Source: Polynucleobacter necessarius
GTDB taxonomy: Bacteria > Pseudomonadota > Gammaproteobacteria > Burkholderiales > Burkholderiaceae
DNA: 64,000 nucleotides
Reading direction: 5' to 3'
NCBI RefSeq assembly: GCF_900095205.1
Contig: NZ_LT606951.1
Coordinates: 1,550,001-1,614,000 of the forward strand
Each line of letters starts with the position of its first letter. Positions within the stretch are counted from its first letter, which is position 1. A program made the translations under genes and the position numbers. The notes beneath the pieces are model-generated. The model saw only the letters and a list, made by a program, of their open reading frames with translations, searched no databases and had not been told where the DNA came from. Of the stretch, positions 1 to 64,000 are shown piece by piece.

Positions 1-787
1 CGCGCAATTCAACACCGATTGCAGTTTTCTTGGCAATACCGAGCAACTTAATGCGATAGCCCAACTGCTCAGCATAACGAATATCAATCGCAGCAAATTT
101 TGTAATACCCTCTACGTGTGCTTTTTCAAATTGCATTGGAATACCAAATGCAATCGCACTCATGATGGTTGCTTTATGAGCTGCATCAACCCCTTCGATA
201 TCAAAGGTAGGGTCTGTCTCAGCATAACCTAAGCGCTGCGCTTCTTTTAAAACGGTTTCAAAATCTAATCCTTTGTCACGCATTTCTGACAAGATGAAGT
301 TGGTTGTACCGTTAATGATGCCGGCTATCCATTCAATACGATTTGCAGTTAAGCCTTCGCGCAGAGCCTTAATAATTGGAATACCGCCAGCAACTGCAGC
401 TTCGAAAGCAACCATGACACCTTTAGCATGAGCAGCTTTAAAAATCTCATTACCATGTACTGCGATCAGCGCCTTATTGGCTGTAACAACATGCTTACCA
501 GCAGCAATTGCCTCTAGCACCAAGTCTTTAGCAATACCATAACCACCAATCAACTCAACAACGATGTCAATCTCAGGATTGTTAATCACCGCACGCGCAT
601 CGCTCACTACTTGAGCACAGTCTTTTACCAACTCTTTTGCGCGCTTGACATTTAAGTCGGCAACAGTATTAATTCGAATGCCGCGCCCAGCACGACGGGT
701 TATTTCATCTTGGTTACGTTCGAGAACAGTGAATACGCCACCACCAACGGTGCCAATACCTAATAGACCTACTTGAATCGGTTTCAT
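1..787 (-). CDS. hom: Homoserine dehydrogenase, N-terminal part (C-terminus beyond window)
   Basis: NADP-dependent reduction of aspartate semialdehyde to homoserine, the branch point to threonine and methionine. The ATG lies at 787 and about 262 residues are visible before the window edge. They show an N-terminal Rossmann motif (GLLGIGTVGGG), the substrate-site segment NGTTNFIL and the family signature EAQRLGYAETDP followed by DIEGVDAAHK. No lesion is seen. Its start codon overlaps the stop of the upstream aminotransferase by 4 bases (785-787 within 784-787), so the two are translationally coupled. This aminotransferase-hom pair, usually followed by thrC, is common in Burkholderiales. The C-terminal ACT domain cannot be checked here. 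Confidence 0.95.
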   Translation of the reverse strand, partial: MKPIQVGLLGIGTVGGGVFTVLERNQDEITRRAGRGIRINTVADLNVKRAKELVKDCAQVVSDARAVINNPEIDIVVELIGGYGIAKDLVLEAIAAGKHVVTANKALIAVHGNEIFKAAHAKGVMVAFEAAVAGGIPIIKALREGLTANRIEWIAGIINGTTNFILSEMRDKGLDFETVLKEAQRLGYAETDPTFDIEGVDAAHKATIMSAIAFGIPMQFEKAHVEGITKFAAIDIRYAEQLGYRIKLLGIAKKTAIGVELR

Positions 788-2040
788 GATGCCTTTACTA
801 CAGTTGAAGAAGCCTTACGGCCTTGTTTATTACGATAACGCTCCAGAAAGCGTGCAAGGCGGCCAATGGCTTCCTTCAACACATCTTCGTGAGGCAAGAA
901 CACTACGCGGAAATGATCAGGCTTACCCCAGTTAAAACCAGAGCCCTGTACTAACAACACTTTTTCTTCTTTCAAAAGATCGGCAACAAATTGTTGATCA
1001 TCCTCAATGGGATAAACCTCAGGATCCAATCTTGGAAATAAATACAAAGCTGATTTTGGCTTCACACAAGTAACGCCAGGAATTTCAATGATGAGTTTCC
1101 ATGCGAGGTCGCGTTGCTTTGCAAGACGACCGCCCTCCCCCACCAAATCATTGATGCTTTGATAGCCGCCGAGCGCAGTCTGGATTGCATACTGACCAGG
1201 CACGTTTGCACAAAGACGCATAGAGGCCAACATATTGAGGCCTTCGATGTAATCGCGCACCATTTCCTTGTCGCCTGATACCACCATCCAGCCAGCGCGG
1301 TAGCCGCAGGAGCGGTAATTCTTGGATAAGCCGTTAAAGGTGATGATGACAACATCAGTAGATAATGAAGCTAATGAAAGATGCTTCTCCCCGTCGTACA
1401 ACATCTTGTCGTAGATTTCATCGGCAAACAGAATCAAACCATGTTCACGGGCAATTTGCGTTAACTCTAGCAATACCTCTTTGGAGTAAATAGCACCTGT
1501 AGGATTGTTGGGATTAATCACCACAATCGCTTTAGTACGAGGCGTAATTTTCTTACGCAGATCATTTAAGTCAGGCGCCCAATCTTTAGATTCATCACAA
1601 AGATAATGCACGGGTGTTCCGCTCGACAAACTCACTGCAGCAGTCCACAGTGGGTAATCTGGCGTCGGCACTAAGACCTCATTACCATCATTCAAGAGTG
1701 CGTTCATTGAGAGTACGATGAGCTCAGAAACACCATTGCCGGTGTACACGTCATCCAAAGCTACGCCTTGAATACCTTTTTCCTGGTAATATTGCATGAT
1801 CGCTTTGCGAGCAGCGAATATCCCTTTGGAGTCAGAATAGGCAGAAGCGTTACTTAAATTTCGAATCATGTCTAACTGAATTTCTTCAGGAGGATCAAAA
1901 CCGAAAACCCCTACGTTTCCGATGTTTAATTTAATGATTTTGTGACCCTCTTCCTCCATGCGCTGAGCAAGCTCGAGCACCGGCCCACGTATGTCATAAC
2001 AGACGTTTTCAAGCTTTTGGGACTTTAGGATCGGTTTCAC
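784..2040 (-). CDS. alaA: Pyridoxal-phosphate aminotransferase, AlaA type (alanine/glutamate transaminase)
   Basis: Class I/II aminotransferase that probably makes alanine from pyruvate and glutamate. The fold-type I signature NPNNPTG and the PLP-lysine segment GLSKNYRSCGYRAGW are present, and the length of about 418 residues fits the AlaA/YfbQ group. I place the start at the GTG at 2040 (VKPILKSQKLENV), where conserved sequence begins. The frame stays open to a TTG at 2082, but the extra 14 residues look like read-through of an AT-rich leader. It is followed by hom with a 4-base overlap. No damage is seen. The exact amino donor and acceptor are inferred from family and context. Confidence 0.88.
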   Translation of the reverse strand: MKPILKSQKLENVCYDIRGPVLELAQRMEEEGHKIIKLNIGNVGVFGFDPPEEIQLDMIRNLSNASAYSDSKGIFAARKAIMQYYQEKGIQGVALDDVYTGNGVSELIVLSMNALLNDGNEVLVPTPDYPLWTAAVSLSSGTPVHYLCDESKDWAPDLNDLRKKITPRTKAIVVINPNNPTGAIYSKEVLLELTQIAREHGLILFADEIYDKMLYDGEKHLSLASLSTDVVIITFNGLSKNYRSCGYRAGWMVVSGDKEMVRDYIEGLNMLASMRLCANVPGQYAIQTALGGYQSINDLVGEGGRLAKQRDLAWKLIIEIPGVTCVKPKSALYLFPRLDPEVYPIEDDQQFVADLLKEEKVLLVQGSGFNWGKPDHFRVVFLPHEDVLKEAIGRLARFLERYRNKQGRKASSTVVKAS

Positions 2041-2061
2041 AATAAATTTAATGGTAAGTTC

Positions 2062-2093
2062 TTGAAATATGAGAAAAAACAACTAGCTATAAT
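2062..2093 (+). promoter_or_regulatory. Candidate promoter for the Mth938/arn operon
   Basis: A perfect -10 hexamer TATAAT at 2088-2093 lies 26 bases before the first start codon of the operon. A TTGAAA at 2062-2067 is the best -35 match, but the spacer is 20 bases, longer than the usual 16-18. The -10 call is therefore stronger than the -35 call. Confidence 0.4.
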
Positions 2094-2119
2094 CCACATA
2101 ATTATGACAGAGAGCCCAC

Positions 2120-2497
2120 TTGAAGCTTCAATCTGATCTCCATTCAGGAGCGAATACGATCACTGGCTACGGCGATGGCTACGTAGAGATCAATAAAGCT
2201 CCCTATGCACATGCCGTGCTTCTAAGCTCAGATGGCGCCATCTCAGAGTGGCCAGTCCAAGCATTTGATGATCTAGAGCCCAACCATTTCGCGCAAATGG
2301 TTGATTTAAAGCCAGAATTAATTCTGATAGGCACCGGCAGTCGTCAGCGATTCCCAAAGCCGGAACTTCTAAAAGCCTTGATTGAAGCAAAAATTGGCTT
2401 TGAAATCATGGATTCCCAGGCTGCCTGTCGAACCTACAGCATCTTGGTAGGCGAAGGACGCCAAGCTCTATTGGCTCTGATAGTGGAGCCCATTTAA
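2120..2497 (+). CDS. Mth938-like domain protein (DUF498 family)
   Basis: A 125-residue single-domain protein of the Mth938/NDUFAF3-like family (formerly DUF498). The typical core is visible: a GDGYVEIN strand, the segment ELILIGTGSRQRFP, and the C-terminal region after IGFEIMDSQAACRTYSILVGEGR. The biochemical role is not settled; a eukaryotic relative helps complex I assembly. Translation starts at TTG 2120. The stop TAA at 2495-2497 shares one base with the ATG of arnT at 2497, so the gene is the leader gene of the aminoarabinose operon. Any role in lipid A modification would be inference from that position alone. Confidence 0.8.
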   Translation: MKLQSDLHSGANTITGYGDGYVEINKAPYAHAVLLSSDGAISEWPVQAFDDLEPNHFAQMVDLKPELILIGTGSRQRFPKPELLKALIEAKIGFEIMDSQAACRTYSILVGEGRQALLALIVEPI

Positions 2498-4188
2498 TGC
2501 AATTTAGCCAGATTCGGCAATCATCAGCCCTTAATCCAGGCAAGATTTTGCTGCTAGTCATCATTTATGCATTGCTTTGGTTTGGCACACTGAACTATCG
2601 TCACCTCATCCCTTCAGATGAAGGGCGTTATGCAGAAATCGCTCGCGAAATGCTGGTAACAGGCGACTGGATTACCCCGCGCTATAACGGCTATAAGTAT
2701 TTTGAAAAGCCACCACTTCAAGCTTGGGCAACTGCTGCTTCATTTCAGATGTTTGGCATTGGTGACTGGCAAGCGCGTCTTTGGACCGCATTAACCGGCT
2801 TTCTCACCATTCTTTTTGTTGGCTTTACTGGCGCCAAAATTTATAACGCGAGAGCAGGCTGGTTGGCAGCAATTGTGTTGGCATCCAGTCCGATGTGGGT
2901 TATCAGCGGTCATTTCAATTCGCTAGATATGGGCCTCTCCTCTTTTTTGGTTGCAGCACTCTGTAGCTTGTTGCTAGCCCAAAGTTCTCATAATAAAAAT
3001 AGCTGTCGCAATTGGATGTGGGTTTGTTGGATTTTCATGGCGCTGGCGACCTTATCCAAGGGCGTGATTGGTGCCGCAATTCCTGCAATGGTATTTATTG
3101 CCTATTCCATTAGTACGTGGGATTGGAAAATTTGGGCCCGCTTGCGTTTATTCAGCGGAAGCGTTTTATTTCTAGCAATCACAGCTCCGTGGTTTGTGTT
3201 GATTGCGCAACGTAATCCTAAGTTCCTAGAATTCTTTTTTATTCATGAGCATCTACAGCGCTTTACCCAAGACGCACACAGCAGAACAGGCCCTATTTAT
3301 TATTTTGTTCCCCTACTCCTCATTGGCATCCTGCCATGGGCTCTTCAAATTCCAGGTGCTGTGGCTCAGGCTTGGAGCGAGCGTCGTCGCGAGTTTTCTG
3401 CTGGTTGGTTATTGGTATGCTGGTTTGTAGTGATATTTGCCTTTTTTAGCGTCTCACGCTCAAAGTTACCGGGATACATCATCCCTATTTTTCCCGCACT
3501 CGCCTTAGTGATTGGCAATCGTTTAGATCGCTTACTCGGAGATACCAATACCATGGCATTGCCTTGGAAATTACAAACGCTTGCGTTTGCCATTCTTGGT
3601 TGTGTTGGCTTTTTCTTTCTAGATGCTATTGGAAAGCAAGCAAGGCCCGATGAAATTGAAGCGTATGCGCAATACACCTACTGGGTGATTGCCGCATTAG
3701 TGGTACTAGCATCTTTTAGCGCTTATGCCGCATGGCGAAGTAAACGTGATGGCACTCGAAGCATCTTGAGTTTTGCTTGTGGATTTTTTCTTTACGCCAT
3801 TATTGCTGGCACAGGACATGAGACCTTAGGCCACGCAGTTTCTGGTATCGATCTCGTAGAACGGGTGAAAGCCTCTATCCCTGAAAAAGTAAACTTCTAT
3901 TCCGTTCGGCTTTTAGACCACACTGTTCCATTCTATTTAGGCAGAACGATGATCATGGTGGAATCACCTGACGAGCTCGAATTTGGTGTTAATCAAGAGC
4001 CCGAGCTCTGGATGCCGACTTTAGAGGCTTTTATTGGTCGCTGGAAAGAAGATCAAACCGCCTACGCCATCATGGTTCCCGAGCAATTTGATGCACTTCA
4101 AGCTCAAAATCTTCCAATGGTAGAGGTTGATCGTGACTCACGTAGAGTTATTGTGAAACATCCTGATGTGGCGAACGTGACGCAGTAA
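2497..4188 (+). CDS. arnT: Undecaprenyl-phosphate aminoarabinose:lipid A transferase (ArnT-like)
   Basis: Integral membrane glycosyltransferase (GT83/PMT fold) that moves 4-amino-4-deoxy-L-arabinose from undecaprenyl phosphate to lipid A phosphates on the periplasmic face, lowering surface charge and giving resistance to cationic peptides. The 563 residues contain many hydrophobic helices. Near the N-terminus is the loop LIPSDEGRYAEIAREM, whose acidic residues are the expected catalytic site, and a soluble C-terminal domain follows. It begins inside the stop of the preceding gene (1-base overlap) and is followed by arnB, arnC, both halves of arnA, and arnD, which is the main support for the assignment within this broad family. 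Confidence 0.9.
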   Translation: MQFSQIRQSSALNPGKILLLVIIYALLWFGTLNYRHLIPSDEGRYAEIAREMLVTGDWITPRYNGYKYFEKPPLQAWATAASFQMFGIGDWQARLWTALTGFLTILFVGFTGAKIYNARAGWLAAIVLASSPMWVISGHFNSLDMGLSSFLVAALCSLLLAQSSHNKNSCRNWMWVCWIFMALATLSKGVIGAAIPAMVFIAYSISTWDWKIWARLRLFSGSVLFLAITAPWFVLIAQRNPKFLEFFFIHEHLQRFTQDAHSRTGPIYYFVPLLLIGILPWALQIPGAVAQAWSERRREFSAGWLLVCWFVVIFAFFSVSRSKLPGYIIPIFPALALVIGNRLDRLLGDTNTMALPWKLQTLAFAILGCVGFFFLDAIGKQARPDEIEAYAQYTYWVIAALVVLASFSAYAAWRSKRDGTRSILSFACGFFLYAIIAGTGHETLGHAVSGIDLVERVKASIPEKVNFYSVRLLDHTVPFYLGRTMIMVESPDELEFGVNQEPELWMPTLEAFIGRWKEDQTAYAIMVPEQFDALQAQNLPMVEVDRDSRRVIVKHPDVANVTQ

Positions 4189-4209
4189 CACTGTAATATC
4201 TGAGACATC

Positions 4210-5376
4210 ATGTCAAATACCAGCTCTGAATTTATTCCGTTTACGCGCCCCAGTTTCAATCAAGAAACCATTGATGCTGTTTCAGAGATATTGCGTTCGG
4301 GATGGGTGACATCCGGCCCTAAGCTCGCAGAGTTTGAATCTACTTTAAGCAAGTATTTTGGTGATCGTCCAGTTCGTTGCTTTGCAAATGGCACTGCCAC
4401 CATGAAGATCGCCCTTCAAGTTGCAGGCATTGGTGCCGGGGATGAAGTGATTACCACTCCAATTTCTTGGGTAGCAACATCCAATGTCATTTTGAGTGTT
4501 GGTGCAAAGCCCATATTCGTTGATATCGATCCAGTTACCCGAAATATTGATCTCAATAAAGTATCTGCTGCAATCACCCCCAAGACTCGCGCCATCATGC
4601 CAGTCTATTTAGCAGGCCTACCGGTTGACATGGATCAACTCTATGCTCTCGCAGAACAATACAAACTTCGTGTCATTGAAGATGCCGCTCAAGCCTTTGG
4701 ATCACAGTGGAAAGGTAAGAAGATCGGTAGCTTCGGTGACTTAATCAGTTTCAGTTTTCAAGCCAATAAAAATCTCACCACTGTTGAAGGCGGATGTCTA
4801 GTCTTAAACAATGCAGATGAGGCCAAACTCGCAGAGAAATTCCGCCTCCAAGGCTTAACTCGTCAAGGCATAGATGGCATGGATGTTGATGTCCTTGGCG
4901 GGAAAGATAACTTGACTGATGTGAATGCCGCCATTGGTCTTGAGCAATTAAAACAACTACCCTCGTACCAAGCACGTCGAACTAATTTAGCCCGTCAATA
5001 CTTTGATGTGATGCGTAACAAATTAAAAGCTGCCGGTTTAGTAGGTTTGAAATTAGAGCTTCCAGTGGAAAACTTTACTGATAGTAATTGGCATATGTTT
5101 CAGGTTGTGTTGCCACTTGAGCAATTGAATGCCGACCGCGCCCAAATCATGGCTGACTTAAAGGAGATTGGCATCGGCACCGGTGTTCACTACCCAGCCA
5201 TCTCTGGCTTTACGCTCTATAAAAACCAAGGCTATAAAACCTCAGATACACCCATTGCTGAACGTATTGGCAAATCTATTCTGACCCTTCCTTTATTCCC
5301 CGCAATGGCGGATGAAGATATTGGCCGTATCGCCAGGGGATTAGTCGGAATTCTGGTGAAATACACCAAAAACTAG
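4210..5376 (+). CDS. arnB: UDP-4-amino-4-deoxy-L-arabinose aminotransferase
   Basis: DegT/DnrJ/EryC1/StrS-type PLP aminotransferase that converts UDP-4-keto-pentose to UDP-L-Ara4N with glutamate as donor. The 388-residue protein shows the early motif SGWVTSGPKLAEFE, the EDAAQAFGS segment that contacts PLP, and the lysine loop SFQANKNLTTVEGG. Length matches ArnB (about 380). It lies 21 bases downstream of arnT and upstream of arnC. Sugar aminotransferases of this family have many substrates; the complete arn context decides this one. Confidence 0.92.
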   Translation: MSNTSSEFIPFTRPSFNQETIDAVSEILRSGWVTSGPKLAEFESTLSKYFGDRPVRCFANGTATMKIALQVAGIGAGDEVITTPISWVATSNVILSVGAKPIFVDIDPVTRNIDLNKVSAAITPKTRAIMPVYLAGLPVDMDQLYALAEQYKLRVIEDAAQAFGSQWKGKKIGSFGDLISFSFQANKNLTTVEGGCLVLNNADEAKLAEKFRLQGLTRQGIDGMDVDVLGGKDNLTDVNAAIGLEQLKQLPSYQARRTNLARQYFDVMRNKLKAAGLVGLKLELPVENFTDSNWHMFQVVLPLEQLNADRAQIMADLKEIGIGTGVHYPAISGFTLYKNQGYKTSDTPIAERIGKSILTLPLFPAMADEDIGRIARGLVGILVKYTKN

Positions 5377-5417
5377 TGTTCTTGGGTTGAGACCGAAGAA
5401 TCAGGCAAAATTGCGGC

Positions 5418-6380
5418 ATGACTGCACATTTAGCCGCCAACCCAACACTGAGCATTGTTATCCCCGTATACAACGAGGAAGATGGGCTTCAGGCTCTGTT
5501 TGATCGCTTATATCCAGCATTAGATGCATTGGCTGCTAAACGAAACATCACTTACGAAATCGTTTTTGTTAACGATGGCAGCAAAGATCACTCTGCTGGC
5601 ATTCTATCGAAGCAAGTAGAGTTGCGCCCCGATGTGACTCGCGCTGTTTTATTCCATAGCAACTTTGGGCAGCACATGGCCATCATGGCTGGGTTTGAAT
5701 ATGCTCAAGGCGAATACATCATTACCCTAGATGCTGACTTACAAAATCCACCCGAAGAAATTGATGCGCTCACTGAGCAATTATTAAAAGGTCATGATTA
5801 CGTCGGCACTATTCGAGCTAATCGTCAAGACAGCTTCTTTCGAAAATTTGCCTCTCGCGCCATGAATCGCTTGCGTGAAAATATCACCTGCATCACGATG
5901 ACCGATCAAGGCTGTATGTTGCGTGGCTATAGCCGTCGCATTGTTGATCTAGTTCGTCAATGTGATGAAAGCAATACCTTCATTCCGGCATTGGCTTATA
6001 CCTTTTCTGCGAATCCAGTTGAAATATCCGTCAAGCATGAAGAGCGTTTTGCTGGTGAATCTAAATACCCGTTGTATCAACTCATACGCTTGAATTTTGA
6101 TTTAGTGACAGGCTTCTCTATCATGCCGCTGCAGATCTTTTCGATCCTTGGCATACTTCTATCACTAGCAGCTGGCAGCTTATTCCTCTACCTACTGATA
6201 CGCCGCTTTGTTTTGGGTGCTGAGGTTGAGGGTGTATTTACCCTCTTTGCGCTCACATTTTTCCTCATAGGCGTGATGCTATTTGGACTGGGCCTCTTGG
6301 GTGAATACATTGGCCGTATTTACCAGCAAATTCGCAAGCGTCCGCGCTATGTTGTTCAAACTGTCTTAGAGAAAAAATAA
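5418..6380 (+). CDS. arnC: Undecaprenyl-phosphate 4-deoxy-4-formamido-L-arabinose transferase
   Basis: GT2 glycosyltransferase that loads formylated aminoarabinose onto undecaprenyl phosphate at the inner face of the cytoplasmic membrane. The N-terminal catalytic domain carries SIVIPVYNEEDGL, FVNDGSKDHS and DADLQNPPEEI. Two hydrophobic segments near residues 235-255 and 270-295 anchor the C-terminus, as in ArnC. At 320 residues the length is right. Its stop TAA at 6378-6380 directly abuts the TTG start of the formyltransferase. Confidence 0.92.
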   Translation: MTAHLAANPTLSIVIPVYNEEDGLQALFDRLYPALDALAAKRNITYEIVFVNDGSKDHSAGILSKQVELRPDVTRAVLFHSNFGQHMAIMAGFEYAQGEYIITLDADLQNPPEEIDALTEQLLKGHDYVGTIRANRQDSFFRKFASRAMNRLRENITCITMTDQGCMLRGYSRRIVDLVRQCDESNTFIPALAYTFSANPVEISVKHEERFAGESKYPLYQLIRLNFDLVTGFSIMPLQIFSILGILLSLAAGSLFLYLLIRRFVLGAEVEGVFTLFALTFFLIGVMLFGLGLLGEYIGRIYQQIRKRPRYVVQTVLEKK

Positions 6381-7250
6381 TTGCACGCGGTCGTTTTTGC
6401 TTATCACGACGTAGGAGTCAACTGCCTCAAAGCACTTCTCAATGCCGGCATTCAAATTGACCTCGTGCTTACGCACCAAGATGACCCCAATGAGAATGTT
6501 TGGTTTGGAAGCGTAGCAAAATTATGCAATGAGAATAATATTCCATATATCACCCCCAGCTCTAGCGAACTACTGGGGTTGATTCCAAAGATTCAAGCGA
6601 TAGCGCCTGATTACATTTTCTCTTTCTACTATCGCTTTATGATTCCTGAGCAAATTTTGGTATGCGCCAAAATTGCCGCACTCAATATGCATGGCTCGCT
6701 GCTACCAAAGTATCGCGGGCGGGCGCCAGTCAATTGGGCAATTCTGCATGGCGAAACTCAAACTGGTGCTACTTTGCATATCATGGAAGCAAAACCCGAT
6801 GCTGGAGATATTGTTGGGCAGGCATCAGTGAATATTGGTCCAAATGAAACTGCTACAGACGTCTTTGGCAAAGTTAGCAAAACTGCCGTGAATGTGATTC
6901 AACAAGTCTTGCCAAGCTTGATTCGAGGAAATGTTCCCCGCACGCCCAACGAGCTACAAAAAGGCAGTTATTTTGGCGGAAGGAAGCCGTCTGATGGGCA
7001 AATTCATTGGAATCAGACCGCCCAACAGATCCATGACCTAGTTAGGGCCGTTGCACCCCCCTATCCAGGCGCCTTTACAGACTATCAGGGCAAGGTCATG
7101 ATTGTGGCCCGCACCAGTCTAAAAGGGCCATTTCCGGCGAATCTTGATCTTGGGGTTTGCGGCATCCAAGTGGTTGATAATCGGGTATTCAGCATTTGTG
7201 GTGATCACCAAGCTTTAGAAATCTTGGAATGGTTTCCAGCAAGCAAATAA
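6381..7250 (+). CDS. arnA: UDP-L-Ara4N formyltransferase (ArnA N-terminal half as a separate gene)
   Basis: Uses 10-formyltetrahydrofolate to formylate UDP-L-Ara4N. The 289 residues align throughout with the N-terminal half of bifunctional enterobacterial ArnA: VVFAYHDVG at the start, FSFYYRFMIPE, the formyl-transferase signature LNMHGSLLPKYRGRAPVNW (catalytic Asn and His) and DAGDIV (catalytic Asp). Translation begins at TTG 6381, immediately after the arnC stop. The decarboxylase half is a separate gene 25 bases downstream, so ArnA is split here as in other Burkholderiales. The symbol is used for the formyltransferase part only. Confidence 0.92.
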   Translation: MHAVVFAYHDVGVNCLKALLNAGIQIDLVLTHQDDPNENVWFGSVAKLCNENNIPYITPSSSELLGLIPKIQAIAPDYIFSFYYRFMIPEQILVCAKIAALNMHGSLLPKYRGRAPVNWAILHGETQTGATLHIMEAKPDAGDIVGQASVNIGPNETATDVFGKVSKTAVNVIQQVLPSLIRGNVPRTPNELQKGSYFGGRKPSDGQIHWNQTAQQIHDLVRAVAPPYPGAFTDYQGKVMIVARTSLKGPFPANLDLGVCGIQVVDNRVFSICGDHQALEILEWFPASK

Positions 7251-7275
7251 ATTAGATTAAAACGAGGCAGTAAAG

Positions 7276-8322
7276 ATGAAAAAAGTACTCATTCTTGGTG
7301 TTAATGGATTTATCGGTCACCACCTATCCAAACGCATTCTTGAGACAACCGATTGGGATGTCTATGGCATGGATATGCAAAATGATCGCTTAGGTGATTT
7401 AGTCAATCATCCACGTATGCATTTCTTTGAGGGTGACATCACCATCAATAAAGAATGGGTTGAGTACCACATTCGCAAATGCGACGTTATCTTGCCCTTG
7501 GTTGCGATTGCGACTCCAGCAACATACGTACAACAACCACTGAAAGTATTTGAGCTCGACTTCGAAGCCAATTTACCAATCGTGCGTTCTGCCGTGAAAT
7601 ACAAAAAGCATTTGGTATTTCCTTCTACATCCGAAGTGTATGGCATGTGTGAAGACAGTGAATTCGATCCCGCTAAATCAAATATGGTTTATGGCCCTAT
7701 TAATAAACCACGTTGGATTTATGCATGCTCTAAGCAGTTAATGGATCGCGTGATTTGGGGATATGGCATGGAAGGTTTGCAGTTTACCCTTTTCCGTCCA
7801 TTTAATTGGATTGGTCCTGGCTTAGATAGCATCTACACACCAAAAGAAGGCTCATCCCGTGTGGTCACCCAATTCCTTGGGCATATCGTCCGCGGTGAAT
7901 CAATCAACGTCGTTGATGGTGGCGCCCAGAAGCGCGCCTTTACCTATGTTGACGATGGTATCGACGCCCTCATGCGCATCATCGATAACAAAGATGGTGT
8001 TGCTAACGGCAAAATCTATAACATCGGCAATCCAAAGAACAACCACTCGATTCGTGAACTAGCAAATCAAATGCTAGATATTGCTTGCAGCATTCCTGAG
8101 TATGCGAAGACTGCAAATGAAGTGAAGATTGCGGAAACCACCTCTGGTGCATATTACGGTGAAGGCTATCAAGACGTGCAGAATCGCGTTCCAGCAATTG
8201 ATAACACTATGAATGAACTTGGTTGGAAGCCAACTACTACAATGTCCGATGCGTTGAAGAATATTTTTGAAGCCTATCGCGAAGATGTAGAAAAAGCGCG
8301 TACCTTAGTCGATAAAGAATAA
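7276..8322 (+). CDS. arnA: UDP-glucuronic acid oxidative decarboxylase (ArnA C-terminal half as a separate gene)
   Basis: Extended short-chain dehydrogenase that oxidises and decarboxylates UDP-glucuronate to UDP-4-keto-pentose, the first committed step to aminoarabinose. The sequence starts with the NAD-binding motif LILGVNGFIGHHL. It holds STSEVYG (catalytic Ser/Thr and Glu) and the YACSK dyad (Tyr and Lys), then FRPFNWIGPG and RAFTYVDDG, all diagnostic of the ArnA dehydrogenase domain. It is 348 residues long with a plausible AGGCAG ribosome site before ATG 7276. In enterobacteria this is fused behind the formyltransferase; here it stands alone. Confidence 0.93.
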   Translation: MKKVLILGVNGFIGHHLSKRILETTDWDVYGMDMQNDRLGDLVNHPRMHFFEGDITINKEWVEYHIRKCDVILPLVAIATPATYVQQPLKVFELDFEANLPIVRSAVKYKKHLVFPSTSEVYGMCEDSEFDPAKSNMVYGPINKPRWIYACSKQLMDRVIWGYGMEGLQFTLFRPFNWIGPGLDSIYTPKEGSSRVVTQFLGHIVRGESINVVDGGAQKRAFTYVDDGIDALMRIIDNKDGVANGKIYNIGNPKNNHSIRELANQMLDIACSIPEYAKTANEVKIAETTSGAYYGEGYQDVQNRVPAIDNTMNELGWKPTTTMSDALKNIFEAYREDVEKARTLVDKE

Positions 8323-8338
8323 GCAAAACAAAGGATTC

Positions 8339-9256
8339 ATGGCTAAGATTGCTCTCAAGGTAGATGTTGATACCTTACGCGGCACCAAAGAGGGCGTACC
8401 TAATCTTGCTCGTACCCTAGATCGCTTTGGTTTAAAGGCAACCTTTCTTTTTAGCTTAGGTCCAGACCATATGGGATGGGCCTTAAAGCGCGTCTTTCGC
8501 CCAGGCTTTCTGAAAAAAGTTAGTCGCACTTCTGTCGTGGAGCACTACGGCATCAAAACATTACTATATGGCGTTCTTATTCCAGGGCCTGATATTGGTA
8601 AAAAGGCTGCCGCTGAAATGCGCACCATAGGTCAAGCGGGTCATGAGACAGGCATTCACACTTGGGATCATGTGGCTTGGCAAGATGCGGTTCGCAATCA
8701 AGATGCATCTTGGACTAAAGCAATGATGCAAAAAAGTTGGGATCGCTTTCTGGAGATTTTTGGCCATGCTCCAGTAACTTATGGTGCTGCAGGCTGGCAA
8801 ATGAATGCTGCTGCTTTTGAGCAACTGGATCAATGGGGTATCGCCTATTCCTCGGATGGCAGAGCAGAGCCCAACCTGATGCCATATCGCCTCGCTCTAC
8901 CCGCTGGCAAAGCTAAGCACGTCCAGTATCCAACCACCCTCCCCACCTTTGATGAGCTTATCGGTATTGATGGTGCCGATGAATTTGGTGCGGTTAAAAA
9001 ATTACTTGAAATTACTCAGAGCAATCCAAATGACCAAGTCTTCACGCTTCACGCTGAGCTGGAAGGACAAAAGCTCTTGCCCGCATTTGAGCAATTATTG
9101 GCTGAGTGGCTAAATCAGGGTCACGAGCTAGTAACCATGGGTGAACTGCACAAATCCTGGGAAGCCACCAAACAGCTAGATAAAATAGCCGTACTACCAC
9201 TAACCTGGGGTGAAATACCTAATCGCAGTGGCGAATTAATCATTCAAAATAATTAA
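8339..9256 (+). CDS. arnD: 4-deoxy-4-formamido-L-arabinose-phosphoundecaprenol deformylase
   Basis: NodB-type polysaccharide deacetylase that removes the formyl group from the undecaprenyl-linked sugar before flipping. Metal-site motifs are visible: KVDVDTLRGT (catalytic Asp and metal Asp) and HETGIHTWDH (two metal His). The 305-residue length matches ArnD. It is the last gene of the arn operon, 16 bases after the decarboxylase. No arnE/arnF flippase gene follows; the next gene is bcp. Confidence 0.92.
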   Translation: MAKIALKVDVDTLRGTKEGVPNLARTLDRFGLKATFLFSLGPDHMGWALKRVFRPGFLKKVSRTSVVEHYGIKTLLYGVLIPGPDIGKKAAAEMRTIGQAGHETGIHTWDHVAWQDAVRNQDASWTKAMMQKSWDRFLEIFGHAPVTYGAAGWQMNAAAFEQLDQWGIAYSSDGRAEPNLMPYRLALPAGKAKHVQYPTTLPTFDELIGIDGADEFGAVKKLLEITQSNPNDQVFTLHAELEGQKLLPAFEQLLAEWLNQGHELVTMGELHKSWEATKQLDKIAVLPLTWGEIPNRSGELIIQNN

Positions 9257-9288
9257 AATTAGAGACAATCCATTAAAGAGGGGTCATC

Positions 9289-9756
9289 ATGACAGTAGCA
9301 ATTGGTCAACCTATACCGCAGTGTGCGATTCCAGCGACATCGGGATTAACTTTTACCCCCGACTCTGCCAAAGGCAAGAAGTTAGTGCTGTATTTTTACC
9401 CAAAAGATATGACTCCAGGTTGCACTGCCGAGTCAGGTGGATTTAGAGACAATATTGATGCTTTTACTAAAGCCAATACCCTAATTGTGGGGGTCTCTCG
9501 CGATAACCTCAAATCACACGACAACTTCCGTAGCAAATTAGAACTTCCATTTGAGCTGGTTGCTGACACAGAAGAAGTACTCTGCCAACTATTTGGCGTT
9601 ATGAAGATGAAAAATATGTATGGCAAACAGGTTCGTGGCGTAGAGCGCAGCACTTTCCTATTTGACTCATCTGGCAACCTGGTTAAAGAGTGGCGTGGTC
9701 TTAAGGTTCCTGGCCATGTGACAGAGGTATTACAAGCCGCCCAAGCCGCTAAATAA
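9289..9756 (+). CDS. bcp: Thioredoxin-dependent peroxiredoxin, Bcp/PrxQ type
   Basis: Cytosolic peroxiredoxin that reduces hydroperoxides with thioredoxin. The 155 residues contain YFYPKDMTPGCTAESGGFRDN: the peroxidatic Cys follows the TPG motif. There is no Cys five residues downstream (the AESGG stretch), so it would act as a 1-Cys or atypical member. GVSRDN and FELVADTEE continue the fold. An AGAGGGG ribosome site precedes ATG 9289. It lies 32 bases after arnD and may be read from the same transcript; no terminator is seen between them. Confidence 0.93.
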   Translation: MTVAIGQPIPQCAIPATSGLTFTPDSAKGKKLVLYFYPKDMTPGCTAESGGFRDNIDAFTKANTLIVGVSRDNLKSHDNFRSKLELPFELVADTEEVLCQLFGVMKMKNMYGKQVRGVERSTFLFDSSGNLVKEWRGLKVPGHVTEVLQAAQAAK

Positions 9757-9772
9757 TTTTTACAATAATTTT

Positions 9773-9972
9773 CTGGTGGGTGCTTGCAAACCCCAAATTT
9801 TGGGGTAAAGCGATTCACATGCACCGTAAACGACGGGAAAGTCAGATAGTCCGTTTGAACCGTAAGCCTGAATATCTAAGATCAGGTGTGGTGAGTAACC
9901 CCTCCACTTTTCCAATCTTGCTGCAACCCATTTCGTAATAAACCGTCAACGCACTCCGCTTGGCGGTTTTTT
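9773..9972 (+). ncRNA. Candidate structured small RNA between bcp and phoH
   Basis: This 230-base gap has no gene but much pairing. TGGGT (9777-9781) can close with ACCCA (9926-9930), extended by GCAA/TTGC, enclosing about 150 nt. Inside are a perfect ACCCCAAA/TTTGGGGT hairpin (9790-9806) and a CCTGA/TCAGG hairpin near 9870-9890. A TACAAT -10-like hexamer at 9761-9766 precedes it and an intrinsic terminator (9940-9972) ends it. Size and closing stem resemble 6S RNA, but I cannot show the conserved 6S bulge, so the family is left open. Confidence 0.42.
9940..9972 (+). terminator. Intrinsic terminator of the candidate small RNA
   Basis: AAACCGTCAA at 9940-9949 pairs with TTGGCGGTTT at 9960-9969 (ten pairs, one of them T-G), with a 10-base loop and a run of T. 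It lies 16 bases before the phoH start, so it separates the small-RNA transcript from phoH. Confidence 0.75.
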
Positions 9973-9987
9973 CTTTTAGGAGAGTTC

Positions 9988-11650
9988 ATGCCACCGCCCC
10001 CAATCCCCACTCAAATTGCTGATCAAGTGAAACTCAGTCGCAAAGATACTCCTGACTTAGAAAAACCGCCCAGCTCAAGCAAAACCAGTGGTAGTAGAAA
10101 CTTCTGATTGGGCTAACGATGCAGAGGAGGATTTATCTGCAGCAGAAGTGGCTCTTGAAAAAATCAAAGCCGATCGTAGCCCTCTTCGTAATGAGTGCAG
10201 TGAGAGCAAAGCGCCTATGCCTGCAAAACCAAAACGTGTTGTTCGCACAGGTCCTCCAAGCTTATTTGTCCTAGATACAAACGTATTAATGCATGATCCA
10301 AGCCCATTGTTCCGCTTCTCGGAACACATGACCTCTACCTTCCCATGACTACTCTTGAGGAGTTAGATAACCACAAAAAGGGAATGACTGAGGTAGCGCG
10401 CAATGCCCGTACAGTCAGTCGATCCCTAGACCAGTTGATTGCTGGTATAAGTGGCACCCTTGATGACGGTATTCTATTAAACAAGCTTGGCAACCAAGAT
10501 GTAACTGGTCGTCTATTTTTCCAAACCAAACTTTCCATTCAGCCATTACCTGAGGGCCTACCTGAAGGTAAAGGGGACAACCTCATTTTGGCAGTAGTTA
10601 GTGAACTGCAAAAAACTCGCAAAGGTCAAGAGGTGGTATTGGTATCAAAAGATATCAATATGCGCATTAAAGCGCGCGCACTTGGCTTACCCGCTAAAGA
10701 CTACTTCAATGATCAAGTATTAGAAGATCGTGACTTGATGTATGCGGGTGTGATGACATTGCCAGCAGATTTTTGGCCGAAGCACGGTAAGGATATGGAG
10801 AGTTGGGCTGACTCTAAATCTGGCACGATGTTCTACCGCGTTACTGGCCCAACAGTGATGAATATGCTGGTGAATCGGTTTGTATATCAAGAAAACCCAG
10901 ATGGCTCAACACCCTTCTACGCACAAGTAAAAGAGATCAACGGCAAGACCGCTCTCCTACAAACCTTAAGAGATTTCTCCCATCAGAAAAATAACGTTTG
11001 GGGCGTAACCGCTCGCAATCGTGAGCAAAACTTTGCGATGAATCTCTTAATGAATCCTGATGTTGATTTTGTGACCCTGCTTGGTCAAGCCGGTACCGGA
11101 AAAACCCTGTTGGCATTGGCAGCAGGCTTAGAACAAGTGCTGGATAGCAAACGCTACAACGAGATCATTATCACACGCGTAACAGTGCCAGTTGGCGAAG
11201 ACATTGGCTTCTTACCGGGTACTGAAGAAGAAAAAATGCAGCCTTGGATGGGTGCATTTGATGACAACTTAGAGGTACTGCAACGCAATGATGATGGCGG
11301 CGCGGAGAGTGGGGTCGGGCTGCTACTCAAGAATTGATTCGCTCCCGCATCAAAGTAAAAAGTATGAATTTCATGCGCGACAGAACTTTTGTTAGCAAGT
11401 TTGTCATCATTGATGAAGCGCAAAATTTAACCCCAAAACAAATGAAGACCTTAGTTGGCCGCGCTGGACCAGGAACCAAGATCATTTGTTTAGGTAATAT
11501 TGCACAGATTGATACACCTTACTTAACTGAGGGATCTTCCGGCTTAACCTACGTAGTTGATCGCTTAAAGGTTGGCGTCATGGCGGTCATGTCACCCTAG
11601 CTCGTGGCGAGCGTTCACGTCTTACGGATCATGCAGCTGACGCACTTTAA
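9988..11650 (+). pseudogene. PhoH-family PIN/ATPase protein, broken by at least four frameshifts
   Basis: Remnant of a PhoH2-type protein: an N-terminal PIN nuclease domain (LFVLDTNVLMHDP) followed by a PhoH ATPase (Walker A LLGQAGTGKTLLALAAG, Walker B FVIIDEAQNLTP). ATG 9988 has an AGGAGAG ribosome site. The frame changes near 10082, 10327, 11305 and 11562. At the last site the phases are restored by one T in a TT run, giving the family ending GGHVTLARGERSRL to the stop at 11648-11650. The longest intact piece (10345-11337) lacks both the PIN active site and Walker B, so no functional product is expected. Its terminator is at 11663. Confidence 0.92.
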
Positions 11651-12167
11651 GAAACCCACCTCATGCCGCACTCTCATGGGGTGCGGCATTTTTATTTGCA
11701 CCCTCATCTTTCTCAGCGGATGTAGCACCTCTAGCAATAAATCATCCAATCCTAAAATTGCTCAATTTAAGCAAGATACGAGCGTAGGCACTGAGGATAT
11801 TTCTATCGCAGCAGTAGGTTTGGTTGATGTCCCCTATCGCTTTGGCGGCAACACTCCCAAAGGTGGCTTCGACTGCAGCGGACTCATTGTCTATGTTTAC
11901 AACAAAGCAGCGGGCATTAAACTGCCAAGAACTATTCAGCTCATGAGTAGTAAAGGACGCAGTGTTGAGAATGAACCTCCAGCTCCTGGCGATTTAGTAT
12001 TTTTTAATACGACCGGTGAAAAATATTCTCACGCCGGCATCTATGTTGGACAAAGACGATTTGTTCATGCCCCCAGCGCAGGAGGCACGGTGCGATTGGA
12101 TTACATCACCACACCTTACTGGGCCGCTAAGTTTACTGAGGCACGACGAATAGCCCCCCAGCAATGA
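11631..12167 (+). CDS. C40 (NlpC/P60) peptidase, putative lipoprotein
   Basis: Predicted periplasmic cell-wall endopeptidase. The catalytic Cys is in GGFDCSGLIVYVY, the His in YSHAGIYVG, and a second His in FVHAPSAGG, the standard NlpC/P60 order. A lipobox (IFLSGC) follows a hydrophobic stretch, so it is probably anchored to the outer membrane. The start is uncertain. ATG 11631 gives a signal peptide with a basic n-region but overlaps the phoH remnant by 20 bases. ATG 11676 gives only 15 residues before the Cys and lies inside the phoH terminator hairpin. The gene ends one base before the convergent autotransporter pseudogene. Confidence 0.85.
   Translation: MQLTHFKKPTSCRTLMGCGIFICTLIFLSGCSTSSNKSSNPKIAQFKQDTSVGTEDISIAAVGLVDVPYRFGGNTPKGGFDCSGLIVYVYNKAAGIKLPRTIQLMSSKGRSVENEPPAPGDLVFFNTTGEKYSHAGIYVGQRRFVHAPSAGGTVRLDYITTPYWAAKFTEARRIAPQQ
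11663..11693 (+). terminator. Intrinsic terminator downstream of phoH
   Basis: ATGCCGCAC at 11663-11671 is the exact reverse complement of GTGCGGCAT at 11681-11689, followed by a T run. It lies 12 bases after the phoH stop, but within the 5' part of the next gene. Confidence 0.75.
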
Positions 12168-12168
12168 A

Positions 12169-14311
12169 TTAAAGACCTACTGTGTAAGTGGGTAAGCGCT
12201 GTTGCTGACGTTATAGCTTGATAAGATTCTTGGCGATAGATGCCATTTAAACCGAGTCTTTCTCGACTGCTAAGATCATAAAAAATACCTAGACTTACAG
12301 TCGGTCTAATGGTGCGATAGTTACTATTCATCGCGACGTTAAAGTCACCATTGCCACTAGTGATTAGGTTGCCAATGTTTGCATTCACATCTTTCTCCAC
12401 GCCTGCGCTAAGTGCGATATTGGTTTTCTCATTCAACTTATGAAAACCAATTAATCCTGCAAGTACTGTTGATGTGTAATTATTGATACCATTGTAGGTA
12501 AGCGGGCTAGACACCGTCGAAGACTGAGCCTCAACATAACTTCCCATGCCTCCCACAACATAACGTATTCCAGCATAGGGCGATATAACGCTTGTATTGC
12601 CTACCCCAAAACCATATTTCACAGTACCCCCAACACTCCTTGAGTATTTAATCCCGTAGACCCTGTGCCTGCCTCAGAAACACCAATCACAGGACAAGTT
12701 AAGGTGGTCTGCTTATTCGCATAACCCGCCGCCATCTTTACCTCTAAACCAGTGCCATCCTGACTTTGTGACCATACCCCAAATACACCGACACCATTGG
12801 ACCATTATTAAGCTGAGCAATCCCTCCTGGTGTACTTTGCGAAAGGTTTTGATCTAGATAACCCCCAAATCGCAAATTAGGCGAAAAGCGATAAGCGCTA
12901 ATAATCAGTGCGCTAACAGTGTTATTTGGAAATGCACTAATACCAGTAAATCGACCACCTGCAGAGACGCAAATATTGTTGGGGCCAAACAATGAGCAAT
13001 CGTAAGTCATGCCATTAATTACACCGGCTGACTGCATAGCAAACAAACCTTGAAGACTATTCCCTAATGCAGCTACAGAAGCTTGAGTGTCGCAATTTAT
13101 AGGGGCAATCAAATAGGAATCTGCTAATAAAGCCGCTTTCAACTCTGCCAAGGTTGGAGGCGCTGATGATAGAGGAGCGGGTTGAATCACAAGATCAGTC
13201 TGAGTAGCTGGGCCACCCACGCGATGCACCAAAGCCCATTGATAAACATTACCCCCCGAGGTAAATGTTCTATATGAATTACCTAGATTATTAAGCTTTA
13301 ATCCATTTAATACTGTTGCATACGTATTGTTATAAGTCAGTGAAGAGGCGCTATTAATATTGAAATTCATAACACCTGTAACAGCTCCAGCACTAACGTC
13401 CAACTTACCGTAGCTGGACGGACTAGAAAACAATCACGTTGTAATTAGTTGGTAGGATCCCAGAATATGTGAGTGGGGTAGACTCACCTTGAGAGTTGGA
13501 CAAACTAACAATGTTGCCGGTATTAAAGATGCTAAATGAATTTGCGCCAGAGGTATTGATGGAGCCGGTATTCAGAACGCTAACCGCACCAACACCAGAG
13601 ACCTGAATACCATATGCCGCTGTACCGCTTGTTGTAATCGTGCCCGTATTCGTGATCGTATTCAGAGCTAGTATTAGTTGCGCCAGAATTCAAACGCATA
13701 CCAGCCGAATTAGCTCCAGAAGTAGTAATTGAGCCAGCATTACTTAGCGTATTTGCAGTGGAACTTGAATTAGTAGCACTAACATAAATACTTACTGCAT
13801 TGCCACCTGCAGTAATAATTTGGCCCCCAACGAGGTTATTCAAACTATTGCCACCTGCCTGTGAACGACCGTTTGCACCAGCAGAAATACCATATCCATT
13901 AAAAAATGAACTGATATTTAGTGTGCCGGAATTATTTACAGTAGCTCCACTTCCTAATCCAATGGTTGAACCAACAACAGTATAAACAGTCCCAGAAGTA
14001 ACGGTAACAGTTACACCATTTCCTTGAGTAGTATTCGTGGGAGATGTAACGCCGCCGCCCGTTGCTACTGTCTCTGGAGATGTAGCGCCTGCATTAATCG
14101 GCATACAAGTAATATTTTCGCCGCCAGTAGGTGTATATGTATACGTACCAGGAACTGTCGGGGTAGAGACAGCATTATTATTACCCGTCAAAATACATTT
14201 AGCATTACTTTATGCATATGAAACACCGAATTCTAAAATGAATGTTAGCGCTGTTAGCACAAGAAAAATACAAAAACGCCGATGGATATTTTGAGATTGA
14301 AGGTATTTCAT
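12169..14311 (-). pseudogene. Autotransporter (type V) adhesin-like protein, heavily degraded
   Basis: The ATG at 14311 opens a signal peptide (33 residues ending in GVSYA). It is followed at once by an in-frame TAA at 14210-14212, after which the same frame continues. The passenger is a low-complexity repeat of N-T-G-x-I-x-T-S-G-type beta-helix units. The frame then changes near 13675, 13435, 12760, 12640 and 12195. The last pieces form a C-terminal beta-barrel (SPYAGIRYVVGG, GLIGFHKLNEKTNIALSAG), and the restored frame ends in TYTVGL at 12171. The original protein would have been about 700 residues. A surface adhesin is a typical early loss in a host-restricted cell. Confidence 0.88.
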
Positions 14312-14494
14312 GAGAAGGGATTAATTAATTTTTTATTGTGATATTAATTTTAAATTTTTATTCATAAGAATCATAATTACCTATAAAGTGAACATCTATT
14401 AACCCTAGGGCTAATACCTAATCGCTCTTTTATAGGAAATAATCATTTCTTAGGCTTTAAGATATTTTTATCGTAATGAGATTGGAAAGTAGCA
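14312..14494. other. AT-rich divergent intergenic region
   Basis: 183 bases between the autotransporter relic and mscS, very rich in A and T (long T and A tracts at 14328-14365), with no coding sequence. It presumably held both divergent promoters. I see no convincing paired -35/-10 boxes. Confidence 0.5.
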
Positions 14495-15316
14495 ATGAAA
14501 GAAATAGATTTAAACCGTATTCAAGAGATATTGGTTACCGCCGCCACTGATATTGGCCTAAAGATTTTGGTTGCGATTGCCTTTTGGGTAATTGGTCGCT
14601 GGTTAATTGGCATCGCATTGAGCATTATTCGCAAAGGCCTAGAGGCACAGAAATTAGACACCACCATCCTGCGTTATGTGGGCTCAGTCGTTTCAGTAAC
14701 TTTGAATATTCTTCTTGTTGTTGGAATTCTTGGTTATTTTGGAATTCAAACAACCAGCTTTGCCGCTTTAATTGCTACCGCTGGTGTTGCCATTGGAGCA
14801 ACATGGGCAGGTTTACTCTCGAATTTTGCGGCAGGTGTTTTTGTAATCGTATTGCGTCCATTTAAAGTGGGCGATTTTATTACGGCAGGTGGAGTAACTG
14901 GCACAGTGAAAGAAATTGGTCTATTTTCTTCAACCATTTATACGCCAGATAATATTGCCACCATGATTGGTAACACCAAGATTTTGGGTGACACTATCCA
15001 AAACTTTAGTCATAGCCCTTATCGTCGTGTTGATCTTAAATGTCAACTTTCTGGTGCAACAGATCAAAATGCTGCGATGGCTTTGCTACGTGAAAAGATT
15101 GCCACTATTCCCAATGTTCTGCAGGATCCAGCGGTTGAGGTGAATATTCTAGAGTTCAATCTAGTTGGCCCCGTCTTAGCTGTGCGCCCATATTGCAGTA
15201 ATGATTTTTATTGGCAGGTATATTTTGATAGCAACCGCATCATGAGTGAATCTCTTGCTGCAGCTGAATTCCCAGCGCCAGTAGCCTCACAGAATATGAT
15301 TGTGAAGCAGAATTAA
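14495..15316 (+). CDS. mscS: Small-conductance mechanosensitive channel (MscS family)
   Basis: Inner-membrane tension-gated channel that releases solutes on osmotic downshock. At 273 residues it has the minimal MscS size. It shows TM1 (LKILVAIAFWVIGRWLIG), TM2 (VVSVTLNILLVVGILGYFG), and a Gly/Ala-rich pore helix TM3 (AALIATAGVAIGATWAGLLSN) followed by FAAGVFVIVLRPFKVGDFI, the strongest signature of the family. The beta domain after it contains GTVKEIGLFST-like sequence and NTKILGD. It is intact and stands alone after the AT-rich region. Confidence 0.93.
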   Translation: MKEIDLNRIQEILVTAATDIGLKILVAIAFWVIGRWLIGIALSIIRKGLEAQKLDTTILRYVGSVVSVTLNILLVVGILGYFGIQTTSFAALIATAGVAIGATWAGLLSNFAAGVFVIVLRPFKVGDFITAGGVTGTVKEIGLFSSTIYTPDNIATMIGNTKILGDTIQNFSHSPYRRVDLKCQLSGATDQNAAMALLREKIATIPNVLQDPAVEVNILEFNLVGPVLAVRPYCSNDFYWQVYFDSNRIMSESLAAAEFPAPVASQNMIVKQN

Positions 15317-15388
15317 TTTTTAATATTAGAATGAACGTAGTGTCTATTTGCCGTAGAAGTAAATCCACAATTACTAAGGAGAATGGGT

Positions 15389-15558
15389 ATGAAAAAAATC
15401 ATCATCGCTTTAAGTATTGCACTCAGTTTTGCGATTCCTACCGCGGCCTTTGCCGATCAAGCAGCTTGTGAAGCTAAAGCAGTTAGTAAAGAAGATGGTA
15501 AGCCACTCTATGGCGCTACAAAGGCTGCTCGATTAAAAAGTGTGAAGGCGGTAAGTAA
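15389..15558 (+). pseudogene. Small secreted PsiF-like protein, C-terminus frameshifted
   Basis: The gene opens with ATG 15389, seven bases after an AAGGAG ribosome site, and encodes a signal peptide ending TAAFADQ. The mature part has Cys, KPLYGATKAA and then loses phase near 15530. In the shifted frame the family-like ending IKKCEGGK runs to TAA at 15556-15558, restoring the two-cysteine pattern of PsiF repeats. Without correction the frame runs on into the downstream terminator. PsiF proteins have no settled function. The family call is tentative because the protein is so short. Confidence 0.55.
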
Positions 15559-15590
15559 GATTACCCAGAGTAATTTTTCTCTGCCTCATG

Positions 15591-15616
15591 AAAAAGCCTC
15601 GCATGCGAGGCTTTTT
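15591..15616. terminator. Bidirectional terminator between the PsiF-like gene and dnaB
   Basis: A perfect inverted repeat, AAAAAGCCTCGCA with its complement TGCGAGGCTTTTT, ends in T runs on both strands. It lies between convergent genes and can serve both. Confidence 0.85.
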
Positions 15617-15642
15617 CTTTATCTGTTTAATTTTGCATTTAC

Positions 15643-17082
15643 TTAGAACGGCTCGTAACCACCAAAAGAGTATCCAATAGACCCCATCGCCAAGTTGTCA
15701 AACTTGGTATATGGACCTTGCCAGCTTAAGCGCACTGTACCGATCGGGCCATTACGTTGCTTACCAATGATGATCTCTGCTACACCTTTGTCGGTAGTGG
15801 TATCTGGGTGATAAACCTCATCACGATAGATAAACATAATTAGGTCAGCATCTTGCTCAATAGCGCCGGATTCACGCAAATCAGACATAATCGGGCGCTT
15901 GTTAGGACGTTGCTCCAGACCACGATTTAACTGCGAGAGCGCCACTACGGGACACTGCAATTCTTTTGCAATAGACTTGAGCGAGCGAGAGATTTCAGAA
16001 ATTTCTGTTGCTCTATTTTCCGAACCTGAGCCACTCATCAACTGCAAATAGTCAATCACCACCAAACCAAGAGTGCCACCAAAGTTTCTGGCGATACGAC
16101 GTGCACGTGCACGCAGTTCTAGACTGGATAAAGAACCGGTCTCATCTATCAAAATTTGAGTATTGCTTAAACGCGCAATCGCATCCGTTACGCGTGGCCA
16201 CTCATCATCTTGCAACTTACCAGTGCGCATACGACCTTGATCAACGCGCCCTACCGATCCAAGCAAACGGGCAGCCAACTGTTCGCCTGACATCTCCATG
16301 GAGAACACGACAACTGGTAAACCTTCAGCTAGGGCGACATTCTCAGCAATATTTAATGCGAAGGCTGTCTTACCCATCGAGGGTCTTCCAGCAACAATGA
16401 CCAAGTCACCTTTTTGTAAACCGCTAGTTTGTTTATCTAAATCCAAGAAACCAGTTGCTATACCCGTAATATCGCTTCCGCCTTGACGGTTATAAAGCTC
16501 ATCAATACGAGCAACCACGGTTTTTAATAAAGGTTCAATCTCGAGGTAATCAGCCTTACGACTACCCTCTTCACCAATCTGGAGAATACGTGACTCTGCT
16601 TCATCCAAAAGCGTTCTAACAGTACGACCTTCTGGCACAAATACAGAATTAACAATGCTGTCAGAAGCTTCAATCAAGCGGCGCAAAATACTGCGGTCAC
16701 GAACAATATCAGCGTAACCTTTAATGTTGGCTGCACTAGGAGTGTTTTGCGCAAGAGAATTAAGGTAGTCAATACTGACTAAGTCACCACCCTGCTCAGA
16801 TTTAATCGCGTCATAAACAGTGATGACGTCAGCAGGATGATTGTCGCCAACCAAACGTGCGATGACCTTATAGATCAGAGCATGTTCAGGGCGATAAAAA
16901 TCTTTGTCGTTTAATACTCCGCCAAGGTTATCCCAAGAGGAGTTATCGATCAGTAGACCGCCGAGCAAAGACTGCTCGGCTTCTACTGAATGCGGCGGAA
17001 CTTTTAAAGCCTGCACGACTGCATCCCCAGAACCCATCATGCTGGGATTCAGCGTAACGGAACGTGAACGGGATTCAGCCAT
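15643..17082 (-). CDS. dnaB: Replicative DNA helicase DnaB
   Basis: Hexameric 5'-3' helicase of the replisome. The 479 residues hold the N-terminal domain (VPPHSVEAEQSLLGGLL), the linker and the RecA-like domain. Walker A is GRPSMGKTAFALN, Walker B is LGLVVIDYLQLM, and motif SQLNRGLEQRPNKRPIMSDLRESGAIEQDAD follows within residues 380-415. The gene is intact. It is the last gene of the rpsF-priB-rpsR-rplI-dnaB unit, 25 bases downstream of rplI, as in many Burkholderiales. Confidence 0.97.
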   Translation of the reverse strand: MAESRSRSVTLNPSMMGSGDAVVQALKVPPHSVEAEQSLLGGLLIDNSSWDNLGGVLNDKDFYRPEHALIYKVIARLVGDNHPADVITVYDAIKSEQGGDLVSIDYLNSLAQNTPSAANIKGYADIVRDRSILRRLIEASDSIVNSVFVPEGRTVRTLLDEAESRILQIGEEGSRKADYLEIEPLLKTVVARIDELYNRQGGSDITGIATGFLDLDKQTSGLQKGDLVIVAGRPSMGKTAFALNIAENVALAEGLPVVVFSMEMSGEQLAARLLGSVGRVDQGRMRTGKLQDDEWPRVTDAIARLSNTQILIDETGSLSSLELRARARRIARNFGGTLGLVVIDYLQLMSGSGSENRATEISEISRSLKSIAKELQCPVVALSQLNRGLEQRPNKRPIMSDLRESGAIEQDADLIMFIYRDEVYHPDTTTDKGVAEIIIGKQRNGPIGTVRLSWQGPYTKFDNLAMGSIGYSFGGYEPF

Positions 17083-17107
17083 GAGGCTAGTTTACAAGTT
17101 TTAAAAC

Positions 17108-17560
17108 TTAAGCTTGCTCGCCAACCACACGAATAGTGATGTCTGCAATGACGCCGGTATGAACAGCAACCGCCACAGGGTGATCACCAACCATTTTCAA
17201 TGGGCCGGTAGGCAAACGTACTGAAGACTTCTCAATTGTGAAGCCTTTAGCTTTCAACGCATCAGCGATGTCATGGTTGGTTACAGAACCAAACAAGCGA
17301 CCGTCAACTCCAGCTTTCTGACCGATTTCGAGAACCAAGTCTTTAAGCTTTGCGCCAACCGCTTCAGCAGCAGCCAATTTCTCAGCAGCCACTTTTTCCA
17401 ATTCAGCACGGCGAACTGCAAAGTCAGCAATTGCTGCATCAGTTGCACGACGAGCTTTACGTTGCGGGATTAAGAAATTGCGAGCGTAACCGTCTTTAAC
17501 GCGAACGATGTCACCAAGGTTGCCCAGGTTAATTACTTTTTCTAAAAGAATGATTTGCAT
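17108..17560 (-). CDS. rplI: 50S ribosomal protein L9
   Basis: Elongated large-subunit protein near the L1 stalk. It starts [19 protein letters not shown], with the L9 signature [13 protein letters not shown], a helical connector rich in Ala and Lys, and the C-terminal domain [19 protein letters not shown]. At 150 residues the length is standard. It follows rpsR by 13 bases with a GGAG-type ribosome site. Confidence 0.98.
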
Positions 17561-17573
17561 TGAGGGCTCCTAA

Positions 17574-17846
17574 TTATTTCTTATGTTGATCGGAGAATGG
17601 CAACAAAGCCAAGAAACGAGCACGCTTGATAGCAGTGTCCAACTGACGCTGATATTTAGCTTTTGTGCCTGTCAAACGAGCAGGAGTGATCTTGGCGTTT
17701 TCGCCAATAAAATCCTTCAATGTATCTACATCTTTGTAGTCAATCTGTTCTACGCCAGCAACAGTGAAACGGCAATAACGCTTACGCTTGAACAATGGGT
17801 TCTGAGCTGGTTTCTTTTTGAAATCGGGTTTCTTTCCAAACGCCAT
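17574..17846 (-). CDS. rpsR: 30S ribosomal protein S18
   Basis: Small-subunit platform protein that pairs with S6. Its 90 residues end with the conserved core: [20 protein letters not shown], then [20 protein letters not shown] and [12 protein letters not shown]. The basic N-terminal extension ([11 protein letters not shown]) is usual in this group. It lies 13 bases after priB in the S6 operon. Confidence 0.98.
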
Positions 17847-17859
17847 GATGATTTCCTCT

Positions 17860-18153
17860 TTAATTTTTCAATTGAATATGGGTAATATGGAAAACAAGTC
17901 TTTGATTACGTAGAGTCTTGGGCGCTAAGAATCCCTCAAACACTGCTTCAGCACCTAAATCCATTCGCTCTAAATCCTTTTGTACCGGACCGATTGTGAT
18001 GGCTTCAACGATCATCTGAATTTTCCTTGCCACTCCTACCTCGTTTGCTTGTCCGCTATGTTCTAGCTGGCAATGCATCACCGGTATTCCTGCTGGTGTA
18101 AATCGAATCGCGTCTTTAGATACCAAGATTGCAGTTAGGTTGAAATGATTCAA
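17860..18153 (-). CDS. priB: Primosomal replication protein N
   Basis: Single-stranded-DNA-binding OB-fold protein of the PriA restart primosome. The 97-residue sequence has the PriB features [24 protein letters not shown] and [20 protein letters not shown]. It sits between rpsF and rpsR, the classical position. The best start is a TTG at 18153; no ATG is available upstream in frame. A non-ATG start and weak ribosome site may keep its yield below that of the flanking ribosomal proteins. Confidence 0.92.
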
Positions 18154-18207
18154 CGCCGTTCCGCTTCTCTGATACGCTTTCTAGTCTGTGTATTCCTCTT
18201 CAAATTT

Positions 18208-18588
18208 CTAACTTAGGCTGCCGCTTACAGGAGCGTCGGCTTGGGCTGATTTGCGCGCTTCTTCACGTTGCACTTCTTTCATCATGATGGAAGGCTCTGT
18301 TTCAGCTTTCTTAGTCTTGATGATGAGGTGACGCAAAACAGCATCGTTAAATTTGAACGCATGCTCAAGCTTTTCCAGAGTTTTCTGGTCGCACTCAATA
18401 TTCATGCAAACGTAGTGGGCTTTAGCAAGCTTGTCGATCATGTAAGCCATCTGACGACGACCCCAATCTTCAATACGATGAATTTTGCCGCCCGCAGCTG
18501 CTAATGTAGCTTTGTAACGATCGATCATCGCTGGCACTTGCTCGCTTTGGTCCGGATGGACGATAAAGACGATTTCATAATGACGCAT
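18208..18588 (-). CDS. rpsF: 30S ribosomal protein S6
   Basis: Small-subunit platform protein and partner of S18. It starts [18 protein letters not shown] and has the RNA-contact segment [22 protein letters not shown]. It has 126 residues with an acidic, Ser-rich tail. AAGGAG stands seven bases before the ATG. It is the first gene of the unit, so the operon promoter must lie in 18589-18722; I see no clear boxes there. Confidence 0.97.
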
Positions 18589-18722
18589 CTAACACTCCTT
18601 AAGGATAAAGTCACCTGGGCGTCTTGCTAAGCTCTGATGGTTGTGAACTCAGCGCCAATGTGACAAGGTAGTAACAAATTGTAGGTACTGCATACAACAC
18701 TTTTACAGCCGCTTTTCAGCGC

Positions 18723-19806
18723 TTACCGAATTACTGACAAGGCTGCTATTCTAGCAAAAAATTCCTGCCAAGTCAGGGATTTACCTGCTGATTGAGCTTG
18801 TTTTTCAGCATTCAAGGACAACTGCAGGGCAATTCTGGCCCTAGGAGCCGACAGACTGCCTGACGCTAGGCATCCAGAAATATCGACCTCCGGTAAGTCA
18901 ACAACCGTTTCTCCCGCCCCGGTTCTGCTTGTTCTAACCAAGGCAATACCGTGCTTGACTGCTGCTTATTAAGGATTCCTTCCAGGCATCATGAAAGCCG
19001 CCTATACCCGTGTCCCAGCAAGAATTAACCCCTTCTACCTTGAGTTCAAACCAGTGGGTGATGGTTTCAGAGCGTGCGCCCGCATGGCTCGTTAATATTT
19101 CTACCCAAGGCCACTCATTTGCCTTTGGAATGGGCAAATCCTCGATCCAAGCGCCTGAACCGCTTTCACGCCCGAGAGCCAAGATGGATTAATAATCCAA
19201 CGGAGCTACTGGGTGAAGCCTGAATAGGTGCATTTAGAGCCCTACCGTGTCGTTTTGAAAGATCCATGCCCCATACAACCGCGACCGTCCATAACCGCGT
19301 AGATGCCACCAGGGCAATTGTCAATGGAGGTTGAAGCCCAGCGAATTGCATCTAGCAGATTTGACGGCCCATCTGCTTGGGGGCATTAGCTGGCAACATC
19401 GCGCCGGTCAGGATGACTCTTTTGCCCAAATTTTGAGCAAATTTTCCACAGGTAAGCTGCAAAAAGACTCCGGTTTCTTCAATCGTATCGGTTCCGTGTG
19501 AGTGATCACTATCCCTTTGACCAAGGTGTTATCAATGGCAGCCCTCACAATCTCACCAAGCAGGCTCAATAAAGGCTCCGTGAGATTGCGACTGTTGATA
19601 TTGGCAACCTGCTGAGCAACTAGCTTAATTTCTTCAGGGATGGCCGATTGAATGTGCGTCAACAAGGAAGCAATTTCAACACGCCCAGCCTCATATTGCA
19701 TGGGATTTTCATCTGGTCTAGCAGCGATTCCAGCAATCGTGCCTCCCATCATCCCTAAAACTAAGATATGGGGTGAATTTTGTGCATTATTTTGAATTGA
19801 GCTCAT
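18723..19806 (-). pseudogene. L-asparaginase, degraded
   Basis: Relic of an asparaginase of the type that hydrolyses asparagine to aspartate and ammonia. The ATG at 19806 leads into HILVLGMMGGTIAG, the first catalytic Thr region. Then come GIVITHT-like sequence, and in other frames ILTGAMLPANAP, ADGPSNLLDAIRWAS and a C-terminal piece with LVRTSRTGAGET. At least four changes of frame (near 19470, 19360, 19250 and 18940) separate these pieces. No single frame holds both active-site threonines. It is divergent from lexA, with 60 bases between the two start codons. Confidence 0.88.
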
Positions 19807-19849
19807 TCCTTCATTATCCCCTCTAAATTGCTTGATATATCAAAAACTG

Positions 19850-19865
19850 CTGTATACAATCCCAG
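19850..19865 (+). promoter_or_regulatory. LexA (SOS) operator upstream of lexA
   Basis: CTGT at 19850-19853, eight bases, then CCAG at 19862-19865: one mismatch from the CTGT-N8-ACAG operator used in beta- and gammaproteobacteria. It ends one base before the lexA ATG, so bound LexA would block its own gene. Confidence 0.75.
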
Positions 19866-19866
19866 T

Positions 19867-20586
19867 ATGGACATAAACACAGTCGATTTCCCGGAGGAGC
19901 TGACTGCCCTCCCCAAACTCACTCCGCGTCAGAATGAGATATTGGAGTTAATTACCAAGGCTATCGATGAGAGCGGCCTGCCGCCAACGCGAGCAGAGAT
20001 TGCGACCCAACTCGGATTTGCCTCTGCAAATGCAGCTGAGGAACATTTACGTGCATTAGCAAAAAAAGGTTATATCAAACTAACACCTGGCACATCACGC
20101 GGCATTCGTATCCCGCAACGATTCAATCAATCACATAACAGCAATAAATATCGTCAATTATCTTTGCCATCAGGAACACTTCAGCAACTGACATTACCCT
20201 TAATTGGACGTGTTGCTGCTGGATCACCGATCATGGCTGTACAACATATTGAAAAACATGTGCCTATTGACCCGAGCTTATTTAGCAAGGGTGCTGATTA
20301 CTTATTAAAAGTAAAAGGTATGAGCATGCGTGATGCAGGAATTTTGGATGGCGACTACTTGGCAGCGAGAAAAACGACTGAAGTTCGCAATGGTGACATC
20401 GTAGTAGCTCGCCTAGATGACGAAGTTACGGTCAAGCGTTGGCAACAAAAGAAAACTGCCAACGGCATGGTCATTGAGTTACAAGCAGAAAATCCAGACT
20501 TCAAAAATATTTTGGTAGACGATCGTCAGCCTAATTTTGCAATTGAAGGCCAGGCAGTTGGTCTGATTCGAGCTGAAGGACTATAA
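19867..20586 (+). CDS. lexA: SOS repressor LexA
   Basis: Transcriptional repressor of DNA-damage genes, inactivated by RecA-stimulated self-cleavage. The winged-helix domain contains [12 protein letters not shown] and the recognition segment [13 protein letters not shown]. The Ala-Gly cleavage site is in GRVAAGSPI, the catalytic Ser in [11 protein letters not shown] and the catalytic Lys in [13 protein letters not shown] start at ATG 19867 (239 residues, [12 protein letters not shown]). An in-frame upstream codon at 19828 would run through the SOS box and is rejected. The gene is intact and followed by a strong terminator. Confidence 0.96.
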
Positions 20587-20602
20587 GGCAGCCCCTTGAA
20601 AC

Positions 20603-20630
20603 AAAAGGCCTCTTATTAGAGGCCTTTTTT
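20603..20630. terminator. Intrinsic terminator after lexA
   Basis: AAAAGGCCTCT pairs with AGAGGCCTTTT around a 4-base loop, with a T run at 20625-20630. The A run on the other side lets it also serve the convergent lipoprotein gene. Confidence 0.85.
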
Positions 20631-20665
20631 AATTTCATCAATCAGCAGATTGATTGGTAACTTCC

Positions 20666-21127
20666 TTACTTACGGACAGGAGCTACTACGTTTGCATTCT
20701 TTGGTGACGAAGTAATAATAATGACTGATTTTGGTCCGCCGAGAGAACTATCCACAATTTCTACAGTTGCAGTTCTATCACCCTTTGTAAAAACTAAAAT
20801 ACTAGTTTTTGCCTTCACTGCAGTGACCGTTGTCCAACCATTCTTAGGGTACTCAGATTGAAAAAATGCATAAACATCGATAGCGCCTTGCAGAGCATTG
20901 ACAGTCGCCTTGCCTACCCATTCATTGCCACGACCAATAATGATTGAATCAGATCCGTTTAGACGTGCACCTTGTGGCAATAACATATCGCCCAATAATT
21001 GCGTTTGCACTTCTTGAACTTCCTGGGGTGATCCAGAAGGAGAGTCGCCAGAACTGGCGCAAGCACCCAATACAGTTGCCAAAAACAATGCATGGGCGCT
21101 GAGTTTAAGAGTTCTGTATTTGATCAT
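20666..21127 (-). CDS. Uncharacterised outer-membrane-type lipoprotein
   Basis: 153 residues from ATG 21127 (MIKYRTLKL); a GTG six bases upstream is less likely. A signal peptide ends in the lipobox TVLGAC, followed by a Ser/Gly-rich linker. The domain after it has LLPQGARLNGSDSIIIGRGNEWVG, an aromatic segment DVYAFFQSEYPKNGW and a beta-rich end. I do not recognise the family. The pattern of a lipid anchor plus a small alpha/beta domain with a conserved GW suggests a DUF of Burkholderiales. It lies between lexA and two tRNA genes. Confidence 0.75.
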   Translation of the reverse strand: MIKYRTLKLSAHALFLATVLGACASSGDSPSGSPQEVQEVQTQLLGDMLLPQGARLNGSDSIIIGRGNEWVGKATVNALQGAIDVYAFFQSEYPKNGWTTVTAVKAKTSILVFTKGDRTATVEIVDSSLGGPKSVIIITSSPKNANVVAPVRK

Positions 21128-21216
21128 GTGCACTTTATATAAAGGTAGTCGACGCTTTTACTCACATTAGTTAAAAGTATTTTAGGTGATGCACCTAATT
21201 CGTCAAGACAAATTAC

Positions 21217-21290
21217 TGGAGGCGCGTGAGGGAATCGAACCCCCGTACGAAGCTTTGCAGGCTCCTGCCTAACCACTCGGCCAACGCGCC
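21217..21290 (-). tRNA. tRNA-Cys (anticodon GCA)
   Basis: Read on the minus strand: acceptor GGCGCG pairs with CGCGCC; the D arm has GGCCGAGTGGTTAGGC; the anticodon loop CTGCAAA carries GCA; the T arm is GGGGGTTCGAATCCC; the 3' CCA is encoded. It is 74 bases long and all stems pair. Confidence 0.97.
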
Positions 21291-21307
21291 AAACACTTGA
21301 ATCAAAA

Positions 21308-21333
21308 ATGGGAAGCTTTTTAGGGCTTCCCAT
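21308..21333 (-). repeat. Hairpin in the tRNA-Gly to tRNA-Cys spacer
   Basis: ATGGGAAGC at 21308-21316 and GCTTCCCAT at 21325-21333 are exact complements with an 8-base loop. It lies between two tRNAs that are probably cotranscribed, tRNA-Gly first. It lacks a T run, so it is more likely a processing signal than a terminator. Confidence 0.5.
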
Positions 21334-21339
21334 CAAACA

Positions 21340-21415
21340 TGGAGCGGGAAAGGAGGTTCGAACTCCCGACCTATACCTTGGCAAGGTATCGCTCTACCAG
21401 CTGAGCTATTCCCGC
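21340..21415 (-). tRNA. tRNA-Gly (anticodon GCC)
   Basis: On the minus strand: acceptor GCGGGAA/TTCCCGC, D arm AGCTCAGCTGGTAGAGC, anticodon loop TTGCCAA with GCC, T arm GGGAGTTCGAACCTCC, encoded CCA end. It is 76 bases long with every stem intact. It precedes tRNA-Cys on the same strand. Confidence 0.97.
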
Positions 21416-21531
21416 ATAACAGGGCGATAGTTTAACAAACAATCGCAAAGAAAGCATTATTCATTGTAAATTCCAAAAAATGAGGGCTTGCAATTGCCTT
21501 GAAAGGCTTTGCTGGTTGGGCTTTTTAGGCT

Positions 21532-22107
21532 CTATTCAATTTTTCCTACTAGCTGCGGCAGAGCCTTTTTCATGTAGTAGAACATCGACCAAAGCGTTAA
21601 AAAGAAAGCGATCCAAATTAACCATGTACCCACTTGAGCGCAATTGAGCCAACCAAATAGAGTGTCATTCAGCAATAAAAAAGGTATTGCAACTAACTGG
21701 GCAGTCGTTTTTAACTTGCCGACCATATGAACGGCCACACTTTTACCAGCACCCAATAAAGCCATCCACTCTCTTAATGCAGAGATCGTAATCTCTCGAC
21801 CAATAATGATGAGTGCCGTCCAAACCTGCACTCGGTCCATATTCAACAACACCAACAAAGCAGCTGCAACAATTAGCTTATCCGCCACTGGATCTAAAAA
21901 CTGACCAAATGCAGATTCTTGTTTTAAATGACGAGCTAAGAAACCATCTAGCCAATCAGTAATTGCAGCAGAGATAAAGATGACTGCTGCTATCAGATTC
22001 TTTTCAAACGGGGTCAGCCAACTATTCGGAAGATAAAAAACAGCCACCAGCAATGGAATAGCTGCAACACGCAACCAGGTCAGGGCTATTGGTATATTAA
22101 AAGGCAT
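21532..22107 (-). CDS. pgsA: CDP-diacylglycerol-glycerol-3-phosphate 3-phosphatidyltransferase
   Basis: Inner-membrane enzyme making phosphatidylglycerol-phosphate. The CDP-alcohol phosphatidyltransferase signature is complete: DWLDGFLAR, then FGQFLDPVADK. There are several hydrophobic helices over 191 residues. It is followed on the same strand by tRNA-Gly and tRNA-Cys, and lies 30 bases downstream of uvrC, the common uvrC-pgsA-tRNA order of proteobacteria. Confidence 0.95.
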   Translation of the reverse strand: MPFNIPIALTWLRVAAIPLLVAVFYLPNSWLTPFEKNLIAAVIFISAAITDWLDGFLARHLKQESAFGQFLDPVADKLIVAAALLVLLNMDRVQVWTALIIIGREITISALREWMALLGAGKSVAVHMVGKLKTTAQLVAIPFLLLNDTLFGWLNCAQVGTWLIWIAFFLTLWSMFYYMKKALPQLVGKIE

Positions 22108-22137
22108 CCGTTAAGCATAAACCAAGTGGTTAAAGGC

Positions 22138-24048
22138 CTAGTGAAGCTGGCGATATATTTGTTCGGCAAGCGTTAAAGAAACACTCTCAACGCTAGCCAT
22201 CTCTTCAATACTGGCGTTAGCAACGCCTTTTAGACCGCCAAAACGCGCCAATAATTTTTGACGACGCTTAGCCCCAACCCCCTCAATCTCTTCCAAACGA
22301 GAAATCGTTCTTGTTTTAGCACGCTTAGCCCGCATACCAGTAATTGCAAAACGATGAGCCTCATCTCGTATCTGAGCAACCAATAGCAAAGCAGCACTAT
22401 CAATACCCAACTCCAGAGCGGGACGACCATCGGCAAAGATAAGGGTTTCTAAGCCCACCTTGCGCCCCTCACCTTTGGCTACACCAGCGATCAATCCTAC
22501 ATCCATGCCAAATTCGGATAGAACCTGGCGCGCCATTTCGACCTGACCTTTACCGCCATCAATCAAAATGACTTGCGGAATTTTTTCTACTGGTAGCTCT
22601 TGGAAATTAGCGTACCGCCTATGCAAGACCTGTCGCATAGCAGCGTAATCATCACCCGGAGTTATGTCGTTGATATTAAAACGTCGATACTCACTCGACT
22701 GCATCGCATTCTTGGCATACACGACGCAAGAAGCTTGCGTAGCTTCACCAGAGGTATGACTAATATCAAAACATTCGATTCGGAGTTGTTCAAGACTCTC
22801 TAAGTCAAGACTCAAGATATCAGCCAAAGCACGCGCTCTGGCTAATTGCCCACCAGTTTCTACCAGCCGTTTAGTCAAGGCAATTTTGGCATTGCCTTCG
22901 GCCATTGCAAGCCAGTGGCGCCTTTGTCCCTGAGGTTGGTGCAAGAAAGTAATTTTTTTACCCGCTTGAGCATTTAATAATTCATGTAAATCTTCAGGGG
23001 GAGATTCATTCAGTTGAGTCAAATCATCGTTTGCAGATTGCAAGGCGTGATTTAAAACTAATACTGGTGGAATTAAATTACCAGTCGCATTTTCAGCACT
23101 CTCTTCAAGATAATGCTGAGTAATAAAAGCTTCCAATATTTCTGCAGAAGATGGCAACTTGCCGGAGGTAGTGCGCAACCCCTTAGGGAAATACGCCCTA
23201 TCTCCCAAATGACGTCCGCCACGCACCATTGCAAGATTGACGCAAACCATACCTTCCATTTGTGCGACAGCGATGATGTCCACATCACCCTCACCTTCAG
23301 CTACCGTATCCATTGCCTGTTGTTGTAAAACACTAGACAAATCAGCAATGCGATCGCGTAGTACCGCTGCCATCTCAAACTCCATAGCATCGCTATGCTG
23401 ATGCATTTCTCTTTCAAGCTCGGATAAAACTCGGCTGTGATCACCCTCTAAAAATCGAGTAGCTTGAGCAACATCTTGACCATATTGCTCAGCACTCAAA
23501 CGACCAACACACGGAGCGCTACAGCGATGAATTTGCTGCAAAAGACAAGGGCGACTACGATTCTTAAACACAGAATCCTCGCAGGTTCTCAGCCGAAATA
23601 CTTTTTGTAAGATCTGTACGCTATTTCGCACTGCCCAGCTATTAGGGAATGGTCCAAAATAATGATTGCGCTTATCAACCTTTCCTCGGTATGAGGCCAA
23701 CCTCGGAAATTGATGTCCAGTCAACATCACATAAGGGTATGACTTATCGTCACGAAACAAAATATTAAATGGCGGAGCCAACTCTTTAATAAGATTGTTC
23801 TCTAGAATGAGAGCTTCGGTTTCGGTTCGTGTTACCGTAGTTTCATAGCGGGCAATTTTGCCAACCATGAGTTCAATGCGCGGTGATAATTGGGTGCGTT
23901 GAAAATAACTAGACACACGTTTTTTAAGGTTACGAGCTTTGCCTACATACAGAATATTTCCCGCTTCATCAAAAAATCGATACACCCCCGGCAAACCGGG
24001 TAGCTGTTTAACATCCTTCTGAAGGGTTTCGAAAAGCGAATTACTCAT
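22138..24048 (-). CDS. uvrC: UvrABC nuclease subunit C
   Basis: Nucleotide-excision repair endonuclease making both incisions. The N-terminal GIY-YIG domain is seen in [20 protein letters not shown]. The UVR motif lies near residue 205-240, and the C-terminal RNase H-like domain has the acidic motif [10 protein letters not shown] and ILIDGGKGQ. Two helix-hairpin-helix segments ([19 protein letters not shown]) end the protein. It has 636 residues and is intact. Its ATG at 24046-24048 overlaps the divergent earP ATG at 24047-24049. Confidence 0.96.
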
Positions 24049-25117
24049 GCGTTGGGATATTTTCTGTCAAATCGTAGATAACTTTGGTGATGCCGGTGTT
24101 TGCTGGCGTCTAGCCCGAAGCTTATCAAGTATTCATGGACAAGAGGTCCGTATTTTTTGTGATGATTTACCAACCCTTAATTTACTCTCATCAGGCGTAG
24201 ATTCGTCTGCTAAAGAAAAAATTGATATCCAACCATGGGAAGCCAGTCACAGCAATGCTCGGCATCCCGTGCAAACACCAGGTGTTGTCATTGAAGCCTT
24301 TGGCTGCGAACTACCAGAACGCTATTTAGCCAGCCTATTTGTCGCACCCGTAAAACCGATCATTATTAACTTAGAGTATTTCAGTGCTGAACCCTGGGTG
24401 ACCGAGTTCCATGGCAAAGCATCGCCCCAGTCTCATGGCATTCCAAAATACTTTTTCTTTCCCGGATTTCAGGATGAAGTGGGTGGCCTATTACTTGACC
24501 CCATTCCACCTGAATGCAACCTAGTTGAAAAGCACATTCCAAAAGATCTAAAAATCATCTGGTCAAAGCTCCGCCCAAATGCAAAGAGGATGAGTATTTT
24601 TTGCTATCCAAGCGCTCCTTTAAAAAAATGGCTAGAAAATTTAGGTCAGCTTGACGAAGATATTGATATCTTGTTGGCACATGGACATGCTGAGCAATTA
24701 AATCTCTATGGCGAGCAACCAATCGCATTACCAAATAATTTGCAATTGTTATCGATGCCATTTGTTTCCCAAGATGATTTCGACTGGGTCCTTTCACAAT
24801 GCGATTTCAATATCGTGCGTGGTGAAGATTCTTTTGTACGCGCTCAGTTAGCTGGGAAACCATTTATTTGGCACATTTACCCTCAAGAGGATCGCGCTCA
24901 TGAAGTGAAATTAGCAGCTTTTCTGGACCTCTATCTTGAGGAGGCTAACCAAACCCTCCGACTTGCCACGATTGCAGCGATGACCTGGGCAATGCCCAGT
25001 GAATGGCTTGATGGCCTGGATGGCTGGAAGACCCATGCAGGGCAATGGCGAGCCCATTTACTCAAAAAACAAGGGGATGGTGGCTTGCCAGCACGTTTAA
25101 TCCGCTTTGTCGCTTAA
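24047..25117 (+). CDS. earP: EF-P arginine rhamnosyltransferase EarP
   Basis: GT-B glycosyltransferase that transfers rhamnose from dTDP-rhamnose to Arg32 of EF-P, activating it to relieve polyproline stalls. The family N-terminus [24 protein letters not shown] contains the key Asp (DNFGDAGV). The C-terminal nucleotide-sugar site is in [26 protein letters not shown] with its catalytic acidic residue. Length 356 fits. It is divergent from and overlaps uvrC by two bases, and efp follows after 87 bases, the usual partner. Confidence 0.95.
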
Positions 25118-25204
25118 TCCCAAGCAATAAAGGCTTGCGGGCGGTTACAATCTTGTTTTTGATAAAAACTGCAGAAAAATAGCTCTGCCCCCAGGAATAG
25201 CAAT

Positions 25205-25765
25205 ATGAAAACAGCACAAGAACTCCGCGTTGGTAACGTAGTAATGATCGGCACTGATGCCATGGTCGTTTTAAAAGCCGAATACAGCCGCTCAGGCCGC
25301 AACTCCTCTGTTGTGAAAATGAAATTTAAGAATTTGTTAACAGGCGCGCCAAATGAGGGTGTATACAAAGCTGATGACAAATTTGATGTTGTGATTCTCG
25401 ACAAGAAAGAATGTACTTATTCTTATTTTGCTGATCCGATGTATGTCTTTATGGATACTGAGTACAACCAGTATGAAGTGGAAGCTGAGTTCATGGGTGA
25501 TGCACTGAATTATCTTGAAGAGAGCATGCCTTGTGAGGTTGTGTTTTACGAAGGTAAAGCACTTTCAGTAGCTATGCCAAACTCATTGGTTCGTGAAATC
25601 ATTTACACAGAGCCAGCAGTGAAAGGCGATACCAGCTCTGGCAAAGTATTGAAGAATGCTAAGCTAGCTACTGGCTATGAATTACAAGTTCCACTATTTT
25701 GCAATACGGGCGACAAAATCGAGATTGATACCCGTACCGGCGAATACCGTAGTCGCGCTAACTAA
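25205..25765 (+). CDS. efp: Elongation factor P
   Basis: tRNA-shaped factor that helps ribosomes form consecutive proline bonds. 186 residues in three beta domains. The loop tip is YSRSGRNS, with Arg at residue 32: this is the arginine-type EF-P modified by EarP rather than the lysine type modified by EpmA. The C-terminal signature [19 protein letters not shown] is present. It is followed by a strong terminator at 25785. Confidence 0.97.
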
Positions 25766-25784
25766 TTAGTTAACTATCGAACCT

Positions 25785-25810
25785 AAAAAACCCGGCATGC
25801 CGGGTTTTTT
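25785..25810. terminator. Intrinsic terminator after efp
   Basis: AAAAAACCCGGCA and TGCCGGGTTTTTT form a perfect 26-base inverted repeat with T runs on both sides. Confidence 0.88.
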
Positions 25811-25842
25811 AATGTGAGACCAACTCTCATCAAGTCCAAACT

Positions 25843-26943
25843 ATGAATAATGAACTTTCACCATTAATTGACCGCCTTGATCTAGCTGACCTCCCGCAAT
25901 TAGTTGATTGCGTTCGTCGCTGTTATGGAGATAGCTACCCAAACACGATCATGTACAACATCCGTCAACTTGAAGAAATTATTGAGGACAAGTTGATGCA
26001 TTCGGTCATTGCAAAAGCACCCAATAGTCAAATCATTGGGCATTGCGCTCTGACTTTTGATGGCACCCACAATGTTTCGTCCGAAGCTGGAAAGATGATG
26101 GTTGATCCGAATTTCAGGGGCACCATATTGCCGAAATCATGGCAAAAAAACGTATTGAGATTGCCCAAGAACTGTCTCTGCCAGGGTTTTGGACCGAGTG
26201 CGTTACCGATCACCCTTATAAGCCAACATGAGATGATTGCCTTCAACGCGAAGGAAACGGGTTTGTTTATTGGAGACGTTCCGCCAACTATCTCCATGAA
26301 AGGATTAGAAAATCATCCAGAAACTCGGATGTCATTGCTGGCTTTTTATCTATCATTAAACGATCGACCACATACCATCTACATGCCCCCTCTGCATGCA
26401 GAGCATGCTAAGTTACTGGCTATCGATTTAAATCTACCTCGCAATATTGTGAGCACTAATGTAGCAGCGAGCGGAAAGACAACTTTTCACGCCGTCATTA
26501 ATTCCAGTATTCAAACTGCAAATATTGCAATTGATCGGATTGGCAGCGATTTAGTTGCCGCTGTCATGCACGAACTCAGGGAGATAGAAGCTCTTAATCT
26601 AGTCTCAGTCTATTTAGATATTCCCATCGAACAAGAGACAGCGGCCCATGCCTATCTTGAGCTCGAAAGCATTGGATTTTTCTGGGGATCTTGGATGCCC
26701 AATTTTTCAACTGAGGGCAACGCACTAAGACTACAGAAAATTTACCAGTCCGTAGATGTGGAAACGATTGTGTGTGCAAGACCGCAGGGATACGACATTA
26801 AAAAGTTTGTTATCTCTGAATGGAGAGAGTTTCAAAAATTAACTAAGTCTACTGAATCAAATTCAACTGTTGCAGCAAGCCCTTGGCATGCTGGTATTCA
26901 GACTCACTTTGAAGCACTTCCCATGAGCTTGCAGCGGCAGTAA
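25843..26943 (+). CDS. GNAT-fold protein with an internally frame-shifted middle
   Basis: 366-residue open frame. The N-terminus (LIDRLDLADLPQLVDCVRRCYGDSYPN) and the stretch SQIIGHCALTFDGTH followed by GKMMVDPNFRG look like a GNAT acyltransferase up to the acyl-CoA-binding loop. The next 35 codons (about 26119-26222) are out of phase. Read one base over, they give HHIAEIMAKKRIEIAQELSL and PGFWTECVTDHPY, which joins smoothly to SQHEMIAFNAKETG. So one base was lost near 26119 and one gained near 26222. The frame survives but the CoA-binding helix does not, so activity is doubtful. Its 3' end overlaps the convergent nagZ by 95 bases. Confidence 0.7.
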   Translation: MNNELSPLIDRLDLADLPQLVDCVRRCYGDSYPNTIMYNIRQLEEIIEDKLMHSVIAKAPNSQIIGHCALTFDGTHNVSSEAGKMMVDPNFRGTILPKSWQKNVLRLPKNCLCQGFGPSALPITLISQHEMIAFNAKETGLFIGDVPPTISMKGLENHPETRMSLLAFYLSLNDRPHTIYMPPLHAEHAKLLAIDLNLPRNIVSTNVAASGKTTFHAVINSSIQTANIAIDRIGSDLVAAVMHELREIEALNLVSVYLDIPIEQETAAHAYLELESIGFFWGSWMPNFSTEGNALRLQKIYQSVDVETIVCARPQGYDIKKFVISEWREFQKLTKSTESNSTVAASPWHAGIQTHFEALPMSLQRQ

Positions 26944-27927
26944 GCATTAAACGATTTAAACGGGTTATCGACTCGGCCCGCTTCACCTTAGTTACTTTCA
27001 ATTTAGAAAGCAACTGATCCGCAAGGTCTGGTCGATTACAGATCAATACCGCATCGCAGCCAGCATCTAAAGCCATCTCAGCACCCTTGACCACTGATCC
27101 TGCAACGCTAGCACCTTCCATTGAAAGGTCATCGCTAAAGATCACACCCTCAAAACCCAATTCTTGTCGCAAGATAGAGTGCAGCCAAATCTTTGAAAAG
27201 CCAGCGGGATTTTGATCCACTTTTGGGTAGATCACATGAGCTGGCATTACGGCAGCTAAACTCAAATCCAGCCACTCATAAGGCTTAGCATCATCATTTA
27301 AGATTTGCTTCAAGCTACGCTCATCTACTGGAATAGCCACATGTGAATCTGCCTCAGCCCAGCCATGCCCCGGAAAATGTTTACCGCAGTTAGCCATTCC
27401 AGCAAGACGCAAGCCTTCGTTTAAACTTTTCGCCAATGCAAAGACAATTTGAGTATCACGACTAAAAGATCGATCTCCAATCACACCACTACGGCCAAAA
27501 TCTAAATCCAATACCGGGGTAAAACTAAAGTCGACCCCGCATGCACGCAATTCAGTTACGAGCACATATATCCCACAAGCGGTCGCAGCAGCCATCGCAA
27601 TAGCAGCCGATTCTGCAGGATGTGATGATGTATTCTTCGCGACCCACAGGTCACCAAGCTTGCGCATGGCCGATAAATGGGGAAACCATCCACCTTGCAG
27701 CGCTGCACGCGCCCACCCTCATGATCGATTGAGAGCAGAACATCAGGGCGAAGCTTTCTAATAGCCGCAGTTAATTTAGTCAGTTGCTGACGGTTAGAAA
27801 AGTTTCTTCCAAATAAAATCACACCCTCAGTAAGAGGATGAAGAATTCGACGGCGATCCTCAGCAGTGAGCTCAAAACCAACTACATCCAAGGTAATCGG
27901 CCCTGGAGCCATCGTTGACTTGCTCAT
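26849..27927 (-). pseudogene. nagZ: Beta-N-acetylhexosaminidase NagZ, single frameshift
   Basis: Family 3 glycosidase of cytosolic peptidoglycan recycling. The first part (27927 to about 27680) holds LSIDHEGGRVQRC. The second holds the signature CGKHFPGHGWAEADSHV and GVIFSDDLSMEGA, whose Asp is the catalytic nucleophile. The frames join in a run of C near 27683: one more C restores VDGFPHLSAMRKLGD. This is a minimal lesion, so it may be recent or a sequencing error. It follows acpS by nine bases at the end of the leftward operon. Confidence 0.85.
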
Positions 27928-27936
27928 TTTTTCCTC

Positions 27937-28329
27937 TTATTTTTGAGTGACAATTACATGCGCAATTGCCATATCTTGCTCATCACTGACAGTTACTTGA
28001 GCTTCCCAATTTTTCTCTTGCATAAATTGAGCTAGCTTTCCCAAATATGTCGCGACTGGTTTTCCGCTTGGCTCATTTAAAGTTTGGAGTGAACGCCATG
28101 TCATAGGCATCCTCATCCCTAATCCAATAGCTTTTGAGAACGCCTCTTTAGCGGCAAAACGTGTAGCCAAGAATGCTATACCCCGCTTGTGATTTCTAGC
28201 GAGACGATGCTGAAAAACCACCATCTCGTCTGGCCCTAAAATTTTTTCAGCAAGACGCCCGTTAGTACGATCATAAGCGGCTTGCAAACGCTCAATTTGA
28301 AGGATGTCCGTGCCAACTCCAATAATCAT
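27937..28329 (-). CDS. acpS: Holo-[acyl-carrier-protein] synthase
   Basis: Transfers 4'-phosphopantetheine from CoA to acyl carrier protein. [12 protein letters not shown] holds the metal-binding Asp and [13 protein letters not shown] holds the catalytic Glu. 130 residues. It is placed directly after pdxJ, the classic pdxJ-acpS pair, and remains intact while both neighbours (pdxJ and nagZ) are frameshifted, as expected for an essential gene serving acpP at 37082. Confidence 0.95.
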
Positions 28330-28335
28330 TTCAGA

Positions 28336-29090
28336 TCAATCCTGAGAATTTGCTCTACCTTGAGCCATTAAAACTTTCATATCGACGATAGCCTTTTGCC
28401 AGCCCTTAAACAGGGCTTCAGCAACGATGGCATGCCCGATATTGAGCTCAGATAATTCAGCAATTTCAGCAATAGGCATCACATTGCCTTCATGCAGACC
28501 ATGACCCGCATTGACTCTCAAGCCAATGCTTTTCTCCCGAATACAGCAGCCTTACGAATGCGCTCTAGCTCTTTAGCTTGTTCTGGACCAGATAAATCTG
28601 CATAACGTCCAGTATGTAATTCCACCACCGTTGCACCGACATCTTTAGCCGCCTGAATTTGACTTTCTTCTGGATCAACAAATAATGACGCTCGAATACC
28701 AGCACCTAACAATTTCTTCGTAGCAGCCTTTATCGCTTCGAATTGACCCAATACATCTAGACCACCTTCTGTTGTCACCTCCTCGCGCTTTTCCGGAACC
28801 AAACACACATCATGTGAGCGCACCGTGCAGGCAATATCAATCATCTCAGGCGTTACCGCACATTCGAAATTCATACGGGTTTTAATCAGTGGGCGCAGCG
28901 CTAATAAATCAGCATCTTTGATGTGCCGACGATCTTCACGCAAATGTAAGGTAATTAAATCAGCACCAGCCTCCTCAGCCAATTGGGCCGCTCTTAAGGG
29001 ATCGGGATAGACCGTGCCTCGCGCATTACGCAAGGTAGCCACGTGATCAATATTAATGCCGAGTTCCAATGCTGGGAAATGACTCATCAT
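28336..29090 (-). pseudogene. pdxJ: Pyridoxine 5'-phosphate synthase PdxJ, single frameshift
   Basis: TIM-barrel enzyme that closes the pyridoxine ring in the DXP-dependent route to vitamin B6. The first 190 residues are in frame ([41 protein letters not shown]). Phase is lost in a G run near 28533. Adding one G restores [18 protein letters not shown] and the remainder to the stop at 28336, with [12 protein letters not shown], the conserved C-terminal phosphate-site region. As read, the last quarter of the barrel is missing. It is a candidate for either real loss of B6 synthesis or a base-call error. Confidence 0.88.
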
Positions 29091-29099
29091 TGTAGATTA

Positions 29100-29834
29100 C
29101 TAGATTTTCTTTAAATCTATCAAAATTTGACGGGTTGTTAAAACCTGATCCTGCAAATGCAAGCCAAGCAGAAAACGCATTAATTGTTTATTTTCCGATA
29201 GCGTTTCTGGATCAGAAAAATCTCCCACTGCAATTGCTAGCAGAGATTTTCCGGTGAGAACAGGCCAGTGCCCTGGATCATCCACTTGAACAGGACGAAC
29301 GCCGCGTTCTGGTTGGTAAACATATTGCTCATGAGCTATAGGAATTTCGTTGGTTTCAACGCAGCGATCTAGCGCAGCAGCATAACCTGTCTCTTGAAGT
29401 AGAGATAACTCAAATGGGCGCAAAATTTCTTCCAAGCCCTTAGATTCAAACTCTAGATTAGATAGGGCATTAATAGTTTCTGCATAGCGGTCATACAATT
29501 TTTCGTAATCGTCCTCGCGCGCCAAAAATTTCATGAGTAACTCATTTAAATAGAAACCGCAAAGTAATGCATCGCCCACTAGAGATGGCATACCGCCCAC
29601 CCACTCAGACTTTGTTAAGGTACGAAACTCAGATTTACCACTCCAAGAAACCAGTAGCGGCTGGAAACGTTGCAATACAGGCCTAAGGGTTGAGTGTGGT
29701 CGTTTAGCGCCCTTGGCGATCAGGGCCATACGCCCATATTGCCTCGTAAAAACATCCAGAATTAAGCTGGTTTCTTTGTAGGGAATGCTGTGCAATACAA
29801 AGGCAGGCTCGTCAGCAACGCGAATCGATGCCAT
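29100..29834 (-). CDS. recO: DNA repair protein RecO
   Basis: Mediator that loads RecA on SSB-coated DNA in the RecFOR path. 244 residues with the N-terminal OB fold (AFVLHSIPYKETSLILDVFTR, YGRMALIAKGAKRP) and the helical C-terminal domain (LCGFYLNELLMKFLARED). Intact. It lies between era and pdxJ in the usual lepA-lepB-rnc-era-recO-pdxJ order. Confidence 0.93.
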   Translation of the reverse strand: MASIRVADEPAFVLHSIPYKETSLILDVFTRQYGRMALIAKGAKRPHSTLRPVLQRFQPLLVSWSGKSEFRTLTKSEWVGGMPSLVGDALLCGFYLNELLMKFLAREDDYEKLYDRYAETINALSNLEFESKGLEEILRPFELSLLQETGYAAALDRCVETNEIPIAHEQYVYQPERGVRPVQVDDPGHWPVLTGKSLLAIAVGDFSDPETLSENKQLMRFLLGLHLQDQVLTTRQILIDLKKI

Positions 29835-29839
29835 TCAGC

Positions 29840-30775
29840 TTATTCCAGCCCTTGCGCCTGTAATTCGGCACGATCATCTGCCCAGCCACGCTTCACCTTA
29901 ACCCAAGTCTCTAAGAAGACCTTGCCATCAAAAAGCTTTTCCATATCAATACGAGCATCTATCGAAATCTTTTTAAGACGCTCGCCTTTTTGCCCAATAA
30001 TCATTGCCTTATGGCTATCACGATCGACCAAAATTGTTGCTGCAATACGACGCATCTTGCCATCCATCTTGAACTGATCAATGACAACCGTGCTGGTATA
30101 TGGCAACTCCTCACCAGTAAAGCGAAACACTTTTTCACGCAGAATCTCAGCAGCCAGGAAACGCTCACTGCGATCAGTAATAGTATCGCCGTCATAAACT
30201 GCTGGGGCTTCAGGCAGATACCCCTCAAGCACATCTAAAAGTCTTTCAATGTCCCCAGGACTCTTCGCACTCATCGGTACGATTTCAGCAAACTCACACT
30301 TCTGATCTTCATGTCCACCTAACTCAGACCAGGGACGAGCCATTTCCTTAATAAAACTCAGCAATGCCTGATCGCGCTCGGAGGGCGTCTGAAAACGACT
30401 ATTAAATAAGTCCAGCTTATTTAATACCAGGACTACTGGCAAATCATCTTGGAGCAACTTCAGCACCTTCTTGTCATCTTCACCAAAGTAACCAGCCTCC
30501 ACTACGAAACAGGCTACATTTACATTCTGCAATGCAGTTGTGACAGTTCGATTAAGCGCCTTATTCAGCATATTCATCAAGCGCGTCTGAAACCCCGGAG
30601 TATCAATAAAAATAAATTGAGCCTCTTCGCGATTCTGAATACCCAAAATCCGATGGCGGGTAGTTTGTGCCTTACGCGAAGTGATGCTAATTTTTTGACC
30701 AACTAGAGCATTGAGCAAGGTTGACTTGCCCATATTAGGACGTCCGGCGATGGCAATAGTGCCGCATCTAAACAC
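29840..30775 (-). CDS. era: GTPase Era
   Basis: GTPase that binds the 3' end of 16S rRNA during 30S maturation. The G domain has G1 [10 protein letters not shown]3 DTPGF and G4 NKLD. The C-terminal KH domain contains [25 protein letters not shown]. 311 residues from GTG 30775, preceded by a GAAGGG ribosome site. In the undamaged state rnc would have ended at 30778, two bases before this start, so the two were translationally coupled. The present rnc frame stops earlier, at 30809. Confidence 0.95.
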
Positions 30776-30808
30776 AATTAGCCCTTCAGCTTAAGATTTA
30801 ATTGTTCT

Positions 30809-31567
30809 TCAGTAACTTCTTTTTTGGCCGCTTTTTCTTAGCAGACCGAGTTTTTTGGGTTTACGCGATTCTTGTGGCAATGCCTTCAATACTGCCAGTA
30901 AAGCCACTTTTGCGGCAGCCTGTTCGGCGGCACGACGGGAAGCGCCCTCACCTTTTACAGCTACTTTGAGATTGGGAATTAAACATTCCACTTCAAATTG
31001 CTGATTATGTGCCGCACCAGTAGTGCCAGTGACGTTGTAGGTTGGCAAAGGCAATTGATAGCTTTGCAAACATTCCTGTAAAAGTGTTTTGTCGTCCTTC
31101 CCCAATGTCTTGGGATCAACGTTCGCCAAAATGATGGAGTAAAGTTTACGCAAGCAAGTTTTAGCCGCTTCAAAACCGCCATCTACAAAAATAGCGCCTG
31201 TAACCGCTTCTAAAGTATCAGCCAATATAGATGGGCGACGAAAGCCGCCACTTTTGAGTTCGCCTTCACCCAAACGCAAGTAATCTGATAGGGAGAGGGT
31301 TTGCGCGATCTCATATAGAGCCTGTTGCTTTACTAAGTTTGCGCGTACGCGAGAGAGGTCACCCTCATCTAAATCTGAATATCGCTCATAGAGCATTTCA
31401 GCGACAACACAATTCAAGATAGAATCGCCCAAAAATTCAAGGCGTTCATTATTTTTTTTACTGTGACTTCGATGAGTTAATGCCTGATTCAACAACTCTG
31501 GCTTCTTGAAAACGTAGCCAAGGCGATCTTGTAGCGGTCCAGCTTCAATGACGGCGCGCGCATTCAT
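30809..31567 (-). CDS. rnc: Ribonuclease III with a frame-shifted C-terminal tail
   Basis: Double-strand-specific nuclease of rRNA and mRNA processing. The catalytic signature [12 protein letters not shown] is at residues 39-50, a second acidic site is in [16 protein letters not shown], and the dsRNA-binding domain runs from about residue 155 to 225 with [20 protein letters not shown]. After KPKK the tail changes frame. One extra A in each of two A6 runs (near 30855 and 30825) would restore a Lys-rich tail ending [13 protein letters not shown] at 30778. All catalytic parts are intact, so function is likely kept. Confidence 0.92.
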
Positions 31568-31572
31568 GGTGA

Positions 31573-32379
31573 TTACTCGAAGCCGCCTATACGGCCAAGA
31601 TTACCGAGATTCAACCAAACAAAAAATGCCTTACCAACGATATTCTTATCTGGCACAAAACCCCAATAGCGTGAGTCTGCACTGTTATCGCGGTTATCGC
31701 CCATAGCAAAATAATGGCCTGAAGGCACCTTGCATGTCAAACCAGTTGGTTGATACTGACAAAATTCAAATCCTGGGAAACGCTCTGTTGGAAAGACCGT
31801 AGCAGGACGATCAGGATCATTGAGAATCTCGTGACGATTTCCACCTAAATCTGCTGGGAAAGTCTCCGTAAAGCGTTTAGCGTAACGCATGTTTTCGGGA
31901 TCGAGATAAGACTCACCACCGCTGTACTGCAATGGTTGGCCATTAATAGTCAGACGTTTATTTTCATATGTGATTTCATCACCCGGCAAGGCCACTACAC
32001 GCTTGATGTAATTCACAGACTCATCGCGAGGATAGCGAAACACCACTACATCGCCACGCTTTGGCGAACCTAGGTCGACAATTTTTTGATTCAGTACTGG
32101 CAAACGAATTCCATAGGTAAATTTGTTTGCCAAAATGAAGTCGCCAATTTGCAATGTTGGGATCATGGATCCCGATGGAATCTTGAAAGGCTCAGCAATA
32201 AAGGAGCGCAAGACAAATACAGCACAGATTGCTGGGAAGAAACCAGCGGTGTACTCTAACCATAAAGGCATGCGATCGATACCAGCCAATCGTCTTTGCG
32301 GAGCAAAATAGAGCTTGTCAGCAACCCATGCGAGGCCTGTTGTAATAACCAGAATAAAAAGGATTAGAGCAAAATTCAT
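31573..32379 (-). CDS. lepB: Signal peptidase I
   Basis: Membrane serine protease removing signal peptides. Two N-terminal membrane segments flank a short loop. The catalytic Ser is in [16 protein letters not shown] and the Lys in [14 protein letters not shown]. Box E ([21 protein letters not shown]) is complete. 268 residues. Its ATG shares one base with the lepA stop. It sits upstream of rnc, as in most proteobacteria. Confidence 0.96.
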
Positions 32380-34184
32380 TAATCCCCCACCTGCAAAATA
32401 GCCAAGAACGCTTCTTGTGGAATCTCCACGTTACCCACCTGCTTCATGCGTTTCTTGCCCTCTTTTTGTTTCTCTAAGAGTTTGCGCTTACGAGAAATAT
32501 CGCCACCATAGCACTTAGCCAATACGTTTTTACGCAAAGCTTTGACATTTTCTCGCGCCACAATATTGCTACCAATTGCCGCCTGAATTACTACATCAAA
32601 CATCTGACGAGGAATAATGCCGCGCATCTTAGCAACTACTTCGCGACCGCGATGCTGACTATTACTGCGGTGGACAATGACAGAGAGCGCATCAACCCGC
32701 TCTCCATTAATCAGAATGTCGACTTTCACTACATCTGCTGGACGATACTCTTTGAACTCGTAATCCATCGAAGCATAGCCACGTGAGATAGATTTCATTT
32801 TGTCAAAGAAGTCCAAAACAATTTCAGCCATAGGCAATTCATAAGTCAGTTTGACTTGACGACCTAGATAGTTCATATCCATCTGAATGCCGCGCTTACC
32901 AACGCACAAAGTAATAATTGCACCCACATATTCTTGGGGCATATATAAATTCACCGTAACAATTGGCTCAAGAATGGTGTTGATCTTGCTAGCTTCTGGC
33001 ATCTTCGATGGGTTATCGACAGACACTATCGTTCCATCAGATTGCTCGACCTGGTAGACCACTGTTGGCGCAGTGGTAATAAGATTCATGCCGTACTGAC
33101 GTTCTAAGCGCTCTTGCACAATCTCCATGTGCAATAAACCCAAGAAGCCGCACCGGAATCCAAAACCAAGGGCTTGTGACACCTCTGGCTCATACAAGAG
33201 TGAGGCATCATTTAATTGCAGTTTCTCTAAAGATTCACGCAATTGGTCATATTCGCTTGACTCCACCGGATATAGGCCAGCAAACACTTGTGGTTTAACT
33301 TCTTTAAAACCGGGGAGCGGCTCGGCCGCAGGAACTCGGCCTTGTTGCCCAGGCGAATGCGTAACGGTATCACCCACTTTGGTAGCTTTTAATTCTTTAA
33401 TGCCAGCAATCACAAAGCCTACTTGACCAGCCGATAACTCTGGACGATCAACTGATTTCGGACTAAATACCCCAACATGCTCAACTAAATGAATTGAGCC
33501 ATTTGCCATTAAGGTAATTTTTTCTTTTGACTTTAAGGTGCCGTTCACAACACGCACTAACATAACAACACCTACGTAGTTGTCAAACCAAGAGTCAATA
33601 ATCAATGCTTGCAATGGGTCCGCTGCATTACCTGTTGGCGGAGGCACTCTCACAATCATTTCTTCAATGACATCCTGAACACCTAGACCCGTTTTGGCTG
33701 AACACGTCACTGCATCCGATGCATCAATCCCAATCACATCTTCAATTTCTTTTTTGGCGCGATCAGGATCGGCTTGCGGTAAGTCAATCTTATTGAGCAC
33801 AGGAACTACTTCAACACCCAATTCAAGAGCCATGTAACAGTTCGCAACCGTTTGAGCCTCAACACCTTGACTAGCATCGACCACCAACAAAGCGCCCTCA
33901 CAAGCAGATAAGGAGCGACTGACTTCATAAGAGAAGTCAACATGTCCAGGGGTATCAATCAGATTGAGGTTGTAAATCTTGCCATCTTTCGCTTTGTAAT
34001 TTAAAGCGGCTGTTTGCGCCTTAATCGTAATGCCACGCTCTCGCTCGATATCCATCGAGTCCAATACTTGCGCTTCCATTTCGCGATTAGAAAGACCACC
34101 ACACAGTTGAATAATGCGATCAGCGAGCGTAGATTTGCCGTGATCAATATGGGCGATGATAGAAAAATTGCGGATTAAATCCAT
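32379..34184 (-). CDS. lepA: Elongation factor 4 (LepA back-translocase)
   Basis: Ribosomal GTPase that acts on stalled or mistranslocated ribosomes. G1 [14 protein letters not shown]3 [12 protein letters not shown] and G4 NKIDLP are at the expected spacing. The protein ends in the EF-4-specific C-terminal domain ([22 protein letters not shown]). 601 residues, full length and intact. It lies between degQ and lepB. Confidence 0.97.
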
Positions 34185-34322
34185 AGCGTCTTAATAAGTC
34201 ATTGAAAAAACGCCTTGTCAGAACGCACCACAATGATGCGCTGCAAAAAGTCGTCTTGAAGAGATTGTAATGGGTGGCGCCCAAAAAAGACGCCGAACCC
34301 CATTTTTAACTCCAAAATCAGG

Positions 34323-35762
34323 TTATTTTGGCCTTACAGGGACTACTAAAGTGCTGTCAGCACGCCTGATGAAGACCGGAACGGCCTTATTGGCATCCAA
34401 GCCCTTCACCAAGGCTTCAAACTGCTTTACGCTGGTGATATCAGCATCAGCAACCCGAATAATGACATCACCAGAACGAATTCCAGCCTTAACCAAGGGG
34501 CCGTCTCCCAATCCCGTCACTTCAACCCCACCCTTGATGTTGAGATCCTTCTTTTTGGCATCGGATAACTCAGCAACAGCAACACCGAGAGAATTGGCAT
34601 TATTGCCGGTTGCAGCCGGAGCATCTGACTTCTTATTGGCTACTTGATTAGACTCCGAATCAGCAACGGTTACTGTTAAATCGCGAGCACTCCCTTTGCG
34701 CCATACCTGCACAGTCGCTGAAGTGCCTGGCTTTGTCTCTCCAACCAGTCTTGGAAGATCGGTTGATTTAGCAATATCACGGCCATTAAAGCCAAGAATC
34801 ACATCTCCTGCTTCAATGCCGCCATTGGCTGCAGGACCACCTGGTTCGACATTGCGAACATACGCTCCACGAGGTTTTCCTAAACCCAAACTCTCAGCCA
34901 CATCTTTGGTCATTTCACCCAAGGCAACACCAATGCGACCGCGAGTCATTTTTCCATTAGTACGCAATTGATCCGCCACGCGCATTGCTTCATCAATAGG
35001 AATAGCAAATGAAATTCCCATATAGCCACCAGAGCGACTAAAGATTTGTGAATTTATCCCAATCACCTGGCCAGCAGCATTTAACAGTGGGCCACCTGAG
35101 TTTCCAGGATTAACGGCAACGTCAGTCTGGATAAAGGGTAAATAGTCGCCAGTGTCACGGCTCTTAGCAGACACAATACCGGCGGTGACCGTATTCTCAA
35201 GACCAAATGGAGAGCCAATTGCAAGCACCCATTCACCCACACGCACCTTAGAAGAATCACCCAAGGGCAGTCTTGGTAAATCACGCGCTTCAATTTTCAC
35301 AACTGCAACATCAGTGCGCTTGTCCATACCCAACAACTTCGCTTTGAACTCACGCTTGTCAGTTAAGGTGGCATAGATAGTAGTTGCCCCTTCCACTACG
35401 TGCGTGTTCGTCAAAATCAATCCATTCGATTCAATAATGAAACCCGAGCCTACGCCCCGATCCGCTTCTTGTGGTTTGCCAGAATTTGGTTTTGGGCTAT
35501 TAGGAATTCCGGGAATAGGCACGCCAAAAAACCGACGAAAGAATTCCGCTTGCTCTTCAGGCATTCCAGGAATACCTCCTTGAGCCTGCTGAACCGCTAC
35601 TTTTTCAGTTACGCGGATATTCACTACAGCTGGGCTAGCCCGCTCAACCAGATCGGCAAAATCTGGAATACTGACGCGCGGATTTTGCGCCGAGGCTGTT
35701 GGAATCAATGTAGTTAGCCCAAGACTAAGAATAGCCATGAGCGCAATTAAGTACTTTTTCAT
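34323..35762 (-). CDS. Periplasmic Do-family serine endoprotease (DegQ/MucD type)
   Basis: Periplasmic protease and chaperone for misfolded envelope proteins. A signal peptide ends PTASAQ. The catalytic triad is His in LTNTHVV, Asp in RTDVAVVKI and Ser in NPGNSGGPLLN. Two PDZ domains follow, near residues 275-365 and 390-475. 479 residues. In Burkholderiales this gene is normally the last of an rpoE-rseA-rseB-mucD unit. Here only 50 bases separate it from fabF, so the sigma-E genes are not in their usual place. Confidence 0.93.
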   Translation of the reverse strand: MKKYLIALMAILSLGLTTLIPTASAQNPRVSIPDFADLVERASPAVVNIRVTEKVAVQQAQGGIPGMPEEQAEFFRRFFGVPIPGIPNSPKPNSGKPQEADRGVGSGFIIESNGLILTNTHVVEGATTIYATLTDKREFKAKLLGMDKRTDVAVVKIEARDLPRLPLGDSSKVRVGEWVLAIGSPFGLENTVTAGIVSAKSRDTGDYLPFIQTDVAVNPGNSGGPLLNAAGQVIGINSQIFSRSGGYMGISFAIPIDEAMRVADQLRTNGKMTRGRIGVALGEMTKDVAESLGLGKPRGAYVRNVEPGGPAANGGIEAGDVILGFNGRDIAKSTDLPRLVGETKPGTSATVQVWRKGSARDLTVTVADSESNQVANKKSDAPAATGNNANSLGVAVAELSDAKKKDLNIKGGVEVTGLGDGPLVKAGIRSGDVIIRVADADITSVKQFEALVKGLDANKAVPVFIRRADSTLVVPVRPK

Positions 35763-35812
35763 AATGCTAGAGACCTACTTGGTAAAGACCAACAATAAAG
35801 ACATTGAAAATA

Positions 35813-37060
35813 TTAGGTCAATTTGCCAAAAATCAAGGTACCGTTAGTACCCCCAAAGCCAAAATTGTTTTTGACCGCATGATCAATCTTCACATCCCTA
35901 GCGGTATTGGCACAATAATCCAAATCGCATTCTGGGTCCTGATTGAAAATATTGATCGTAGGTGGCGATTTTTGGTTATGAAGCGCCAAAATCGTAAATA
36001 CAGACTCTAAACCACCCGCACCACCTAACAGGTGGCCTGTCATTGACTTGGTGGAATTAATTAAGGCTTTCTTAGCATGATCACCTAAAGCAGCCTTAAT
36101 TGCTTCGGTTTCATTCTTGTCACCCAATGGCGTAGAAGTGCCGTGTGCATTTAAATACTGAATTTGATCTGGATTTAATTGGGCATCACGCATTGCATTC
36201 ACCATGCAACGACGTGGACCATCCATATTTGGTGCAGTCATGTGATAAGCATCACCACTCATGCCAAAGCCAAGTAACTCACAATAAATTTTTGCGCCAC
36301 GTGCCTTTGCATGCTCATACTCTTCGAGCACCACGACACCAGCGCCCTCACCTAATACAAAACCATCACGGTCTTTATCCCATGGGCGCGATGCTGTAGC
36401 AGGATCATCGTTTCGAGTAGAGAGTGCTCTTGCAGATGCAAAGCCGCCTACACCCAAAGCAGAAATCGTAGATTCAGCGCCACCAGCAACCATGACATCA
36501 GCGTCACCATACTGTATTAATCGCGCAGCTAAACCAATGCTATGCAATCCAGTGGTGCAAGCAGTCACCGCAGCAACGTTTGGCCCTTTAAGCCCAAACA
36601 AAATACTGAGGTGCCCAGAAATCATGTTGATGATTGAACCAGGAACAAAGAATGGTGAAATACGACGAGGGCCACGAGCCAACATCTCAGCGCTCGTATC
36701 CTCAATCATTGGCAGGCCGCCAATACCGGAACCCACCATTACACCAACGCGCTCGGCGTTTTGTTCGGTAATCTCTAAACCACTGTCGCGAATTGCTTGC
36801 GTACCAGCAGCGATGCCGTAATGGATAAATGTATCCATATGGCGCGCCTCTTTGGCAGTGACATATTCTTCGACATTGAAATCTTTCACCTCTCCAGCGA
36901 AATGAATGCTAAGCGGAGTGTGGTCAAACTTCGTGATGGTAGCGATGCCTGATTTGCCCGCAAGCAAATTAGACCAAGCTACACCAACAGAATTACCAAC
37001 AGGTGAGATAAGGCCAAGACCAGTGACCACTACCCGACGTCGGCCATTTGATGCTGACAC
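35813..37060 (-). CDS. fabF: Beta-ketoacyl-ACP synthase II
   Basis: Condensing enzyme of fatty-acid elongation. The active-site Cys is in [14 protein letters not shown], and the two His are in [11 protein letters not shown] and [15 protein letters not shown]. 415 residues, intact. It follows acpP by 21 bases. Downstream, 50 bases separate it from the periplasmic protease. Confidence 0.97.
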
Positions 37061-37081
37061 AGCATTACCTAGGCTAGGGAA

Positions 37082-37321
37082 TTAACCCTGAGCTTTTGAT
37101 TTAGCGAAGTCGAGCACGAGCTGAACTGTAGTCATCTTTTCAGCTTCCTCATCAGGAATTTCGATGCCAAATTCATCTTCCAAAGCCATAACCAGCTCAA
37201 CAGTGTCAAGAGAGTCAGCGCCCAGGTCGTTCACAAAAGAAGATTCATTTTTGATCTCTGCTTCTGCGACGCCCAATTGCTCAGCGACGATTTTCTTAAT
37301 GCGTTGTTCGATGTTATCCAT
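37082..37321 (-). CDS. acpP: Acyl carrier protein
   Basis: Carrier of growing acyl chains. 79 residues, [18 protein letters not shown], with the phosphopantetheine Ser in [11 protein letters not shown] (residue 37). The start is ATG 37321. The frame extends upstream to 37387, but the extra 22 residues have no homology to carrier proteins. It is modified by AcpS, encoded in the same leftward block. Confidence 0.97.
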
Positions 37322-37422
37322 TAATTTCCCCAGGGGTTGTAAAAAACGATGGAAGGATTCTATCAGTTTAGCGGACCGAATTAGCAAATTTGCCTAAAAA
37401 TGACAAAATCCTTGGTTTGCCG

Positions 37423-38166
37423 TTAGGCTAAATATAGTCCGCCATTGACATGTAGGGTATTACCCGTAATGTAACCAGCAACTGGAGAGGCCAAAAAAGC
37501 CACCGCTTGGGCTACGTCCTCAGGACTGCCTAAGCGAGCCAAAGGTATGTTCACTTTTAGTGCATTTTGCTGTTCTTCACTCAAAGCACGCGTCATATCA
37601 GTATCAATAAACCCTGGTGCAACACAATTGACGGTGATATTGCGGCTACCAATTTCACGGGCGAAAGCGCGAGTCATGCCTGAAACGCCTGCTTTTGCAG
37701 CAGCATAATTTGCCTGGCCAGGGTTGCCCATATGACCAACAATAGAAGTGATATTGATGATACGGCCACCGCGAGCCTTCATCATGGGGCGCATGACTGC
37801 TTGAGACAAACGAAATACCGAACTTAAATTGGTGTCGATAACATCAGCCCATTCATCCGCCTTCATGCGCATTGCCAAGTTATCACGAGTGATGCCAGCA
37901 TTGTTCACCAAAATATTGATACCGCCATATTCTTTGACAATCAAATCAATGATTTCTTCACAAGCATTTGGCGCAGTAACGTTTAAAACTTTACCAGCGC
38001 CTCCTGACGGCTTTAAACGCTCATCAATCGCTTTCGCGCCACTTTCTGATGTGGCCGTGCCAATCACCTTAGCTCCACACTTCACTAACTCATCAGCAAT
38101 CGCCTGACCAATACCACGCGATGCACCAGTTACCAAGGCAATTTGTCCGCTTAAGTCGAGATTCAT
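37423..38166 (-). CDS. fabG: 3-oxoacyl-ACP reductase
   Basis: NADPH-dependent short-chain dehydrogenase of fatty-acid elongation. TGASRGIGQAIA binds the cofactor, NNAGITRDNLAMRM and INITSIVG lead to the YAAAKAGVSGMTRAFA catalytic Tyr/Lys. The C-terminal HVNGGLY is typical of FabG. 247 residues, intact. It lies between fabD and acpP. Confidence 0.97.
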   Translation of the reverse strand: MNLDLSGQIALVTGASRGIGQAIADELVKCGAKVIGTATSESGAKAIDERLKPSGGAGKVLNVTAPNACEEIIDLIVKEYGGINILVNNAGITRDNLAMRMKADEWADVIDTNLSSVFRLSQAVMRPMMKARGGRIINITSIVGHMGNPGQANYAAAKAGVSGMTRAFAREIGSRNITVNCVAPGFIDTDMTRALSEEQQNALKVNIPLARLGSPEDVAQAVAFLASPVAGYITGNTLHVNGGLYLA

Positions 38167-38208
38167 ATTGGTCTTCCGCTATTTTCTGTATTTCTTTAAT
38201 TTGGTTTT

Positions 38209-39144
38209 TTATTTAAAACTTGCCAAAACTTCATTCAAGCTGGCTTCATCAAATACTGGCACGCCAGTCACTTGATCATTAATACGCTTCGTGAGCCCAG
38301 CCAAAACCTTACCTGGACCACACTCCACCACTTGAGTGATGCCTTGTCCAGCCATGGCTTGAATAGTCTCTTGCCAACGCACAGGCTTGGCTGCTTGACG
38401 CACTAAGGCATCTTTAATTGCAGCTGGATCATTTAGAATTTCAACATCAACGTTATTAATCACAGCAATCGTTGGTGCTTTGAATTCGATATTGGCTAAA
38501 TAAGTTTTGAGTTTTTCAGAGGCAGGCTGCAACAAAGAGGAATGAAATGGTGCGGAAACTGGTAAAGGCAGAGCACGCTTGGCGCCTGCAGCCTTTAACA
38601 ACTTACACGCCTTAGTAACGGCATCGCTTGCGCCAGCAATGACTACTTGTCCAAGGGCATTGAAATTCACCGCTTCGACTACGCCGCCAGATGTAGTGCC
38701 AGCTTCAGCACAAACCTTGATTACAGTCGCATCATCCAAACCCAGAACGGCTGCCATACCACCTGTACCTACTGGTACTGCTGTTTGCATAGCCTCAGCA
38801 CGGAATCGCACCAATGGCACAGCATCCTTAAACGAGATGACGCCAGCAGCAACTAAGGCTGAGTACTCGCCTAGGCTATGACCTGCCATCACCTTAGGAG
38901 CAGGACCTCCCGCAGCTAACCATGCACGGTAAAAGGCAATACCTGCTGCCAGCATGACAGGCTGAGTATTGGTAGTTAAAGACAAAGCCTCTGCAGGGCC
39001 TTCAGCAATTAGCTTTGCGACATCCTCACCTAAGACATCCGAGGCCTCTTGTAATGTTGCTCGGACTTCTGAACGCTCGGAAATTGAATTGAGCATCCCA
39101 ACGAATTGGGAACCTTGACCTGGAAATACAAATGCAAATGTCAT
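38209..39144 (-). CDS. fabD: Malonyl-CoA:ACP transacylase
   Basis: Loads malonyl groups onto ACP. FPGQGSQFVGML is at the N-terminus and the nucleophilic Ser is in AGHSLGEYSALVAAG. The catalytic His is in PVSAPFHSSLL. 311 residues, intact. It lies between fabH and fabG. Confidence 0.97.
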   Translation of the reverse strand: MTFAFVFPGQGSQFVGMLNSISERSEVRATLQEASDVLGEDVAKLIAEGPAEALSLTTNTQPVMLAAGIAFYRAWLAAGGPAPKVMAGHSLGEYSALVAAGVISFKDAVPLVRFRAEAMQTAVPVGTGGMAAVLGLDDATVIKVCAEAGTTSGGVVEAVNFNALGQVVIAGASDAVTKACKLLKAAGAKRALPLPVSAPFHSSLLQPASEKLKTYLANIEFKAPTIAVINNVDVEILNDPAAIKDALVRQAAKPVRWQETIQAMAGQGITQVVECGPGKVLAGLTKRINDQVTGVPVFDEASLNEVLASFK

Positions 39145-39201
39145 GTGATTAATTCGCTAAAAGGAGATGAAAAAATAGTGAATCGTTTTTGTGAAATATT
39201 T

Positions 39202-40188
39202 TTAATATTTAATGGCAACCGCACCCCAAGCAAAGCCTCCGCCAACACCCTCCAACAAAAGATGTTGTCCGCGTTTAATCTGTCCAGAGCGGACGCCAGA
39301 ATCTAATGCTAAAGGAATAGATGCGGCAGAAGTATTGCCGTGCTCGTGTACCGTGACAATTACCTTATCCATAGACATGCCCATCTTCTTGGCCGTGCCT
39401 TCCATAATCCGAATATTTGCTTGATGCGGAACTAACCAATCGATTTGCTCTGGCTTGAGATTAGTTTTAGCGAGTGCTTCGTGAGCTACTTGCTCTAGAA
39501 CCTTAATGGCTAATTTGAAAACCGCTTGACCATCCATGGTCATAAATGGCGAGCCATGTACCTCGCCATTACCTGCGCGCCCAGGAACACATAGAATATC
39601 GCGCTGACTGCCATCAGCATGCAATGCTGTAGAAAGAATGCCTGCCTCATTTGAAGCTTCAAGCACTACCGCTCCCGCGCCATCACCAAACAAGACACAA
39701 GTGCCACGATCTTGAAAGTTCAAAATTCGTGAGAATGTCTCGGAGCCGATTGCCAATACTTTCTGATAACTTCCCGCACGAATAAAAGCATCTGCAATTG
39801 CAAGCGCATATGTAAAACCGGCGCATACCGCTTGCACATCAAACGCCGCGCAAGCGGTATGCGCACCTAATTTATCCTGCACTACGCAGGCCGTACTGGG
39901 AAATCCACCCAAATGATCAGGTGTAGAAGTGGCTAGGATAATAAGATCTAAATCTTCAGACGTAATGCCAGCACTCTCGAGCGCTGCTTGTGCAGCCTTC
40001 ACCGCCAGGTCGCTAGTAAGCTCATTCTCTGCTGCAAAGTGGCGCGCGGAGATTCCGCTGCGTGTTTTAATCCATTCATCACTGGTCTCTAGACCGGTTT
40101 TAGCAAGGCGCTCCACTAAATCTTGATTCGTTAATCGCAATTCTGGAAGGTAACTTCCAGTGCCGGCGACTCTTGCAAAGATACTCAT
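39202..40188 (-). CDS. fabH: Beta-ketoacyl-ACP synthase III
   Basis: Starts fatty-acid synthesis by condensing acetyl-CoA with malonyl-ACP. The catalytic Cys is in [13 protein letters not shown], the His in [12 protein letters not shown] and the Asn in [16 protein letters not shown]. 328 residues, intact. Its start overlaps the plsX stop by four bases. Confidence 0.97.
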
Positions 40189-41198
40189 ACTTTTGTCTCC
40201 ACCACAAAGGCTGCAGCAATACGTTCCACCATACGATTTTTAGCCGCTTCATATGCGCGGTCTAAAGCAAATCCAAATGCAAAACGGTCAGCAGACCCAT
40301 GACTCTTGATCACACATCCGCGTAATCCTAACAATACTGCACCGTTATAACAACGATGATCAACACGCTTACGAACTCTGAGCAAAGGTACCATGGCACA
40401 CACAGCCATTAGCTTGGTGAGCCATGAGCGATTAAATTCTTCCCGAATAAAACCACTCATCATTTTTGCCAAGCCTTCGCTTGCTTTAAGGACTACGTTT
40501 CCTACAAAGCCATCGCACACCACAATATCGGTGGTGCCTTTAAAGATGTCATTACCTTCTACGTTGCCATAAAAATTGAGCGAAGTTTGGCGTAGCAGCT
40601 CACTAGTTTGCTTCACCACTTCATTACCTTTAATCACTTCCTCGCCAATATTGAGCAATCCAATTGAAGGGTTTGGTTTTCCATCAACCACTTGGACCAT
40701 AACGTTTGCCATTTGCGCAAATTGCACCAAGTGCATGGGCTCACAATCAGCATTAGCGCCAAGATCCAACATAGTGGTTCCATGGCCCAACTCATTAGGA
40801 ATAGCAGTGGCTATCGCAGGACGATCAACTCCTTCGAGGGTTTTTAGAATGTAGCGAGAAATCGCCATGAGCGCACCAGTGTTGCCAGAAGAGATTACAG
40901 CATCTGCTGCACCCTCTTTGACTTGCTCTATCGCTACGCGCATAGAGGAATCTTTTTTGCGACGTAATGCCGCCTCAATGGGGTCATCCATCAACACAAC
41001 TTCACTAGCGGAAATAATTTGAATGCGATCCATTGGAGCTTTAGGAGACTTGCTCAAGACTTGCTTAATTAAGTCAAGATCGCCCACCAGGACAATCTTC
41101 ACATCAGCATGCTTTTCCAAAAAATCGCAGGCGGCCGGAACCGTCACGACGACTCCATGATCTCCGCCCATGGCATCAATAGCAAGAGTAACGCTCAT
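40185..41198 (-). CDS. plsX: Phosphate acyltransferase PlsX
   Basis: Converts acyl-ACP to acyl-phosphate for phospholipid synthesis. It begins [20 protein letters not shown] and carries [15 protein letters not shown] and [16 protein letters not shown]. 337 residues from ATG 41198. A TTG at 41231 is in frame but lies directly on the preceding terminator, without a ribosome site. It is coupled to fabH by overlap. Confidence 0.95.
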
Positions 41199-41232
41199 AA
41201 ACTCATTGATTGCTGCAAGTGATTTATCCAAG

Positions 41233-41260
41233 AAAAAAGCGGCTTTGTATAGAGCCGCTT
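41233..41260 (-). terminator. Intrinsic terminator or attenuator between rpmF and plsX
   Basis: On the minus strand AAGCGGCT pairs with AGCCGCTT around an 8-base loop, then T6. It has full terminator form, yet stands inside what is usually one operon. Confidence 0.75.
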
Positions 41261-41281
41261 CTATCTGTTTGGACTAAAAAA

Positions 41282-41461
41282 TTAGTCGCTTTTTGTTTTA
41301 ACAACTTTACGGCCACGATAGCAGCCATTAGGTGAAATGTGGTGGCGCAAATGAGCCTCACCAGTTGTGGCTTCAACAGCCGTAGCAGGTGCGGTCAAAA
41401 AATCGTGCGCACGATGCATGCCACGTTTGGAAGGTGATTTTTTATTTTGTTGAACGGCCAT
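41282..41461 (-). CDS. rpmF: 50S ribosomal protein L32
   Basis: 59-residue basic protein, [20 protein letters not shown], with a C-terminal [19 protein letters not shown]. Family members often have two CxxC pairs for zinc; this one keeps a single Cys, as is common in betaproteobacteria. The gene lies between yceD and plsX, the standard order. Confidence 0.96.
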
Positions 41462-41568
41462 ATTGAACTCCTAAGCAAGAGGCGGCATTCTAACATGGAA
41501 AAGAGCCTAAATGCTTGATTTATCGAGTAAGCACACTCAAAACAACAGCTGAAATAAAACTCCTGATT

Positions 41569-42144
41569 TCAGTTTTTTTTCATATTTTTCAATATGTTAA
41601 AAGGATTTTCATGTTCATTTGCAGCCACTTCACCCTCCTCATCACCAAAAGTTGAGGTGTGGGGTTCGCAAAAGCCATCCGGATGCTTAGGAATCAGGGG
41701 TAATGACAGCAAAACCTCGTCCTCTATGGTTTCCAGGAGGTTGAAATGCTGATTTACTACCAAAGGCTCCTGCTTTTCATCCTCAATTGGGTAAGCATCT
41801 GCCTCGACATCAGCTAAAACCAGGACAAAGCGACACTTTTCGTCCAAATCGATCGCGCAACCTTGCAAACAGCGTTGGCAAACCAGGTGTAGACGTCCTT
41901 TCAGGCCTAAATCCAAAATTTGATGGGGCTCGCTACCTGGCGAATCTTCAAAATGAGTCTTAACCGACCAATCAAAACCGTCACCAGGGATGATGGTTGA
42001 AGCCTCCTCCGCTACTCTGGGTAAATCTGAAATGCTCAAAAAACCAGTACCTTGATAGGATTGTGGAGCACAAAAATCCACCTTTTTTAAAGCATTAGGC
42101 TCGATAGATAGTTCGACTTGAAGTAAAACTTGATTATGCTTCAT
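41569..42144 (-). CDS. YceD family protein (DUF177)
   Basis: 191-residue acidic protein with the metal-ligand-like segment LVCQRCLQGC and the following DEKCRFVLVL, then an acidic stretch and an NPFNILKN end, all typical of the DUF177/YceD family. Members are linked to 23S rRNA accumulation and almost always precede rpmF, as here (107 bases upstream). Biochemical role is not settled. Confidence 0.9.
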   Translation of the reverse strand: MKHNQVLLQVELSIEPNALKKVDFCAPQSYQGTGFLSISDLPRVAEEASTIIPGDGFDWSVKTHFEDSPGSEPHQILDLGLKGRLHLVCQRCLQGCAIDLDEKCRFVLVLADVEADAYPIEDEKQEPLVVNQHFNLLETIEDEVLLSLPLIPKHPDGFCEPHTSTFGDEEGEVAANEHENPFNILKNMKKN

Positions 42145-42187
42145 GACATCAGTCTAAATGAATGCCAGCCAGAAAGCACAGCTAAAC

Positions 42188-42796
42188 ATGAGTATTGCTA
42201 CCAATACACCCCAAAATCCAAGTCTCATCTTGGCGTCCACATCGCAATATCGACGTGAACTTTTAGCGCGCCTACGCATTCCTTTTGAAGTTATTTCCCC
42301 TCAAGTAGACGAAACCCCCCTTCCCGGCGAAAGCACCCTTGAATTAGCACTTCGCCTCGCTCATGCCAAAGCAACAGCAGTTGCCAAATTACATCCTCAA
42401 GCTTGGGTAATAGGCTCAGATCAAGTTGCCGATCTTTGTGGGGCAGCAATCGGAAAACCAGGTAATTTTGAAAGAGCATTGGCGCAGTTGCAACTGATGC
42501 GTGGTGCAACAGTGACTTTTCATACCGCACTCTGTTTAATGAAAGGTGACATACAAACTACTTTAAGCATTCCAACCGAAGTCACTTTTCGTAAACTCTC
42601 TGACGATATATTGGAAAGTTACTTACTAGCTGAGGAGCCCTATGATTGCGCAGGTAGCGCCAAGTCTGAAGGACTTGGAATTAGCCTATTAGAGTCCATC
42701 CAGAGTAATGACCCAACTGCTTTAATTGGATTACCACTCATTGCATTAACGGGCTTACTACGCGATGCAGGATTTGCGATTCCATCAAAACAATAA
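42188..42796 (+). CDS. Maf-family nucleoside triphosphate pyrophosphatase
   Basis: House-cleaning pyrophosphatase for modified nucleotides, YceF type. LILASTSQYRRELLARL is the Maf signature, and VISPQVDETPL and VIGSDQVADL supply the acidic catalytic residues; KSEGLG is near the C-terminus. I prefer ATG 42188 (MSIATNTPQNPS) over 42158. It is divergent from yceD, as often found. About 202 residues, intact. Confidence 0.92.
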   Translation: MSIATNTPQNPSLILASTSQYRRELLARLRIPFEVISPQVDETPLPGESTLELALRLAHAKATAVAKLHPQAWVIGSDQVADLCGAAIGKPGNFERALAQLQLMRGATVTFHTALCLMKGDIQTTLSIPTEVTFRKLSDDILESYLLAEEPYDCAGSAKSEGLGISLLESIQSNDPTALIGLPLIALTGLLRDAGFAIPSKQ

Positions 42797-42808
42797 GAAA
42801 AAATATTC

Positions 42809-43582
42809 ATGAGCAAACTCGGCACGCTGTATTTAGTTCCCAATACTCTAGGTGATGATGGCCGCGCAGAGCAATTACCCCCCTGGGTGCTACCTGCCCA
42901 AACCATTGCACAATCAGCCAAGCTTCAGCACTGGATCGTGGAAAATGCCAAAACGGCACGCGCCCTACTTAAAGCAATCGATACAGTTTCACCACTGGTT
43001 TGCACCATTCAAGAAATGCAGATGAGCGAATGGCGTGGCGCAGCACGTAACGCCAAATATGGTGATTCGGTAAAACCCGCTGATTTACTCAAGCCACTTC
43101 TGGCCGGAAACGATATGGGTTTAATGTCCGAAGCGGGCGTTCCTGGTGTTGCTGATCCTGGTGCTGAATTAGTGCTAGCAGCCCATAAATTAGGTGCCCA
43201 AGTAAAGCCATTAGTAGGTCCAAGCTCGATTTTGTTGGGGTTGATGGCAAGTGGTCTCAATGGGCAGCGCTTTGCATTTCAGGGCTACTTGCCTCATGAC
43301 ACCCATGAGCGCGGCAGCAAACTCAAACAACTCGAAATTGAATCCAGAAAGCTGCAGCAAACCCAAATATGGATTGAGACACCCTATCGCAATGCCGCCA
43401 TGCTGATGGCATGCATCAATTCTTTAGCACCACAAAGTTTGCTTTGCCTTGGAATAGACTTCAGCCTCAAATCTGAAATGATCACAACACTCGCCGTTGC
43501 TGAATGGCGTAAACGCTACTCCAATGAAGCGGCATGCGCTTCATTACAAAATAGGCCAACAGTTTTTCTACTATTGGCCTAG
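42809..43582 (+). CDS. SAM-dependent methyltransferase, tetrapyrrole-methylase fold (RsmI-like)
   Basis: 257 residues with the family start GTLYLVPNTLGDDG, the loop GLMSEAGVPGVADPGAELV and LVGPSSILLGLMASGL. This group is related to RsmI, which methylates C1402 of 16S rRNA. It lacks the RsmI N-terminal pattern, so it may be the uncharacterised RsmI paralogue common in betaproteobacteria. It follows maf by 12 bases and is probably cotranscribed. Confidence 0.85.
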   Translation: MSKLGTLYLVPNTLGDDGRAEQLPPWVLPAQTIAQSAKLQHWIVENAKTARALLKAIDTVSPLVCTIQEMQMSEWRGAARNAKYGDSVKPADLLKPLLAGNDMGLMSEAGVPGVADPGAELVLAAHKLGAQVKPLVGPSSILLGLMASGLNGQRFAFQGYLPHDTHERGSKLKQLEIESRKLQQTQIWIETPYRNAAMLMACINSLAPQSLLCLGIDFSLKSEMITTLAVAEWRKRYSNEAACASLQNRPTVFLLLA

Positions 43583-43604
43583 GCTACGATTTGTTTAATC
43601 TTGA

Positions 43605-44555
43605 TTACTTAAGATCTGGCGTTTTCACCAAAACCTTACCCGCAGCAGCTCCAGCTTCCGCTCCAAAGCGCTTAGCAACTCTCTCTGCGAAGTTTTCTTT
43701 CATGGTGTAGTCCAAAATATCGGGCGCCTTAAAAATATCGCGCGCAACGGTATCAACAGTGCCATAGCCGTCCGCCAAGCCAATCTTCACTGCTTGTTCG
43801 CCATTCCAAATTCGACCAGAAAATAAATCGAGGATATCTTTTAAACGGTCGCCACGACCTTCTTTCACTACCGTAATAAATTGCTGATGAATCTCATCAA
43901 TCATGATTTTCACCATTTCAACTTGTTTAGGGTTTTCTTTGCTAAATGGATCAAGCATGCCCTTATTGGATCCTGATGTAATCATGCGACGCGTCACCCC
44001 GAGCTTATCCATTAAGCCAGTGAACCCAAAGCCTTCCATGATGACGCCAATCGATCCTACTAAGCTCGCTTTATCGACCAAGATTTGATCTGCTGCAACC
44101 GCCACGTAATATCCGCCAGACGCACAAATATCCTCGACAACAACATAAAACGGTTTTTTTGGATACAGCTTACGCAAACGATGAATCTCATCATTGATCA
44201 TGCCAGCTTGGACTGGTGAGCCTCCAGGGCTATTGATACGTAATACGACTCCAGCACTTTGCTCATTCTCAAATGCCGACACTAAGGATGAATTGATATC
44301 CATTGCATTAGCCATCGAGCTGGAAGAAATTTCTCCCTCCAGACTGACTAAAGCAGTATGTTTTTCCACTCCCATGCCCTTACCAGGAAGATGAAAATCA
44401 AATATAGAAATTAAGGCGCCAACGATCACAAGCAATGTCAGAACGCGTAATACCGCTTTCCAGCGACGTGCTTTGCGTGTCTCTTTTAAATTCTCCAATA
44501 AGAGATGCTCAAGCGCTTGTCGCTCCCAATTTTGATTTGGATTGTTTTCCGTCAT
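43605..44555 (-). CDS. sppA: S49-family signal peptide peptidase (SppA type)
   Basis: Membrane-bound serine protease that digests leftover signal peptides. One membrane helix lies near residues 37-55 (VLTLLVIVGALISIF). The catalytic Ser is in CASGGYYVAVAAD and the general-base Lys in DKASLVGSIGVI. NSPGGSPVQAG precedes. 316 residues, the short single-domain form. Intact. Confidence 0.92.
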   Translation of the reverse strand: MTENNPNQNWERQALEHLLLENLKETRKARRWKAVLRVLTLLVIVGALISIFDFHLPGKGMGVEKHTALVSLEGEISSSSMANAMDINSSLVSAFENEQSAGVVLRINSPGGSPVQAGMINDEIHRLRKLYPKKPFYVVVEDICASGGYYVAVAADQILVDKASLVGSIGVIMEGFGFTGLMDKLGVTRRMITSGSNKGMLDPFSKENPKQVEMVKIMIDEIHQQFITVVKEGRGDRLKDILDLFSGRIWNGEQAVKIGLADGYGTVDTVARDIFKAPDILDYTMKENFAERVAKRFGAEAGAAAGKVLVKTPDLK

Positions 44556-44622
44556 GTCGTTTCCTAGTGTTGCAAATTATTTTTAAGCCATTGGGATAGT
44601 TGAGCAACATTGTCCACATGCA

Positions 44623-45246
44623 CTAATATGAAGGTGATGTTTTCAAAGTATCGGGCGGGTGGGCCCCATAGGTCACAGCAATAGCATCTACGCCGGCATT
44701 AGCCGCCATATCCAAATCATGCGTGGTATCGCCAATCATGAGCATACGACGCGTAGGCACTTGAGTAACATCAGATAACTCCAACAACATGCCTGGATGG
44801 GGTTTTGAAAATGGTTCATCTGCCGTGCGCGTCTCATGAAAAAGATGTCCTATTTGATGATGCTTTAGTGAGCGATCTAGACCCACACGAGATTTACCAG
44901 TTGCTACACCAAGTAGATATTGCTTATCGTGTAACTCTTCTAGCAACTCCCGAATGCCGACAAACAAATCGAGCCCATGATCTTTTACCAGATAGTGGTA
45001 GCGAAAACGGTCAGTCAGTTTTTGAAAATGAATCGGCTCAATCCAAGGAACTGCTCTTCGCAAGGAGTCCTGAATTCCCAAACCAATGACCGAGCTTGCC
45101 AACTGGTCGTCAGGTACCTTAAAGCCCAAATCGCGGCAAGCCTGCTGAATGCAGTGAACGATCGTTGGCGTGGAATCCATGATGGTTCCATCCCAATCCC
45201 AAACGATGAGGTCATATGGACGATTTATTTTATTGGCTTGCGACAT
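44623..45246 (-). CDS. HAD-superfamily phosphatase (Gph-like), C-terminal tail frame-shifted
   Basis: Haloacid-dehalogenase phosphatase. Motif I is VWDWDGTIMDST, motif II LGVATGKSR, and motif IV RMLMIGDTTHDLDMA, all intact in 207 residues. The frame ends in KTSPSY at 44623. One phase over, the family-like tail VDNVAQLSQWLKNNLQH continues to TAG at 44574-44576. About 17 C-terminal residues are lost, but no catalytic motif, so activity may survive. It lies between rluC and sppA. Confidence 0.85.
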   Translation of the reverse strand: MSQANKINRPYDLIVWDWDGTIMDSTPTIVHCIQQACRDLGFKVPDDQLASSVIGLGIQDSLRRAVPWIEPIHFQKLTDRFRYHYLVKDHGLDLFVGIRELLEELHDKQYLLGVATGKSRVGLDRSLKHHQIGHLFHETRTADEPFSKPHPGMLLELSDVTQVPTRRMLMIGDTTHDLDMAANAGVDAIAVTYGAHPPDTLKTSPSY

Positions 45247-45267
45247 ACTTAGCTTACTGTAATTGCA

Positions 45268-46281
45268 CTACTCAAACGTTTTCATCATGGCAGTAAATTC
45301 TGGTGGCAACGGCGATTCAATGCGCATTTTTTCACCAGTGCGAGGATGCGTAAATCCTGCCAAATGTGCATGAAGATATAAGCGCTTTGATTTAATCAGT
45401 TTATCGATATCTTCAAAGCCATATTTATCATCACCCAAAATGGCATGACCCAACTTTTGCAGATGCACCCGAATTTGATGGGTGCGCCCTGTCTTTAGTT
45501 GTGCTTCAGCTAACGTAATAGCAGCATCATCCCGCTTAAAAATTTTAGTGACTCTCAATGCCGTATGGCTAGGCAGACCGTCTGGATCCATCCTGACACG
45601 ACGCTCTCCATTGGCCAGAAGATATTTATGCAGTGGATACTTCAGTTGCATCGTTTTGGCGCCTTGCACGATTTCACCATGTGCAAGCAAGAAGTAGCAT
45701 TTGTCGGTTTGACCCTCACGGATTTGACGATGGAGCTCAACTAAAGCACTACGCTTTTTAGCCAAGAGTAATACTCCTGAAGTATCTCGGTCTAAACGAT
45801 GAACTAATTCCAAAAACTTCAGCTCTGGACGGGTAATCCGTAAGGTTTCAATCACCCCAAGTGCAATACCTGAACCACCATGAACAGCCAAACCAGCTGG
45901 CTTATTCACTATTAAAAGAGCCTCATCTTCAAAAAGGATGGGCATTTTGTCTGAGTAGCCATGCGCCCTAGACTTAGTTTGGGCAGAGTTCACGGCTGCC
46001 ATTTGGGCGGGTTCGGCAATTCGGACAGGGGGAACTCGAACTACATCACCCTCAACGAGACGAGTGGTAGGCTCGGCGCGCTTTTTATTGACCCTTACCG
46101 CTCCCGATCGAATAATTCGGTAAACGTGGCTTTTGGGAACCCCTTTAGCCCATCGTAATAAATAATTATCTAAGCGTTGACCAGCCTCTTCTGGACCAAT
46201 AATCTGAAGATGCCCTGCAGCAGGCGCTGAACTGGAGGGGGTTTTTAGCTTAGGAGGCTTGGAAATGAGTTCGGATTTCAT
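45268..46281 (-). CDS. rluC: 23S rRNA pseudouridine synthase RluC
   Basis: Modifies uridines 955, 2504 and 2580 of 23S rRNA in E. coli. An N-terminal S4 domain (GQRLDNYLLRWAKGVPKSHVYRIIRSG) is followed by the catalytic motif LVHRLDRDTSGVLLLAKK, whose Asp is the nucleophile, and the C-terminal RTHQIRVHL. 337 residues, intact. It is divergent from rne, the usual arrangement. Confidence 0.94.
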   Translation of the reverse strand: MKSELISKPPKLKTPSSSAPAAGHLQIIGPEEAGQRLDNYLLRWAKGVPKSHVYRIIRSGAVRVNKKRAEPTTRLVEGDVVRVPPVRIAEPAQMAAVNSAQTKSRAHGYSDKMPILFEDEALLIVNKPAGLAVHGGSGIALGVIETLRITRPELKFLELVHRLDRDTSGVLLLAKKRSALVELHRQIREGQTDKCYFLLAHGEIVQGAKTMQLKYPLHKYLLANGERRVRMDPDGLPSHTALRVTKIFKRDDAAITLAEAQLKTGRTHQIRVHLQKLGHAILGDDKYGFEDIDKLIKSKRLYLHAHLAGFTHPRTGEKMRIESPLPPEFTAMMKTFE

Positions 46282-46337
46282 GATTTATCTCTTTTGCAAC
46301 CCCATTCGGAGATGACAAGGGACTCAACAATACCCCA

Positions 46338-46363
46338 TTGTCACGCAACTTGTGCCGTATAAT
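46338..46363 (+). promoter_or_regulatory. Candidate rne promoter
   Basis: TATAAT at 46358-46363 is a perfect -10. TTGTCA at 46338-46343 resembles a -35 but leaves only 14 bases between them. A start near 46370 would give a leader of about 380 bases. Confidence 0.45.
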
Positions 46364-46369
46364 CAACGC

Positions 46370-46748
46370 TCTAGCCAATTTATTGGCCCGAGACCAGCCT
46401 GAAGTCAGGCGCTTGAATCGTGGAGCTTGGAGTCGCCCTTAATGGACTCCCGGGGTCGCCCCTCCCCCGTTGTAATGAGGCGCAGGGTTGGTGTGCCGTA
46501 TGCCGCGACCCACGATTAGAAGACAGTTTTCAGGCGCGCGCCTGCATTGATGACCTAAAGGAGGTCTCTGCGGCGATCGTCAAGTGTGGCACCGATTTAA
46601 CCAAACGTGAACTGGGTGAACTAGGCAAAAAGTGCCTAGGTTTGCAAGCTCCACACTCGTAAACCGCCTTAGACTCTGTCCTAAGCGGTATTTAACTTGT
46701 CCCCTAACGCAGCGCGCAGCGACGCCCCCCTCCATAGGAGAGAGTGTT
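46370..46748 (+). other. Long structured 5' leader of rne
   Basis: About 380 bases without a convincing gene and richer in G and C than its surroundings. GTGGAGCTTG at 46420-46429 is the exact complement of CAAGCTCCAC at 46645-46654, closing a 235-base domain. Local hairpins: GCCTGA/TCAGGC at 46397-46410, GGAGTC/GACTCC at 46429-46450, the palindrome at 46531-46544, GACCT/AGGTC at 46552-46566, CTAGGC/GCCTAG at 46621-46639. A further stem at 46663-46689 lies before the ribosome site. In E. coli a 361-base rne leader lets RNase E control its own mRNA. An analogous role is inferred. Confidence 0.6.
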
Positions 46749-49130
46749 ATGAAACGCATGTTGTTTAATGCAACTCAACAAGAAGAGTTGCGAGTTGCCA
46801 TCGTTGATGGTCAAAAACTCATTGATATCGATATTGAAGCTGCCGGTCGTGAACAACGTAAAGGCAATATCTACAAAGGTGTCATTACCCGTATTGAACC
46901 TTCCTTAGAAGCCTGCTTTGTCAATTACGGCGAAGAGCGTCATGGCTTTTTGCCATTCAAGGAAGTTGCCCACAGTTATTTCAAAGAGGGCATCGATGTC
47001 CGTAACGCCTCTATTAAGGATGCCTTACGCGAAAGTCAAGAAATCATTGTTCAAGTAGAAAAAGAAGAGCGCGGCCAAAAAGGCGCTGCACTCACCTCAT
47101 TTATCTCCTTGGCAGGCCGTTATTTGGTCTTGATGCCAAATAACCCCCATGGAGGTGGCGTTTCTCGCCGTATTGAAGGCGAAGACCGTCAAGAACTTCG
47201 CGAAGCGATGTCTCAACTAGAAGTACCCGACGGCATGAGCATCATTGCTCGTACAGCTGGTATCGGTCGTGATGCCACTGAATTGCAATGGGACTTAAGT
47301 TACCTGATGCAGTTGTGGAAAGCCATTGATGAAGCCGCCAAAGGCAATTCGGCACCATTGTTGATTTACCTCGAATCTAGCTTAGTCATTCGCGCTATTC
47401 GCGATTACTTCCAACCAGATATCGGCGAGATCCTCATCGATATCGATAACATCTACGAACAAGCTGCCGCATTTATGTCTGTTGTTATGCCAGACAACTT
47501 GCCACGCGTAAAGCGCTATCAAGATGACGTACCTTTGTTCTCACGCTTCCAAATTGAGCATCAAATTGAAACTGCGTACTCACGTACTGTGCCATTACCA
47601 TCTGGCGGAGCAATTGTGATTGACCACACCGAAGCTTTGGTTTCCGTGGACGTGAACTCTGCACGTGCAACCCGCGGCTCTGACATTGAAGAGACTGCAA
47701 CCCGCACCAACTTAGAAGCTGCTGATGAAATCGCTCGTCAAGCACGTTTACGTGACTTGGGCGGCTTAATCGTGATCGACTTCATTGATATGGAGTCCAG
47801 TAAAGCCCAGAAGGACGTTGAGAATCGCCTGCGAGATGCGCTACGTCACGATCGCGCTCGCGTTCAGATGGGCAAGATCTCCAAGTTTGGCTTGATGGAA
47901 ATGTCACGCCAACGCTTGCGTCCAGCACTTTCTGAAGGTAGCCATGTGACCTGCCCACGTTGTAATGGCACAGGTCACATTCGTGATACCGAATCTTCTG
48001 CATTGCAAGTTCTGCGCATCATTCAAGAAGAAGCAATGAAGGAAAACACAGCAGCTATTCATACACAGGTTCCAGTCGAAGTAGCTGCCTTCCTGTTGAA
48101 TGAAAAACGTGCTGAAGTGATCAAGATTGAGACACGCTTCAAGGTCAATGTCTTGATGGTTCCAAACAAGCATTTAGAAACTCCACATTACAAACTAGAG
48201 CGCTTACGTCATGACGATCCACGTCTTGACGATCAAAAAGCCAGCTATGTGATGGCAGAAGAAGCTGCTCGGGAATTGGAAACAGATACAACAGTTCGCA
48301 AAAAAGATGCTGATGTCAAAGTCCGTCCAGAAGCAGCTGTTAAAGGTATCACTCCAACACAACCTGCGCCGATTAGCCAACCGCGTCCTGCTCGCACTGA
48401 AAAAGTAGTGAAAGCAGAAAGCTCTGGTGGTTTCTTTGGATTTATTAAGAGCCTCTTTAGTTCACCTCCAGCAGTTGAAGAGAAGCCAGCTCCTAGCAAC
48501 AACCGTGGACGTAACCAAGGTCGTAACGGAGATCGCAATCGTGGTCGCAATCGTCGCGGTCGTGGTCACGGTCAACGTGAACGCGGTGAGCGTACTGAAG
48601 GCGGTAACGAAGGAGCAAATACGCCTAATACAGCCGTATCAGTCAGCCCATTTTCAGGCCCTCCAGCTGGAATGGCCGGCGCTTCTGCAAGCATGCCAAT
48701 TCAGAATATCGTGAGTAGCTTTAGTAATGCAAAACCTGTTGCAGAAAAACAAGAAAGACCTGAGCGCGCACCTCGTGCTCCGCGTCAATCGAATCGCTCT
48801 GCACAAGGTTCCACCCCAGCTCCAGCAAGCACACCAGCACCAGCAGCGGTAGTTGCAGCTGTAGCAACCGTAGAGGTGATTACGAAGCCTGCACCAGAGC
48901 TTCCTAAAGTGGCATTTCAGGCGCTTGAAGAAACCCCATTGCATAGTGTTGTGCAATCAGCAGGAATGATCTGGGTCGCCACCGACTCATCTAAGCATGC
49001 TGAAGCGCAAAGCCAGATTCAGGCAGAACCTGTGGTCCACAACCTTGGCAGAGCGCCTAAACCCGCTGCCCAACTTCCTGACGGGCCAATGGTTTTAGTT
49101 GAAACCGGCGGCCAAGAAAAAACGGTTTAA
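46749..49130 (+). CDS. rne: Ribonuclease E
   Basis: Endonuclease and scaffold of RNA turnover and rRNA/tRNA maturation. It begins MKRMLFNATQQEELRVAIVDG, then the S1 domain (NIYKGVITRIEPSLEACFVNYGEERHGF in the first 90 residues). The catalytic DNase I-like domain has VSVDVNSARAT and DFIDM (metal Asp). The zinc link is CPRCNGTGH. The C-terminal third is a disordered scaffold rich in Arg/Gly/Asn (near 48500-48590) and Pro/Ala. 793 residues from ATG 46749 with AGGAGAG before it; the frame runs farther upstream into the leader but is not used. Confidence 0.95.
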   Translation: MKRMLFNATQQEELRVAIVDGQKLIDIDIEAAGREQRKGNIYKGVITRIEPSLEACFVNYGEERHGFLPFKEVAHSYFKEGIDVRNASIKDALRESQEIIVQVEKEERGQKGAALTSFISLAGRYLVLMPNNPHGGGVSRRIEGEDRQELREAMSQLEVPDGMSIIARTAGIGRDATELQWDLSYLMQLWKAIDEAAKGNSAPLLIYLESSLVIRAIRDYFQPDIGEILIDIDNIYEQAAAFMSVVMPDNLPRVKRYQDDVPLFSRFQIEHQIETAYSRTVPLPSGGAIVIDHTEALVSVDVNSARATRGSDIEETATRTNLEAADEIARQARLRDLGGLIVIDFIDMESSKAQKDVENRLRDALRHDRARVQMGKISKFGLMEMSRQRLRPALSEGSHVTCPRCNGTGHIRDTESSALQVLRIIQEEAMKENTAAIHTQVPVEVAAFLLNEKRAEVIKIETRFKVNVLMVPNKHLETPHYKLERLRHDDPRLDDQKASYVMAEEAARELETDTTVRKKDADVKVRPEAAVKGITPTQPAPISQPRPARTEKVVKAESSGGFFGFIKSLFSSPPAVEEKPAPSNNRGRNQGRNGDRNRGRNRRGRGHGQRERGERTEGGNEGANTPNTAVSVSPFSGPPAGMAGASASMPIQNIVSSFSNAKPVAEKQERPERAPRAPRQSNRSAQGSTPAPASTPAPAAVVAAVATVEVITKPAPELPKVAFQALEETPLHSVVQSAGMIWVATDSSKHAEAQSQIQAEPVVHNLGRAPKPAAQLPDGPMVLVETGGQEKTV

Positions 49131-49153
49131 GCTATCTAAAGCTTTTTCTCCAG

Positions 49154-49186
49154 ACCGCCATTTATCCCAAAAGGATATTTGGCGGT
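49154..49186 (+). terminator. Hairpin downstream of rne
   Basis: ACCGCCA at 49154-49160 pairs with TGGCGGT at 49180-49186, extended inward by TATCC/GGATA. The T run after it is short, so it is a weak terminator or an mRNA-stabilising end. Confidence 0.55.
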
Positions 49187-49223
49187 TTGGCAGAAACCCT
49201 GTTTCACAGCCATAATTGAGAAT

Positions 49224-50352
49224 ATGGTTGAAAAAGCAATTCCCAAAGTGATTCCTATACGCACCGACGAAGGCAGAGGTCTAACTCCGTCTGTTGGCAC
49301 TCATCTGCTTCAACCACATGGTCAAACCAAAGATACTCGCGGGCGTGCCTTAAGAGATCTCCGCATATCTGTAACTGATCGTTGTAATTTCCGCTGCACC
49401 TATTGCATGCCAAAGGAAGTATTCGATCAAAACTACCCTTATTTAGCTCATAAAAAATTGCTGAGCTTTGAAGAAATCGCTCGGCTGACCTCGATTTTCA
49501 CTACCTTGGGTGTGGAAAAAATTAGACTAACTGGGTGGTGAGCCTCTATTGCGCAAAAACTTAGAAGTGCTGATTGAAATGCTTGCAAAAATTCAGACAT
49601 CTGATGGTAAGCCCCTTGATCTCACCCTAACGACTAACGGCAGCATCTTGCGTAAAAAAGCTGCAGCATTAAAAGCTGCAGGACTGCAAAGGTTAACCGT
49701 CAGCCCAGATGGTCTAAACGATGCTATCTTCAAGAAAATGAATGATGTCGATTTTCCGGTAGCCGATGTGCTCGACGGAATTGCCGCAGCTCAAGAAGTT
49801 GGCTTTGAAAATATCAAAGTCAATATGGTGGTTAAAAAAGGCACAAACGATCACGAGATTGTTTCAATGGCCAAACACTTTAAAGGCAGCGGCGTCATTC
49901 TGCGCTTTATAGAATTTATGGCTGTCGGCAGTTCTAATGGTTGGAATATGGAGCAAGTGCATCCGTCTAAAGAAGTCATCGCCAGAATTAACGAAGCATT
50001 CCCTCTAGAACCAATTGAAGCGAACTACACAGGTGAAGTCGCACAGCGCTGGCGCTATCTTGATGGCACGGGAGAAATTGGTGTTATTTCTAGTGTCACT
50101 CAAACTTTCTGTCATGAATGCACTAGAGCACGCATTTCCACCGATGGGCAGATGTATCTCTGCCTTTTTGCTAACGAAGGATTTGATTTTAAAACCTTGT
50201 TGCGCTCTGGAAAAAGTGATCTTGAGATAGCCAATGCCGTAATGAATACTTGGTCAACACGCGACGATCACTATTCAGAAATTCGGGGTTCAAACACAGC
50301 AACCCAATTATCCAATGACCGCAAGGTTGAAATATCATATATTGGCGGCTAA
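49224..50352 (+). pseudogene. moaA: GTP 3',8-cyclase MoaA, single frameshift
   Basis: Radical-SAM enzyme of the first step of molybdenum cofactor synthesis. The first part has the 4Fe-4S motif [13 protein letters not shown]. Phase is lost near 49535, in a G run: removing one G restores [15 protein letters not shown], the SAM-binding GGEP motif. The second part is intact to TAA 50350-50352 and has the second cluster segment [21 protein letters not shown]. The first piece stops right at the GGEP motif, so no active enzyme is expected as read. The start ATG 49224 is the best in frame. mobA follows with a one-base overlap. Confidence 0.92.
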
Positions 50353-50952
50353 TGCTTTCCACTAAAGAGATTACGGGACTCATTCTAGCGGGCGGACGCG
50401 CACAACGGATGGGTGGTATTGATAAAGGTTTAATTCCCTTTCATGGGCAACCGCTCATAGAATCCACCATCGCTAGACTAAAACCTCAGACCCAAACCAT
50501 TCTCATTAATGCAAACCGTACCATTACGAAATATGCTGCTTATGGTTATCCCGTCATCATGGATGAGGCGCCAGATTTCTCTGGCCCTTTGGCCGGATTT
50601 TCGGTCGGCCTAAAGACCTGTAAGACCCCATATCTACTGACCCCCCTTGCGACTCCCCTCTACTTCCCAAAAACTTGGCTGAGTTATTAATTGCTGAAAT
50701 GGAGCGCGGAGATTTTCAATTGGTATACGCCTCCAGCAAAGAGCTTGATGGCAAAGTTTGGGCGCAACCTGTTTTTTGCTTAATGCGTAGCTAGAAGATT
50801 CATTGAATCAATTTCTCGAAAATGGCAATCTCAAAATTGATCGTTGGTTTAAAGATTTACGTAGCAGCACTGTAATCTTTGATGATTCCCAAGCTTTCGC
50901 TAATGTGAATACACCTGAAGAATTGCAAGCACTAGAAGACACATCCATATGA
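50352..50952 (+). pseudogene. mobA: Molybdenum cofactor guanylyltransferase MobA, two frameshifts
   Basis: Attaches GMP to molybdopterin. The signature LILAGGRAQRMGGIDKGLIPF is at the start and DFSGPLAGF follows. Phase is lost in a C run near 50645 (restoring one base gives LLTAPCDSPLLPKNLAELL) and again near 50790, just before a TAG. The tail LEDSLNQFLENGNLKIDRWF runs to TGA 50950-50952. The product as read ends after about 112 residues, without the second half of the fold. It overlaps moaA by one base and moeA by four, showing an operon. Confidence 0.9.
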
Positions 50953-52260
50953 ACCATTCCCCAAACGCACCCATCCTATTAACTTCGTCACTTCATGTGG
51001 ATGATGCTCGCAAAGCTATTGCAGGATTGGTAAACGACCTCATTCAAGAATCAACAGCCCTTCAGGATTCGACTGCTATGGAAATGGTTCCTTTGAATCA
51101 AGCGATTGATCGTATTTTGGCGGTAGATTTACTCTCACCAATCGACGTACCAGCAGCAGATAACTCTGCCATGGATGGCTTTGCATTTGATGGCAAATGT
51201 CTCGATACAGATAGCGCGGTTATTTCCTTGCGGATTGTGGGCACTGCCTTTGCTGGGAAGCCTTATGAAGGCACGGTTGCTCCTGGTGACTGCCTCAAAA
51301 TAATGACTGGCGCTGTTATGCCTGTAGGTTGCGACACCGTCATTCCTCAAGAATTTACCAGCGCGATACATGAGAGCAGCATTGAGTTCAAAGACGATCA
51401 ATTAAAGCCTGGTGAGAACCGACGCTTACGTGGCGAGGATCTTCAAAAAGGAAAACCAGCAATTGCGACTGGCAGACTACTGCGCCCTCTTCTGACCTTG
51501 GCTTAGCCGCATCCTTAGGCGTAGCCTCGCTTTTTGTGAAGCGCAAACTTAAGGTAGCCATTCTGTCTTCGGGCGATGAGCTTCGTGGCCTGGGCCAAGA
51601 ATTAGATGCTGGCAGTATTTATGACAGAAATCGCTACAGTCTGACTGGCTTACTTAATCGACTTAATTTAGACATCATCGACTGTGGGATTGTGCGTGAT
51701 GATCCTACTGCCTTGAAGCAAGCCTTCATTGAGGCTGCAGGCAAAGCGGATGTACTCATTTCTTCTGGGGGTGTTTCGGTTGGTGAAGCAGACTTCACTA
51801 AACAAATCATGGAAGAGCTTGGGGATGTCGGCTTTTGGAAAATTGCGATGCGCCCTGGCCGCCCCATGGCTTTTGGGGTCTTCAAGCCAGTATCCGGAAA
51901 TACACGCAAGACCCTCTTCTTTGGCTTACCCGGAAACCCAGTAGCAGTCATGGTGACGTTTTATCAATTCGTTCGATCTGCCTTGCTACAACTGAATGGC
52001 GCAAACCAAACAGAGCCACCGCTGACGCAGGCAATTGCTGAGGCATCCATTCGGAAAAGCCTGGACGCACCGAGTTTCAACGCGCCATCTTGGGGCGTGG
52101 AGCCGATGGGAAACCAACCGTCAGGCTGACTGGGAGTCAAGGTGCCGGCATTTTGAGATCGATGAGCGAGGCAAATTGCTTTGTCATCCTCACCCACAAT
52201 CAGGGCAACATAGCCGCTGGAGACTGGGTAGATGTAGCGCTTTTTGATGGACTGCTTTAA
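50949..52260 (+). pseudogene. moeA: Molybdopterin molybdenumtransferase MoeA, two frameshifts
   Basis: Inserts molybdate into molybdopterin-AMP. Part one (50949-51506) has PADNSAMDGFAFDG and KIMTGAVMPVGCDTVI. Phase is lost near 51490, where two extra bases interrupt LLRPSDLGLAASLGVASLF. Part two has ISSGGVSVGEADFTKQ and GLPGNPVAVMVTF. A second change near 52055 leads to a tail GRTEFQRAILGRGADGKPTV that ends in DVALFDGLL at TAA 52258-52260. Neither piece alone has a complete active site. Confidence 0.92.
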
Positions 52261-52272
52261 GATTGCGTCATC

Positions 52273-52566
52273 ATGAAACTAACCAAAAAAGAACTAGCCT
52301 TTCTAGACCCGATGCACACTGCCAAAACCTTAGTTTTGGTTTACCTATGTTTTTCCGTACCAATCGTTTTATTAGCACTGTTTGTGGCCTTCATCCGTGA
52401 TGGAGCGATTCCAGGGTTTACGGTGTTATCCGCACTCATTCTGAATGCACTTCTTGGATTTGGTTTGCTGTGGATTGCCTGCAAAGTTTACAACTGGGTA
52501 GCAGGAAAATTTGGCGGTATCGAATTAGCAATGCGTGAACTACCAGAAGAAATTGACGCGGAGTAA
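52273..52566 (+). CDS. Small membrane protein, unrecognised
   Basis: 97 residues with two predicted membrane helices (about residues 17-43, LVLVYLCFSVPIVLLALFVAF, and 50-72, VLSALILNALLGFGLLWIACKV) and a charged end (ELPEEIDAE). I do not recognise the family. It begins 12 bases after moeA and probably shares its transcript. The frame is clean although the three genes before it are broken, so it may have its own purpose. Confidence 0.65.
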   Translation: MKLTKKELAFLDPMHTAKTLVLVYLCFSVPIVLLALFVAFIRDGAIPGFTVLSALILNALLGFGLLWIACKVYNWVAGKFGGIELAMRELPEEIDAE

Positions 52567-52665
52567 TCCATCCTAATTCAAAGTTCATCTCATCAATAAA
52601 GCTGAGCAAGTACTTGGCTTTATTTTTTATCACGACCAAACTTTTAGCCCCGATAGACTTCAGCA

Positions 52666-53659
52666 TTAATCAAGCTCGGAGGTTTTTCCCTCAAGGGCTG
52701 AGCGTAAATTTTCAATCGCTAAATCAACCATTACTCTGCGAGTAGCTTCTGTAGCGCTGGCAATATGCGGAGCAAGCACCACATTACTCAACTTTAATAA
52801 TTCAGGATGGACGGATGGCTCACCCTCAAATACATCTAGACCAGCCGCAAATATTCTTTTTTCTTTGAGCGCCTGAAGCCAGTGCAGCATCATCCACAAT
52901 GCCACCACGGGCAATGTTTATCAAGGTTGCAGTCGGTTTCATGAGTGCAATTTCTTTAGCGCCAATCGTATGATGACTCCGAGCGCTATAAGGCAATACG
53001 AGCATCACATGCTCAACAGTACGAAGTAATTCTTCTTTGGAAACATACTTGGCACCATAGGCCTTTTCATCAGTATCTGATAGATGACTGCGATTGTGAT
53101 AAATCACATTCATTCCAAATCCCAATGCGCGCTTAGCAATTCCTTGACCAATGCGCCCCATGCCAATAATGCCAAGAGTACTGTGATGTAAATCCATGCC
53201 AAGTGGATTATTCACAATTGACCACTTGTCCCATAGACCTGCTCTTACCCAATGCTCAGATTCAGTAATACGTCTTGCAGTTGCCATCAATAGAGCAAAA
53301 CCGAAATCGGCTGTGTAGTGTCTGTTAATACATCTGGAGCATTGGTAGCCATTACGCCTGCAGCAGTGATTGCTGGGACATCAAAATTGTTATATCCCAC
53401 AGAAATATTAGCCACAATCTTTAGATTTTCAGCGTGAGCTAATGATTTGCATCAATTCTTTCGCTACCTGCAACTCTAAAGCCCCTACAACCCCTGAGAG
53501 TTCTTTTTGCAACTCTTCTGGACTAAAAATCCGATCTTCTTAATTGGATCGCACCGCAAAAGTTTCCTCGAGTTTTGCTAAAGCCTCTGGAAATATGGCT
53601 CTTGCCACCAAAATTTTGGGTTTTGAGTTACTAGGCAGAGAATTTGACTGTGTATTCAT
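52666..53659 (-). pseudogene. D-2-hydroxyacid dehydrogenase (glyoxylate/hydroxypyruvate reductase type), degraded
   Basis: NAD(P)-dependent dehydrogenase. From ATG 53659 the N-terminus (PKILVARAIFPEALAKLEETF) meets an in-frame TAA at 53540-53542. Further frame changes lie near 53440, 53300 and 52870. The pieces together hold the whole family: LGIIGMGRIGQGIAKRALGFGM (cofactor site), NIARGGIVDD, GLDVFEGEP and NVVLAPHIASAT with the catalytic His. No piece has both the cofactor site and the catalytic His in one frame. Confidence 0.9.
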
Positions 53660-53786
53660 AGGAGGAACTTTACCTCAACTAAATAGACCCTTTAGACCCT
53701 TTCGCCTTAAAAATAGGCCATTTCGGCTAAAATTAAACTTTTATAACCTAGCACCCATCTTTTGGGGCTCTTGAAACAAAACCACC

Positions 53787-54110
53787 ATGACTTACGTTGT
53801 TACTGAATCTTGTATCCGCTGCAAATACACCGACTGCGTTGATGTTTGCCCAGTTGACTGCTTCCGCGAAGGTCCTAATTTTTTGGTCATTGATCCGGAT
53901 GAGTGTATTGACTGCGCAGTATGCGTACCTGAATGCCCGGTAAATGCCATTTATGCTGAAGATGATGTTCCTGGTGATCAGCAAGCCTTCATCAAACTCA
54001 ATGCTGAACTCTCTCCTTCATGGACCTCGATTACCAAGTCCAAAGCAGCTCTTCCAGATGCTGAGGAATGGAAAGATGTTAAAAATAAACTTGACCAGCT
54101 CGTAAAGTAA
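53787..54110 (+). CDS. fdxA: Seven-iron type ferredoxin FdxA
   Basis: Low-potential electron carrier. 107 residues. Two cluster motifs: [18 protein letters not shown] near the N-terminus, where the altered spacing suggests a 3Fe-4S site, and [13 protein letters not shown] for a 4Fe-4S cluster. A C-terminal extension of about 50 residues is typical. The ferredoxin-NADP reductase gene follows after 20 bases, so the pair likely works together. Confidence 0.93.
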
Positions 54111-54130
54111 TTTACTAGCAAAAGAAATTT

Positions 54131-55177
54131 GTGTTGTACTCACCCACACAAACCAATGCCGTCATCATTGGCGCCGGTCCAGTGGGTCTTTTTCAGATCT
54201 TTGAATTAGGTCTGCTAGAAATTAAAGCGCATGTGATTGACTCACTCACCGAGCCAGGCGGTCAATGCATTGAGCTGTATCCAGATAAACCAATTTACGA
54301 TATCCCAGCAATTCCAGTTTGCACTGGACGTGAGCTCACTAATAATTTATTAAGGCAAATTGAACCCTTTGACGCTCAATTTCATCTTGGTCAAGAGGTC
54401 ACGAAGCTAGAGTCACAATCAGATGGTCGCTTTCTAATTAGTACCTCACAAGACAATCACTTTCTGAGCAAAACTGTATTTATTGCTGCCGGAGTTGGCG
54501 CTTTCCAACCCCGCACCATCAACCTTGAAGGTATAGATGCTTTTGTAGGGCAGCAGTTGTTTTATCACATTAAAAACCCAGAACAGTTTGCAAACAAGAG
54601 GGTGGTTATTTGCGGAGGTGGTGATGCAGCTCTGGACTGGGCCGTTCATTTTTCTGAAATTGCAGCCAGTGTTACTTTAATACACCGTCGTGATGACTTT
54701 AAAGCTGCGCCTAAATCTATTGCCAGAATGCGTGAGCTTTGCGCAAACCATCGAATGGAACTTTTGATCGGACAAGTATCTGGGTACGAAGTGAAGAATG
54801 ATCGACTGATAGAAGTTGTCTTCACTAATATTGATGGCGAATCTAAAAATATTCCCCTTGATGATCTTCTGGTGCTCTACGGACTCTCACCTAAGTTGGG
54901 GCCCATTGCAGAATGGGGTCTTGATATCGATCGCAAACAAATATGTGTTGATACCGCTAAATTTGAAACCAGCATTCCGAGAATTTATGCAGTAGGCGAT
55001 ATTAATGTTTATCCCGGCAAGAAAAAACTCATCCTGTCAGGATTTCATGAGGCTGCACTAGCTGCCTTCGCGGCAGCAGAATATCTAAACCCCGAAAAAC
55101 AGGTTCAGCTCCAATATACGACCACCTCACCCAAGCTCCACAAAGCCTTGGGAGTCAAGCCACCCACATTCGAGTAA
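54131..55177 (+). CDS. Ferredoxin-NADP reductase, thioredoxin-reductase-like type
   Basis: Flavoprotein moving electrons between NADPH and ferredoxin. [18 protein letters not shown] binds [12 protein letters not shown] replaces the redox CxxC of thioredoxin reductase, which rules that enzyme out. [14 protein letters not shown] binds NADPH, and [24 protein letters not shown] closes the FAD site. 348 residues, starting at GTG 54131, or TTG three bases on. It is paired with fdxA upstream. Confidence 0.9.
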
Positions 55178-55220
55178 GCTATCCTTTATTTGTTCATACA
55201 TAACCACTTTTAGCCTATAT

Positions 55221-56015
55221 ATGCGTCAATACCACGATCTCATGAAAGAAGTCCTTGCCAAAGGCGTCCAGAAATCCGATAGAACTGGGACTGGCACGGT
55301 TTCTGTATTTGGACATCAGATGCGCTTTAATTTGGCTGAAGGCTTTCCGATGGTGACCACTAAAAAACTCCATCTCAAATCTATCATTTATGAATTGCTC
55401 TGGTTTCTCAAGGGCAGTACAGACAATAACTGGCTGAAAGAGCGTGGCGTATCCGTTTGGAATGAGTGGGCCGCACCCGACGGCGATCTGGGGCCTATCT
55501 ATGGTTATCAATGGCGCTCATGGCCAGCCCCTAATGGTCAACACATCGATCAAATCTCCGAAGTAGTAGAGACAATTAAGAAGAATCCAGACTCACGTCG
55601 CATTATTGTTTCTGCATGGAACGTCGCAGACATACCTCGTATGGCCTTGGCACCATGCCATGCGTTCTTTCAGTTTTATGTTGCTGATGGGAAGCTGTCA
55701 TGTCAACTCTATCAACGCAGTGCAGATATCTTTTTGGGCGTACCGTTTAATATTGCTAGCTACGCCCTGCTGACGCACATGATGGCTCAACAATGTGATC
55801 TGGAGGTAGGTGACTTTATTTGGACTGGCGGAGATTGCCATTTGTATAGCAATCATTTAGAACGGGTAGAGCTCCAGCTCTCAAGGGACTTCTTCCCATT
55901 ACCCAAGCTCAATATTTTGCGCAAACCTGCTTCAATTTTTGATTACGAGTTTGAAGATTTTGAAATCGTCGGATATGAATCCCATCCACACATCAAAGCT
56001 CCTGTAGCTATTTAA
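55221..56015 (+). CDS. thyA: Thymidylate synthase
   Basis: Makes dTMP from dUMP with methylene-tetrahydrofolate. The active-site Cys is in [12 protein letters not shown], and [13 protein letters not shown] and [20 protein letters not shown] complete the signature. 264 residues, the E. coli length. It lies 15 bases ahead of folA, whose product regenerates the cofactor. Confidence 0.97.
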
Positions 56016-56030
56016 GAATCTAGCCCCCTT

Positions 56031-56519
56031 ATGACGCAACCTGCTATTTCTATGATTGTCGCGCGCTCGCGCAAACACGTGATTGGTCGTGACAATCAAA
56101 TGCCTTGGAAGATATCTGCTGATTTACAGTTTTTCAAACGCGTCACTATGGGGCATCCTGTCATCATGGGTCGTAAGACTTGGGAATCTATTGGGCGCCC
56201 CCTGCCTGGACGTCGCAATATCGTCGTGAGTCGCAATGCCAATTTTCAACTGGCCGGAGCAGAGTTAGCTAGCTCATTAGAAGAGGCATTAAATCGCTTA
56301 AGCGATTTTTCTCGTGTGTTTGTCATTGGTGGCAAGCAGCTCTTTAATCAAGCTTTTGATATTGCAGATCGGCTTTACATCACCGAGATTGATTTAGACA
56401 TTGACGGCGGAGATACTTTCTTCGAGGTTCCGGATGCATCCGAATGGAAAGAGGTGGAGCGTACTCCAGGATCTGAGGGTGATATCACATTCAATTTCAT
56501 TACGCTAGAGCGGAAATAA
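56031..56519 (+). CDS. folA: Dihydrofolate reductase
   Basis: Reduces dihydrofolate to tetrahydrofolate. 162 residues: ISMIVARSRKHVIGRDNQMPW near the N-terminus, with the catalytic acid in the DLQFFKRVT region, then VIMGRKTWESIGRPLPGR and FVIGGKQLF. Intact. It partners thyA and is followed immediately by a terminator. Confidence 0.96.
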   Translation: MTQPAISMIVARSRKHVIGRDNQMPWKISADLQFFKRVTMGHPVIMGRKTWESIGRPLPGRRNIVVSRNANFQLAGAELASSLEEALNRLSDFSRVFVIGGKQLFNQAFDIADRLYITEIDLDIDGGDTFFEVPDASEWKEVERTPGSEGDITFNFITLERK

Positions 56520-56545
56520 AAAAGGACTCCGAGGAGTCCTTTTTT
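56518..56545 (+). terminator. Intrinsic terminator after folA
   Basis: AAAAAAGGACTCC and GGAGTCCTTTTT are exact complements around a 3-base loop, with the T run on the folA side. The first bases overlap the folA stop codon. Confidence 0.85.
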
Positions 56546-56558
56546 AAGCCACATTAAA

Positions 56559-57395
56559 TCACTGAACAACAATCTTTGCATCCTTAGCAATCTAACTTAA
56601 AAATTCATATTGCTTTCTTTGAGTCAACGCAGCACGAATAGCAGGCTTTGCTTGCTCTAGCGCAGGTGGCTTAGTCGATCTTTTATCTTCGAGCTTGATC
56701 AAATACCAACCTTGTTGCATTTGGATTGGGGTCTGTGAAACCTGGCCCTTAGCAAGACTAGTTAAGACGCTCGCTAACTGAGGGGTAACTTGCCCAGCTT
56801 GAATCCATCCTACCGCTCCCCCTTGAGCCTTATTGGGTGCTAAAGAAACACTTTTTGCTACCTTATCAAATGACTCCCTTTTTTAATACGAGCCAATGCA
56901 GCCTGAGCATCCGCTTCTGAGGCAACTGCAATATCACTCACCTTGTATTCATTAATCATTCCCTGAGGGCCGAGGGATGCAATCTCATTTTTGTATTGAG
57001 CTTCAACATCGGCGTCTGTAACTGGATTTTTTGCCATGTATATAGAGAGCTCTAAATCCGCCAAATAATTCTGACGAATCATCAGCAATTGTGTACTGGC
57101 TCTTTCAGAATTCGCCAGACCATCCTTTTCAGCCTGTTGAGCAAGCAATAACACTTCAATGAACTTTTGAATTACAGCCTTACGCAACTCTGGGGAATCT
57201 TTTTGCCCCTGGGAAATGGCAACCTTAATACCCTGCTCCACCATGTCATTGGTAATAATGGTTCCATTCACAGAGGCTGCAGCATTGATTGGTAACCCAC
57301 TTTGTTGAGCATAAGCGCCACATACAAATGCGCTGGTCAATACTCCAACAGCAATAAATGCGAATGAACAAGAGATTGAATACAAAAGGTTTCAT
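56559..57395 (-). pseudogene. Periplasmic parvulin-type peptidyl-prolyl isomerase, degraded
   Basis: SurA/PrsA-like foldase. The ATG at 57395 (MKPF) is out of phase with the signal peptide that follows (AFVCGAYAQQ). The SurA-like N domain is open down to RIKKG. Phase is lost near 56880, and the parvulin domain continues in another frame (GGAVGWIQAGQVTPQLA, QTPIQMQQGWYLIKLED). An in-frame TAG at 56592-56594 precedes the last residues IAKDAKIVVQ, which end at 56559. So three lesions: start region, middle and near the end. Confidence 0.88.
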
Positions 57396-57479
57396 AAGGA
57401 TTTAGTCTTTCTAATAATTAGCCTCAATATTAACAGCAGACATTCTGCGCACCCTAATACACCAAGCTAAAATGCCATG

Positions 57480-58106
57480 ATGTGCGTTCAATACATCACT
57501 ACTGTCAATATTGGTTGGGTTAAGTCCCACTTTGATCTTGACCTGCCAATGAGCAGCGTACTTGAAGTATTTCCAACCTACCCCGGCCCCATCATTCTCA
57601 AAAGCCACAACACCAACCGAACCGCCATAGGTTTAGCGCGTTTTGGCCTGATACCTTCATGGGCAAAAGAGGAGACCTTTGGTAGAAAAACCTATAACAC
57701 TAGGGTGGAGACGGTAGATCAAAAACCATCCTATAGACATGCTTGGTCGCAACGTCATTACGCGTTAACTTTAGCGGATGCTTTTTACGAACCCTGCTAT
57801 AAATCAGGTAAAGCAATACGCACTGCAATCAAACAAGCGAATCAAGAGCCCATGGCAATTGCTTCTATCTGGGATACCTGGACCGAGCCAGAAACCGGGG
57901 AACTCATAGCCTCGTTTTCAATGCTAACAATTGATGCAAGTGCTCACCCAGTAATGCAACGCATGCATAAACCTGAAGATGAGAAACGCACAGTAGTTCC
58001 ATTAAAGCCCGAACTATTCGATGCATGGCTTAATGCAACACCAGAAGAAGCACGCGCCTTACTTCATTTAAATTCAATGCCTGAGTTAATTATACTGTCT
58101 AGCTAG
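57480..58106 (+). CDS. SRAP-domain protein (YedK/HMCES family)
   Basis: Family protein that shields abasic sites in single-stranded DNA by forming a covalent link with Cys2. The start ATG 57480 gives MCVQYITTV, placing Cys at residue 2 as required. Other active-site features: NTRVETV (Asn), ADAFYEP (Glu) and SAHPVMQRMHKP (His), all present. The usual MCGRY start reads MCVQY here, so the conserved Gly3-Arg4 are replaced. 208 residues. DNA binding at residue 4 may be altered. Confidence 0.88.
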   Translation: MCVQYITTVNIGWVKSHFDLDLPMSSVLEVFPTYPGPIILKSHNTNRTAIGLARFGLIPSWAKEETFGRKTYNTRVETVDQKPSYRHAWSQRHYALTLADAFYEPCYKSGKAIRTAIKQANQEPMAIASIWDTWTEPETGELIASFSMLTIDASAHPVMQRMHKPEDEKRTVVPLKPELFDAWLNATPEEARALLHLNSMPELIILSS

Positions 58107-58130
58107 GGAATTGAGTTTCTTCTAAAGACT

Positions 58131-58455
58131 CTAAAAACTAATGACGGGACTCATAGGCTGATAGGGTTCAGCTGATTCCGCTTCTAGAGCCTCAGCCTCT
58201 TCCTCACCCTTCGATTGACTATAGTATTTCGAATCTATTGAAGGCTTCTTGGAAGGATCCATTTGTTTTGCATTCGGAGCAACCGGTCAAAATGGACCCT
58301 CAACAGGAGTAAGAGGCTGACTATTAAACTCGTTGATCTCTTGCGGAGTATGGAGAGTATGTCTGCATTCCTGCGTTCGGCGAAGGGCTTTGAGCCCATG
58401 CGCAGAAGCTCATGAATAACGGGCAAGGGATTAATCCGATAAGGTATTTAGACAT
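58131..58455 (-). pseudogene. Small secreted protein, degraded
   Basis: From ATG 58455 a signal peptide (MSKYLIGLIPCPLFMSFCAW ending in AQ) is followed by SPSPNAGMQTYS. Phase is then lost near 58360. One frame over come PQEINEFNSQPLTPVEGPF, an in-frame TGA near 58294, then PVAPNAKQMDPSKKP and an acidic tail to TAG 58131-58133. The parts fit one low-complexity exported protein of about 105 residues. The family is unknown to me. Confidence 0.55.
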
Positions 58456-58515
58456 AGGCACCATTGTAGGTGAGGTGGGTCATTTACTTTCCCTTCAATT
58501 AATTACAATGCCAAG

Positions 58516-59406
58516 ATGTATTTATATCGAGTCCTTGCGCTAGCCTTATTGCTGCTTCCATCTATTTGCTTGGCGGTAGATTTGCAGCCCAATGATATCG
58601 TCGCGCCACTACCAGGCAAAAGTCATGCGATGTTTAGTTATCTCAATACAGGGAGCGGCACTTTCTACAAAAATGGTTCGGCTATCTCGTCCAAACCCTT
58701 TGTCAGCCCCGATATCAATACTCAAAGCGCTATAGCTCGTATCAGTACGAGTTATTCCATCATGGATTTGCCAGGGATTTCTTATCTCCAGATCCCCTAT
58801 GGATCGATTAAGCCCACTGGATCTCTTGCAGAATATTCTGCAACTACTGGCTTTGGCGACCTCACCTTTGCTACCGCAGTATGGCCTTATGCGGACAGAG
58901 AAAAAAGGCGGTACTTTGGCATAGCTGGCTATCTAACTGCACCGACAGGAAGTTATAACAGTCAGCAAGTTTTTAATGTTAGCGAGAACCGCTATAAAAC
59001 AGATATTCAAATGGGCTATCAGCAACCCATTATTGAAAATTTGGATGGGATGATTGCCGTCGACACGATGTGGTTTGGAGGCAATAGTCAGTGCGCTGCC
59101 GCGTGTTTCTCAACAAACAATACCTCGCTAAATCAGAAAATACTCACCACCACACAGCTTGGGCCTATTTATAAGATTAATCAAACCTACACTCTAGGTG
59201 CCTCCTATTTCTATGTGGCAAGTGGCGCCACCACAATTGGTAACACCTATCAAAACAATGTTGTGAATACACAGCGCTTGTTGCTGAGCGCTTTGGCACA
59301 TTACCCATTTGGCAGAATCAGCCTTCAATACGGACGTGACATGGAAATTAAAAATGGCTTCATTGAAACCCGTCGCTTGATCGTTCGCTACACAACCGAG
59401 TTTTAA
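58516..59406 (+). CDS. Outer-membrane beta-barrel protein, phenol-degradation meta-pathway (MetA) type
   Basis: 296 residues. A signal peptide ends ICLAVD. The mature part is a run of amphipathic beta strands (ISYLQIPYGSIKPTGSLAEY, TTGFGDLTFATAVWPYA, YFGIAGYLTAPTGSYN, KTDIQMGYQQPI, TLGASYFYVASGAT) and ends in Phe, as barrel proteins do. The GFGDL and LTAPTG motifs match the family annotated from phenol-degradation clusters. The substrate is unknown, and no aromatic-degradation genes lie nearby. Intact. Confidence 0.8.
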   Translation: MYLYRVLALALLLLPSICLAVDLQPNDIVAPLPGKSHAMFSYLNTGSGTFYKNGSAISSKPFVSPDINTQSAIARISTSYSIMDLPGISYLQIPYGSIKPTGSLAEYSATTGFGDLTFATAVWPYADREKRRYFGIAGYLTAPTGSYNSQQVFNVSENRYKTDIQMGYQQPIIENLDGMIAVDTMWFGGNSQCAAACFSTNNTSLNQKILTTTQLGPIYKINQTYTLGASYFYVASGATTIGNTYQNNVVNTQRLLLSALAHYPFGRISLQYGRDMEIKNGFIETRRLIVRYTTEF

Positions 59407-59411
59407 GTTTT

Positions 59412-60005
59412 TTATACTCGCTTGCGCTGGATAAGATGTTTAATCATCGGCAGTCGGCAGGCAAGCAGCATCAGTAAGACTGCGCCATAAATAGAAACTA
59501 CCTCTAAATCATTTTTACCAGCCTTATGCCACCAGTAGTGAGCGATGGCAGTACAGGCAACTACATAAATAAGCTTGTGTAATAAACTCCAGCGTCTTCC
59601 TAATTTTCGAACAGCCCATTGATTTGATGTCAGAGCTAAAGGAGTTAGCAATACTAAAGTCAAAAATCCCATAGTAATAAATGGTCTCTTCAAGACATCG
59701 CCCCACATCGACTGAATATCTAAGTTTTGATCTAACCAAAACCAAATTGAAAAATGAATACAGGCATAAAAGAAGCAAAACAGGCCTAACATACGTCGCA
59801 ACTTTACCCATGCAACATGATTAGTAAGCAAGCGCAATGGAGTCATCGCAAGCGTGATGCATAAAAAGATTAGTGCCCAAGTGCCAGTTGAACGAATAAT
59901 GAATTCGATGGGATTGGCTCCTTGGTCTTCATGAACACCAAGCCAGATCAAACGGGCTAGCGGTATTAGGGATAGCAAAAAGACGATTGCCTTAACTGAA
60001 TTCAT
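59412..60005 (-). CDS. msrQ: Heme-binding membrane subunit MsrQ of the periplasmic methionine-sulfoxide reductase
   Basis: Heme b membrane protein that feeds electrons from the quinone pool or flavin to MsrP. 197 residues with six hydrophobic segments. Candidate heme His lie in FFYACIHFSIWFW, KLGRRWSLLHKLIYVV and ACTAIAHYWWHKAG. Intact. MsrP, the periplasmic molybdenum enzyme usually encoded just upstream, is not here: the upstream neighbour is the broken iorB. This leaves MsrQ without its partner in this window. Confidence 0.9.
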   Translation of the reverse strand: MNSVKAIVFLLSLIPLARLIWLGVHEDQGANPIEFIIRSTGTWALIFLCITLAMTPLRLLTNHVAWVKLRRMLGLFCFFYACIHFSIWFWLDQNLDIQSMWGDVLKRPFITMGFLTLVLLTPLALTSNQWAVRKLGRRWSLLHKLIYVVACTAIAHYWWHKAGKNDLEVVSIYGAVLLMLLACRLPMIKHLIQRKRV

Positions 60006-60018
60006 AAGCCATATTAAA

Positions 60019-60050
60019 CGACCCTATTCATTATCAAACTAATAGGGTCG
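60019..60050 (-). terminator. Hairpin between iorB relic and msrQ
   Basis: CGACCCTATT at 60019-60028 is the exact complement of AATAGGGTCG at 60041-60050, with a 12-base loop and TTTAATA after it on the minus strand. It is probably the terminator of the iorAB transcript. Confidence 0.65.
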
Positions 60051-60078
60051 ATTCATCAAAAATAGCCTGAATTGATAT

Positions 60079-62309
60079 CTAAGCCAAACTCAACCCTTCT
60101 TTGCTCAGCGGAAAATTGCGAACGGACCCACCAATTGCAGCAAAAACTGCATTCGCAACTGCTGGACCAACGACACAGATCGTGGGTTCACCTACCCCAC
60201 CCCAGAAATCATAACTAGGTACGAGAACGGTTTCAATTCTAGGGGTAGAGGCCAATTTCAGTAGTGGATAAGTATCTAAATTCTGCTGCTTAATGCGGCC
60301 ATTTTCCACGGAGATCTCAGGCAAGAAATAGCCCCCAATGCCATCGCTATAGAACCTTCAATTTGCTCACGAGTTAAGTAAGGATTAACTACATGCCCAG
60401 AATTTAAAGCAAAGACTAAACGAGTTACTTTCACTACATTATTCTGAACCGTCACCTCTGCTACACAAGCAGAGTAACTGGCGTAACCCATGAACTGTGC
60501 AATACTGCGAAACGTTCCTGCGGGCAAAGGCTTATCCCACTCTGCTTTTTAGTGGCAGCATTTAGTACGCCTAAATGCTTTGGATGACTCTGCATCAGCG
60601 CTTGCCTAAATTGCACTGGGTCCTTTCCAGCCGCCTTTGCACACTCATCCATGAAGCATTCCATAAAAATGCCATTTTGATTTGTATTCACACCACGCCA
60701 TGGACCAACAGGTACGTGGGTATTTTTCATAACGTATTCGGTTAAGAGTGTTGGAAAAGTGTAGCCAAGTTGTGCATCTGGTCCATTCTCATAAAAACCC
60801 TGAAGTTGACGCTCATCCTTACCATTCTTGATGCTTTGTGGGGCTAGGGTTGCTAATTGATTGGCCAGCAACCTTAATATGCATGCCAGTGACATTTCCA
60901 GAACCATCAATACCCGCAGTCATCTTTGCCATTGCGATTGGATAATAGTAATCATGAGTCATATCTTCTTCACGACTCCAAACTACTTTGACTGGGATGC
61001 CTGGGAATTTTTGCGCCACTTTAGCGGCTAAGGTTGTGAAATCCTGCGTTGATCCACAACGACCTAAACCACAGCCAGAATCTAATTTATAAACTTCACA
61101 ATTGGTAAGCGGAAATCCAGTGGCTTCAGATAATGCAGCTAATGAACCCTCTCCATTTTGAGTTGGCACCCATGCCTCTGCTCGATCGCCTGTGATTTTA
61201 ACGGTAGCATTCATTGGCTCCATCGTGACGTGAGCACGATAAGGTGTGTAATAAATGGTTTCTACTTTTTTTGCGGCACTATTAAATAGCAGCAGGCGCA
61301 TCTCCTACTTTGCGCTGCCAAAAATCACTTTGCTCATCCAGACCTTCACGCAACATTTTATTAATGCCATCTTGTGAAACGGTAGCAGCTTTGCCTTCAT
61401 CCCAAACAATAGGCATTGCATTCAGCGCGGCGTTGGCATACCACCAAGTATCAGCCACTACAGCAACTGTGCTGTCCTTAATTTTGACAACGCCCTTAAC
61501 GCCACGCATCTCTTTAATCTTGGCTTCGTCATAGCTCACTAATTTGCCGCCAAATACTGGGCAAGCCTTGACAGAGGCACAAAGCATCCCCGGGAGTTGC
61601 AAGTCAATGCCATATACCTTGGATCCATTGACTTTGTTAGCTGTATCAATCCGAGCATAGGGCTGCCCTGCTACTTTCCACTTTCGTGGATCTCTGAGGG
61701 TAATTGATTTTGGATCAGACGGAGTTAGGGTCGAAGCTAATTCAGCCACCTTGCCATAAGTTATTTTACGCCCCGTTGGCACATGAACAATGATGCCTTT
61801 ATCCACCACCAGTTCATTAACGGGCACATTCCACTGATTGGCTGCAGCCTGCATCAACATCATTCGCGCTGCTGCTGCTCCCCGACGAACATAGTCCTCA
61901 GAAATACGAATACCACGGCTACCGCCTGTACCATGCTCTCCCCAAACACGCTTCCGCGCCAAGCTTTGACCAGGAGTAGCGGATTGAGTTTTAACTTTCT
62001 TCCAATTGCATTCCAACTCTTCTGCTACCAACTGAGCTAATCCAGCACGAGTACCCTGCCCCATCTCAGAGCGGGCAATTCTGATGAGAACTGTGTCATC
62101 AGGTTTGATGCTAACCCAAGCATTTACTTCGGACTCTCCAACTTGAATAGGCGTATTGGGATCATATATAGCTAGAGCCTGTGCATAAGCATCCTCAGGC
62201 AATGAGCCTCTACCCTCAACATCAAGCCACCACCAATCATGGTGCCCTTGATAATAAATTCACGACGGGAAGAGTTTTCTAAACGAATAAACGGTTTATA
62301 AGTAGTCAT
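60079..62309 (-). pseudogene. Isoquinoline 1-oxidoreductase beta-subunit-type molybdoenzyme, degraded
   Basis: Large catalytic subunit of the xanthine-oxidase family, holding the molybdopterin cofactor. ATG 62309 opens a twin-arginine signal (SSRREFIIKG). The phase is then lost near 62210. Pieces in three frames follow: MGQGTRAGLAQLVAEEL and GEHGTGGSRGIRISEDYVRR (cofactor contacts), CGLGRCGSTQDF, PWRGVNTNQNGIFMECF and VGEPTICVVGPAVANAVFAA. At least five frame changes (near 62210, 61290, 60880, 60515, 60310). No single frame holds the active site. It is coupled to the iorA relic 10 bases upstream. Confidence 0.9.
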
Positions 62310-62319
62310 ATTTACCCCC

Positions 62320-62831
62320 TTACCCGCGAGTCGCTGGAGTGGCGCCGTATTGCGCTAAAACATCCACCAACTTCTTTTGACCAGAAGCCACATGGATTCC
62401 ATCGCGAATCTTTTGGTAAGTACCGCAATGGCATAAATTTCCCATCGCATTATCAATGTCGGCATCGGTAGGCTTTGGATTTCTTTTTAAGAGGGCTGCC
62501 CGCAGCCATTATTTGACCAGGCTGACAATAACCACACTGAGGTACATCTGGAGCAATCCAAGCTTGCTGCACTGGATGCATAGAATTTTTAGATAAGGCT
62601 TCAATAGTAGTGATTTTGGCCTTACCGACTGCAGATACCGGAATAGAGCAAGAACGAACAGGCTCTCCATTGAGGTAAACGGGTACAGGCGCCACATTGC
62701 GCTACGCCACAACCGTACTTAGTTCCCGTTAACCCTACCACCTCCCGAATAGCCCATAACAAGGGCATATTGGGTTCCACATCGATATTTTGAATCTGCC
62801 CGTTAATATCTAACTGCATATTGCCTCCCAT
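62320..62831 (-). pseudogene. [2Fe-2S] subunit of the isoquinoline oxidoreductase-type enzyme, degraded
   Basis: Small iron-sulfur subunit for electron transfer from the Mo site. From ATG 62831 ([21 protein letters not shown], after four residues) it holds [10 protein letters not shown], part of the plant-ferredoxin-like cluster. Phase changes near 62695 and again near 62490. The second cluster motif [12 protein letters not shown] is in the middle frame and the tail with [12 protein letters not shown] in the third, to TAA 62320-62322. No frame holds all eight cluster cysteines. Confidence 0.9.
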
Positions 62832-62962
62832 GTTTTTCTTTTCAAATGACTATAAATCATTCTGATCTTTTTGCGCTTGCACATAAAACGCCTTTAGCCA
62901 AGCCAAAGCCCTATCGAATTGGGCGGTAATTTGCTATCCTAAAAGCTCATTTAAGGATAAAT

Positions 62963-63178
62963 ATGACTGAAGAAAACCAAACCCAGAACGACGAAGATTT
63001 TGACTTTGGGTGTGAGTGCGCAATGACCTTACTCAATGAGCCTACGGAAGATCGACTCAATGACTTAATTGATGAACTTGATGAGGAGGGCATGATTTCC
63101 ACCGAGGTAGTTTATGGCTTACTCGCCACCATCTTAATGAGCATGAACGAAGAAGAACATGAGGGCGATGAGCACTAA
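62963..63178 (+). CDS. Small acidic protein, unrecognised
   Basis: 71 residues, strongly acidic (EENQTQNDEDFDFGCECAM, NDLIDELDEEGMIS, EEEHEGDEH), with two Cys spaced by one residue. No signal peptide or membrane segment. An AAGGAT ribosome site stands before ATG 62963. The even codon pattern and conserved-looking core suggest a real protein, but I do not know the family. Its 3' end overlaps the convergent dehydratase gene by four bases. Confidence 0.65.
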   Translation: MTEENQTQNDEDFDFGCECAMTLLNEPTEDRLNDLIDELDEEGMISTEVVYGLLATILMSMNEEEHEGDEH

Positions 63179-63468
63179 TTGGCATTCATTACTTTATCGG
63201 CAAAAGCATCCATTGCTTTTGCCAACTGAACATCCAATGTAGTCAAAGCAGCGACTGAATGGGTGCTTAGTTGAACAGTTACCTTGTTCCAAGAATTTGA
63301 CCAATCAGGATGATGATTAATTTGTTCAGCGTATTGCGCACTTAAAGTCATAAATTCAAAGGCTTGCTTAAAATCTACAAAAACAAATTCACGCGTAATC
63401 GCCTTTCCCTCAGCCAATAGTGACCACAAGGGAAGCTCTGCTACTACGTTCAATTCTTCAATCTTCAA
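63175..63468 (-). CDS. phhB: 4a-hydroxytetrahydrobiopterin dehydratase (pterin-4a-carbinolamine dehydratase)
   Basis: Recycles the pterin cofactor by dehydrating the 4a-carbinolamine. The signature INHHPDWSNSWNKVTVQLSTHS contains the paired His and the later His of the active site. 97 residues, standard length. I see no phenylalanine hydroxylase in the window. Some bacterial members serve other pterin roles, including in Moco-related metabolism, but that is not tested here. Confidence 0.92.
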   Translation of the reverse strand: MKIEELNVVAELPLWSLLAEGKAITREFVFVDFKQAFEFMTLSAQYAEQINHHPDWSNSWNKVTVQLSTHSVAALTTLDVQLAKAMDAFADKVMNAN

Positions 63469-63479
63469 GATCTAAGCCC

Positions 63480-64000
63480 TTAAGTAGCGTTACTTTGTGA
63501 TAGCTGCTTTAAATCTTCCGGATAAAGCCACCGCCACTCACCCTCAGCCAAATCAATAGGCATGCGGTAGGCTCCAATTTCCGTGCGGTGCAACTTATCT
63601 ACATGGTTTCCCGACCGCAGCCATCATGCGCTTGACTTGGTGATAACGCCCTTCAACGATAGTCATTGCCAACACGTGCTCTGAGATGATGTCGCATACG
63701 GTAGCAAAACAAGGCTTAGGGTCGTCATCAAGCACAACGCCATTGAGCAAGTGATCTATTTGCTTCTGAGTAATAGGTTCTGGTGTAGTAATTTCATAAA
63801 CCTTCCCTATATTTTTCTTAGGAGTGGTCATCTTATGAATGAACTGTCCATCGTCAGAAATCAAGAGCAATCCCGTGGCGTCATAGGCTAAACGCCCCAC
63901 ACACTGCAAGCCTCGCTCAACAAATGGGCTGGAAAGTAAACTATAAACGCTTGGATGATGGGTCGTTTTATGGGAACACTCATAATTTGCTGGCTTATTA
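63480..64000 (-). pseudogene. RsuA/RluE-family pseudouridine synthase, partial, damaged
   Basis: rRNA pseudouridine synthase; the N-terminus lies beyond the window edge. NKPANYECSHKTTH and GRLAYDATGLLLISDDGQFIHKM align with the family, where the first motif residue after GRL is the catalytic Asp (GRLDxDTTG). Here it is Ala. A one-base insertion in an A run near 63606 then throws off the tail; corrected, it reads VDKLHRTEIGAYRMPIDLAE to TAA 63480-63482. The catalytic Asp change and the frameshift are independent, so two lesions are seen. Confidence 0.8.

What the first reader, a model, noticed from the sequence alone, without database searches (positions are those of the whole stretch)
49224..62831. 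Coordinated collapse of molybdenum cofactor synthesis and a molybdoenzyme
Seen: moaA (one frameshift), mobA (two) and moeA (two) are all broken in one operon at 49224-52260. The iorAB-type xanthine-oxidase-family genes at 60079-62831 carry at least seven frame changes. Known: MoaA, MobA and MoeA act in one pathway, and iorAB-type enzymes need its product. Inference: the cell has given up molybdenum metabolism; lesion density suggests the enzyme decayed longer than the cofactor genes.
Basis: partly seen in the sequence, partly recalled or inferred. Interest (0 to 1): 0.72.

Follow-up and report, generated by a model that had tools for sequence, protein, structure and literature searches.

The report
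Bacterium losing molybdenum enzymes and cofactor
A freshwater bacterium that is probably turning into a symbiont has recently broken nearly all its genes for making and using the molybdenum cofactor, and related lineages have lost the same pathway separately, so this is a well-documented case of a known kind of gene loss.

Summary
Against unaffected Polynucleobacter relatives, moaA carries one frameshift, mobA two, moeA two, and the iorAB-type genes seven. Random sequencing error is unlikely: lesions clump by gene and include nonsense changes. In this 1.93-Mb genome (G000) the rest of molybdenum metabolism found is broken too: second moeA, moaE, mog, three formate-dehydrogenase/PhsA-like enzymes, a SoxC enzyme, MsrP and two more xanthine-oxidase-family enzymes. 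MoaC, moaD and MsrQ are intact, which chance allows for short genes. In all, 15 of 17 molybdenum genes present are broken against 102 of 236 others. Five other single-contig genomes of the genus have broken moaA; at least three of the six losses are independent, since sister genomes keep moaA whole. The claim that the enzyme decayed longer than the cofactor genes fails: lesion density and amino-acid change do not differ. In one sister lineage (G117) cofactor genes carry more lesions and three enzymes are still open. Best reading: recent relaxed-selection decay in what is probably an endosymbiont. Loss of exactly these genes in obligate intracellular bacteria is already published (PMC2688493).

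The parts
49179..50352 (+). moaA pseudogene (GTP 3',8-cyclase), one frameshift, two ORFs
   Evidence: TIGR02666 fragments 91.4 and 243.5 bits against cut-off 284; alignment to intact relatives
50352..50946 (+). mobA pseudogene (molybdenum cofactor guanylyltransferase), two frameshifts
   Evidence: TIGR02665 on the first fragment
50949..52257 (+). moeA pseudogene (molybdopterin molybdotransferase, copy 1), two frameshifts
   Evidence: NF007960 on two fragments
60082..62314 (-). iorB-type xanthine-oxidase-family molybdenum subunit, pseudogene, five frameshifts
   Evidence: MoCoBD_2 on the main fragment, MoCoBD_1 and MoCoBD_2 on the intact relative
62323..62819 (-). iorA-type [2Fe-2S] subunit, pseudogene, two frameshifts
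   Evidence: Fer2 fragment
59412..60005 (-). msrQ (haem-binding partner of the molybdoenzyme MsrP), intact; its partner msrP, about 9 kb to the right outside the window, is broken
   Evidence: NF003831 164.8 bits over cut-off 130; msrP three frameshifts
52647..53659 (-). non-molybdenum pseudogene in the same span (2-hydroxyacid dehydrogenase-like)
   Evidence: (four frameshifts), PF02826 on a fragment
56562..57358 (-). non-molybdenum pseudogene in the same span (SurA-like)
   Evidence: one frameshift; SurA_N_3 on a fragment
53787..56519 (+). intact neighbours used as controls: ferredoxin, fpr, thyA, folA (names by eye)
   Evidence: single open frames over full length

Best explanation
The molybdenum-cofactor genes and the molybdoenzymes of this Polynucleobacter stopped being under selection recently, most likely when its lineage became an obligate endosymbiont (probably of a ciliate). 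They are now decaying together by frameshifts and nonsense mutations. Shown: molybdenum genes are broken far more often than other genes, lesion density does not differ across the pathway, substitutions show little relaxed selection yet, and at least three lineages lost the pathway separately. Inferred: the symbiotic life, the loss of need for the enzymes as the cause, and that the cell makes no active cofactor.
For: G000: 15 of 17 present molybdenum genes broken against 102 of 236 others (Fisher p 2.8e-4; length-matched P 1e-4). Six lineages: cofactor genes present and broken 34 of 46 against background 146 of 648 (stratified odds ratio 10.3, p 4.5e-14). MoaA is broken in 6 of 6. The tree puts G000 with G002 (support 100), G017 with G014 (100) and G117 with G105 (93), and these three partners have a single-frame moaA. 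Intact moaC, moaD and msrQ fit neutral survival (0.35, 0.57, 0.27). NuoG is open in 6 of 6. A TupB-like permease and the ABC ATPase beside it, next to the FDH3 genes: at least one of the two is broken in 6 of 6. [quoted passage not shown]
Against: 102 of 236 other genes compared in G000 (43%) are broken as well, so much of the signal is general decay; the enrichment is weak in G133 alone (p 0.063). Genes in one operon are not independent. G103, G106 and G133 are weakly placed on the tree, so six independent losses are not shown. Lesions coincide between lineages slightly more than chance (16 pairs against 9.6, P 0.039), six of them at one site in mog.
Confidence: 0.88

Rival explanations
1. 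The frameshifts are sequencing or assembly errors and the genes are intact.
For: Substitution pattern of the broken molybdenum genes is as conserved as that of intact genes (omega 0.037 in both), and frameshifts lie near homopolymers of 5 or more in 43 of 241 cases against 33 of 560 random places.
Against: Lesions clump by gene (Pearson dispersion 1.96, p 2e-17) and a 19.6-kb run has none (Poisson probability 3.5e-10); 50 of 268 lesions are nonsense changes; NuoG is open in all six genomes; five other genomes show the same pathway broken, mostly at different sites.
Confidence: 0.05
2. The molybdenum genes are only caught up in genome-wide decay, with no pathway-level pattern.
For: 113 of 247 present genes in 278 kb are broken or truncated; non-molybdenum genes in the finding's own span are broken too.
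Against: 15 of 17 against 102 of 236, also with length matching; six-lineage enrichment; 5 of 8 cofactor genes are broken in at least 80% of the lineages that have them, against 9 of 106 background genes, of which three turned out to be FDH3-locus or TupB-like transporter genes.
Confidence: 0.25
3. Enzymes were lost first and the cofactor genes followed once nothing used the cofactor.
For: Logical expectation; iorAB has slightly more lesions per kb than the operon (2.52 against 1.62).
Against: The difference is not significant (p 0.57) and is not seen over all genes (cofactor 2.30, enzymes 1.84 per kb, p 0.50); amino-acid change is equal. In G117 the order looks reversed: cofactor 8 lesions in 6.03 kb, enzymes 2 in 10.43 kb (p 0.0066, one of six tests).
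Confidence: 0.1
4. The host supplies cofactor or its precursor, so the enzymes could still work in the lineages that keep them open.
For: G117 keeps FdhA, MsrP and one XO-family enzyme open without an intact moaA.
Against: In G000 no molybdoenzyme found is open. If the host is a ciliate: PMC6147048 counts Ciliophora among the alveolates that appear to have lost molybdenum use (passage). No cofactor importer is known to me (recalled).
Confidence: 0.04

Closest known systems
Convergent loss of molybdenum-cofactor genes in obligate intracellular bacteria (Merhej et al. 2009, PMC2688493, section 7 read)
   Different: There presence and absence are compared across phyla; here the genes are recent, still alignable pseudogenes in several lineages of one genus whose sister genomes keep moaA whole.
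Polynucleobacter endosymbionts of Euplotes with parallel genome reduction (Boscaro et al. 2013, 2017; recalled, not held; summarised in PMC11253213, passages)
   Same: Same genus, reduced genomes, more pseudogenes, independent origins.
   Different: I could not read whether those papers treat the molybdenum pathway; searches for Polynucleobacter with 'molybdenum cofactor' and with 'Moco' listed four papers and one paper, none on this by title and start of abstract.
Azoamicaceae respiratory endosymbionts (PMC11549363, passages; one species is from an anaerobic ciliate, start of abstract)
   Same: Reduced endosymbiont genomes, at least one in a ciliate.
   Different: All five genomes keep moaABCDE, moeAB and mobA, which the paper links to nitrate reductase; the opposite outcome.
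Lower frequency of the molybdenum trait with host-associated life (PMC6147048, passages)
   Same: 56.30% of host-associated bacteria have it against 94.05% of terrestrial ones; organisms with part of the trait and orphan molybdoproteins are described.
   Different: A survey across species, not a within-genus series of losses in progress.

Membership tests
Functional molybdenum-cofactor pathway | Intact MoaA | tested here: not met
   Two pieces, no further TIGR02666 match
Functional molybdenum-cofactor pathway | Intact MoaC, MoaD and MoaE | tested here: not met
   MoaC and MoaD open, MoaE two frameshifts
Functional molybdenum-cofactor pathway | Intact Mog and at least one MoeA | tested here: not met
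   Mog and both MoeA copies broken
Functional molybdenum-cofactor pathway | Molybdate uptake (ModABC or TupABC) | tested here: inconclusive
   TupB-like permease (166 bits, under the cut-off of 320) beside FDH3 broken, the ATPase beside it open; modABC not searched
Molybdoenzyme-bearing cell | At least one open catalytic subunit (DMSO-reductase, sulfite-oxidase or xanthine-oxidase family) | tested here: not met
   PF00384, PF00174, PF02738 in G000: none open except NuoG; MOSC/mARC and AOR families not searched
Recent pseudogenisation in a nascent endosymbiont | Large share of broken genes that are whole in a close sister | tested here: met
   113 of 247 present genes broken or truncated against G002
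Recent pseudogenisation in a nascent endosymbiont | Lives inside a host | not testable with these tools
Parallel loss in independent lineages | Affected lineages nested among unaffected ones | tested here: met
   Three lineages with support 93-100; three others weakly placed

The most novel reading that the evidence does not exclude
Molybdenum metabolism is one of the most predictable early losses when Polynucleobacter enters a molybdenum-free ciliate. It is lost in every symbiotic lineage by mostly different mutations, with uptake and cofactor synthesis tending to fail before the enzymes, which leaves short-lived orphan apoenzymes (as in G117) that date the transition.
Probability: 0.3. Interest if true: 0.6.

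Novelty: new member of a known kind. Interest (0 to 1): 0.4.

Why it matters
It offers replicated natural experiments in losing a whole cofactor pathway: at least three independent lineages, each with a sister genome that keeps moaA whole, caught while the genes still align. That makes the order of loss (cofactor or enzyme first) and the predictability of gene loss in new symbionts testable within one genus, and it contrasts with respiratory endosymbionts that keep the same pathway for nitrate reductase.

Tried and rejected
Rejected: sequencing error; enzyme decayed longer; a rescuing second copy of moaA or moeA. A moco riboswitch upstream of the operon: Rfam at gathering thresholds found only two tRNAs in the window and in one stretch each of G121 and G002. 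Shared ancestral lesions: 16 coincident pairs among 167 frameshifts against 9.6 expected (P 0.039), six of them at one mog site; the G000 moaA lesion coincides with none of the other lineages'. A claim that msrQ, moaC or moaD are kept by selection: not supported, since chance survival is 0.27-0.57.

Mistakes and choices: one search listed no nonsense changes because my alignment scored a stop as a gap; one search recounted and found 50. The tblastn tables overcount stops beside frameshifts; counts come and later scripts. My 'broken' label ignores lesions in about the first 20-40 residues and the last 5%, so the late frameshift of G133 moeA2 (residue 393 of 412) counts as intact. In one search I dropped the G117 iorA row (61% identity, a paralogue). 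In one search I dropped three molybdenum genes from the background and used only genes present in at least 3 of 6 lineages (60 genes); the other FDH3-locus and transporter genes stayed in the background, which is conservative. The G000 background uses ORFs of at least 100 aa, while moaD has 85. One of the 19 tree genes (r048) is itself broken in G000. dS is near saturation, so one search is rough.

Not done: modABC, FdhD, MoeB, MOSC and AOR families were not searched (12 of 12 genome searches used); no whole-genome six-lineage background. Seven draft genomes without a full moaA match (G051, G064, G066, G093, G161, G162, G169) were not examined. Loci L285-L287 were fetched and not used.
Full report
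What was given. The finding claims that moaA, mobA and moeA (one operon) and an iorAB-type molybdoenzyme are all broken, that the cell has given up molybdenum metabolism, and that the enzyme decayed longer than the cofactor genes.

The genome. The window is G000:C1:1550001-1614000 of a single-contig genome of 1,934,415 bases, 99.92% complete. Relatives of the iorB fragment at 82-90% protein identity are Polynucleobacter isolates or betaproteobacterial MAGs. Gene order around the finding is largely the same in the relatives compared.

The lesions. With G121 as reference only 58% of iorA aligned. Family models match the moa/mob/moe fragments, each below the MoaA, MobA or MoeA cut-off. The intact IorB relative belongs to the xanthine-oxidase/aldehyde-dehydrogenase family.

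Are they real? I compared 261 ORFs of at least 100 aa of G002 with the matching part of G000: 134 intact, 112 broken, 1 truncated, 14 absent; 218 frameshifts and 50 nonsense changes (which corrects). Lesions per gene are overdispersed (1.96, p 2e-17) and a run of 19 genes (19.6 kb) has none. Random sequencing error does not do that. Frameshifts are enriched near homopolymers (43 of 241 against 33 of 560 random places), as slippage would be, but that would also suit some sequencing errors; reads were not available.

The rest of the pathway in G000. MoaC and moaD are open; moaE, mog and the second moeA are broken. TIGR02666 has two matches in G000, and PF04055 places two moaA pieces in the window. 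Of the molybdoenzymes, these are broken: a formate dehydrogenase (FdhA, over the TIGR01591 cut-off in the relative), a second one (FDH3 type by its beta subunit), a PhsA-like enzyme (below cut-off), a SoxC enzyme, MsrP (names) and three xanthine-oxidase-family enzymes including iorB. One SoxC and one xanthine-oxidase-family enzyme of G121 have no counterpart. The one open PF00384 protein is NuoG of complex I. MsrQ, the partner of MsrP, is open in the window. A TupB-like permease beside FDH3 is broken; its TupB score, 166, is under the cut-off of 320, so the substrate is not certain. ModABC was not searched.

Is it more than the background? Of 17 molybdenum genes present, 15 are broken; of 236 other genes present, 102 (Fisher p 2.8e-4; length-matched draws P 1e-4). 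The two open ones are short, and at the lesion rate of the pathway (2.21 per kb) they would escape with probability 0.35 and 0.57; open msrQ with 0.27. So the pathway behaves like one neutral unit, within a genome in which 113 of 247 genes compared are broken or truncated.

Other lineages. MoaA was sought in 186 genomes of the genus. By my hand count of that table 61 are single-contig (list recounted), and 6 of these have a broken moaA: G000, G017, G103, G106, G117 and G133 (lesions; G106 must still pass the family cut-off with its larger piece, by deduction from the tally). A 19-gene, 5585-column tree places G000 with G002 (support 100), G017 with G014 (100) and G117 with G105 (93); these three partners have a full single-frame moaA, so at least three losses are independent. 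G103, G106 and G133 sit on separate but weakly supported branches.

Six-lineage test. Cofactor genes broken or absent: 36 of 48, against 38 of 330 for 55 neighbouring genes (odds ratio 25, p 3e-24). Those neighbours are rich in conserved genes, so I added 60 genes from four other regions and counted present genes only: 34 of 46 against 146 of 648 (odds ratio 10.3, p 4.5e-14; five lineages p 0.0004-0.034, G133 0.063). MoaA is broken in 6 of 6; moeA1, moeA2, mobA and mog in 5 of 6; moaE in 4 of 6; moaC and moaD in 2 of 5 present. Among 106 background genes present in at least five lineages, 9 are broken in at least 80% of them, against 5 of 8 cofactor genes (p 6e-4). Three of these nine turned out to be an Fe-S protein of the FDH3 locus, the FDH3-locus gamma subunit and the TupB-like permease, an after-the-fact observation.

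Order of loss. In G000 the moaA-mobA-moeA operon has 5 lesions in 3.08 kb and iorAB 7 in 2.78 kb (p 0.57). Over all genes, cofactor 14 in 6.08 kb, enzymes 33 in 17.97 kb (p 0.50). Amino-acid changes found only in G000 are 20 of 756 sites in the operon and 20 of 716 in iorAB. In G117, cofactor genes carry 8 lesions in 6.03 kb and enzymes 2 in 10.43 kb (p 0.0066, one of six tests; the other five p 0.23-0.89), and FdhA, MsrP and one xanthine-oxidase-family enzyme are open: cofactor first. G133 keeps MsrP open. The order may differ by lineage.

Timing. Broken molybdenum genes have dN/dS 0.037 against G002, the same as intact genes (0.037); other broken genes 0.051. G000-only changes are more frequent in broken molybdenum genes than in intact ones (63 of 2108 against 240 of 13125 sites), but so are G002-only changes (28 against 138), and the ratio does not differ (p 0.33). 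Decay is recent compared with the split from G002 (dS about 0.9, near saturation).

Mechanism, shown and inferred. Shown: loss-of-function lesions across the pathway, no difference in density within G000, recent onset, repeated independent loss. Inferred: the lineage is an endosymbiont in which the oxidations done by these enzymes are no longer needed, so enzymes and cofactor genes drift together; without MoaA no cofactor can be made (established biochemistry, recalled). Polynucleobacter symbionts of Euplotes have independent origins and many pseudogenes (PMC11253213, passages; PMC5018217, passages). PMC6147048 counts Ciliophora among the alveolates that appear to have lost molybdenum use (passage), so a ciliate host would be unlikely to supply the cofactor. 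The host of G000 is not recorded in what I can see.

Compared with what is known. Merhej et al. [quoted passage not shown] seven are this pathway and one is molybdate transport (PMC2688493, section 7). Host-associated bacteria have the trait less often (PMC6147048, passages). Azoamicaceae endosymbionts keep the pathway for nitrate reductase (PMC11549363, passages), which suggests that the loss follows need rather than endosymbiosis as such. Searches 'Polynucleobacter' with 'molybdenum cofactor', with 'Moco', 'molybdenum cofactor biosynthesis, pseudogene, endosymbiont, genome reduction' and 'moaA, pseudogene, symbiont, molybdopterin' listed no paper whose title or start of abstract reports this case; the two main Boscaro papers are not held, so it may be in print there.

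Verdict. Observation confirmed; interpretation partly supported. A replicated new member of a known, already published kind of reductive evolution.

Noticed in passing
G000:C1:1335001-1630000 (L262-L271, L170, window, L171): 113 of 247 genes present relative to G002 are broken or truncated, so this genome is in early, heavy decay.
   Followed up: yes
L121, L191, L214 (G117): G117 has broken moaA, mobA, both moeA, moaE and mog but open FdhA, MsrP and one xanthine-oxidase-family enzyme: orphan apoenzymes.
   Followed up: partly
mog in L177 (G000), L114 (G103), L157 (G117), L118 (G133), residues 97-100: A frameshift falls at nearly the same codon of mog in four of six lineages, where runs are only 3-4 bases; a mutational hotspot or an unexplained coincidence.
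   Followed up: partly
L179:15298-16690 and counterparts in L264, L288, L291, L294, L297, L299: A TupB-like permease and an ABC ATPase beside the FDH3 genes: at least one of the two is broken in each of the six lineages.
   Followed up: partly
window about 10.1-11.7 kb and 18.7-19.8 kb (PhoH-like and L-asparaginase-like by eye): These two genes are broken in 4 and 5 of 6 lineages while most neighbours are intact.
   Followed up: no
G000:C1:1223817-1224309 (L176): A 296-aa MoCF-domain protein (NMN deamidase-related by a below-cut-off NCBIfam match) is broken in G000, G017 and G106 and open in G103, G117 and G133.
   Followed up: partly
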